A DNA stretch of 64,000 nt from Citrus sinensis. Lineage: Eukaryota; Streptophyta; Magnoliopsida; Sapindales; Rutaceae. Shown piece by piece: positions 1 through 64,000 of this stretch (its first letter is position 1; the number at the start of each line of letters is the position of its first letter). The stretch covers positions 24,806,501 to 24,870,500 of the forward strand of contig NC_068561.1 of assembly GCF_022201045.2 (NCBI RefSeq), in the 5' to 3' direction. The notes under the pieces were generated by a model. It was given only the letters and a program-made list of their open reading frames with translations, was not told the DNA's origin and ran no database searches. Both the position numbers and the translations under genes were made by a program.

Positions 1-592
1 AACACCAACCATAAAGTCTAACTAAGAATTTGGTTCAGTATCAATTTCATCCCATGGACCAAAAGCAAAAACTATATTTGTAAACAATCTCAACACTCAT
101 CACTACTTTCTCAAGCTTAATATGGAAATATAAGAGAAACAAGTCAAAACAACCTCTTTTTAACCCTACAAACCAAAAACTAGAATGAGTCCATTCCTCT
201 TGAAATGATAATAACCAACCCCAAAACCTCAAATTATGAATTAAGAACTTATATGATGCATCTCATGCAAGCTTAACTCGAATGGTTGATCACAAACAGA
301 GAAAAATAACCAGCTCATTTGAGTTTAAAGTCATTCAGGTATCCGATTTCTGAAAGCACCACAGCTAGAGGTTCAAGAAACGCCCACTTTTACTCGGCAG
401 CTGATATTTAACTAACCACCCACCTGGATTACTTGAAAGCTAGTGATTCCATTTCAAAACGGCTGCACCGCATACACTATTTGACACACATTCAACTTTT
501 GCATTGAGACATTTTAACAAACTGTTATTTATTTATTTATTTATTATTATTTTTTTTTTTGGGGTTTTGCGTTTCAAAGATTGAGGCAGTAC
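1..592. other. Probable first intron of the PIG-N gene
   Basis: This stretch lies downstream, in the minus-strand sense, of the first PIG-N coding exon and starts at its splice donor (GT at 592-591). PIG-N would next encode the conserved D-G-L-R-A-D segment; no frame here encodes it, so the second exon is probably beyond the left edge. The sequence is AT-rich with a poly-T/TTTA stretch at about 530-560. I see no other gene here. Confidence 0.55.
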
Positions 593-818
593 CCACGAAA
601 AGGACAAGGCGTTTGGCGGGAGCATCGAAGCGAGGGGTGACCGGATCCATGCCGTGAACGATAGGAGTCTTGAAATAAATATCGAATATGCTTAGCATGT
701 ACACTGCATGAAGGATCACCCCAAGAACCACCAGCCACATCTCCTGCGTCTTCAGCCATTTTTTTCCACGGCTCGTTGCTTTTTCTCTTCTCTTTCCCAA
801 GATCCCGTCGATGCCCAT
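593..818 (-). CDS. PIGN: GPI ethanolamine phosphotransferase 1 (PIG-N), first exon, partial
   Basis: First coding exon of PIG-N, the ER membrane enzyme that adds ethanolamine phosphate to the first mannose of the GPI anchor precursor. The ATG is at 818-816. The 75 codons encode a basic N-terminus (residues 1-25), one hydrophobic segment (about 27-47, MWLVVLGVILHAVYMLSIFD) and the family-typical luminal start with PIVHGM followed by APAKRLVLFV. The exon ends after the first base of a codon at a good donor, G|GTACTG, just where the family continues into the A-D-G-L-R-A-D catalytic motif, so the frame fits. The remaining exons, more than 90 percent of the protein, must lie to the left. Translation past 593 is intron. 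Identification rests on recalled family sequence. A retrogene or truncated copy cannot be excluded because the second exon is not in the window. Confidence 0.82.
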
Positions 819-1084
819 TTGTTTTCTTCCCCTTTTTGTTTTTGATCTCGAGCTACAACTACCCTGTTTGTTTTGTTTTTGTTTTTGTTGAACTTGAGCC
901 CAGTCGAGTACTTTTCTGAGTTTTGAGTGCGGGCAAAAAATGCACTACACAGAAATTTCTAAATGCACCCCTTATATTTTCAATATTTACTTTTCAAGAC
1001 AATTTTCTTGGAGACAAGTAGTCATGCAGGTTTTTTTTTTTTTTAAATAATTTTGCTCATTGCTTAATGCTTATAGCTTATGAA
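819..1084. promoter_or_regulatory. Upstream region of PIG-N
   Basis: A stretch of about 270 bp between the PIG-N start codon and the first recognisable piece of the GASA-family relic. It should hold the 5' UTR and core promoter of PIG-N, read leftward. No convincing TATA box was identified. A T-run is at about 1030-1044. Confidence 0.4.
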
Positions 1085-1830
1085 ATTAATAAGAAGTTCA
1101 CTACAGAACAGAACCAGTTTATTTATCAAACTTATTGCATTCTTACGGCTAGCATATAGTTTTCAATTGATCATTTCAAGGACACACTTCAGTAATGTCA
1201 TGTTTGTTTAAACTGTAAACATTGTCAATGCTTTACGACTCTGGAGTCTGGAGTTGGTTGTGTTTCTGCTTCTGCGTTTTCGTCTGCTTTCTAGTCTGGT
1301 TCTAACAGATTTTGTTAGCTTGACTTTCCTAGGAGTTAGGAGCAGATCATGATCTCTTAACAAGACGAAGCGTCGTTTATAAGAACGACATGACATTGGA
1401 CACCATAACCAAAATCCGACGTGGCGTTTACTGGTTTCGAACAAGCGACCAGTGTTAAGTTTTCAATCGGGAGTAAGAGCTCGTCGAGGTGTCAATCATA
1501 AACTATTCAAACAACGACATGACATCCTTATCCGTAACAAACATCCGACATCAAGTTTACTAGATTTGAACAAACGACAGCTAGCACAAAACCGAGGAGG
1601 CGTCGCCGCGTCGCTAATAACTTTTTAAGACAATGACATGACAGCTACTTATTTCGCATACAACCGACATAACGTTTATAATTTTTGGACAATCGACCAG
1701 GGTATGTTTAAGAAAGCTTAAAAGCTAGCAGTATGCCGCAAGCAGAAGCAGCTGCTGTTGTACATAAGCTGACAGCTAAATTGAAAAATACATCTACATA
1801 GAAGCTGATCTTGGTTCTATTTATTTACTG
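1085..1830 (-). pseudogene. Decayed tandem copy of the neighbouring secreted-protein/GASA gene pair
   Basis: Both ends match the functional neighbour at 2411-4050. The 3' side (about 1095-1195) aligns with the 3' UTR at about 2310-2405: shared words include AGAACCA, CAAACTTATT.CATTC and AAGGACAC. The 5' side (1733-1815) aligns with the promoter at 4078-4160 through GCAAGCAGAAGCAGCT and a downstream AGCTGAT. The TATA box of the functional copy (TATATAAA on the minus strand) has become TTATGTAC here. Between the ends only about 530 bp remain, against about 1.65 kb in the intact gene, and no signal peptide, proline-rich or GASA coding sequence is recognisable. A 78-codon minus-strand frame at 1208-1444, rich in Arg/Lys/Ser, ends where the 3' UTR similarity begins; I do not claim it is translated. 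Confidence 0.6.
1384..1705. repeat. Three degenerate tandem repeats of about 120-130 bp
   Basis: Units start near 1384, 1513 and 1632, each opening with AACGACATGACA or AATGACATGACA. Each unit then has a CCGAC-like word, a GTTTA word and a GA.CAA.CGAC(C)AG block at similar offsets. The units are only moderately similar, so this is an old duplication. It fills the core of the GASA-family relic. On the minus strand all three can be read as a loosely conserved Arg/Lys/Ser/Cys-rich peptide, with stops in units 2 and 3. Confidence 0.6.
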
Positions 1831-2290
1831 TTGTAGCTTCACTAAATCACTTATAAAAGCACTTGCAAGTGGCAGAAAATCTTAACTTAACCAACAAGCC
1901 ACTGCGGGCTGTACTTGCAAAATTAGTATGTCTTTATATTCATGACTCCTTTGCATGTTACAACCATTGGTTAACCACGGGCTATTCTATCGTGCAAAAC
2001 TTGGGATCTAACTACTTGTTTGGCAACACGCCACTCATCAACCAGAGTACTCTACATGACTTGGGCGGCAAATTCTTTATAATTAGACATGTTATCATCC
2101 CTAAGGGACGACAGAAATGGCAAATAAGTCTCCTAAGGGGCCAAAGATATGTTATAATCCAGTATTAAGTCCCCTATCGCAAGTCAATTGATTTGTCAAG
2201 GATATGTTTCAGATGAGACTAGATTTCAGTAATAAAACTCGGGACATAAAACAGAACATGCCATGGCTTGAATTCATTCTGAAAAATCTA
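1831..2290. other. Spacer between the relic and the next gene
   Basis: No recognisable gene. A 101-codon plus-strand open frame at 1863-2168 shows no domain, no bias I recognise and no splice context, so it is treated as chance. The right part probably contains the polyadenylation region of the minus-strand gene ending at 2411. Confidence 0.4.
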
Positions 2291-2410
2291 TGGCTTATAC
2301 GGAAGTAATAGAAAGTCATTACAGAATAGAACCATTTATTATTTCAAACTTATTACATTCTTTAGCTAACAAAAGAGTTGCAGTAGATCTTTTGAAGGAC
2401 ACTTCACTGA

Positions 2411-4050
2411 TTACGCCTGCTCAGCTTCTTCTTCTTCTTCTTCTCCAGCAGTCTCTTCTTCAGCTAAATCTGCATCCGCTGCGTCTTCCTCTGCTAAATC
2501 TGCATCTGCTAAATCGGCATCTGCTACATCATCTGCTAAATCTGCAGGCATCTCTTCATCTATTGCTTTCTTCGGTGGTGGAGGCCTTTTTGGCTTTTTA
2601 GGGGCAGGCTTCACCGGTGGAGATTTCCCTGGCTTCTTTTTCGGTGGGATTTTCTTTCCTGCTTTGGGTGGCTTCCCTTTCCCTCCTTTAGGAGGCTTTT
2701 TACCTCCTTTTCCTCCTGGTTTTTTGCCTCCCTTTCCTCCTGGTTTTTTGCCTCCTTTCCCTCCTGGTTTTTTCGGTCCTTGTTTCTTGCCTGCGCCCTT
2801 CTTAGGAGGTTTGTTTTTTACTCCTCCTTTTTTAACTGGTTTTTTCTGTTTCTGCACAAATTTGCAAGAAGACACTTTTATCAGCTTGTAAAATCAAAAT
2901 GGAATCAGTCGAGCTACTACCAGTAAACTAGCAACTGCTTTTTTTAGAGCTAACTGGCTCATATCCCCCGGCATAAATCCAAGCATCTTAAAATTCTAAA
3001 TTCAATAATAACGGCGTTCGTGAATTTTAATGAAAAATTTATCAAGTGTCTAGTGTCACGCTCCGCATGTAGGTGCCAAAAGCATATCCCCGTATTTCTT
3101 CTAGAGAATCTCTCAATTCTTTGAGAGCAACTAGAAAGAGATTCACCGTCCAGACTTTTGCTCAAGGCCACACCCTCCTTTGGAGGGCGTGACACTAGTG
3201 ATACCATATATGAAAAATGTGGAATATATTTAACATCAATGAGCAAAACAAAAGAACTAAGATGTAGGCATTGATGATACATTACATTTTGCAGGAAAAG
3301 TACTCTGGCCTCAGCAGCTCCTCCTGGCTCCCCTTCTGCTGATAGAAACAGTGGAGATGGCTTGTTGGGTGATGGAGGACCCTCGGATTTAGGTGGTGGC
3401 TTCATTGGAATCAAAGGAGGAGATCTCACTCCACTTATGACTGCTTTGGAGGAAGTATTCTACATAAAAATTCGAAGTGTGAAATTTTTATCAGATTGTA
3501 GACTTGATTAGAATTCATATAGCTGCTGCAAATGTACTAGTAAACAAATGTGATGTACAGACAAGGAAATGCAGGATAAGGGTGTTCAGTTAATCCATTT
3601 ATCGACTATAAACCATGCAGTAAAATTAAAGGGGAAAAAAATGTTTTAGGTGCTTGAGTTGAACACAATGAATTTAGTGCCACCATATTTGATATCAGTA
3701 CTAATTACCAGCTTCACTCCATTTACATACTCATTGGATGAGACCTACAAAAAGAACAAAGACACTACATTATTCAAACATCATTGGTCAAGGTAGAGTA
3801 CCGGAATAACTAAGCAAGAGAACTGAGATATAAACATTGTATAAACATTACGTTGGGGAGCAAAGGATTTGTCTCCTTATCTGTTGAAACCTACAAGATA
3901 AGCAAATCCACCCACTTATTCATATTTCAAACAAAACGAAAGTTTAGGCTTTTCTTGTGTGTGATTTAATAGATGAGAGACATAGAGCCTTACCGCTGTT
4001 GTGAGTAAGAGAAAAGCAGCTGATAAAAACAACACAGCTTTGAAAGCCAT
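2411..4050 (-). CDS. Secreted Lys/Gly/Pro-rich protein with acidic tail (GASA14-like paralogue without GASA domain)
   Basis: Reconstructed from five exons, all phase 0: 3994-4050, 3852-3890, 3709-3744, 3286-3459 and 2411-2851, giving 248 residues. Exon 1 is a 19-residue signal peptide (MAFKAVLFLSAAFLLLTTA) and exon 2 is 13 residues; both match in size and form the first two exons of the GASA gene at 5659-6706. Exons 3-4 are Ser/Pro-rich. Exon 5 encodes a strongly basic block (about residues 103-195) with three PGGKGGKK units and many PPK/KPG motifs, then an acidic Ala/Asp/Glu tail of about 50 residues with ADLA repeats and a run of seven Glu. There are no cysteines in exon 5 and no GASA domain. 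Promoter and 3' UTR also match the GASA neighbour. Family knowledge would suggest a cell-wall, hydroxyproline-rich-like protein; the function is unknown. The exon 4 donor (3285) is the least certain junction. Confidence 0.72.
2690..2790. repeat. In-frame 24-bp tandem repeats in exon 5
   Basis: Three near-identical 24-bp units (CCTCCTGGTTTTTTGCCTCC type on the plus strand) encode the repeated octapeptide PGGKGGKK on the minus strand. The units differ at few, mainly synonymous, positions. Such repeats commonly vary in number between alleles. Confidence 0.75.
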
Positions 4051-4082
4051 TTTGAGGTCCCACCAACGGGGATGATGATACT

Positions 4083-4115
4083 GCAAGCAGAAGCAGCTAC
4101 TGGTTTATATAGAGC
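4083..4115 (-). promoter_or_regulatory. Core promoter with TATA box of the 2411-4050 gene
   Basis: On the minus strand a TATATAAA box lies at about 4104-4111, some 55 bp upstream of the ATG, followed by AGCAGCTTCTGCTTGC. The same arrangement recurs upstream of the GASA gene at 6790-6813 and, with a destroyed TATA box, in the relic at 1738-1770, which supports a shared, duplicated promoter. Confidence 0.6.
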
Positions 4116-5440
4116 TGAAGTGAAAAGAGATTCTGTTACTTGGTAGCTGATTTTCTTTCCATAGATGTAACAATTCCAGTTTCAGCTGATGACCTAACAC
4201 GGATGTTAAAAAAAGAAGTACACAATTTATTAACCACATAATGCTTGTCTTTCAAATTCTTGAACCTAAAGACATTCGAAGCTGGTTGATTCGTTTTTCA
4301 CCAAATTGCTTGGAAACATTGCCATTCAACAAAGCAGATCACTCCACATGAATTGGAGTGGGGAGCATGTGGCCTGTTCTATGGTGCCATGCCTTAGGTA
4401 ATGTTTATTGGATGGCTGAGCTCACTTACAATTACATAATTACCATCATTATTATTATTTTGTGACGTGCCATCAAATGTTTACATAGAATTATAGAACT
4501 TCCTCATCACTCCCCTGAAGGATAATTTCCTCTTTTTTTCTTAAAATGCTTTTCAATGAAAATGCACTCGGAGGCGATTGAGATTTCTCTAACGTGTATA
4601 TATAAAAGCTACAAACCTACAATCGAATCCATAAATTTTCTTTCATCCTATGTGATTACTGTGATTATTCAATATATTAACTAGAAGTCCATGGTCATAA
4701 AATTTTCATTTTATGGAACCCCTTTTCATTTTTGCTACTTTCCATTGTTCAGTTTGTTTGAACACCAAGACTTTCACCTTTCTCGGTTGCCTTATTGGTG
4801 AAAGTTCCAAGTGCATTGAGAAGTCACCTTGCCCCTTTGAAATAATGAATCATCTGTGAATTCACAATGCCGCCCTGAAATCATGACCCATTTGTGAAGC
4901 TATAAAAGCCATTTACAGGACGACATGGTTATAAAGAAACTGCGTTAAAGAGCACTGATTTGTCTGGGAAAGATGAACAAAGTCCAGACTTGTTCCATAA
5001 TCTTGAGAAAAATGCAGAAAGCGCATAAGAGATACTTCATGTCATTGGGGTCAAAGACGAAGAAATGAAAAATGAAGAAAGTACCATATATCCCGGATTC
5101 TTATAGGGTTTCCAAGCTACATATTCAGAATGGATTGCCTCCCTAACTGAGGCTCCTTCCAAATTATAATAATAATAATAATAATAATATTTGTTGGTAA
5201 TTTGTGTCTAGACATACGTAACTACTTCCACTAAACAGGTTTAATATTCGCAATTATCATTTAAATGGCGTTTAATTCACAAATCACAACTGCTAAGAAA
5301 TAAAACCATTTAGTCTCTAGTATAAGAGGATGGATGAGTGGCAAATATAAGTTAAACAAGTAAAAAAATGAGTGTTCATCAAATAATAAGGATACCTTAA
5401 GACTATATCTATGAATCTACAATGAGTCAAAACATTTCAC
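4116..5440. other. Intergenic spacer with (AAT)n
   Basis: Upstream region of the 2411-4050 gene and distal 3' region of the GASA gene. It holds an (AAT/ATA)n microsatellite at about 5165-5190. No open frame with recognisable content was found on either strand. Confidence 0.5.
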
Positions 5441-5658
5441 TTGCAATGAAACTGAAAATATACTACTTTATAATGTCTAGGATTAACAAGGGAAATTTCA
5501 GCAGAAACTAACAGAAGTAGATCAGCCATGGCTTAACACACTACATGCACAATCTTGCAGTGACACAGAAAGTCACTAGAAAACCATTTACTCTTTAACA
5601 CTTATTGCAGGTCAACTTAAGCTAACATAAAATTTCAACAGATGCTAATATTTATAAC

Positions 5659-6706
5659 TTAAGGGCACTTGGGTTTATTGCCCCGAGTAGTCATATCAGT
5701 GTAGCACTTGCCACACTTCTCTCTGTTGCCATAAGTTCCTGGTGGAACACATTTGCACCTAACACAGCATGTAGTGCAAGCTCTTCCACAAACGTTTGGC
5801 CTTGAGTGTGCCTTGCATCTTGCTGCACATAGTGGGATGCAATCTGAAAAGAACAGGTACAAAAGTACTGTCAAAAGATGAACCAAAACGTTTTAAAATA
5901 AAAATGAAACTTTTGTTAATTTTTAAATGATACCTTTGTTTGACCTCACAATAGGCATTGGTGGAGATGCCGGAGAGGGAACTTGGGGGGCAGGAGCTGT
6001 TTTAGGTGGGGTCACTGGTGGGGGAGTGGTTGTGGGTGGCTTCACTGGTGGTGGATAAGTGGTGGGTGGCCTCACTACTGGTGGTGGAGTGATTGGCTTA
6101 ACTGGAGCCTTAGTAGGAGCTGGTGCAGGTACTGGGGTTTTGGGGTAAGTAGTATCCTGTACCAAATTGCAAAGAACCAAATGTTTACCATCTTTGTATA
6201 CAATAATAAAACCCAACTATCGCAAGTAAAACCTTAATGTCGGGAAAACACGTTAGCTACGAGTAAAAATGCAAGCAATCTCAAACATAGCTGATATCAA
6301 AGATCATATTTACTGCTAAAGATCAAGCATAAAATAAACTGAAATTTCAAAAATTAGTGTCTAGGAGTTTTGCCTGAATCTAAATATAAAAAAAAAAAAA
6401 CTTTAAAGAAACCATTTTGTACTACAAAGCATGTTGTGACAGAGATTCAATTTTTGTGTACAAAAACTGAACAGTCTAAACTATTTTCATTTTGTTTGTC
6501 CCACAATAATAAAATACCTTTTCTAGCAGATATTCCTCCTCATTGTTGGATAAAACCTACAAAAAGAAAATATTAAAACATAAACCCAGAGAGAAGTTTG
6601 AGTACTTAGCTTATGTACAAATGTTAAGAGAAGGGACAGGGAGCCTTACACTTGTAGAGACTAAAAGCAAAGTGGCCAACAGAAGCGGAGCAGCTCTGAA
6701 AGCCAT
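5659..6706 (-). CDS. Proline-rich gibberellin-regulated protein (GASA14-like)
   Basis: Member of the GASA/snakin family of secreted cysteine-rich peptides, involved in growth, redox and hormone responses, here with a proline-rich spacer as in Arabidopsis GASA14. Four exons: 6650-6706, 6518-6556, 5934-6156 and 5659-5843, giving 167 residues. Exon 1 encodes a 19-residue signal peptide. Exon 2 is 13 acidic residues. Exon 3 is a 74-residue Pro/Thr/Val-rich segment with PPPV, PPT and APAP repeats, likely hydroxylated and glycosylated. Exon 4, joined in phase 1 (G|AT), gives the GASA domain of 60 residues with all 12 conserved cysteines, starting CIPLCAARC and ending KPKCP. All splice sites are GT-AG and the frame closes at a stop at 5659. 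The neighbour at 2411-4050 shares exons 1-2, promoter and 3' UTR sequence, so the two are tandem duplicates. Confidence 0.9.
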
Positions 6707-6789
6707 TGGAAGACAGAACCCAGCCGAAAGGAACCAAGAAGAAAGTTTGAGAAGCTAGCTAGTCCCTGGTTGGTGCCCAAGCATTCCAA

Positions 6790-6813
6790 GCAGGCGCAGC
6801 TTGTCATTATATA
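6790..6813 (-). promoter_or_regulatory. Core promoter with TATA box of the GASA14-like gene
   Basis: A minus-strand TATATAAT at 6806-6813 lies about 100 bp upstream of the ATG, followed by a GCTGCGCCTGCTTGG element. This corresponds to the TATA plus GCAGCTTCTGCTTGC arrangement of the neighbouring paralogue. Confidence 0.55.
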
Positions 6814-7667
6814 CAGAGGTGAGGAGGTGAAAATGTGATTTTTTTAATTTCCCAGTTGGTAGTATTGCTTTTGCTTCAATAAATGTACGATGCCAGCTCC
6901 CACCAGATCACTGAGACCATCACTTATGGCTAGCAGCTCAAGGCCTGAGACTTTTGTCTGCTAAATTAGTAATATCTATTATTCTATTACTAGTACTCGT
7001 AACATGATATTAATATTTTATGAACGGGCACCCCAGGCCTCTGTCTTTCAATACTTGGACAGGCCATGTCTTTTTTTTTGTTGTGTCCGTGAGCAATACT
7101 CTCGTGGTATTTATGATCCTATAATTATTAAGAATAATTTACATCAAATTTTTTATAGTACCGTAAATTATTTTTTTTTAATATTCGAAGGACGTTATTA
7201 TTTAAATTTTAATTTTTTTTAATATTTAAAAAATATTATTCTCTAATATTTGAGAAACATTACCGATTGATTTCACTCGACCTTTAAAAAAATAATTAAT
7301 TAAACTTTCACAATATATCTATGAGGATTTAGGAAAAATGGCCCTAACCAGTGGGCCAAACTTTAATGGTTAGACAGGCTGTATATTTGTTCCATAAATT
7401 ACTTGTGTTATAGTTGATATTGGTTAGGTGAGTAGAAAAAGTCATGGTAGGGTATTTTAAAAAAGGATCTCCCTGAGTTTGGATTTGCTTTTAACTAATT
7501 CAGATGGTTATTATTTTTTCATAAATTTAAGTTCATCAGTTAATCGTGCAGCTATAAAACGTAACTTAACGCTTACCTTTTTTTTAAAAAAAAAAAGGTT
7601 CAATTGGGTTAGTGCAAAGATTAGACTTATGATGAAAGAAATTTCTTAAATAAAAATAGATTTCTAT
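6814..7667. other. AT-rich upstream region of the GASA gene
   Basis: No gene recognised. Long A/T runs occur at about 7155-7250 and 7578-7600. A 72-codon plus-strand frame at 7004-7222 is low-complexity and treated as chance. Confidence 0.45.
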
Positions 7668-7676
7668 TAAATTTGA

Positions 7677-9067
7677 GGATCCACCTATGTTGCAACAGTT
7701 GTAACATACCACACGTTTTGTCTCCATTCTAAACTACCGTTAGATATAAATTAAATGAATCTAAAGGTTGAAATTAAATGGTTGATAAATGAGGAATAAA
7801 CCGGGAACCGTTGATGCCGGTTGTACAAAATTCATCTGATGAAATTAATTATGTCTTATGTTTGAAAAATATAAATTAGGGTTTGATGATCGTGGTTGAG
7901 AATCAATTTGGAGACACCTAAATCGAACGAAATTTGTCGCAATTTCTTAGGGAAATTTTTTTGATTATTTATGTATGTTGCATGTTTGGGCTGGGGTTGT
8001 AAGGCAGATCAATTAAATGGTGAATTTGTTTGTGCAGTAGGTGTAATTGATTTCATTTGACAAATACTGTGGAGGCACCAAAATCGGAAGAAGATGATCG
8101 CAATATTCTTCAGGTAGAATATTTGGATTATTCACCTATGCTGCAACTCGGGCTATGTTGACCGAATGAATTCGATGGCAATTTTGTTACTGTAGCTGGC
8201 ATAAGTGATTTCAAATTAAAGAATAATCTGGAGATACTGAGATTGAAAGAAGATGATCCCAAATTGTTGGAATTCGATGGTTAGTACATGAACATCGCCC
8301 TGAGGGGAATGATTTCGATTGAGAATTTGTTACTGTAGCCGACAACTGCAACCCAAACTGAGTGATGCAGAAAGTTTAGGAACTACTGAACTAGTCATAT
8401 CTGAAACCAGAGTGAATATTGCATATGCTTGGTATGTTTTTGTGCCGTTCGAAGCAGCCGCGGTGGTTAATTCCTAACAAAAAATGGTTGATGTTTTTGA
8501 AAGAGTATGACGGTAGAAATTAGCTTGGGAGGTTGGTCATGTATATTTATTGGAATCAGGGAAGATGATAATGTTATCACATGGAATCATTGTTTAATTT
8601 GTTGGAAGAAGAGGTATATTGAAGTCATGTATCCTAAACTTGCACCATCACCCAAGATCTTTTCCAGTTGGTTGCCAGAGTCATGTATCCGCCTTCGATT
8701 TTACCGACTGGAATTTTTGACTTTATGGGAGACACTTAAAATTGAAACTTGACGATAGCTGTTTCTACGGGAAATTGATCGTAATTTCTGGGCGTTGAAA
8801 ATATTTTGATGATCTAAAATTCTGGGGAGTGAAAAAATTTTCGACGACGGACTCTCAAAACAAAGTCAAAACCAGTATTATTCCTGGACCCTTGTTCAAC
8901 ATATTTTTATTTAACAATTTTTTTATAATTTCTTTCAACAACCGGCCATTGACCTTTACCTACTTTTTAATTTCAACCGTTAGATTCATTTAGTTTATAT
9001 CCAACGGTATTTTAGAATAGAGACAAAAAGTGTGGTATGTTGCAACTGTTGCAACATAGGTGGATCC
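7677..9067. mobile_element. Non-autonomous Mutator-like DNA transposon (MULE) 1, 1391 bp
   Basis: Terminal inverted repeats start GGATCCACCTATGTTGCAAC at 7677 and, inverted, end at 9067. They align for at least about 110 bp and more weakly to about 150 bp. The element is flanked by an exact 9-bp target-site duplication, TAAATTTGA, at 7668-7676 and 9068-9076, diagnostic of Mutator-type transposition. The interior has no transposase. It contains several degenerate copies of a 60-100 bp motif around GGAGACACY.AAAT.GAA..AAGATGATCGCAAT (near 7908, 8070, 8229 and 8728), which look like subterminal repeats. An 81-codon plus-strand frame at 8507-8752 shows no known domain. Confidence 0.88.
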
Positions 9068-9076
9068 TAAATTTGA

Positions 9077-10829
9077 ACGTAAAAGTAGTCTAGAATGAAT
9101 CGAGACATCTTAAATATGACTTAAAATAAGTCCAAAAAGTGATGTATTTTCACCACCTTTTTTTTTTATCACCATTGTGTTTCACATATCAATTTTCAAC
9201 CAAAAAAAATTTAAAAAATTGGAACGATAATTTGAAAAATATAACAAAAAGTTTTGGTTTAATATCCTTAACATTTGTAATACACATGGGTCTCACTCAG
9301 TTTGTATCATTTGCATTGACCAGCAAGAGAACTCAAAATGAATCAAAGACCGAGGGCATGTGGCTTGTATCCCCATTATTGATAAAACCAAAACATCATG
9401 ATTGTGAGGTAATTTCGTGTCACTCTGTTACAATAGAAGTAAAATTCCCTTGAATAGTTTCATAGCGGATACCTGATCTTATGTATAATCATAAGATTTA
9501 TTTAGATGTAGCTTGAACCTGACCAATGCCAACTGTCTGGGAAGCTTACCTGCTATGTTAATTACAAATTAAGAGTACAGTATTTGGGTTCCTTTGACAA
9601 CACATTTTGATTCAGCTTAATCAGAACTGTTTTAAAATGATACAAACCTGCAGAAGCCAGAAAGACTAGCATTGCTACAACTGGCTTTGAGTGCTCAGTC
9701 GTCAATAGTCAGTACTCGCCCCGCATCTTTAAATATTCAGCGGTGGCAGTGGGATATCTGCCTGCTATATACATGTGATGTCACATGCTACTAACACTAG
9801 TCAAAATCATTAGAGAGTAATGTTTAAGTTAAAGATGACCTCGTGTACTAGATGCTGCAATAGATACACATGAACTGCTGCATTTCAATAACATCAGTTG
9901 AAGATCCCAATAACACTACCCCCAGGCCCAGGCCCCAGCTCCAAACCCAAAGAGATAGATCATCCAAATGGTTGAAGTTTTACCCCATATTCAAACTTCA
10001 GATAAAAGACAAGCACATCTTACAAATTACACCAAGGGTTCTCGAAAACTATCCAGATTTATCTGATTTTTCTTTTTCAGGACAGCTGAGAGATGTTGAT
10101 TCTTTTTCTTCAATGCTGGGAAACAGACAATTGCATTGCAACAAGGAATTGTACTGTGCCCTGCCCCTTCGGTTGGATGTAAAAGGAATCCTATTGCTCT
10201 CTTTAGACAAAAGTGTCTGTCATCTCAATCTTTCTCTCGAGATTTGAGTCATTTTAAACATTAGCAGTTTGCAACCCCAAATGTGTAAATTTGAAACAAA
10301 AAAATCTATGAAATCTCAGTTGGCCGTGGGCCCTCGGCCTGATGCTTTGCATGTGAATGCATATTTGGTGACAGGTCAAGAAAAGTATCACCAACTTTGA
10401 ATGTTTGGATGCGTGTTTTGGTTTATAATATCAATTTCATGCCGGTGTATTCTCTATACAGAACATACGTACAAGAGTTAGATCCAAATTCTTTACTGAC
10501 CAGAAACAAAGCTACAAGAGAAACCAAAATTCAACTTTTTAAGATAATCTTTGAAGATAAACCAAATTAAAATACTTTTGAACAAAAAAGAAATCACTTT
10601 GGAGCTTTCCTAGTACGGGAAATGAAACCTTATTTTGAAGCACAACAAAAAATTCGGAAATATAAAACATAAACATGCTTTTCATCTCCATCTTAACAGC
10701 GTTACTGAGTGTATTTGTAAATTCTAGAGACTGTCTGCAATAAGAAATAAATCAATAATATGTCAACACCTGAGTATGCGACCAGCTTAGGCCCACTCAT
10801 TTAATTGATAATGAGACCACCGAGTACTA
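9077..10829. other. Spacer between the two MULEs
   Basis: No gene recognised. Open frames at 9139-9453 and 9870-10247 on the plus strand have no domain, no signal and no flanking splice logic. They are recorded as unsupported. Confidence 0.4.
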
Positions 10830-10838
10830 CAAATTTAA

Positions 10839-11917
10839 GAGTGGGATTATTGGCACTCCTCAAAATATCTCTTAAAATTCTTTTAGTTATTTTATAATTT
10901 TAACCTTTATTAAAATTACATAATAAGATAATCATGAATTTTACAATTCTAAATACCTCTTAACACCCTTTTTTGTTTTTATTTTACTTTTTTAACATTT
11001 TCGAGTTTACTCCAACTGCAAACTAATTTATAAATTATGATCTACATACTATAAATTTAAGTAATGCTACAAGTGACTGTAAATATTAAAATATCAGCAA
11101 AAAAATAAAAAATAAATTGATTAAGAGACAAAATAAATAGTATCTAAAATTGAAATTCAACATTTTTTTTAATACTGAAATTCAGCATTTTAAAAATTAA
11201 GAAAGTTACTTTTTAATCTTATTTTCTGGTGAGGAATTATCGGCATCAGCAACTCATTATCAACAAGCTTCAAATAAAAAACCGAGATCCACGAGGAAAA
11301 TTAAGAAAGAAGACGGTAATTATGAAGCAAAGGACGAGCTGAACGATCATCATAATTATTTTTCCACCGACATATTTTCTAGTGCCTCAATTGTCTTTCT
11401 CCACGAAGGCACGCAGTCTTTCGAAGAATCTGTAATCCTGCATTTTCATAAGCTTGTGCTCAACATTTTCATCAGTAAACCAAATTAGCACTTGGCCTTA
11501 TAATTACACGCATGGTAGCCAAGTGTTTGCGAGGTGTCATTATCAATTACAATGAGTTGTCATGCATTAAAGTGCTGACTAGTGTTTGCGAGGTGTCATT
11601 ATCAATTACAATGAGTTGTCATGCATTAAAGTGCTGACTATGTGGTATTTCAATGATTTCCCACAATAAGGTAGAAGTTTCGTAGAGTAAGTTTCCTTTT
11701 TTCTTTTTTTCTTTTTTTCCTTCTTTCTTTTTCAATAGATGATTAATTGTCTCAAAATCCACAATTAAGGGGTTTATATTAATAAATTTAAATTAAAGAT
11801 ATTTTTGTCATTAAAAAGGTGTTAAAAAATTTTATAATATTTTTAAATATTTTAATGGGGTTAATAAAGAAAAGAGGTGTTAGAGAGATATTTGTAGGGG
11901 TGCCAATAGTCTCACTC
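10839..11917. mobile_element. Non-autonomous Mutator-like DNA transposon (MULE) 2, 1079 bp
   Basis: The left end GAGTGGGATTATTGGCACTC at 10839 pairs with the inverted right end GAGTGAGACTATTGGCACCC ending at 11917. Similarity continues through CAAATATCTCT. The element is flanked by an exact 9-bp target-site duplication, CAAATTTAA, at 10830-10838 and 11918-11926. The termini differ from those of MULE 1, so this is a separate family. The interior is AT-rich, lacks a transposase and holds an exact 59-bp tandem duplication. Both elements sit in very similar AT-rich target sites. Confidence 0.85.
11522..11639. repeat. Exact 59-bp tandem duplication
   Basis: The units 11522-11580 and 11581-11639 are identical over all 59 bp, starting AGTGTTTGCGAGGTG and ending GTGCTGACT. 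The lack of any mismatch implies a very recent duplication, or a local assembly artefact. Confidence 0.95.
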
Positions 11918-11926
11918 CAAATTTAA

Positions 11927-12387
11927 TGGTCTGGTACAAGCCCATGAACCAGAATTAATGAAAAACAAATTTTAATGGCCAAATTTGGTGGAACCTTCGA
12001 GTTTCAGGGTTTCATGGCCATGGTTGGTGGCTCACCCCTCTACTTTGGTAATGAGAGATTGAGAGCAGACATTGCCCATTCTGGATTAGCTTACTAAGTA
12101 TGGGCGGAGACCAAGCCAATACTAAGTGAAATCTGCAAAGCAACTTAAAACAATGTAAATATCAACAGATGAAAGAATGGACGTGGCGGTGGAATGTCAA
12201 GAACAAAGGCCTAGACGTCATCATAATGTCAATGATGAGGGACTTCTAATGAAATACTACAGTTTCCCTCAAGCAGATGCCCAACTAAAACGGGGATTCC
12301 GAGGAAAACGAATGTAAAAGATACTCATTTCAACTTTTTCCCCCCTTTCTCCTCCTTGAACATCAAAACTAAATAAACATACAATAT
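11927..12387. other. 3' region of the plastid HMA-fold-like gene
   Basis: No gene recognised. It probably holds the 3' UTR and polyadenylation signals of the minus-strand gene that stops at 12388. Confidence 0.4.
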
Positions 12388-14311
12388 CTAAACAAGAACT
12401 TCCTCTTCATCATCAAAACTCAAGTTCAACGTTTGTAACTTGAAGCCTGAACCCTGTATGATCTCAACCAGATTCGCTGCCACTCCTGTAGCTTGCACTG
12501 TTGTCTGTTTCTTTAGCTGAACCAAGAGAACAGAACGGTCAGTATGCACATTGTAGGCAGATCACCATGCTCACGGAAGGAGAACTGCAGTATCACAAAT
12601 ATGTCATATCCTGTTATGAACTACAAAAAAACTCAAACGCACCTCAACAGTGGCAATACCCTCAATTACTTGAACCTTTAGATCAGAGATTCCTTCAGTT
12701 CCCTGCAAAACAACACATCTAAGCAACCTCCAAGTCCACAAAATAAAATATGAGTCTATGTGAGACAATACTGAGCTTTAACCATAACAATTTTCTCACA
12801 AAAGTGAAGGTGCTAACAAGAATATCCTGGCAAGATAAAGTAATTCTAGAACATACAAGCTGACCAGATAACATAGATTCCCTCCACTTATTCATTAGAG
12901 TAGGAATTGAGATTTAGTGAAACTATGGGACAAATATCTTTCACTTGTTAAAAATATTCAAAATTCATAGATAATCTCTGCTATAGTTCCTTACAAAGGA
13001 TTTTGGTTGACCCCAATGTTTCATCCTTTAAACATTTGGCACCAGCACATTTCTAATTTTTTTTTTAAAGCTTTAACTGAATTACACTGTCAGGTATTTG
13101 GATCAAACTCTAACAGTTATCTGCTCTCAAAAGAAGAAGAAAAGAATGAAGAATTTCTACCAATGATCCACATTCAACCATTTCATACTAACTGAAAACC
13201 AAGTACTAGACAGGAATTTCAGTTTAGTCTGACAGCAAGATGGGTTACTTGTTACTAGTCTCAGTTATGCATTAGATTATTGCTTTACAATTTGTTCAAT
13301 TAATAAAACTTAAGTTAGCCCGAAGTTCTTTATTACATCTCTCTGCATAAAAGCTCATTCAGCAGTATCAAAATAGACTTCAAAAAGTTAATAAGAACAG
13401 CGCAGTTGCTACAAGATAGTAGATTCATCTTACATCCTAAAGTAACGTTGATCTACCTGTAAGGCCTGAGTGACAGCAGGAATAGCTGTCTCATTCATTG
13501 CTCCATCAGCCTTCATACAAAAAACAACCAAGCATAAGAAATCTATTAAACAAAAGATAAACACAAACCAAAAGGAAAACAAGCTGACATAACAATATCA
13601 GGGCACCTTCAAAACCACATTTGTCAACAAGAAAATTCAAACATGTAAGAAAAGTTCAGGCATATCAATCAATAAACTTTAACTGACACAATTATTAAGT
13701 TTGGGCCGCAGGGCAAAGAAAAACCTCAATAAGCATGACAATTATTTAGTCAAAAGCATCAATAACCTTACGATATTGCAACATTACAGCGAATATAAGT
13801 TTAAAGATTTTCATTTTGTTATAGCAGGGGAAATACTTCACTTTAAAATGGATTAAAAAGAAAAAAAAATTGGAATAATTTCAGTATTAGTAATCAAACT
13901 CCCATAGCAAGAAGATAAGATGTTATTAACAAAAATTTCGGGCACATAATTATAATCATAATTTGCAAGAAAAACAAAAACAAAAACCCCCAACATAAGT
14001 ACCTGGAAGTACATAGTGAGCTTGTCCGAAGGAGAGACAGGAACTGCAACAGGCTGCTGCTCATCAGCTGCCACTGTTTCTTCTACTGCTTCCGGTTCTT
14101 GTTCTGTTATCAAAGTTTCCTCTTCACTTGACCTCAATACTCTCATTCCATTAAAACCCCACTTCTGCTTCTTGTTTTTCAATGCCAGTTTGATCTGAAA
14201 ATCGAACGTTCTAATGGGAATAGTTAAAGAACAAGAGGGCATTACTTTGCTAGTGTGAAGCTTTGTTCTGTAAGTTGAATAAAGTGTTGAAGATAGTGAA
14301 ACTGTAGCCAT
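12388..14311 (-). CDS. Chloroplast-targeted small HMA-fold-like protein, function unknown
   Basis: Four exons, all phase 0: 14003-14311, 13457-13510, 12643-12702 and 12388-12516, giving 183 residues. Residues 1 to about 50 are Ser/Thr/Lys-rich and poor in acidic residues, like a chloroplast transit peptide, followed by an acidic linker (about 62-93). The conserved core (about 96-176) begins SDKLTMYFQADGAMNE and follows the beta-alpha-beta-beta-alpha-beta pattern of heavy-metal-associated (ferredoxin-like) domains: an A-V-T-Q-A-L-Q helix, a G-I-S-D-L-K-V strand, an I-A-T-V-E-L strand and an A-N-L-V-E-I-I helix. The CxxC metal-binding pair is absent, so copper or zinc binding is not expected by that route. 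The C-terminus is acidic (SFDDEEEVLV). I recognise this as a conserved plant protein but know no assigned function. Splice sites are all GT-AG and the reading frame closes. Confidence 0.8.
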
Positions 14312-14448
14312 TTTGTGGCAGTGTGTTCTTTGGGGGGCTTCTTTTGTTGTGAGTTTTGAGGGTTGAGAGTTGAGACTCTCCCTTTTAACTTATCAACTGA
14401 ACAGAAGGCGCTTTGATGATATACTTCTATTCTATCCGATATCGGCGG

Positions 14449-14484
<36 letters not shown>

Positions 14485-15216
14485 TTAGTGTGTGATTATT
14501 CATACATCTCTTAAGTTTTGATACTGTTGAGAGCCCTCGATTTCTGCTGCTTTTCTTCTTGTGGACCTTTTTTGTGCAGGTCAACATAGTCAACGTCTCA
14601 CATTGTTTTGATGAAAATCATAGGGAAATTTATTTTTCTAAGAGCAAAAATGTTTTTTTTCATCCTTTTTTAATAGGGAAATGTCAATTTTATGTACCAT
14701 TCATTTTTTTTTTACTTTTTTGGGTAGTCCAGTACCATATATAGAATACGAAACATATTTACTAGTTCGTAAGGGATAGGATAATCAACTTCAAAGTAAA
14801 TAAAAGTTGTTCAAAAGCGCCACAAGTCATTGGAGCTAATGGCTAAGATGCACAACAGACTAAACATCTTGAGGCCAATGGGTCCGTTTGGAGATCATCG
14901 CTTACACATAAAAGACCAGAGCAACAAAATAGTTAGAAAATTACAAGCCCAGACAGAAGTTTGCTCCCAAAATTGCTTTATATAAATCCTGCCATTTCAT
15001 TCAACTGCTGAATTTGAAGAGGGGCTGCCGGTAATCAATCAATCAATAGAGAAGTAACTCCAATGCCTTCGATATTTAACATGCTTATGTACTTCGTTTA
15101 CTTCACCTGCTTAGGAACAAAAACAATGGTGTGAGTTATGGAAAGTGCAACTAGCCTAGCAATAATATTTTTGTCATAGAAAATAAAATATTACCCTGCC
15201 TTTTAGCATTTTGAGG
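14312..15216. other. Spacer with (AG)n near the plastid-protein promoter
   Basis: Upstream region of the 12388-14311 gene and 3' UTR of the RNase H-like gene. A (GA)n run at 14454-14480 lies about 145-170 bp upstream of the ATG at 14311, a common position for 5' UTR or promoter microsatellites in plants. No other coding sequence was recognised. Confidence 0.5.
14454..14480. repeat. (AG)n microsatellite
   Basis: An uninterrupted AG dinucleotide run of 27 bp, upstream of the plastid-protein gene. Confidence 0.95.
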
Positions 15217-18165
15217 CTATTTTGTAAAACTAGAACACTCTGCTTCGACTTGCCCATCTGCACAGGCATTCGGCAAATCCAATAAGCTTTGGCAAAGATG
15301 AGAAATATATAGCAAACCTCGAGTTGCCATGAAAATTGATAAACTTTAATAGAGCTAGAAAGCTCTCACCCTTAAGATAAATACCCATGTTGGCTTGAGC
15401 ATCAGCTTCAGAGTTCAAATTCTTCAAAGTGAGCAAAAAGAAATCAGTCATTTGCAAACAGGAAAACAGCACGGTTAACCAATAAGAGTAATCACAAATA
15501 GAGAAGAGTGCTTTAAAGCATAAGAGTTAATTATCAGCGTACCCTCAAAATATGATTGATCTGGAATGATTGAAACTTCTCTTTGAGCTCCTTTGCTTCT
15601 TTGCACAAGCCAGCCAAATTCTGGTTATTGATCTTCCATAATCCTTGAATCTGTTTCATGGGAATTCCCATGGTAAATTAACATCTAATTACCAATTTAC
15701 CCCCCCCAAAAAAAAGGCTTTGATGAACACTTGATACCTTGTATTTAACTACTAGGAGATATCTCAAGCAAACGTTCTTCCATGTTGCACTTATGAAGAC
15801 AGATTTAAAGATGGAATAGAAAATGCAAAACAAACCTGCATACAGACAAGCTTAGAGTCTCCTTGGACACGAATATGTTTATATCCTTTCTGAAGAGCAT
15901 ATTTCAATCCTAAAATTAAAGCTCGATATTCGGCAACATTATTCGTTGCAATGCCCACTCCTTCCCGAAGTCGGTAGACCTGAAAACTCAGGACCAAAAA
16001 GATCTACTTTAGTAGAGGATGTAGCAAACTAGAAGCCTAACATATAACCATAGCAACAATATACCACACTGCCGTCTTCAGCACGCAAAACTGCTCCTGC
16101 ACCAGCTTGTCCAGGATTTCCTTTTGAGGCACCGTCAAACTCAAGAGTACATGAGTACTGGGCATAGACATTGAATAGCATTAAGGTACAAAATAAAAAT
16201 GACACCATAATTTTAGTTTGAACAATCAGACATCAACACAGAATTAACAAGGCAATTTTATCTAAATTAGTTTTTCCAAGGTGTTGTCAACTCCTATAGA
16301 AAGAAAATTCTAAATCTAATCCCTACGAGCCAAATATAATAACTGTAGATGTAGATATAGAATCATCATCATGCACCATATAGATACTCACACAATTATA
16401 AGGAACTGATTGGGTGTTCAAACAGCTATCTGCATTTAAGTGACTTCTTTGAGTATTAATGGAGAATGAAGTTGATCCAGCTGCTGCCACCTGCAGTTAA
16501 AAAAAAAAAGAAAAAAAAGAGAGAGAGAGACTTTTAAGTAATGATTCTTGGCACAGCAAAATCAAGTCCAAAAATTAGATGTTCAGATCCAAGTATCTAA
16601 CAAATTTATTGATAAATACCTATTATATTGCCAACTATTAAAAAAAAAATTGAAATCTAATTAAAAGACCCTTGACCAGCCAAATATAATAAATATAGAT
16701 GTAGATACAGAATTATCATCACACAACACATAGATAATGATATAGAATCAGAGCAGTAACTCACATGATTCTCAGGAACTGATTGAGTGTTCCAACAGTT
16801 ATCTTCATTAAAGTGCCTTTTTTGAGTGTTAATGGAGATTGAAGTTGATCCAGCTGCTGCCACCTGCAGGGAAAAAAGACATGTTAAGTTATGATTCTTC
16901 CCACAGCAAAATCAAGTCCAAAAATAGATTTCAGATCCAAGTGTCTTAACAAATTTATTGATAAGTACTTATTATACATCATCATCTATGACTCTATGTT
17001 TAAAAATAAAAGAACACACAATAGGGAGTACCTCACGCAACATCTTTGGAAGAGAGACCTCGTCAGATACTTTTTCTCCAGAGGAAGCAGGTTCCTGAGA
17101 AAAGGAAAATCACCAAAATATGTCAATTATTGAAAATAAAAACACGCGTGCATAAGTCATAGTAAATGTTTACACATAAGACACAAAATGTGCTTCAGTT
17201 CAATATCTGGCAGGAAAAAAAGTAAGAAGATGATAAACACTTTTAAAATGTCAGACGGTACGCAAAAGTTCAAGCCAAGAAAATGGATCATCAAGCATAG
17301 AACAATTTACCTGAAGTGGGCAAGGAACAATTTTCCCGAAAAGGTCACTCTTAACATCACTTGCAGAAACAGAATAGCTAGAACTCTTCAGCCCATGTGA
17401 GGCCAGGTACTCCTCGGCCTCCTTAGATAAACCATAACCCTTATACACAGTTAAGGGGTCACGAACCTACGAATAAATGAAACCTCATTAATTCCATGAG
17501 TAAATGATGAAGGCATGACATATTCTTAGCTAAATTCACACAACAAAAAAGAATCTACAGATACTTTTGCAACAAGAAGGTATTATAGCGCTTTGTTAGA
17601 ATTGAAAGAAACAGAGAATGACCAAAATGATCCACATTTCCTAGGGCTTAACAAGGTTTGAACTTAAATGAGAGTCTTTCAAAAACAAGGAGAGCAATGC
17701 ATGACTAGCTATATGACCTTCCATTTCATAGAAACACAAACATAATCAAACCTTGGCACTCTAATCACAAAGTCACATAATGAGAAAATGTAGCTTAACA
17801 CAAAAACAGCATCCATGTTCACCACAATACAAAAGCACAGTCAAATATAGTAGCAGGAACGTTCCCTTACAGTCAGGGATTACTCTCATAGATGTTCAAG
17901 AACTTCAAAACAAAAAGCGGTTAATTTTCGAACAAAGCAGAGCAGATCAGAGAAACAATCATATGGGTACTTGAAATATGATTCATAATATTAAAAACGA
18001 TAAAAATTAATATACACGTAGCAGCAGAAAACAACTACATAAAATAAATAGTGAAAAAAGAATTACAGAAAATCCAGCTTGGAGTTGGCAATCGCTTAGA
18101 GTCTTGTAAATGCCAACAACATCTCCCTTTCTAACAACATAAAATGCATCTTTCTCGTCCTCCAT
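15217..18165 (-). CDS. RNase H-like protein with N-terminal hybrid-binding (viroplasmin-type) domain
   Basis: Ten exons: 18067-18165, 17311-17466, 17032-17094, 16765-16863, 16392-16490, 16065-16157, 15836-15979, 15543-15650, 15370-15421 and 15217-15257. If all are used the protein has 317 residues. Residues 4-60 form the RNase H1 N-terminal RNA/DNA-hybrid-binding domain (FYVVRKGDVVGIYKT, then VYKGYGLSKEAEEYL). Residues about 173-300 form a type I RNase H domain with the acidic catalytic set: D in LEFDGASKGNPG, E in NNVAEYRAL, D in VQGDSKLV and D in SEADAQAN. The last two exons join in phase 1 (G|AT). Such plant proteins are thought to remove RNA from RNA/DNA hybrids, often in organelles. Exons 4 and 5 are duplicates of each other. 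An in-frame upstream ATG at 18234 would add 23 hydrophobic residues and could be a targeting sequence; I chose 18165 because the family usually starts there. Confidence 0.87.
16321..16870. repeat. Intragenic tandem duplication carrying one exon of the RNase H-like gene
   Basis: The segments about 16325-16500 and about 16675-16870 are similar over intron and exon. Shared words include CCAAATATAATAA..TAGATGTAGATA in the intron and the 99-bp exon encoding VAAAGSTS.SINTQ. The two exons are both 99 bp and phase 0, and their peptides agree at about 23 of 33 positions. Confidence 0.85.
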
Positions 18166-18273
18166 TGATGATCCAAATGGGTAACAAACAAGAAACGAAA
18201 CAACAAAGCGAAAAAGCTTTAGAAGATTAGGCAAAAAACCAACGACTGTTTAACTACTCAAAGTGGTAACCTT

Positions 18274-19095
18274 GGGTGTGTTTACTTGAGGGCAGGAGAA
18301 TGAGAATAAAAATTGGGAATGAAATTTATATTTATTTGATAAATATAATTTATAAATGAAAATAAAATATGTGACTCTTATAATTTGATAATAAGGAATA
18401 AAAATCTCATTAATATGGGGGTTCGGAAAAAAATAAATGAATGAGAATGAAATATGAGTTTACTTTTATATTCTTATAATTTTTTTATATTTTCTTAATC
18501 ACCCACATTCAAATCACAATTAATTTTTATTATTTAAATATTTTTATTATTATTAAATTTTATTAATTTTATTACTTTACTTATTATTATTATTATTATT
18601 AAAAATTATTATTATTATCAAAATTTATTAATTTTATTATTTTAAATGTCATTATTATTATTATTAAATTTTATTAAATTTATTATTTTAGTTATTATTA
18701 ATTATTGTTATTATTATTTTTATTAATATTATCATTATTAATAATTTTATTATTATTATTATCAAAATTTATTAATTTTATTATTTTAAATGTCATTATT
18801 ATTATTATTAAATTTATTTTTTTAATTAATAGCATTTTTATAATAATATATATACATGTATCTAGTTAATGAAAATTATATTATTGAATATTATGGGTAT
18901 TTTGGTAAATTGATTCACATTTTCATTCTGCATTCCCATTTATTTTGTCAAAGTAAACACATCAATGACATTCCAGCACATTTCTATTTATTTTTGTCAA
19001 GTAAACATTAAAATCTCATTCACATTCCAGCACATTCTTATTCTTAATTCATTTTCATTTTCAGCTCATTCTCATTTTATAAAGTAAACGCACCA
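18274..19095. mobile_element. Probable MITE of about 820 bp (GTGTGTTTACTT ends)
   Basis: The left end GGGTGTGTTTACTT pairs with the inverted right end TTGGTGCGTTTACTT. Both arms continue with GAGAATGAGAAT-like sequence, and the interior is almost entirely ATT/ATTATT repeats. No clean target-site duplication is visible at these borders. The GTGTTTACTTT-like terminus resembles that of the element at 54376-55124. The element lies just upstream of the RNase H-like gene, within about 110 bp of its ATG, so it may contribute promoter sequence. Confidence 0.5.
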
Positions 19096-19447
19096 ATGTA
19101 TTCTTGTTGCAAGTAAATGAGATTTAAACAGAAATAGAAAAGATTGAAGCTGTTTCGATGTCTCACTGTAGTCTTGTTTTATCAACTATCTCTGTAATTA
19201 TAGAAACTGTTGAGTTGAGTGACTGAAAAGATCATAAAAATACAAGAGTCAACACTGACAACCAATAGTTCAATACTCGATGTAAGGATCAAAAGTATCC
19301 TTAATCTTTTTCAAATTTTCATCACATTTAGGATTTTTTTTTTTAAATCATAAAAAACTTCTTTGAATTTTAAACATGTGTTATACATATAAACGGTGGC
19401 CCGTTTTAATCAGAGTAATTAGCATAACCCCTGTTAGGTCATTAATA

Positions 19448-20180
19448 GACAAATTTATAAAAATAACCTCAAAATTTTTAATTTTAAAAATTAACTCCTT
19501 TAATTTTTTTTTTCTATCATAACTAGTTAAAAATAAGTTTTCTTAAACTAAAACACCCCTTATATTTTAGATCCCCATTTTTTGCACATACTATAAATAT
19601 GTGATGCATACATTAGTTTTTTGTGACAAACATAATAGATTCTTTTCACACATAATTACAAGCATCTATCGCCATGTCTATTACCAAAAATAGGTGTATG
19701 TCGCACATATTTTGAATTTCATCTTTAATCTAATTCTAACTAGAATTTTTATTTTATTTTTCATTTTTTAATCTATCAACCGCAAATAAGTATTTTAAGA
19801 ACCCACTTTATTTTATGAATAAAAAAAATTTATAACGAAACCCACATCAACATCTATAATGAAGTGTAAAAAACCCATATTGCATAAAACATATACTAAC
19901 TTTAACTTCTTGTTTTTAAATTTATAATTCTATCTTCAATTATGCATTACTACATTTGTTAGATGAATTTGGTAATTTGTTGAGAATGATGAGATTTAGT
20001 TGAGTAAAGTGGTGAGGTTTGATAATCTTTTAAGAGTGATGTTGGTTTAGTAATTCTTTGAAAGTAGTGAGGAATACTTGCTCCAAAAAAACTTCTACTT
20101 TGTTAGTTGTGACAGAAAAATGTTAAGAGGGTCAACTTCAAAAAACCCAAAAGCTTTGGTACTTCTTTTATAGATTTGCC
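19448..20180. mobile_element. Possible degenerate MULE-like element
   Basis: The left end GACAAATTTATAAAAATAAC resembles the inverted right end GGCAAATCTATAAAAGAAGT. Similar GRCAAATYTATAAAA ends are common in plant Mutator-like elements. The flanks (TCATTAATA left, ATTATGATT right) are not an exact duplication and no coding sequence is present. The interior is AT-rich. Confidence 0.3.
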
Positions 20181-20526
20181 ATTATGATTCCCTTGGCACA
20201 TCAAAGAGCTCTGCAACTTGTATTATAGAGACCTGTACATTTACATCAATATAAATGTACCTCTTCCAAGGGACATGCCCTTCATATACAAGTCATCATA
20301 TTGATCATGTACGAAATCGACTGACAACAGCTCACACAGCTCGATTCTGCTAGTAGTCTAACAAATCTACATGCATCTGTAAGCTCTCACAAGTGTCTTT
20401 CCTGATGTTCAGAGAAAGGCTTGTGCCATCTTCAAAATGCAAGGTAGCTCACACCGCGTGAAGGATTCTCTTTTAACTTCAAACTGCATATCAAATGTTC
20501 GGGATCCTACCCGTCCATCGTACATC

Positions 20527-23043
20527 TCATTCAACCGGCAAAATCTTCAGTAACTTGGCAAGGTCGTAAGACTTGAAGTCTCTCCCATAACACAAGCTCA
20601 TATCGAGAGCTGTTTTCCCATCCTGAAACAAGTGAACCAACAATATCAAATATTTAGTGTTCACCATAACTCTGGTACATACACTCGTAACGTAATAGCA
20701 AAAGCATGAAGTAACAATAACAGGCAATTATGCCTCAGAGTGCAATGCCCATACTATTAGAACCAATTTGATCTCATAAGAGTCAGTGGCACAAATTTGA
20801 GAACTGGCAAAACAGCGAGATTGGCCACAATAGCAGCCTCCAAATGAAACATACAGTTTTAAAACTTTACCTTGGTTTTCCTCGACTTGTCAGCACCATT
20901 AATTAACAATACTTTTGCTATGTCTCTATTTCTACTTTGTATGGCAATATGCAATGGAGTCCATCCTTCCTGTTAAAATAGGGTGTAAACAAGATAGGAT
21001 ACTTTCTCTAGATCAACGAGATTTAGGAATCAGGAAAATTTAAGAATCAAACTCACATTATCTACAACATTGACATCAACATTGTACTTGATTAATAACT
21101 TCACACTCTGCATGGCACCAACTTGAACTGCGTAATGAAGTGGAGTAGCACCATCCTGTTATGAAGACAATTATATAAACCCATAGTTCTTATTCAATAC
21201 CAATCTATGGGGAAGCTGGATAGAGTTCTGTGACCAAAACCTTCTACTCACCCCATCTTTGACATGTGGGTTTGCACCTTTTCTTAAGAGATGACTAATT
21301 ACAGCCTCCTTTTTGCCAATTATTGCCTTATGAAGAGCAGTGAGACCATCCTGTTGCAACATACCAACTAAGATTCATTGCTCAAGGGGGGAAAAAAAGT
21401 GAACTAGAGAGAGAGAGAGAGAGAGAAAGGAGGAATATATCATTGAACTCACAAAATATAAATATTGACATACCTTGTCGACACTATCTATATCAAGCCC
21501 ACCGTCAAGTAGCATATCCATATAACGTATCTGCATTGATAGTGTGAGAGTCTGCAGTGGCCTCCATTTTGCCTGAATAATAGAGGTACAATAATTTGAT
21601 AATCAAGAATTATTCTCTCAGTCAACAAACTGAACTTTACTGCTAAAAAGCTCTAAGAAATAGTATGTATTTCAACAAAAGTTCTCACTATTGGAAGCCA
21701 GAAGTAATAATAAGCAAAAGACTGGTGTTATATGTGCATATATTGGAAACAAGAGTATCAAGAAAAAGGAAAAAAATGAATTTGCACAAGGAATTCCCGA
21801 CATACAGTTGAAATTTTTCCCAAGTTAGGAGTGGCATTCTGGTTCAAAATTTCTCTCTCCTCTGGCTCCAAAAGCTGCTCAACCTCTGCAATCATTAAAG
21901 AACACTCATATTTAGCAATTTGCCAATTCCAAAAAAGCAAAGAGAAAACAAGATCATCTGTGCTCATAGGAGAAAGTCAAGGATGTCTTCTGAGTGTATT
22001 AAGGAAATACTAATTGTCTCAATACAACGATACAAGTGTATGCATAAATAGCAGAGATGAAATCTTCAGAATGACTTATGTGCTTCATGTTGTAGTTCAT
22101 CATTTCATTTGCTAGGAAACACTAACTAATCTAATTCAACACCAACTTTCCTCATCTCCTCTTCCTCCCAGCTGTAAGAATATTGAAGACTTATTTACCT
22201 GAAACCAGTGCAGGTTGAGAAAATAGGACTAGGATGATACAAAACAAAAACAACTGAAGGTGTAACCATAGTTCAACATTACTAATCAAAGATTGGGCAG
22301 CAAAGTAAAATACAATTGACCGCCACATGAAAAGCAACAGTAGAGAAACACAATTTTCTTACCACTGTATATTTTAGGGAGACAAATTTGGAATTAATGA
22401 CTTACTTTTGTAATTACATTGGAAGTACCATCTGTATTATCCCATAACATGAGGAAAATGAATGATCTTCATATGTTAACAAATCCCTTTATATAATTGT
22501 GAGCAAAATCACAAATGAATATACAGCAATCCCAATCACATACTTAACTAAACTAATTAAACAAAAGAAATCCAAAAACTACAAGAGCCATCAAAACTAT
22601 AATAAGAATATAATCGGATACCAAGTACCTTTCAGCAGATCCTCTTCATACTTGCTTATTGTGGTAGCCGCATCCCCACTTGCAGCAGCACCAATGCCAC
22701 TTCTCTCCTCCTCCCAATCACTCTCAAAATCCAAGTCATTTTCCTTGACTTCCCCCTCTTCGTCGTCGTCGTCATCATCATCATATTCACTACCACTCCC
22801 GTCGTCCGGGTCCTCCCATTCTCCCATCTGGGTCTGCAACAAAGCTTCTTGCTTTGACTCCACAGCACAAAATCTCACCTTTATCAACTGTTTGTCAGTC
22901 ACTGACAACCCAACGCTTCCTTGTCTTGAAGAAACCAAAACTTTGCTCGTACTGGTGCCAAAAAGAATCGAATTTGGAGCAGGCAGAGGAACGAAAGTTG
23001 AAAAGCCATGTAGATAAGAGTTCTTTAGAACAAAATTTGTCAT
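20527..23043 (-). CDS. EMB506: Chloroplast ankyrin repeat protein, EMB506-like
   Basis: Seven exons: 22629-23043, 21806-21885, 21474-21572, 21252-21350, 21057-21155, 20871-20969 and 20527-20622, giving 328 residues. EMB506 is a plastid ankyrin protein needed for chloroplast differentiation and embryo development in Arabidopsis, where it partners with AKRP. Exon 1 encodes a transit-peptide-like N-terminus followed by an acidic stretch with seven consecutive Asp. Exon 2 encodes the EVEQLLEPEE helix. Exons 3-7 encode five ankyrin repeats with the TALHKA, TPLHYA and TPLHIA signatures, ending GRDFKSYDLAKLLKI. Exons 3, 4, 5 and 6 are each exactly 99 bp (33 residues) and phase 0, one repeat per exon. 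Exons 1 and 2 join in phase 1 (G|AG). Match to the family is by recalled sequence, strongest in the last three repeats. Confidence 0.9.
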
Positions 23044-24344
23044 CTTTTTTAATCACTCTTTAGCTGTTCCATGCAAAACAACACATTTAACCATCAATGA
23101 ATTTTCAGTTCTAACAGTTACCCATTTCACGAAACACACGATAAAGTTTATTTCTTGTAGAGAAAATTGGAGCAGGTAAAAAGTGTTAAGAAGAAAAATA
23201 AATAAATAAAATTACCCGCCAAAAGCTTAAGATTTATTGCCTTCTGTGAGTTCTGGTCGAGGTTGAAGCCGAAGTCACCGGTTATGCTTGAAGGAGCAAG
23301 CAGGCTGCAGGGAGGCATACTAGTGAAACGTCAGAACGTGTGAAAAACTGCTTACAGGATAATAACACAAGAATCCCCTAACATTTTATGTCTTCTAAAA
23401 TAAGAAAAAAGGTTTCAGTTTCAATCAAATACATCCCGATTAGTTAACGAAACGGCTGAATACGCCAACGAGTAGGAACGATATTACTAAAAGGATGTTT
23501 TACTAATTTATTAATTTGCACATGAAATTTGGACATACATGAACAAACGAATAAACTATGGCCTCGCCTGGGAATCGCATAAAGAGGGTGCCAATGTGAT
23601 TAACTCAAATGTTTGTCTCACGGGCCTCGTGGACGGCCCCGATTCAAATAATCCTTTTGGGCTTCCTTTTACTTTGGCGTCATCGTCAGCCATTTTATTT
23701 TGTTAAGCAAATTCTGATAAATGAGTAATAAATGAAATTAATCTCCAAAATTTTATAAACATTTAATTTCTGTTGTGTGTTTTTTAATTTTTTGGAAACC
23801 AAATAAAATACAAATTTTGCCCCCCCCCCCCCCCCCAATTTTTTTTCTTTTTTTCTCTCAAACCAAAATAAACACTCAATTTTGATTCTTTATAAGGTTC
23901 AATAAATGAAGAAAACCACAACCAAAATTGTTAGAAATGGAAAAGTTAAAAAGTAGAGAAATGAAGAAACGAGAGAAAAGTTGTCATCCATAGGGAAACA
24001 GAGCAAAAGAACCAAATTTTATCTTTACAAAAATAACATATCATACACTCTATTTACAGAATTTTAATGACTCAAATGCCATTCATATAAACTAAACAAA
24101 ACGGTATGCTACAGTCTCTGACCACCCTTCTTCTATGCAATGGTACATGAAAGATGTGCCACTCGAAAGGCCCGAGGCTTTGATTGCTTCCAGGATGGCT
24201 TCTGCAGATATGACAAAATCAGCTGTATGGTATTTCTAAGTATGTAGCTCTATGATCAAGAGGAAGCGAAAACAGAAAGGATTTTAACAATGGAAAATGA
24301 ATCTACCTCGAGCCTGGGAGCCCATGGGAGATGATACAAAAAAT
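23044..24344. other. Spacer between EMB506 and the SIN3-like gene
   Basis: Contains the EMB506 upstream region and the 3' UTR of the SIN3-like gene. A run of 17 C occurs at 23820-23836, followed by a poly-T stretch. No coding sequence was recognised. Confidence 0.5.
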
Positions 24345-32838
<8,494 letters not shown>

Positions 32839-33260
32839 TTCTGAAAAACAAAAACAAATATTACACGAATAACTAATTTGTGAAATAGATAAAAAAAATA
32901 AGATTACCGTTTTGAATGAAAAATAATTACAGGACCTGAGGGCTAAGGCTTTATTTAAAACAGATCTTAGAAACAAACTACTAACTTAGAAGCAAGAGTC
33001 TGATCGGGGTTACAAAAGAGAGAATAATAATAAGCCTTTTTTTTTTTTTCCTCTAAATTTATTTATTATATATCTTTTTTTTAAGAGGAAATGAAATGGA
33101 GAATAGTGTGCGTGCGTCGAGGGACTTAATGAGAAGAGAAAATGGTGAGAGTCAAAATCTGAAAATTCGAAAATAGTGGTGTTGTGTGAGAGAGAGAGCG
33201 AGCGAGCGAGAGGTTTTGCTTTTGCAAATTGTAATAAAATTGCACATGCACAAGCACAAG
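32839..33260 (-). promoter_or_regulatory. 5' UTR and promoter region of the SIN3-like gene
   Basis: On the minus strand a T-rich tract ending TTTTTCAG lies immediately before AAATGAAACG, so the start codon sits two bases inside an exon. A compatible donor (AACG|GTAATC) lies near 32908, predicting a 5' UTR intron of roughly 70 bp. Further upstream are a pyrimidine-rich CTCTCTCGCTCGCTCG stretch at about 33190-33215 and CT-rich leader sequence typical of plant 5' UTRs. Transcription start not determined. Confidence 0.5.
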
Positions 33261-34812
33261 CACAGCAAAGGTTATTTAAAAATAATAATAATATTATTAA
33301 ATAAATAAATAAATAAATAAAGGTCTAATTTTGGAAGCAGTTTTTTGTGTTTTCTTTGGCTTCAAATGGGCTCTTCTAAGATTTCACAGTAAGGTCAACC
33401 GAAGAGACTTGATTTTGCCGCAATTCCGCATGCACAATTTGATTAATTCTTAAAATAAATCACACAAAACTGTGGGAAATAAAAAATAAATAAATCATAC
33501 AAAAATCACTCACGGGTAATTAACTTTAAATTTTACTTATACTTTTATCAAAGAGAAGTTCATACCATAAGAGAATCGTAATCTTTATATAAAGAGGAAA
33601 AAAAAATCCGAAGATAATTTTAGGGTTTATAATGATTTCATTCCCATTTTGGATCTAATAATTAGTAGATTGAAAAGCCCATTACTTAATGGAAATTGAA
33701 TTATAAGATAATATATATATATATAAAAGAAAAATCCTAAAATTTCTTTGCATTTTCAAAAATGACTTACGAGAGATGGTAGCACATTTACTTACATATG
33801 CAAATTTATTGACAGGTTACAAATTGGCTCTCGTGAAAATGAACTGGTCAAGCGCGAACAAACAAATGAGAGTGTATGACGTGTTATTTATATGTTCATT
33901 CATACATTATATCATCTTATATTTATTTGTATTTGTACAAATTCGTAGAATTAATTTGTGGTTTTATGTAATATTATCGAAATTTCAAGACCCTGTAGTA
34001 CCCATCACACAATCACACTAGCACGTAAGTGGATATAATTTCGTAAATGCTAATAAAAGAAGGGATCAAATCATTCATTCCGGTGCACGATTAATATCAA
34101 AATATAAATGTTTACAAATTTTTTTTATTTTTTTTTTTTGGGTTTTAAGCAAACATTTGCAAGTTTTAACATCGTATATTGGTTGGTCATCGTCATCAAA
34201 GGAAATTAAAAAAAAAAAAAAGACGAAAAAAATGGTCCGAGCCCAACCCAAGACACTAAAAACAGCCCAATGCTTGAAATCTGAAATCTAAAAAGAAGGG
34301 GGGGGGGGGTGAATCGTACAGTTCTTGAGTTTACAATTGTTTTTAGTTTTTTGTAACGGAGATTCAAGATTTGCCTCAGCATAAAAGCTGTGCGTGAAGT
34401 ACAAAGCTAGAGCTGTTTTCAACTAAAACTTGGCCAAAATAAACAGAACCAGTTCAGGTTGTTTCAGCTTCCAAAGTAAAACAGACAGCTGAGGAAGCAA
34501 GAGAACAAAAACTGTGAGCGTGTTTTTATCCCGAAAAGGGGAGAGTTTGATAGTTTTATTTTTTTATTTCCAATAAATTAAATTAGAGGATAAGAACAAC
34601 ATAAGCCTGTCCAATCACCTACCTGCCTATTTTTGGGTGAGCTCATTATGCTAATATGATATTAGTTAACACCCTTTTTTTTTTCTTTTTTGAAACAATT
34701 AATAATTAGCACCTTAAAACAAAACAGTGAGGTAAAATAGTGATTAAATGCATCCAAAATATTGGGAAAAAAGAAAAGAAAAGAAAATGAAAATACAATT
34801 TTGTAACTTTTT
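33261..34812. other. Spacer between SIN3-like gene and ABCB cluster
   Basis: AT-rich, with (AAAT)n at about 33297-33322, (AT)n at about 33712-33724 and a run of 12 G at 34298-34309. No gene recognised. Confidence 0.5.
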
Positions 34813-34814
34813 AG

Positions 34815-35930
34815 AATCTTTAGGCGCAGCCCTTGTACAGCGGTCCAATACCGGCAGCAACACAATCTGACCCGACAGAATCCGACTCTTTAGTAAGGTC
34901 CGTAGTCATGATACCGGCATGGGCAATGACCCGACTCGTTCCCAGCCCACTATTGCCAGCGTCCATGGCCCATGTAATGAGTAAATCCATGATGAATGTA
35001 GGCTACTGTATGGTTTCTGCAAAGCCATTCGATCGCCCACCAAACGCTAAGGAGAGGACTCAAAGGGCCAATATCCAATTAGATCTCAAGCCCAGAGGCT
35101 GGACTGCCATGCATATCAATGTCACCACCAATGCCAGGTTTCCCATGCAGGAAATGATTATCCCAATTGCGATTTCTTACATACAGCACATATCGTTTGC
35201 AAAAAGCACAGCAATTTTGATCGTGACCCACCATTACCAAAGACTCTCACCTGTCAACAACTAAATTCCAGAAACATGTAATTTCCATTGTTCTTGATTT
35301 TGCTCACATAGTGCTGATCACAGGGATTTTCCTTGGTTTTGCTACTAATATGCTATTTGCACATACTAATTAATGTTCAGAATTGAGAAAGACCCAAATC
35401 AATGAGTATATAATCTTTTGTACATAAAAGGAAAAAAAAATATGCACATAATATGCATTAGTACTCATTGAAGAAAGTGACGAGGCCATTGCAATCAACA
35501 CAACTTGCAAAAGCCAAAAACAAAAAAAAAAAAATTAAGGGTTAATCTAGATCACTGCTAGCAGAGCCGTGATTGACTACATTATCTTTTATGTTTATGG
35601 GATTAAGCATAAGAAATTAACAGTGCGGTCAAAGCGTGAATGATGATATAGTATATTAAAGTATGTATGTTTAGCCAAGCCCTGCCTTAATCCCAATTTG
35701 AATGGCCTGTAAGGCTAACGAGAATTTACCAATAGTTTTGGTTTCCCCAACAAAGGCACAAACGATGAGCGCCGACGCATTTCCTTCATTATTCACCAAA
35801 CCAACAATAGTTTTGGTTTCCACAACCGACACCACCAGCCTGCATGAAAATGGATCGAAAATAAATCTGCTGTTTTTCTTGACCTCGCTGCCTTTTCTTT
35901 CACTGCCCATTTCCCGAGACAAGAAACAGA
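34815..35930 (-). pseudogene. Fragmented ABCB (MDR-type) transporter pseudogene
   Basis: Three pieces of an ABCB15-like gene occur in the right order on the minus strand. Piece 1 (about 35830-35922) matches exon 1: MSRE, then a basic stretch and a frameshifted match to the SIFMHAD region. Piece 2 (about 35671-35800) matches part of exon 4: VCAFVGETKTI, compare [10 protein letters not shown] in the intact genes. Piece 3 (about 34815-35255) matches the 5' half of exon 7: VESLVMVGHD, compare VRSLVGDR, then RVIAHAGIMTTD, compare [12 protein letters not shown], with frame breaks between. Exons 2, 3, 5 and 6, both Walker A motifs and both signature motifs are missing. It cannot encode a transporter. 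Confidence 0.8.
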
Positions 35931-36467
35931 CTACAATAAGGCACCTCCGTTTAGCTTTCCCCTTAATTGGTTCCTTCCAAGAGGCAGAGGTTACTTCCTA
36001 AACTACTTGCAAGGTTCAAAAATGGCTAAAAAATAAAAATAGAAACTGTTTGTGATGCATCTGTTGAAAGAACCTACACCATGTGTTGTGTTATGAAATT
36101 TGCTTAATCTCTTTTTGACTATTGTTTCCCATCTTCAATGTGACAGTCCAATTTATTTAGCACTTGCAGTACTAGAAAAGGTCAAGAGATCGATTTTCCC
36201 ATTTTGGAGTCACACCAACATTGGAGGATGTAGCCATTAAATATTTAATTTGTTTTCGGCAGAAGGTCTAACGCTGCTCATTCAAGTTATTTTATTTAAA
36301 CCAAGGTTGACAGAAACTTACAATATAGCATTGGCAGAATGCCTGATGCTTTGAAGAGGAGCAATAAGCAGGAACTTCTATGCACATGCGTTAAGTTTTA
36401 TAGCAAAATATATCTCTAATATGTATTCACTTCCTCCCATTAATTAAAATTTAGTTGACCGCCGTTG
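35931..36467. other. 3' flank of the first ABCB gene
   Basis: Probably the 3' UTR and downstream sequence of the ABCB gene that stops at 36468. The part at about 36310-36375 (CTTACAATAT, GAAGAGGAGCAA) matches 45377-45440 downstream of the second ABCB gene, marking one edge of their shared duplication unit. Confidence 0.55.
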
Positions 36468-39400
36468 TCAATTCTGTTCTGCTGTTTGGAGGCTGACCAA
36501 TGAGTAGTAAGCTCCTGCGGGTCCCTTTGCCAACAAAGATTCATGGCTCCCTTCCTCCACCACACGTCCTTGTTCCAACACCGCAATCATATCACAATTT
36601 TGAATGGTACTTAGCCGATGTGCTACCACCACACTGGTTCTCCCCACCATTAGACGCTCAAGTGCTTCCTGCACCAATTTCTCCGACTGACTATCAAGTG
36701 CGCTTGTCGCCTCATCTAACAATAACACTGCTGGATTTTTCAGTATGGCACGAGCTATGGCAATGCGTTGCTTTTGGCCTCCAGATAGCTGCAATCCCCT
36801 GTCTCCGCACCACGTGTCATAACCTTCACTCAGTCCGGCGATAAAATCATGTGCATTGGCTGCCTTCGCGGCTTCAATGATCTCTGATTCGTCGATTTTA
36901 TCAGATGCTCCGTATGTTATGTTTTCTCTGACGGTACCCGCAAACAGAGCAGGCTCTTGGCTAACAAGTGCAACATGTCTCCTCAGCGACCTAAGGTGGT
37001 ATGATCTGATGTCTTCACCATCAATTTTCACAGCACCCTTCAAAGGATCATAAAACCGTTCAATTAAGCCAATGATTGTCGATTTGCCAGACCCACTTTG
37101 TCCCACCAATGCCGTTGACTTTTCTGCTACAATATTGATTGAGAAGCCTTTGAAAATCATCACATCAGGTCTAGCAGGGTATGCAAAATGTACATATTGA
37201 AGTTCAATGTGTCCTGTTATTTTTTCAGGTCGATAACCTTTCGGATCTTCAGGGTTAATCTTAGTATCCCGGTCCAATACAGCAAAGACCGAAGCAACAG
37301 CATTTGAGCCTTTAGCAATGTCTGTAGTCATTGTACCAGCATCAGCTATAACCTTGCCCGTGCTCACTAACACCAAGAAGATTTCGAAAAGAGATTTTGC
37401 ATTAATGTATCCCCTGGCGACGAGCCTACCACCATACCAAAAGGCTAGTGCCACGACGCATGACACTAGGGCTCGGGAAAAGGCAAGGCATATACCAGCA
37501 ATCCAAGACTGTCGAACACCCTCTCGTCGTGGGGCTTCTTGAGCCTTTTCGAGCATTTTCAGAATCCGTTCTTGGGAAGAGAAGGCAGTGATGGTCCTGA
37601 GATTGGAGACTGCCTCAGCAGCTAGCTTGCTGCTTTCATCTTGTGCCTTTATCACCTTCTTTGACATTCTTTTCAGCAGTACCTCTTTGCCGTAGAAGCA
37701 TACAATGACGAGAGGCTGGACTGCTATGATCACTAACGCCAGCCTCCATGAAATTATTAGGCTCATGGTGAAGGCTATGGTTATAGAAGAGAGAGTTTGT
37801 ACAAGCAAAGCAACCCGATCACCCACCAATGATCTCACCTGCCAAAAATCAAACTACGGTTAAGAAGAGCACTTTAATGCATCATGTAAGAGCAAAAATG
37901 TTTAGTACATAGAGCAAAAATGTTTAGTACATACCACATTGGCATCTTTGGCAAGTCGAGAGCAAATCGCACCACTTGAATTCTCATCTTGATCAAACCA
38001 CCCAACTTCAAACGTGAGTATCTTTGAAAGCATATTTTTTCTAATCCTTTTGGTCAAGTACTCACCCGTGTAAGCGAAATAATACTGCTGACAAACATTA
38101 GTTAACAAAGAAAATATCGATAGCCCAAAGAAACACAGTGAATAAAATCTTGTTTTCTCTTTAATCTCATCATGGTCTTTCAAAAAATATACTGATATCA
38201 TAGAACCCATTGCAAATGCATAAACTGGCTGCACTGCACCAAATAATATTGCACTCAGACACCCCAAGCTTGCTTGTTTCCATTCCCGTAAATTCAAAGC
38301 TAACAATCTCCTGAAAGATGGTGCTGTTAATTTCTTGTTATCCTCTTCTCGGTTGTTTTGCTTTAGATTACCATCCTCTAAGGAAGCTCTACTTTGCGAG
38401 AAAGAGACATCAGAGCTTGACCTACTAACCTGCGAAAATCTGCTACTACTAATGCTGTTTACGTCAGTCAAGTTTGATAGAGAAGACAAGCTATGCAAGT
38501 CTTTATTATTGAGATCCATAATACTTCCCTCTCCAGGATTTTTATTTCGTTTTTCAGTCTGATGAAGATGTACAAGTGCAGTGTACAGGCCATTTTCATC
38601 TTGTATTAGCTCATCATGGGATCCTGTTTCCATGACTTGTCCATTTTGGATTACGACAATGACGTCTGCGCTGCGGATGGTAGAGAGACGATGGGCTATG
38701 ACAATGGTGGTGCGGCCAACGGCTGCATTCTCTAGGGCTTCCTGAACAACACGCTCCGATTCAGAGTCTAGGGCACTGGTTGCTTCATCTAGCAGAAGGA
38801 TTCTGGGTGATTTGATTATTGCTCGCGCTATAGCAATCCTTTGCTTCTGTCCCCCTGACATTTGAACTCCTCTTTCACCAACCTGTTAATTTTAAAACAC
38901 AAATAAATATTGTTAATTGAGTGAGTTCGATATATAGTGTTTGCTTTCGGTCATTTTGAATGGCAAGCTGGCCTAGGCCCGAGCAGAACTAATTACCTGG
39001 GTATCATATTGCTGTGGCAACTGACAAATGAAATTATGTGCATTTGAAGCTTTGGCCGCCTCAATGATCTCCTCCATTGAGGCATCTTCCTTGCCAAAAA
39101 GTATGTTTTCCTTAATACTTGTTGCGAAAAGTGCCGGCTCTTGGCTCACCAAACCCATCTGTGACCTTAGCCATTTGAGCTGCAATTTATCGATGGCAAC
39201 TCCATCAAGCAGGATTTCTCCCCCAAGTAGGCCGTAAAATCTTTGTAATAACGACACTACTGTGGATTTTCCCGAGCCACTGCCACCAACTAAGGCCACT
39301 GTATTTCCAGCTGGAACTTTTAGGCAGAAGTCTTTGAAGATTATGGTTTCGGGCCTTGATGGGTAGGCGAATACAACATTCCTGAACTCAACTTCACCTA

Positions 39401-41338
39401 AAAATTTCTCCAGGATTTCACCTTCCATGTTTTCTGAATCTATATCGGGGACTCTTTTTATCACATCCCTTATATGTTCTCCTGCGGACGCTGCTTCTGA
39501 AATGTACTTCAAGTTGGATAAACCAGCCCCTAGTGCTCTGGTTAAGAAGACCCACAGAGTATCATCATCAGTCTTATAGCCAGAAAATCAAATAATCAGA
39601 ATTAAATACAAACAAGAAAAAAGATATAAAAATATCAAAATTTCATATATATATATTATATTTATGTGTGTATGTATAATTGAGATGATAAAATCTCTTT
39701 TTTTAATCACAAAATTGTGTGCGCAGAAGTTTATGTGATTTTTGAAATCAATTTTAAACTTGAAAATTTTTAAAATTCATTTTGAACATAAATTTAATGT
39801 ATTTAATTAATCCACCTAAACAAATTTATAATTCTTTAAAAAAATTATAATTATACTGAGCTGGGGAAAAAAATAGTGTCATGAAATCAAGACTAGAATT
39901 TTAGTAATAAAGGTGCAGATACTTACTGGCCACCGACGACAATGGTGGTTCCGGCAGCGAAAACAGCTCCCCCTTTAGCCCCATGGTACATGACCAGTCT
40001 GCTGCCATAATAAGCCAAAAAGGACCAAATAGCATATGTAATTGCATTGATGCCACTGGCAAAGCCTTTACACAAACCTTGCTTTAAGCCTAACTTGACT
40101 GACCCTTGTAGGGCCGAAGAGAATTCATCAAGGGTTTTGCCTTCACCAACAAAGGCATATACAGTTCGTACGGATGATATTGCCTGCTCCACAACCGTAT
40201 TAGCCTTGTTGTACTCTTCTCTCATCTTTCGTGATAATACCATCAAAATCCTTCCGTATATTAATCCAAGAACCACCAGAAGCACAACAAAGGGAAACCC
40301 AACAACAACTAGCTGCCATAGAATCATAAAGCCTACGATGTAGCTACCAAAGAATACAGCAACATTTACCAAAAAGTTCGGAAGCTGTCAGGCACAAATA
40401 TTTCAGACAGTCACTTCAACGGCAAGTAAATTGATTGATACTGAAAAGCATCTTCACTTCAGATTTAACAGAATATATTAGAATAACTTCTATATTAGAA
40501 TAACTTCTATATGTATACTTGTTGTAGGAGAATTTAAGGGTCAAATTAATCAAATGGTTTTAAATTACTAATTAATTAACCTTTTCACTGAGAACATCTT
40601 GAATCACAAGAGTATCATTAGAAACACTTGAGATGATCTCTGCTGTGCTTGTGACATGCAAGTCAAAATATCCAACATCTTGCCTCAGGATTGCTTTTAA
40701 GTAGACGGCTCTCATCCTTGTTGCTTGTCTTTCACCCGTTCTGGTCCAACAGTATGCCTCTAAAAATCTCAAAAAATTAAGATTTAATGAAGATTATTTT
40801 TTTTTTCTTACCCGTTGGACTTAAGTCCTAAAAGGACTGCTACTTACCACTAGCTAGAGCTGAACTTTAGATTCAATTAAAATTATTTATTTAAAAAAAA
40901 ACTTGAACAAATTTAACTGATCAGCAATTATAAAACCCACCTAGGAAAGCAGCAATCCATGCTATACAAACAAGGTACAAGATCATCACCGCATTCTGTC
41001 ATCCAGAAAATAATGATTTGTGTAAGCAAGCCAGGTTCAATATAAGTTCATTTCCGTGAAAGAAATATTATTATTCATAGTAAAGAAAGAAAGATGAGAG
41101 CATATATTACATTGTAGAGTTGATGAGTAAACACATCCACAGGGAGACTGGATGCATTCCCAACATTATTCATCAATCTACACATCACAAATGTCAACAA
41201 AGGTGTTGATAACCCATCACATATGGCTGCAATGAATCCCAAAACCATGAGAAACATATCCACACGGTCCGCATGCATGAAAATCGATCGAAAAGACCCA
41301 AACATGTTTTTTCTTCCGCCCTCTCTTTCTCTACTCAT
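36468..41338 (-). CDS. ABC transporter B family member 15-like (copy A), full-length
   Basis: Full-size P-glycoprotein-type exporter (TMD-NBD-TMD-NBD) of the plant ABCB15/16/17/18/22 group; substrates of this group are mostly unknown, with auxin or specialised metabolites suggested. Seven exons: 41111-41338, 40941-40995, 40581-40759, 39927-40384, 38997-39537, 37935-38882 and 36468-37838, giving 1259 residues; all junctions GT-AG and in frame. TMD1 spans exons 1-5. NBD1 has Walker [12 protein letters not shown]-loop VSQEPALF, signature MSGGQKQR and Walker [14 protein letters not shown] Ser-rich linker follows, then TMD2 and NBD2 with [30 protein letters not shown] and the H-loop VVVAHRLST. No inactivating change is visible. 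It is about 9.26 kb from copy B, with which it shares flanks. The intron before exon 7 carries an exact 22-bp tandem duplication (37889-37910, 37911-37932) absent from copy B. Confidence 0.93.
37889..37932. repeat. Exact 22-bp tandem duplication at the 5' end of intron 6
   Basis: AGAGCAAAAATGTTTAGTAC plus AT occurs twice without a mismatch, next to the exon 6 splice donor of ABCB copy A. Copy B has it once. The second unit overlaps the donor (GT at 37934-37933). Confidence 0.9.
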
Positions 41339-41412
41339 TTTCAGAGATACTGAAACAACTAAATTAGCTACTTCCTAAAAGGTGCGTGTTAGTGGTGTGC
41401 CCTGAATGGGCA

Positions 41413-41420
41413 GATTTATA
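41413..41420 (-). promoter_or_regulatory. TATA box of ABCB copy A
   Basis: TATAAATC on the minus strand, about 75 bp upstream of the ATG, in the expected position for a plant core promoter with a short leader. Confidence 0.5.
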
Positions 41421-41936
41421 AGAAGCTTACACATAGGTGCAACTGTGTGTTATCCTCTTTTAAGCACTTCTTTTTGTGAGGCAGGTAATTAATATTCTTG
41501 TTATGATCTTTGTATATAACAACACTACGTAGTGAGGTTATGTAGTATATAAATGGAAAATACAACTATTTTGAACATCATAAACAAGAATAAAATAGTA
41601 CCCGCCAATGTGGAAGACAAACGAATTTAATACAATCTATTTTTAGAATTGTGCATCTTTAACTGTGAAATAAAATTGATGTATGGTATTGAGCCCTTCT
41701 TAATCAAAAAAAAAAAAAAAATTGATGTATGGTAGAGTGAATTAGATATGACTTTTAGAACCATTTTTGACAATTGCTTTGAAGACTAGCTGTAATGATA
41801 AAGCAACAATTAATGAATTAAGTAGTCTTCAATGTGTTACACGATAATATACAAAAACTTGCGGAAATACGACAGTGCCCGCTCCTTGATCGGTCAATTC
41901 ATCCTATAATCACATTTTATTATAAAATAAATATCT

Positions 41937-44455
41937 TAACCATCATATTGGTGGGATTTTTGTGACACCCAGACGCTTCGTGGTCTCTTCTTTTTTTGTT
42001 ATATTTTGCCCCATGTATCCTGTTAGTTTCTCTAGTTATTGTTTTTCTTCCTCTTAAACTTGTGCAATTTATCACGCAACTCTTCGGTTCTCAATCTCCG
42101 GCCCTTGAATTTATAAATAAACAAATGGATTGGCTAAAATAAATAACATAATACAAAACAAAAATCACGCATGACAATGATGCGTGCTGTTGTTAAACGA
42201 ATGGGAGAAGAAAAGGAGATTAATGATGAAAGTAGACTAAATATTTTATGGACCTGAGGCATGATGATAGGTTAGGTGAGTTAAAAAGATTAAAAAAATG
42301 AACTAAGTGGATGAAAAAGAAGAGAAAATTGTACAAGAAAGAAAAAGTTAACCAAATAATTCAAGAAGAGAGTAGTAAGAATTGTCACGGATGACCTTAC
42401 ATAGTTTTGTCTAAATAATTCACAACTTTTGTGTCATTCTGAGTCATTATAGCACACGTCACATGCCTGCGTAATTACTTATCCTCTAATAGGAAAAGTT
42501 ACTCAATGTTTTGCATTTAAAAATGCATAAATATATAACCGGAGTTTTGTTATTAATTTTATTATTATTGTTGTTTGTTTAATATTTTGAAGAAATCACT
42601 TATATCCAAAAGTTTGTTACTAAAGTCCTGTTATTTTCTCTTAGAAAAAAGTTATACTATCTTCGCTTAAAAAATGAATACTTATATTTAGACATCAAGG
42701 GAAAACTAATCTCTAATCCATCTTTGTATACTCTTTAATATGTGTGGTGTTTCATGCGAGCACGTATTTATTATGGTGATGAATCCATCGCCACTACCTT
42801 TTAGATATTTTCTTAATCATTATTGAATAATTTAATATTTTATTTTTAGTTACTTCATAAAGAAGTGTGCTTGACATTTTCTCTATAGAAAATATGAGGT
42901 CGGATTCTTGCAAAGGTCAAAGATAATAAATATCTTGATTATCATATAGGAGAATGCATGTTTTATGATGATAAATGTTATATTTATTACTTATATCTTT
43001 ACTAAAATTTTAATTCCCTATTTCATCCTACTGGTTAAGAAATAGCATATAGAGGTCGGGTTCTTGCATTCTCTCTTATTAATTATATTGGTGGGATGCC
43101 AATGCATTTGTGACACCCAGACGATTCATGATCTATCACTATCACTACATTTTTCTAAGTCCATTCACGTACGAACTTATATGTGTATAGCACTATTAAC
43201 AATCTCAAAGAGTACTTCATTTCTTTAGTATTATTATAATTAGGTTTATACGTTTAGTCTCACTATCTCAGAGAGCTTACTGGTCAATTCAATTCAAACA
43301 TAACGTTAAACAACTTTTTATTGGTGATCAACGGCAATGAGTAATTTCATCATGAGTTATGACAAATTTAATGTTTCTTCACTAAAACGTCCAAACTTAA
43401 GGATCTAAATAATAAAAACTCAAATACTATAGTTAAATGCTTTTATTAAATAGTATTCTACCTGAACAGCTAATCTATTATTAGTAATTTTTTCTTCTTT
43501 TTTTTTTTTAGCACTGATATTTAAACAGAATAATTAATTTTTTTTTTAAAAAAAAGACAAAAATGAGTATAAAATAATATGACTTAAAAAATAAAATAAT
43601 TTAAGTAATTTACTATAACACATTAACACCAGACAGATATTATAGTTTATTCTATCATCACTATGTTATATCCTACAGTTTATTTAGTTGCGTGCATATG
43701 CATTACCTAATTAGTTGTTTCTTTTCGACATATAAAATTTCTTATGCTCGTCTTCTGTTCCCAATCTCTACAGCTTTTAGAGTCCCTTTAATTTCCTTTC
43801 CCAAAAAACGTAAGGACTCTGTCGAATCTATAAACAAACCTAATGGATTAGTTAAATAAAACCAAAAAGAAGGGGAGGGGGCATGAGTCATGACATGATC
43901 TTATTGTTAAACAAACTAATGGGAGAGGGAAAGGGCATTAATGACAAAAGAAGACTAGACATGACGATAAGATAGGCGATTTAAAAAGATTAAAAAAAAA
44001 AAAAAACAAAACAAAAAAGATCTCAGCAGATGAAAAGGAAGAGAAAAAGTGTGAGAATGAAAAAGTTAAGGAGATAATTCGAGAGAAGAATTGTCAGTTT
44101 GTTAATGATAATTACGTTACATGGTGATAGTTTAAATAATTCACGACTTTTGCCTCATTTGGGACGTCATAGCTCACGTCCTATGCATGCACAATTGCTT
44201 ATTTGCTTATGAGATAATAGAAAGAGTTACTCAATTGCTTACATTTATAAATGTATAAATATCCAAAGAGTTCTCCTTCAATTTTATTATAATTATTATT
44301 ATATTTTGAAGAATACATCGTTAGCTACATCCAAAAGTTTGTTCTTAAGTTTTGCTATTCTCTCTTTGAAATAAGATTTTATTATCTTCACTCTCAAAAT
44401 GAAAACCTGTATATAGACATCAAGGAAAAGCAATCTATGATCTATCTAATTAACA
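41937..44455. repeat. Diverged tandem duplication upstream of ABCB copy A
   Basis: Segment 1 (about 41937-42740) and segment 2 (about 43085-44455) share a series of words in order: TTGGTGGGAT, GTGACACCCAGACG, AATGGATT.G.TAAA, GTTAAACRAA.TAATGGGAGA, AAAAAGATTAAAAAAA, TAAATAATTCAC.ACTTTTG, ATCCAAAAGTTTGTT and TAGACATCAAGG. Segment 2 has about 550 extra bases (about 43150-43700). A third, shorter copy lies at about 52130-52620 upstream of copy B. No coding sequence is present. The origin is unknown. Confidence 0.65.
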
Positions 44456-45723
44456 GCATAATATTGGGTTGTTGGCTGTCACAACATTCTAGAACCAATA
44501 ATTTACTTCTTAATCAAGCCAATCTAATCATAATGAGACATTTAATAAAAAGTAGTGGTATGCGATCTTTCAACTTATTTCATCAACCATCGTTTTTCAA
44601 TTAACTTCATGAAAATTTTTAAACCGACTAAATTAAAATTGATTGGTTTTTCTTTTCGAATTGGATTCAAGAATCTCTACAAATTTAGTGCTCATTTACA
44701 ACATAATTTATGATGGTAGAAACCGTCCTTTAATTACCGAAAAAATATCTATGATACAATTATGGCGTTTCCCATTTTCAATACTATCACTATCATCGTC
44801 ATTCGTATGATATGTGATATAAAATCAGAATGAATTTTTTTTTTTTTTTTTGGAACTAAAGTTCGGATGCCTCAAGAAACCGTCTTCTTCTTTTATTTTT
44901 CTAAAATTAAGGAGTGTTGTTTTCTTGATTCATATGCGTTGTCCGGGTTGGGCCGCTAAACATTAATAACAAGTCAAACAGATTGAAAGGTCTCCCACCT
45001 AATGAAGAAAGAAAAAGCAAAAAGTAAAGTAAGACAAAGACCGAAAAGAAAGGTAAAGGGTGAGTCGATTTTGATGGCCGTCAATAATTAATATGTTTCT
45101 TCATTGGTTTATCCTTTTCCGTAATTTCACACAAGGACAAAATGGGAAGTAAGGTAAAAGTAATCCGCGATTATGGATATTTATGCGAAGAGGATATATT
45201 GGTAAATTGCCGAGCGAATTTCAGCAGTGTTGGATGCGGATGATCCAAAAATATAACGTTCGAGTGGCATTGACTAATGAGGTGATGGAGATCAAGGGTA
45301 TCGATTATGGCAATATTTTCCAAGACACGATGAGTTTGTGAATCTCTCTCTCAGAGGAGAAACAAAAAAACATACAGAAGCTTACAATATATGATTCATT
45401 GGCAGACGCCCTAATACTTTGAAGAGGAGCAACAAGTAAAAACTGAAGTTTTAACTAAAAAAATAAAATTATACAAATGTACGTACGTACATACGTACAT
45501 ATATATATATATATATATATATATGAAACTCTCGGATTGAAACAGTTCTCTATTAATTTTTTTGGTTTACCATGTGCAGTCACAGGTGGCCTTTGAATTT
45601 AAATTCAAAGGCCACCAGTCTCTCTCCCAGACATTGTTCTAATTCGAAATCCCGGATTGAAACAGCACTCTATATATATGTATGTATGTATATTGAATTC
45701 CACCCATCAATTGAGGAGTATTC
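44456..45723. other. Spacer and 3' flank of ABCB copy B
   Basis: Non-coding. Holds ACGTACGT/(AT)n microsatellites at about 45480-45524 and 3' flank sequence shared with copy A (45377-45440). A short inverted repeat CCTTTGAATTTAAATTCAAAGG lies at about 45589-45612. Confidence 0.5.
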
Positions 45724-48700
45724 TCAATTCTGTGGTGTCGTTTGGAGGCTGACCAATGAGTAGTAAGCTCCCGCGGGTCCTTTTGCTAACAAAGATTGAT
45801 GGCTCCCCTCCTCCACCACGCGCCCTTGCTCCAACACTGCAATTATATCACAATTTTGAATGGTACTCAGCCTGTGTGCTACCACCACGCTTGTTCTCTC
45901 CACCATCAGACGCTCAAGTGCTTCCTGCACCACTTTCTCCGACTGACTATCAAGTGCGCTGGTCGCCTCATCTAACAATAACACTGCAGGATTTTTTAAT
46001 ACGGCACGAGCTATTGCAATGCGTTGCTTTTGGCCTCCAGACAGCTGCAATCCCCTGTCTCCACACCACGTGTCGTAACCTTCATACAATCCAGCTATAA
46101 AATCATGTGCATTGGCTGCCTTTCCGGCTTCAATGATCTCTGATTCGTCGATTTTATCAGATGCTCCGTATGTGATGTTTTCTCTGATGGTACCTGCAAA
46201 CAGAGCAGGCTCTTGACTAACAAGTGCAATATGTCTCCTCAGCGACCTCAGGTGGTGTGATCTGATGTCTCGACCATCAATTTTCACAACACCCTTTAGA
46301 GGATCGTAAAACCGTTCAATTAAGCCAATGATCGTTGATTTTCCTGACCCACTTTGCCCGACCAGTGCTGTTGATTTTTTTGCTTCAATGTTGATTGAGA
46401 AGCCTTTGAAAATCATCACATTAGGTCTAGCAGGGTATGCAAAATGCACATCTTCAAGTTCTATGTGTCCTATAATTTTTTCTGGTTGGTAGCCGTTAAG
46501 GTCATCAGGGTCAATTTTAGTATGCCGGTCTAATACCGCGAAGACCGAAGCAACAGCATCTGAACCTTTAGCAATGTCTGTAGTCATTGTGCCGGCATCA
46601 GCTATGACCTTGCCTGTGCTCACTAAAACCAAGAAGATTTCAAAAAGGGATTTTCCATCAATGTATCCTCTGCCGACGAGCCTGCCACCATACCAAAAGG
46701 CTAGTGCCACGACGCATGACACTAGAGCTCGGGAAAAGGCAAGGCATACACCTGCAATCCAAGATTGTCGAACACCCTCTCGTCGTGGGGCTTCTTGAGC
46801 TTTTTCGAGCATTTTCAGGATCCGTTCTTGGGAAGAGAATGCATTGATGGTTCTGAGGTTAGAGACTGCCTCAGCAGCTAGCTTGCTGCTTTCATCTTGT
46901 GCCTTTATCACCTTCTTTGACATGCTTTTTAGCAATACCTCTTTACCGTACAAGCATACAATAACGAGAGGCTGGACTGCTATGATCACTAACGCCAGCC
47001 TCCATGAAATGATTAGGCTCATGGTGAAGGCTATGGTTATAGAAGAGAAAGTTTGTACTAGCAAAGCAACCCGATCACCCACCAAAGATCTCACCTGCCA
47101 AAAATCAAAGTACAGTTAAGAAGAGCACTTTAATGCATCTTTTAAGAGCAAAAATGTTTAGTACATACCACATTGGCATCTTTGGCAAGTCGAGAGCAAA
47201 TCGCACCACTTGAATTCTCATCTTGATCAAACCACCCAACTTCAAATGTGAGTATCTTCGAAAGCATATTTTCTCTAATTCTTTTGGTCAAGTACTCTCC
47301 CATGTAAGCGAAATAATACTGCTGACAAACATTAGTTAAAAAAGAAAATATCGATAGCCCAAAGAAACACAATGAATAAAATCTTGTTTTCTCTTTAATC
47401 TCATCATGGTCTTTCAAAAAATATACTGATATCATAGAACCCATTGCAAATGCATAAACTGGCTGCACCGCACCAAATAATACTGCACTCAGACAGCCCA
47501 AGCTTGCTTGTTTCCATTCTGGTATATTCAAAGCTAACAATCTCCTGAAAGATGGTGCAGTTAATTTATTGTTATGCTCTTCGCTGTTATTCTCTTTTCG
47601 ATTGTCATCCTCTGAGTAAGCTCTGCTTGGCGAGAAAGAGTTTCTGGATCTGCAACTACTCGCGCTGTTTTCGTCAGCCAAGTTTGATATAACAGACAAG
47701 CTATGCAAGTTTGCATTATTGAGATTCATATTACTTTTCTCTTCAGGATTTGTATTTGCTTTTTCAGTCTGATGAAGATTTACAAGTGCAGTGTAGAGAC
47801 CATTTTCGTCTTGTATTAGCACATCATGAGATCCTGTTTCCATGACTTGTCCATTTTGGATTACGACAATGACGTCTGCGCTGCGGATGGTAGAGAGACG
47901 ATGGGCTATGACAATGGTGGTGCGGCCAACGGCAGCATTCTCTAGGGCTTCCTGAACAACACGCTCCGATTCAGAGTCTAGGGCACTGGTTGCTTCATCT
48001 AGCAGAAGGATTCTGGGTGATTTGATTATTGCTCGCGCTATAGCAATTCTTTGCTTCTGTCCCCCTGACATTTGAACTCCTCTTTCACCAACCTGTTAAT
48101 TTTAAAACACATATAAATATTGTTAATTGAGTGAGTTCAATATATAGTGTCTGCTTTCGGTCATTTTGAATGGCAAGCTGGCCTAGGCCCGAGCAGAACT
48201 AATTACCTGGGTATCATATTGCTGAGGCAACTGACAAATGAAATTATGTGCATTTGAAGCTTTGGCCGCCTCAATGATCTCCTCCATTGAGGCATCTTCC
48301 TTGCCAAAAAGTATGTTTTCCTTAATACTTGTTGCAAAAAGTGCCGGCTCTTGGCTCACCAGACCCATCTGTGACCTTAGCCATTTGAGCTGCAATTTAT
48401 CGATGGGAACTCCATCAAGCAGGATTTCTCCCCCAAGTGGGCGGTAAAATCTTTGTAATAATGACACTACTGTGGATTTTCCTGAGCCACTGCCACCAAC
48501 TAAGGCCACTGTATTTCCTGCTGGAACTTTGAGGCAAAAGTCTTTGAAGATTATGGTTTCGGGCCTTGATGGGTAGGCAAATACAACATTCCTGAATTCA
48601 ACTTCACCTAGAAATTTCTCCAGGATTTCACCTTCCATGTTTTCTGAATCTATATCGGGGACTCTTTTTATCACATCCCTTATATGTTCTCCTGCTGACG

Positions 48701-50379
48701 TTGCTTCTGAAATGTACTTCAGGTTGGATAAACCAGCTCCTAATGCTCTAACAAAAATAGGATCGATATTATCATCATCAATCATTACTAATGAATGATT
48801 AATCTTCTCAAAATATCGTAAAAATCCAAAAATTTAAGTGCATGATAATATGAACATGACCATGAGCAATTAAATTTAGCTGCAACTCGGAAAACATTTT
48901 TCAAACTATTACTGATTTGTAATTCTAGCTACATCTAACTAACTATTATAACTCAAAATCTAAACAAGAATTAATTCTCGTAATAAGGCGATGATACTCA
49001 CTGGCCACTGACGACAATGGTGGTTCCGGCAGCGAAAACGAACCCTCCTTTAGCCCCATGGTACATGACTAGTCTGCCACCATAATAAGCTAAGAAGGAC
49101 CAAATAGCATAAGTAATTGCATTTATGCCACTGGCAAAGCCTTTCCCCAACCCTTGCTTTAAGCCTAACTTGACTGAATCTTGTAGGGCTGAAGAAAATT
49201 CATTAATGGTTTTGCTTTCACCAACAAAGGCATATACAGTTCTTACGGATGATATTGCCTGTTCTACAATCGTATCAGCCTTATTGTACTCTTCTCTCAT
49301 CTTTCTTGCTACCACCATCAGAGTCCTTCCATATGTCAACCCAAGGACCACCAGAAGCACAACACAGGGAAGCCCAACAATAACTAGCTGCCATAGAATC
49401 AAAAGCCCTACTAGGTAGCAACCAGAGAACGTAGCAAAATTTACCAACAAGTTTGGAAGCTGTCAGGCACAAATATTTCAGACGGTTACTTCAACAGCAA
49501 GTAATCAGAATAACTTCAACAGCAAGTAATTAGAATAACTTCAACCGCAAGCAATTAGAATAACTTACAATGTACATCTAGGAATTAAGAATAATAAAAA
49601 AGAAAAACCACTTTAAATAAAATTGTTGTGAAATTTAAGCTGAAATTAATGAAGTAATATCAAATTACTAATTAATTAACCTTTTCACTGATGACATCTT
49701 GAATAATTAGAGTATCGTTAGAAACGCTTGAGATGATCTCTGCTGTGCTTGTGGCACACAAATCAAAGTATCCGACTTCTTGCCTCAAGACTGCTTTCAA
49801 ATAGATAGCTCTCATCCTTGTTGCTTGTCTTTCACCCGTTCTCGTCCAACAGTATGCCTCTAAAAGTTCCAAAAATATAATAAAACGAAGATTATTAATT
49901 TAATAGAACTTGAACAATTTTGACTCGACCAATAAATTATAAAACCCACCAAGGAAAGCAGCAATCCATCCAAGAGAAGCTACGTACAAGATTATCACTG
50001 CATCCTGTCATCCAGAGAAATTAAATAATTAATACATTTTATTATATGCACATGTATTGTAGTATAACGAGTTTATTTCCCATGAGAGAAACATGCATAA
50101 AGAAAAGAAAGTTGAGAGAGTTACGTAGTACAGTTTATGAGTGAACTCATCTGTTGTGAGATTCGATGCATTCCCAACAGTATTCATCAACCTAGCCATC
50201 ACAAGTGTCAACAAAGGTGTTGAGAACCCATCAGCCATGGCTCCAATGAATCCCAAAACCATCAGAAACATATCCAAACGGTCCGCATGCATGAAAATAG
50301 AAAGAAACGACCCATTGTTGTTATTTTTCTTGACCTTAGTAATAGTACTGCTGCCTTCATCTCTTTCTCTACTCATCAT
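45724..50379 (-). CDS. ABC transporter B family member 15-like (copy B), full-length
   Basis: Tandem duplicate of copy A with the same seven exons: 50125-50379, 49950-50004, 49681-49859, 49002-49459, 48207-48747, 47169-48092 and 45724-47094, giving 1260 residues. The first two codons are both ATG; the second (50376) corresponds to the start of copy A. Both nucleotide-binding domains are complete: [10 protein letters not shown] and [18 protein letters not shown] and LSGGQKQR, and two [11 protein letters not shown] motifs. Exons 3, 4 and 7 are in the same intron phases as copy A (1, 0 and 0 at their starts). From late intron 4 through exon 6 the DNA is nearly identical to copy A, including the short intron 5, whereas intron 4 itself differs in length and sequence. 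The Ser/Asn-rich linker between NBD1 and TMD2 is the most diverged protein segment and is eight residues shorter. Confidence 0.93.
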
Positions 50380-50482
50380 TTCCACAGACACACAAAACAA
50401 ATTAAATTAACAACTTCCAAAAGGTTGAATGTGAGTACGAGTATGAGTGTCTGCGCCTTAACTACAAAATGGGTAGAATGTC

Positions 50483-50490
50483 ATGTTATA
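50483..50490 (-). promoter_or_regulatory. Possible TATA box of ABCB copy B
   Basis: TATAACAT on the minus strand, about 105 bp upstream of the first ATG. It matches the consensus less well than the box of copy A. Confidence 0.35.
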
Positions 50491-52129
50491 AGTAGCAAAA
50501 ATTCCACTGTTATCATAACTTTTTTTTTTAATAATTTCGTGAGGCACATAAAAAAAAATTCCTACAAAGAAAGGGGTACTTTAATTTTGTGGGGGCAAGC
50601 GAACAATGTTCTTAATTACAAGGAAAGGGACAGACGGGTAGTGAATTGTGAAATAGAACGATGATACAATGAGGTAAGGACCGGATTATTCTAATAAGAA
50701 GGTAATTTAATAGTTTTGTGATAGGATTACAAATTTTTAATAGAAAACAAACAACTTTTCTGGGGCACAACTGGGTGCCGGCCATTTAAGAAAACATCCT
50801 TTACAATTCCACAATCTGAAATCTGGTATTTGAGGGAGAGAGTGTTCAGTGGGCAGCTGTGGACTGCACTAAATGGCGGGAAAAGTCGTTAAATGCTTTC
50901 CCACGCATTTCCCATATGATTACTTAAATCGAAAGAATAATCATCATAATGCAAATATGCAATGCCTTCGATATCCCACCCATCTGCCACCACTCATCTG
51001 AATCAAGATAATAATAACAATTAATGGGAGTGTTTAGTCATTAGTCGGATTATGAGGTAAACACATTCTCATGCGCGCGCGCTTCATTGGATCAAGATTC
51101 AAGAGAAGAAACATGAATGATGAAACCCTACTGATCATATATGTAAGAATAAGATACTAACCGCCAATGCGGAACACTAACATCAAGCCTAATACAATCT
51201 AATTAAATTATAATATTCTGAATCTGACTGTTTGAATTTATGTACGCGGCCCTTATTGGCTCTCTGAAATAAATGAAGGGGATGGACAAAAGCTGATAAA
51301 TTAGTACTTACAGAATGGCATTTTGCTGAAGGGCTAGCTAATACTTTGTACTTCACTTTACTTATGTCTTGTTTATTTGTACAAGAAGATTGAGTTAACA
51401 GTTAATTTGTGAATTTCAGGATAAATTTCCTTATAAGTTGCTCATTCAAATGATTTGACGAAGATGAACTGCTTTAAGATATCAAACTTGATCATATAAT
51501 CATTTGTCGAAACTTAGATGTGTATTAATTTTGAGAGAAGGACTTCTAATCACGCAGTTTCGAGATAAAGACTTCTCACCACAAACGTAACACTCATATT
51601 AAAAGCTCATATCAAACCAGAGACAGCTCAAATTAATGCTGAAAACTTAACTAGACAGAGACTTTCAAGTTCCAACCACGTAAAGCTCGTTATCTATTAA
51701 TTTAAATGATTTTTTTTTTTAGCAAACTAACAGGCTTTTATATTTCAAAGAAGAATTAAACCAAGAGTTTAAGTTTTTTTTTTTTCTAATATATCCGAAC
51801 AGAAGATCATATACGGTGACAATATCATAACTTAAATTGAAATTGCAATACTGTTCTCCCTCCCATTATAGTTTCCAAAAATTAAAATTAAAAATCAGGA
51901 TATATATATTTTTTTTCAACTTTAACTAATCCATTTGTTTTTTTTTTTTTTTTACATATTCAAGACTGTTCTAGCAAAGTGGAGATCGAGAATAGAAGAG
52001 GAGCATGAGAGAGAAAGAAAGATACAGGTGAGAGAACAGAAAGATCTTCAAAAATGGATAAATTATATAAATTGGAAAAAAAAACAATTATTGAGGGTTT
52101 TCCCCCTTTTTTTAAAAAAAAAAGAAAAG
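50491..52129. other. Upstream spacer of ABCB copy B
   Basis: No gene recognised. Sequence near 51155-51200 (CCGCCAATGYGGAA, then AATACAATCT) matches about 41600-41640 upstream of copy A, so the duplicated unit extends beyond the promoter. A GCGCGCGC stretch at about 51075-51082 and several T-runs are present. Confidence 0.5.
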
Positions 52130-52620
52130 AAAAGAGCATGAGCATGGCAATGACGTCGTTGTAAACAAATGGAGAAGAAAAGGAGATCAAACACAGAAGA
52201 GACTAAACATACATAGACCAGACAAGACAAGATGGCAAGGCAGGTGAGGTCAAAAGATTAAAAAGAAAAAAGAAAAAGTTAATAATTAGATAAGTCAATA
52301 AGAGAAAAGAAGAAGGTGTGGATTCCACTGGAAATTTTGTCGTTCATCTTTTACACAAAGTTTTGTTTGAATAATTGACAACCCTAAGACATCAAAATTA
52401 ATCTTCACTGTTAGACCAAATTTCTGGTATGAACAGTTTTATCCAAAAAAATCTTTTGCTAGTTTGAATTATTTTCCCTTGGTTCAATTTTAAAAATATA
52501 TATTATATTTTCCCTTTAGAGAAATGGTGCATTATCTTTACTATCGTCGTTTATTCTTAAAAAGAGAAAAAAATAATACTTTAAAAAAGAAAATTTATAT
52601 CTAGATATCAATAAAAAATA
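52130..52620. repeat. Third copy of the ABCB upstream repeat
   Basis: Aligns loosely with the two segments at 41937-44455: a run containing AAACAAATGGAGAAGAAAAGGAGAT, the GACTAAACAT and AAAGATTAAAAAGA words, TTTGAATAATTGACAACC, and finally TATATCTAGATATCAA near the end. This supports an extended A/B duplication. Confidence 0.5.
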
Positions 52621-52748
52621 ACATTTTTTTTTTATATAGGGACTCTTCAAAAAAAATTAAGATAAAATAAAATAGGGATAAACCACCCCATACATATCGT
52701 GAAAAAGAAAGTGATTGATAGAGAGATCGGAGAGAAATTAAAAATATA

Positions 52749-52955
52749 AAGACCTACAAATAGAGCGTGTGCATATTTAGCAAGAGTATCGGGAGCAAAA
52801 TTAACTTCACGAAAGATATACTTGATGTCAAAACGCCATTCACGCTTCAGAAGCTCTTGATAGAAAAGATGAATTAACAATATATCATTAATGAGTGCAG
52901 AGGAGCTAGCAACCAGTTGGATTACACACAAGCTATCCACTTCCACCAACAGAGA
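52749..52955 (-). pseudogene. RNase H domain remnant of a LINE-type retrotransposon
   Basis: A minus-strand stretch of about 69 residues reads VEVDSLCVIQLV, then LFYQELLKREWRFDIKYIFRE, then NFAPDTLAKYAHA. This is the C-terminal half of the plant reverse-transcriptase-like RNase H domain (RVT_3 type), found at the ends of LINE polyproteins and in many domesticated fragments: the D of VEVDS and the N-x-x-A-D-x-L-A-K motif (here NFAPDTLAK) are characteristic. No reverse transcriptase or endonuclease is nearby and the frame has no RNase H N-terminal half, so it is a fragment. Confidence 0.65.
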
Positions 52956-53142
52956 CCGAATTCCAATAAAAAGTAACACTTTGAAAAAAGAAATTGCATA
53001 ATTGAACGTGAGGAATCTTTCCACAAATAGATATAAAGAAAGAGTCAAAAAAGGTGAAATGTACATTCAGAAATAAAAAGGTTCAAATTAATGCTTCAAA
53101 AAAAGAAAGTGTATATGGCGACTAGACACGCATGAAGTAAAA

Positions 53143-53145
<3 letters not shown>

Positions 53146-53183
<38 letters not shown>
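53146..53183. repeat. (TA)n microsatellite
   Basis: TA dinucleotide run of about 38 bp. Similar runs occur at about 53966-53987 and 54185-54217. Confidence 0.9.
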
Positions 53184-53187
<4 letters not shown>

Positions 53188-54181
53188 AATTAACACGATT
53201 AATGTTGATAATGTTGGGTTATTGGGGGCGTCTCCGGCGGATCTGCATGCATGCTGTGTCCGAAAGAACCTCCGAAATTGCAAAAGCTTTATTTATGTGT
53301 CTTATAATTAAGACTCGATTCTGCTTTATGTCTTTAAAACCTGAAAGAACATGATATGATGCCACTGTATACTTTTATTGTCATTTCATAAATAATCAAT
53401 TAATCAAATTGTCCAGATTCTTTGATAAGAAGAGTTGATTTCTAAAATTTTATATAAAAGTTTAAACAGTAGGGTTGATGAAAACTGATCAACCTTATAG
53501 TAAGGGTAAATTAAGGATTAAATAGTTTATATTGAAAGAAAGAAATAATTATTTTAAAATTTCTAATTTAAAAATAGATGTTAATGAGATAAATTGAGCA
53601 AAGGATTCAAATTAATCCACTTTTTATCACATCATACCTCTGTTTGTTTTAATTCCCATTATATCCATAACCATAATTACCATAAAGGACGAAAAACAGA
53701 TTTCTCTGAAATTTTTAATTCATTCGAGGTGTGGAATTGGGATTGGTGTCTTTTTCTTTCTTCAGTACATTATTAAATTCACAACTTTTAAGACTATTAT
53801 AATGCAAGCGGAACAGGTTGCCTTGGGAAGCGCCATGATGAAAATATTCGAGGAGGATTTATGGAAAATTTCCCTTTTTGGAAAGTGAAATACCATAAAA
53901 CGCTAGTGGCTATACAACAACAGGGCAGTTTCTTTTTGGGGGATTAGATGGGGTTAGAATAAGATATATATATATATATATATATAATTATTTATAATTA
54001 CAGATGTTTATATTTTTTTTAATGCGGATGTATTTTTAAATCGTGCAGTTTAAAAAAATTGTTTACTGAATGAACTATAAAACTGCATGGTTTTAAAGAG
54101 TTAAAACATACCTCTCTTAAATAATGCGATTTTAAAGTGCATCTATATAAAAAATAAATGAGGACGTCCGCATTAGAAAAT

Positions 54182-54220
<39 letters not shown>

Positions 54221-54375
54221 TGAGGGTTATTAAAGAGATCAAATATGGGGTTTGGAATAGCTTCACTCCATTTTTCTTTTTTTCCTTTTTTTTTAGGGAT
54301 AATTAGTAGCAAAGACTAATTTCATAACTTAGTGATAAGTAAAAGATAAAACAACATAAAAATTCAAGGATTTAA
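53184..54375. other. Intergenic spacer
   Basis: AT-rich, with two further (TA)n runs. No gene recognised on either strand. Confidence 0.5.
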
Positions 54376-55124
54376 GGTAGTGTTTACTTTTTGGAGTGGG
54401 AGTGTGGAGTGTGAATTCCTCCCACTCCAGTGTTTACTTACCTTAAAAAAGAGAAGAGTGGAAGTGGAAATCCGTGGGTCCCACTCAATTTTAGAGTGGG
54501 GAGTGGGATTCTCACTCCCATGGGGGGAGGTGGGAGTGGGAATCCACTCCCCCCTCTTCCCATTTTATCCTTATAAAAATAAATAAATAAATAATATTTA
54601 ATAAAATAAATAAATATTATATTTAAATTAATAATATTAAAAATTAATTTTAATAAATATTAATTAATTAATGATTTAATAATAATAAATATTTTATTCT
54701 AAAAAATATTAATTTTGTACTATATTATCAATAATAATATTTCATTTGTGTTGCTATTATTAATAATTTTTATTCACATAATTTAAATTAAAATTAATAA
54801 AAAATTATGATTTACATAATTAAGAATATTAGTAATTATTATTAATTTATAAATATAATAAAATATTTATTTTATTTTCCAAATATATTTTTTATTAATT
54901 TTTTAATTACAAATTATAATTCTGTACATAAGGATAAAATTGTAATTTAAAATAATTTACTCCCAATCCAAGACAAAGTGAACAAATAATTAGGATTCTG
55001 ATTGACAATCCATACTTTCATTTAGTCTAAGTAAACACCATACTCTCACTCCCACTCCACACTCCTAATCCAAGGATTTTCACTCCTCAAGATTCTCACT
55101 CCAATCCAAAAAGTAAACGCAGCA
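54376..55124. mobile_element. PIF/Harbinger-like MITE, 749 bp
   Basis: The left end GGTAGTGTTTACTTTTTGGA pairs with the inverted right end TGCTGCGTTTACTTTTTGGA. The element is flanked by a 3-bp direct repeat, TAA, at 54373-54375 and 55125-55127, the target preference of PIF/Harbinger elements. Both arms are rich in GGAGTGGGAGTG/CACTCCCACTCC words, able to form nested hairpins. The centre is AT-rich (AATAAATATT-like). No transposase. Confidence 0.7.
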
Positions 55125-55127
55125 TAA

Positions 55128-58100
55128 ATGATTTCTTTTCCAGCTTAATTAACTCGTATATATATAGCTGTAAATCTTCTGCAAGTGTCGATAACAATCC
55201 AAGGATTAATTGACTTATAAACTAACTCATGTAGCAGCAATTCTTTTTGTTGAGTGTACTTAACAGCAGCAAGCCAAATATGAAACAAATGTTGCAGAGC
55301 TTCTTTGTTCACGTATCTGTCTTCGATCGAGTTATGAGAATTCTCTTAATCTTATGGATGGTTAATTTACAAACGCGTGCCCTGTATTTATGGTTTACAA
55401 GTCAGCAGCTTTTGAGTGGTGGGAAGTAGTTTTAATTTGCATTACACTTTCTAATTTATGAAGTGTGAGTGAAATACATAACTCAAGTTAATTGATTTTT
55501 TTTTTTTTTAAACTCATTCTTTAAATCTCAAGATATTGTGTACCACGTATTTTTTAATTTGATGTATGCGTTTCACACACACTAAATGGATAAACATATA
55601 TTCCATAACATGGTATAATTTTTCTTTTTTTCAAAAAAAAAAAAAATTTACCATGGAAAAATTTCACTTTTTTTCTCATTCTTTTTTATCCATCATATTT
55701 TCTCTCTCTTAGATCTTTATTAGCGGTACTTAAAGACTTTTTTTTCTTCTTGGTTATTTATATTATTTACTTTATTATTTACGCTTTAAATATTTCCCTA
55801 TCCACGACATACCCATGATTATAACATATATGATATTAATATTTTTTTTATTACTAATATAAGTTAAACATTTCATTTGGGTTACTTCATTTGGGTCATG
55901 GAATAGGCTCATTCGTCCTCATACCAAGTAAGACATGCTCATGGGCTTCTTGCCAGAAATGAGTTGATGGAGATTGTGATATTTGATTTCCTTAATTTAT
56001 CTCACTGCCCCTGCCTTTTAATAAGTATTATTTATTCTAAAATTGCTCGAATGTAAGTGCAAAAAAATGAAAAATATAGCCATTTGCACTGTACCATGTG
56101 CCCAGCAAGCATTATTGATTCGTATAACGGATATACCCTATATTGATCCCAGATTAAAGATTAATATGGATGTGACTTCTATTGATCTTGGATTAGAGAT
56201 TAATATGGATATAGTTTATATTGATCCTAGAATTAGAGATCAATAGCCACCTAACTTCTACAAAAGGACCGGAGATAATCAATAATTAAACCTAGAAACA
56301 TTAATAGTTACAGCATGTGATTATTAACTAAACTATGTATTGGAAATTCAGATATAGACAAAAATGATTGTCAGATCTAACAATATAAAATGAAACAAAT
56401 GAAATCAATGGTGAATATTGAGATCCAAAACAAAATTTCCTGCCAAGTCCAATTTTCCTGGTCTATGAATGGAGGCTAAAATGATTGAGAAATGATCTAT
56501 TAGCTATTTGACAAAAAATTAAGAGAAATCTAGATCCAGAAATTCTCTAAACACAAATACTAACTTGAGCATCAAAGTGCCCTTTGTAGGTACAAATTCG
56601 CATTAGTTTATCCAAATCTTCAAGAACAACATGTCAACTTTAGAATTCACAAGGAAAATGGGTATAATTCACTATCTATTTCTTCCTTAATCATTTGAAA
56701 TTGGACAATTAAATGTTTTATGAACCTTCATTGAAATTAAAAATAATAATTAATTAAAAACAACTATTTTTCCCTTTTCTCTCAGGCTCTCAATAAATGA
56801 AATTTTCATCTCTCACATTTCTCTTAATTTTTTTAATTAATTCAAAAATTGAATCAAATATTACTTCTAATCAAATTCCAAATTGAAACTAAATAAAATT
56901 TTAGATTATTACACAAAATCAAAACTTATATCAATCAATTGTTCATAAAATTTAACAAAACCTAACATTGAAACTCATCATATATTGGTGGAGGCAATGA
57001 GTCAATTGATGGTTAAGAAGATATATTATGGTGGTGATAGTAGTGGTAATGAACTTGTTGTTGATGAAATGGTAAAGTGATGGTCACGAAGAAAAGAGGG
57101 AGGGAATTGAGAGAGAATAAAACAAATAATAATAATAATATTTTTTGGTTTTTTACTGAGAATAATTCTATAAAGTATTAAGATAAATTGAATAGTGAAG
57201 AGTAGTAATATAGTTTGAAGGGATCATATATCATTTCTCTCTTAATCCATATGAATTCAAGGCCCAGTCCGTTATTGGCCTCGTGCTAAACCTCTGTTGT
57301 GCTGTACACATTATCATTTACCCTTAGTTAATGCATAATCTCTCCATCACTTGAAAACTATGCACACCTCATTTTAGATATATCTTCTCTATAGTTGTGA
57401 AACTTGCATTTTAAAAAAAAAAATTAACAAGAAGGTAGCTGATCCTTAATTTTGTATATCATTCGAATAGCCACATTTATTTTCAAAATTCCCATTTAAG
57501 AGAGTGGAGACCATTAAACTTGTATATAGTTTGTGTGTTTTCAAATTCTAAGAAACTATATAAAGAAACCCTATTGGGATGGTCGTCGATAAAACAAAAA
57601 ACACTAAGAGATTGGAATTTGTAAATTGTGTCTAGTTAATGAGATTTTAGAGATAAAGAGAGAAAATGAGATAGAATGGGAAAGATAGATAAATTATTTT
57701 ATGGAGAAACTAAAATGTATTTTCGAAACCCTTCAAAAACGGTTTTTTGAGGATTACATAAGGCAGTTATCACCATCACTCAAATATAGTCTCTAACCAA
57801 ATCACATATATGGGCACTACAAAGTTATATTGGGCTCGTGTTGAACCCTACCAATCTATTTCAAAATTTTCACCAATATCTGTAATTAATCATTTTTTTA
57901 AAATCTTAAGAAAATAATTTTTTTAAAAAAAATATATATATATATATATTCAATATAATTTTACTAATTTTTTTTACGTTTGTTGGAGCTCAGACAATAT
58001 TTACATCTCATTAAGAAAAAGAGTTAAAATTAATAAATATAAAGAATATAAAGATGATTAAAAGCAGGAAGTTAAAATCGTAATTGGCGAGTACATTAAT

Positions 58101-58187
58101 CTCATTCTTGTATCATACATTTACACAATATAAAGATAAACTCTTCTTATTACAAATAAAATAACCCCCAAAAAAAAAAAAAAGAGT
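55128..58187. other. Intergenic spacer 3' of ABCB copy C
   Basis: About 3 kb without a recognisable gene. It contains a 39-bp tandem repeat at 56139-56250, an (AAT)n at about 57125-57140 and an (AT)n at about 57933-57948. The right end holds the 3' UTR of ABCB copy C. Plus-strand frames at 55247-55429 and 56043-56246 have no support. Confidence 0.5.
56139..56250. repeat. Three tandem 39-bp repeats
   Basis: Units start at 56139, 56178 and 56217, each reading T.TATTGATC followed by .GATTARAGATTAATATGGAT or a close variant. The third unit is shortened. Each unit is imperfect, so the duplication is not recent. Confidence 0.8.
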
Positions 58188-61100
58188 TTAGTTCGTTGTT
58201 GTCGTTGCGTGAGTAGTATTTTGAGGTGTCCTCTGGAGGCTGACCAATGAATAGTAAGCTCCTGTGGGTCCCATTGCCAACAAAGATTGGTGGGTCCCTT
58301 TCTCTGCCACGTGCCCTTTATCTAACACCGCAATTATATCACAATTTTGAATGGTACTTAACCTGTGTGCTACCACCACACTTGTTCTCCCCACCATCAA
58401 ACGCTCAAGTGCTTCTTGTACCACTTTCTCTGACTGACTATCAAGTGCGCTGGTCGCTTCATCCAGCAACAAGACTGCAGGATTTTTCAATATGGCACGA
58501 GCTATTGCAATGCGCTGCTTTTGGCCTCCGGATAGCTGCAATCCCCTGTCTCCACACCACGTGTCATAACCTTCGTTCAATCCAGCAATAAAATCATGTG
58601 CATTGGCTGCCTTTGCTGCTTCAACGATCTCTGATTCATCGATTTCATCTGATGCTCCGTATGCGATGTTTTCTCTAATAGTCCCTGCAAACAGAGTCGG
58701 CTCTTGACTAACAAGTGCAATATGTCTCCTTAGTGACCTAAGATGGTATGATCTGATGTCGCGATCATCAATTTTCACATCACCCTTTAAAGGGTCATAA
58801 AACCGTTCGATCAAGCCAATGATGGTCGATTTCCCAGACCCACTTTGTCCCACCAATGCCGTTGATTTTCCAGCTTCAATTTTGATTGAGAAGCCTTCGA
58901 AGATCATCACATCAGGTCTAGCAGGGTATGCGAAATGGACATTCTGAAGTTCGATATTGCCTGTTATCCTTTCGGGCTGGTGTCCTTCAGGATCTTCAGG
59001 CTCAATTTTCGTGTATCGGTCCATTACAGCAAAAACCGACCCTACGGCATCTGAGCCTTTGGCAAAGTCCGTAGTCATGCTACCTGCATCCGCGATGACC
59101 CGCCCCGTACTAACAAGTATCATGAAGGTTTCAAAAAGGGCTTTAGAGCTGATGTATCCATCCGCAACGAGCCTGCCCCCGTACCAGAAGTCCAGAGCCC
59201 AAGTGCATGATGCTAGGCTCTGGGAAAAGGCAAGGCCTATACCTGCATACCATGACTGTCGTATACTCTCTCTTCGCGGGCCCTGCTGGGCCTTCTCGAG
59301 CATTTTCAGGATTCTGTGTTGGGAGGAAAACGCAGTGATGGTTCTGAGATTAGACACAGCTTCGGCAGCAAGCTTGCTGCTTTCGGCTTGGGCTTTTATG
59401 GCCTTGTTTGACATGCTCCTAAGCAGTACCCGTCTAGCGTAGAAGCATATAATGACTAGAGGCTGAACTGCAATCATCACCAATGCAAGCCTCCAGGCAA
59501 TGAATAGGCCCATTGTGAAAGCTATGATTACCGCAGAAATCGTCTGTACAAGCAGAGCCGTACGATCACCCACCAAAGACCTCACCTGCCACAAACAAAA
59601 TGCATAACTAACCCACAAATTTGTGCTTACTTGCTTTCTTAAAAAAGGTGCTTTTTATAGCATTAATCTTCCAAAATACTGCTTACCACATTGGCATCCT
59701 TTGCAAGTCGAGAGCAAATGGCACCACTTGAATTCTCATCTTGATCAAACCAACCAACTTCAAAAGTGAAAATCTTTGAAAGCATCCTCTCCCTGATCCT
59801 CTTAGTCAAGTGCTCACCCATGTAAGCAAAATTGTAATGCTGGATAATGTTAATCACAAGAGTAAATACCGCAAGCCCAAGGAAACAAAAAGCATAAATA
59901 CTTGTCTTCTTTTTAATCTCATCATGATCTGTCAAGAAATACACTGATATCATAGACCCCATGGCAAATGCATAAATTGGCTGCACTGCACCAAATAAAG
60001 TTGCACCAACACAACCCAATGTTGCTTGTTTCCATTCTGGCGCATTCAAAGCTACCAATCTCCTGAATGATGGCACAGGCAATTTCTTGATGTCCTCTTC
60101 ATTGCTTTGTGAAGCGCCTCGGCCCTGAGCAAATGAATTGGCTGAACTTGAAAGACTGACAATTGAAAGTCTCCGGCTGCTTGTGCTGTTCATGTCCATG
60201 TTTGATGATTTAGAAGCCAAGCTGTGCATGGTTGCATTATTGTTGTCGTCTGGGGTTGTTGTCTGAAGACGAACAAGTGAAGTGTAAAGGCCACTTTCGG
60301 CTTGTATGAGCTCATCATGGGATCCTGTTTCCATGACTTGCCCATCTTGGACCACGGCGATGACATCGGCATTACGGATAGTGGAGAGCCGGTGGGCGAT
60401 GATGATTGTGGTCCGGCCAACGACGGCCTTGTCTAAGGCTTCTTGGACAACGCGTTCGGATTCAGAGTCAAGTGCACTTGTTGCCTCGTCTAAGAGAAGG
60501 ATTCTTGGTGCCTTGATTATTGCTCTTGCAATTGCTATTCTCTGCTTTTGGCCCCCTGACATTTGGACTCCTCTCTCACCAACCTGTGCAAAATGGTCAC
60601 CGTAAAAATTAAAAATTTAAATAAATTCTTTAGTAGAAAAGACAAATCCCATTTTGAAATATATATATACCCCACATAGATAGAATTTATTCACAAATAT
60701 ATAATAGTCGTAATGAGGTACATGAACATGGGTGCTCATTTTAAGAAAGTGAAGCAATTGCAATAAATAAAGAAGTAGATGACGTGGAGAATAGAGATTA
60801 CGCCAAAATTGACAATACTGTGGTTTACTTTAATAAAATTAATAAACAACAAAACATTGACATTGTAACTTGAATAGAGCAAGTGCTATGTATTTTATAT
60901 TGCGATGAATCTTTTTCAGGCTTTATATTTTTTTTGAGGAGAAGCATTGAATTGAAAGATGCTATTCCATTTTTTCTATTATATGAATGGCTAGCTAGGA
61001 GACAGGTAGAACTAACCTGGGTATCATATTGTTGAGGCAACTGACGGATGAAATTATGAGCATTTGATGTTTTTGCTGCTTCAATGACCTCTTCCATTGA

Positions 61101-62960
61101 AGCATCTTCCTTGCCAAAAAGTATATTTTCCTTAATTGATGTGGCAAATAGTGCTGGCTCTTGGCTTACCAAACCCATTTGTGACCTTAGCCATTTGAGC
61201 TGTAACTTATCGATAGAAACTCCATCCAAAATTATTTCTCCCCCAAGTGGTGCATAAAATCTTTGTAATAATGCTATTACTGTTGATTTTCCCGAGCCAC
61301 TACCACCAACTAATGCCACAGTCTTTCCTGCTGGAATTGTTAGGCAAAAGTCTTTAAAGATTATGCTTTCAGGCCTTGATGGGTATGCAAATTGTACGCA
61401 CTTGAATTCAACTTCACCCAAAACATTTTCCAAAATTTCACCTTCCATGCTATCTGAATCTATCTTGGGAACCCTTTTTATCATCTCCATTATTCGTTCT
61501 CCGGCTGCCATTGCTTCAGAAAAGTACTTCAAGTTCGGTAATCCAGCTCCTAATGCTCTGATTAACAAAACATAATTATAAGTACCAATGAATTAGCAAT
61601 TAGTTATTATATAAGAATGTTTATACAAAGGGTAAAGGAACTTACAGGCCCCCCACGGCAATGGAGGCGCCAACGGCAAAAACGGTCCCTCCTTGAGCAC
61701 CATGGTACATGACCATTCTGCTACCGTAATAACACAAGAAGGACCAAATACCAAATGTAACTCCATTGCTACCGATGGCCAATCCTTTAGCCAAACCTTG
61801 CTTTAACCCCAATTGCACAGAGCCTTGTAAAGCGGAAGAGAATTCAATGCTGGTTTTACTTTCACCAACGAAGGCATAAACTGTTCTTATAGAAGATATT
61901 GCTTGTTCTGCAATTGTACCAGCCTTATTGTACTCATCTCTCATCTTTCTTGCTAACGACATCAAAGTCCTTCCATACATGAATCCAGGAATCACCAGCA
62001 GCACAACAAAAGGAAACCCTACAATTGCTAGTCTCCATAGCATCAAGAACGCCACTAAGTAGCAGCCAAAGAATAAGGAAGCATTCATCACAAAGTTTGG
62101 CAGCTGTCACAAGTTTAGACATAGTAATTAAGTAATTATCAGCAAAGAACTAATACTAAGCAGTCCTTTAAATTTAAAGTAACTTTCATCTCTGAAAAGA
62201 ATATACAAGTACTTTCCTAGTTCAATGAAAAGTACTTTTTGAATTTACTCTAAACCAAAAGGTTACCTTTTCACTAATAACATCTTGAATCACAAGACTA
62301 TCATTGGAAACGCTTGTGATGACCTCTGCAGTGCTTGTAACATGCAAATCGAAGTAACCCACATCTTGCCTTAACACTGCTTTCAAATATCTTGCTCTCA
62401 TCCTTGTTGCTTGCCTTTCGCCTGTTCTTGTCCAACAATATCCCTCTAAAAGTTCCAAAAAGAAAAAACAACACTCCTTTAAGATTCTAACTTATAAAGA
62501 ATTCTTAAGAAAATACTGTTAAATTTATTTTTTTAAAATTACCTAGAAAACAAGCAACCCATGATCCCAAAGCCAAGTACAACAGATGTACTGTATTCTG
62601 TCACACAAAAATATGAAAATCTAGCAATTAGTCTCTTATTGCATAAACGATAGAAAATATATATATATATTTTTTTAAAAAAAAAAAAAAGGGAGAAAAT
62701 GAAAAATATAAATGAACCTTGTTAATATTATGTGTGAAGACATCGATGGGGACATTAGATACATCACCAATATTGTTCATGAATTTACTTGTTAGAAACA
62801 GCACCAAAGGTGTAGAGAACCCATCACCAATGGCTCCGATGTACCCTAAAACCATAAAAAACATATCTACGCCGTCCGCATGCATGAAAATGGATCGAAA
62901 TGACCCATTTTTTGTCTTTGTAACCTCACTACTACCTCTGGCCTTTTTTTCACCACTCAT
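58188..62960 (-). CDS. ABC transporter B family member 15-like (copy C), full-length
   Basis: Third full-size exporter of the cluster, seven exons: 62718-62960, 62543-62597, 62267-62445, 61646-62103, 61017-61557, 59687-60583 and 58188-59585, giving 1256 residues. Exons 2-5 have exactly the same lengths (55, 179, 458 and 541 bp) as in copies A and B. Motifs are complete: Walker [11 protein letters not shown] and [10 protein letters not shown], signature MSGGQKQR and LSGGQKQR, Walker [13 protein letters not shown] and [12 protein letters not shown], and H-loop AHRLST in both halves. It is clearly more diverged from A and B than they are from each other: the N-terminus is MSGEKKARG, intron 5 is about 430 bp instead of about 115, and the C-terminus carries a nine-residue Thr-rich extension (TTHATTTTN). 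The start at 62960 follows family alignment; no other in-frame ATG was used. Confidence 0.93.
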
Positions 62961-63115
62961 TTTCAAAGAAGCAACAATTCTGAAAAGCACTTTAATTTGC
63001 TTTGGCTAGCCTGGCTTAAACTACGTTGGCTTTTGGCTTCTTGGCTTTCTCCCTTGAAGTTAAAAAAATGGGAGAAGTTTATCATGTAATGAGAAACTAA
63101 CATGCTGAGGTGCTG

Positions 63116-63123
63116 TATTTATA
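63116..63123 (-). promoter_or_regulatory. TATA box of ABCB copy C
   Basis: TATAAATA on the minus strand, about 155 bp upstream of the ATG, a good match to the plant consensus. Confidence 0.5.
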
Positions 63124-64000
63124 GGCGTTTTGTGGGAAAATTACTGCACTGTTAAGGCAACAGCATATTGAATTGAAAATAGAGTAGGTGATGCTGATGC
63201 ATGCTCCAAAATTGAGGCGTTAGTTTATTGATAACATGTGGACAGGTCTACGATAATATAACAAAGTTAAACATGTCCTGAAGATGATCGCGATGACTTT
63301 AGCTGTCTCCTTTTGATCTGCGTCATTTATGACGATTACCGGACCGGACCGGACCCACCTTTGGACTTACTTTTTTTTTTTTTTTTCGTTTTGTATTTTA
63401 TATTCTATCAGAAGAATGAAATATATTCTATAGCTAATGAGCATCTAATTACAGTTAAGGTTTAATGATGTTTTAAAACAAAAAACACCGTAAAGTTTTC
63501 CTTTCTTTTCGTTTTTTTTTTTTTTGAAGTTCAGCTTCGGCTTCATATTTTTAAAACCTGAACGTTTGTATTAAGTAATTTCCTTTTAATTAACTATTTA
63601 TGCTCTTCTCGTATGATATTTCTATAATGCGTTAACAAGATATTTTCTATATGATTCTCATTAACACTCGCCGTGAAGGACAAGTGTTAATCTAAGATGT
63701 AATCGAGTAACGATATATTTGCTTTTACTGCTGATGTGCTTCCTTACCTCATCTCTAATACATGACCCACTAACAATTAAAGTCACCAATCTATATAACT
63801 TTTTATTGATCTTCAAATCATTTCATCAACTTCATGTCATCTCTTGCTCACAAAGTTAGTGTTTATAATCTCGTTATTTATGAATATCATTAATTAATTC
63901 TATATCATGTTACTTGGCTTTTGCTCCCATCGAATTTATTGCTAACCAGCAAAATCTAGTATGGTATGGTATACTAGCTAGGAATTAAAATCCACATTGA
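63124..64000. other. Upstream region of ABCB copy C
   Basis: AT-rich upstream sequence to the right edge of the window. A GGACCGGACC direct repeat lies at about 63341-63355 and long T-runs at about 63370-63387 and 63511-63525. No gene recognised. Confidence 0.45.

Follow-up and report, generated by a model that had tools for sequence, protein, structure and literature searches.

A cysteine-less putative paralogue of a GASA14-type gene in Citrus sinensis with a predicted basic and acidic last exon

On chromosome 6 of Citrus sinensis a GASA14-like gene is accompanied by a gene that resembles it in its flanks and its signal exon and departs from it in its last exon, which reads as two blocks of opposite charge. 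This arrangement raises the question whether the second gene, which we call the charge-block gene, is a real gene at all, whether it descends from a GASA gene, whether its deviating last exon is translated and what the encoded protein may do. We examined the locus within a stretch of 64,000 nucleotides (NC_068561.1, positions 24,806,501 to 24,870,500 of the forward strand), hereafter the window; the coordinates of the features, counted from the first letter of the window, are given in Table 1.

Table 1. Features of the charge-block gene, of its GASA14-like neighbour and of a third copy in the window.
Feature	Position	Strand	Description
Charge-block gene	2411-4050	-	5 exons, 248 codons plus stop, spliced frame
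Exon 1	3994-4050	-	19 codons, MAFKAVLFLSAAFLLLTTA, signal-peptide-like, donor GTAAGG
Exon 2	3852-3890	-	13 codons, VSTDKETNPLLPN, probable duplicate of exon 3
Exon 3	3709-3744	-	12 codons, VSSNEYVNGVKL, best match of the neighbour's exon 2
Exon 4	3286-3459	-	58 codons, Pro/Ser-rich, donor GTAATG at 3285
Exon 5	2411-2851	-	146 codons plus stop
Exon 5, basic block	2564-2851	-	96 residues
Exon 5, acidic tail	2414-2563	-	50 residues
PGGKGGKK octapeptides	2696-2767	-	three in tandem, 24-base units; Tandem Repeats Finder row 2697-2773
Promoter	4051-4200	-	TATATAA (by eye); common to the GASA14-like gene and the third copy
3' flank	2289-2410	-	common to the GASA14-like gene and the third copy
Gutted third copy	1072-1827	-	3' flank 1072-1185, promoter 1733-1827, no recognisable exon between
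GASA14-like neighbour	5659-6706	-	exons 6650-6706, 6518-6556, 5934-6156, 5659-5843; 167 residues

Analysis of the minus strand confirmed that the charge-block gene has a real gene structure. All of its exon lengths are multiples of 3, and the four introns (103, 107, 249 and 434 bases) are all in phase 0 and bordered by GT and AG, which bears out the five-exon layout proposed in an earlier sequence-only reading. The AT content amounts to 62-68% in the introns versus 51-60% in the exons. One splice site, the donor of exon 4, had been regarded as doubtful from the beginning. To judge homology here and below, alignments were scored against random stretches of real sequence, with 2000 controls unless given otherwise. 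The donor side of exon 4 aligns with that of exon 2 over 61 alignment columns with a score of 47 (control maximum 34, 0/2000 controls reach the score), and since the surroundings of the two donors thereby appear homologous, the donor at 3285 gains support.

The GASA14-like neighbour shows the exon order signal exon, 13-codon exon, Pro-rich exon and GASA domain, and its last exon matches Pfam PF02704 with an E value of 1.5e-20. The GASA14 or PRP-GASA proteins, to which it is similar, include AtGASA14, Gerbera PRGL and the citrus CcGASA11. Like CcGASA11 of Citrus clementina it is found on the reverse strand of chromosome 6, in our case at 24.81 Mb; for CcGASA11 the accessible part of the published description gives S6 24264177-24265636, reverse, with 4 exons and 206 residues (PMC8638133). 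With 167 residues the gene in the window differs from the published allele, and the repeat number in the Pro-rich exon (5934-6156) may vary among citrus (167 versus 206 residues). Elsewhere in the window a gene start at about 590-818 on the minus strand apparently runs off the left end, as judged from its translation, and we take it to resemble PIGN/MCD4 (GPI ethanolamine phosphate transferase 1). At 11522-11640 a 59-base unit is present in two tandem copies, which are perfect and thus probably the result of a recent duplication.

Comparison of the two adjoining genes revealed significant similarity in three parts. The promoter of the charge-block gene aligns with that of the neighbour with a score of 46 (control maximum 38), exon 1 with the neighbour's exon 1 with a score of 40 (control maximum 32) and the 3' flank with its counterpart with a score of 59 (control maximum 34), in each case with 0/2000 controls reaching the score. 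Judged from the homology of these three parts, the charge-block gene is a descendant of a GASA14-type gene, and the initial idea that flanks of GASA-family origin enclose a last exon of another kind holds when alignments are measured against real-sequence controls. The same idea had listed the second exon among the common parts, and here it has to be amended: the neighbour's 13-codon exon 2 is matched better by exon 3 of the charge-block gene (2/2000 controls reach the score) than by exon 2 (30/2000). Exons 2 and 3, taken with 60-base flanks, also match each other (0/2000), and as the one short exon of the neighbour fits exon 3 better, the short second exon has probably been doubled within the charge-block gene. 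The beginnings of exon 4 and of the Pro-rich exon of the neighbour align marginally (score 36, control maximum 35, 0/1000). The charge-block gene is therefore like a GASA14 or PRP-GASA gene in its promoter, signal exon, short second exon and 3' flank, and marginally in its Pro-rich exon, and unlike it in having five exons instead of four and a Lys-rich block with an acidic tail in place of the GASA domain. When we looked for a relic of this domain in positions 1-5600, only short chance-level matches were obtained (best E 0.85). As a candidate for direct descent of exon 5 the neighbour's Pro-rich exon was rejected at the DNA level, where the alignment is not significant (11/300 shuffles); the protein comparison yielded an E value of 1.75e-4, and because composition correction and low-complexity filter were off in that comparison, we leave this line of descent open.

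On its other side the charge-block gene adjoins a third copy, in which the 3' flank (score 112, control maximum 34, 0/2000) and the promoter (score 70, control maximum 38, 0/2000) are still recognisable. The TATA box has decayed to TATGTAC, compared by eye with TATATAA in the charge-block gene, and the middle of the copy contains diverged repeats at distances of 119 and 129 bases and shows no significant similarity to exons 1-3 (168/300 shuffles). A K/R-rich frame within this copy (1208-1462, minus strand, 84 residues, 29% K+R) was considered as its exon 5; 27% K+R is reached by none of the 78 other open stretches with at least 80 residues in positions 9001-64000, and the score of the middle against exon 5 is reached by 1/300 Markov shuffles but by 37/1000 real-sequence controls, for which reason this frame was rejected as an exon-5 counterpart. 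A whole-genome search with the third copy returned only the copy itself; the same search missed the related neighbouring flanks, so that it shows merely that no close copy was found. A gutted copy next door lends some weight to the view that the charge-block gene is itself a decaying or merely transcribed relic, which lost its GASA exon and in which functionless low-complexity sequence grew instead. Against such decay, the start, phase and splice sites of the charge-block gene are intact and its TATA box is retained; further evidence bearing on this view comes from the last exon.

As the sequence-only reading had stated, the last exon carries no cysteine-rich domain. The 12-cysteine C-terminal domain of GASA/snakin proteins was detected neither in exon 5 nor in the whole protein (no PF02704 match), 0 cysteines are present among the 248 residues, and by that family's defining feature the charge-block protein is no longer a GASA protein. 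The Lys/Gly/Pro block of about 90 residues with PGGKGGKK octapeptides and the Ala/Asp/Glu tail of about 50 residues described earlier were found again, with lengths of 96 and 50 residues and three tandem octapeptide units in the last exon. The basic block contains 39 basic and 0 acidic residues (40% Lys, pI 11.92), the tail 25 acidic and 0 basic residues arranged in Asp/Glu/Ala repeats (pI 4.05). The charge segregation of the exon-5 protein (0.192) exceeds that of 500/500 shuffles (maximum 0.126). If the mature part is taken to start after residue 19, a cut placed at the end of exon 1 and not by a predictor, it comprises 47 basic and 32 acidic residues. The encoded chain is probably disordered. 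Exon 1 encodes a hydrophobic stretch of 19 residues homologous to exon 1 of the neighbour, and from this homology and make-up the protein is predicted to be secreted.

We screened the protein databases for relatives and obtained 0 Pfam-A families and 0 PDB sequences for exon 5 at E≤1. The whole protein matches the Pro-rich family PF15240 (E 0.00043, residues 6-205) with 21.1 bits, below the curated cut-off of 30, a match that exon 5 alone does not give; among PDB sequences it matches two ribosomal proteins (E 0.2 and 0.94). We read both as likeness of composition. A literature text search for the PGGKGGKK octapeptide found no paper, and the earlier statement that the protein belongs to no named family is thus upheld within Pfam-A, the PDB sequences and this text search. 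Literature searches for de novo or new-exon GASA genes, and for GASA, proline-rich, lysine-rich and gibberellin-regulated together, likewise found no paper. The charge-block gene is not mentioned in the accessible portions of two citrus GASA papers (PMC8638133, PMC12899242), and the words lysine, GASA and galacturon do not occur in PMC7177597, on PAC-domain wall proteins. The 40% Lys of the basic block and the two ribosomal proteins as sole PDB matches could also suggest a lysine-rich, acidic-tailed protein that is not secreted and acts on nucleic acid in the nucleus like histone H1 or HMG. As Pfam yielded neither H1 nor HMG and the signal-peptide-like exon has its homologue in a secreted family, we consider this highly improbable.

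The genome searches covered 299.7 Mb on 11 contigs. With exon 5 only exon 5 itself was found at E≤0.001, and two other places were added at E≤10 (0.46 and 8.46). Exons 1-4 gave three places within the charge-block gene and one at E 5.95, and the DNA of the whole gene matched, apart from its own locus, an intron element at three places. These searches are insensitive, as that with exons 1-4 missed exon 1 of the neighbour and those with the gene DNA and the third copy missed neighbouring copies with about 70-74% identity in local alignment, so that the genome may contain diverged relatives elsewhere. The intron element is an 80-base stretch of intron 4 (3065-3144), which has further copies at two places on C4 (88 and 90%) and at one on C1 (81%) and is perhaps a small mobile element; by eye it is flanked by the ends GTGTCACGC and GCGTGACAC, which the repeat tool did not detect. 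GASA domains were found at 17 places in the genome, among 18 candidates scored. The weakest of the 17 matches (C5:17882223-17882393, 52.2 bits) lies within the longest open frame among these places, which spans 214 residues.

Whether the last exon is translated was assessed from its frame and its repeats. The minus strand over exon 5 contains 10% T and the opposite strand is also open over the same stretch, so we do not regard openness as the main evidence; a frame open across 146 codons was found in 4/500 Markov simulations of order 2 and 1/500 of order 3. The lowest-frame amino-acid entropy of the basic block lies under that of all 500 Markov simulations, for order 2 and order 3 alike. A frame-blind repeat search of exon 5 yielded four segments with lags of 15, 24, 30 and 48, all four of them multiples of 3, and 16 of the 20 differences among these segments are in third positions, which are not independent events as the segments overlap. 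Among the five arrays reported by Tandem Repeats Finder, 19 of 33 variable columns are third-position columns. The bias is confined to the three closer arrays (92, 88 and 81% matches), where third positions account for 3/3, 3/3 and 4/5 columns (10/11), while the two more diverged arrays (70 and 73% matches, 7-8% indels), both located in the acidic tail and overlapping the 88% array, show none with 5/12 and 4/10. An antisense frame without methionine (2370-2891, plus strand) shares its third positions with the exon-5 frame, and the repeat pattern alone therefore cannot choose the strand. In the tail the amino-acid entropy is lower in the antisense frame (1.99 versus 2.59); promoter, signal exon and 3' flank all indicate the minus strand. 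The third-position bias of the closer repeats, together with the supported donor, suggests that the exon-5 frame is probably translated under selection.

These results bear on the relic view from both sides. A last exon that is simple and T-poor, with its other strand open too, and more diverged repeats that lack third-position bias are in line with it, whereas the bias in the closer repeats and the rarity of so long an open frame among the simulations argue against it, and overall we regard a relic as rather unlikely.

The explanation that we favour, with a probability of roughly 0.5, is that of a cysteine-less GASA14 paralogue, secreted and disordered, which is predicted to bind acidic pectin. 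According to this proposal a tandem duplicate of a GASA14-type gene would have retained the promoter, the signal-peptide exon, the short second exon and the 3' end and dropped the cysteine-rich GASA exon, and the short second exon would since have been doubled. The last exon would now encode a basic Lys/Gly/Pro block and then an acidic Ala/Asp/Glu tail, free of cysteine. The gene would be expressed and its product secreted into the wall, where the 39 basic residues may bind de-esterified pectin (homogalacturonan, RG-II) electrostatically, by analogy with cationic extensins. The acidic tail could tune this binding or join chains head to tail, and a basic block in which Gly and Pro act as spacers, combined with such a tail, could make the binding reversible. 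The sequence-only reading likewise supposed that a secreted protein with adjoining blocks of opposite charge could bind pectin, self-associate or phase separate.

Extensins are defined by repeated Ser-Pro(3-5) motifs and Tyr cross-link motifs. Such motifs are missing from the charge-block protein, which contains 0 SPPP, 2 SPP, one PPP and one PPPP run and 1 Tyr in 248 residues. With the Lys/His-rich extensins, which are basic Hyp-rich wall glycoproteins, it has in common that it is basic, Pro-rich, putatively secreted and presumably acts on anionic pectin; unlike extensins it is Gly-rich with an acidic tail. In the accessible part of the source, a basic glycoprotein of the wall, the spinach extensin (Lys 7.8%, His 6.3%), is reported to promote RG-II dimerisation in vitro (PMC4973674). 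The same part of that source describes polylysine as binding RG-II firmly and permanently, unlike a reversible chaperone, and by analogy this permanent binding would count against the pectin-binding model (PMC4973674).

The main functional rival assumes a precursor similar to those of class II defensins or thionins, that is a cationic defence polypeptide with a C-terminal propeptide, in which the acidic tail would neutralise the basic block, steer it to the vacuole and then be cut off. Thionins, like class II defensins, have an acidic C-terminal part, and the order of signal, basic part and acidic C-terminal part is the same in the charge-block protein. For NaD1, the available text attributes detoxification and targeting to the vacuole to the acidic CTPP (PMC3922462), and the parent family, GASA/snakin, is described as antimicrobial peptides in the portion of PMC7711543 at hand. 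The charge-block protein nevertheless differs in being of low complexity and without cysteines: the cysteine-stabilised basic domain of class II defensin and thionin precursors is absent, and with 0 cysteines none of the cysteine-stabilised folds can be formed. Its tail of 50 residues also exceeds the roughly 33 given for defensin CTPPs in the accessible part of PMC3922462. We judge a precursor of this kind unlikely.

Starting from the favoured paralogue one may tentatively go further, at odds that we place somewhat against it, and regard the GASA14 duplicate as a recently born gene in which the effector domain has been exchanged for a secreted block polyampholyte, with the parent's promoter and secretion signal kept; as part of the same tentative reading, the polyampholyte might represent a so far unnamed kind of charge-patterned polymer serving in the wall or in defence. 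A paralogue without the 12-cysteine domain would escape GASA gene lists, because members are defined there by this very domain, as stated in the accessible parts of PMC8638133, PMC12899242 and PMC7711543. If expressed, the charge-block gene would clearly exemplify how a secreted gene can retain its address and control while its entire working part is replaced, and it would offer a natural test of the effect of charge patterning on pectin binding.
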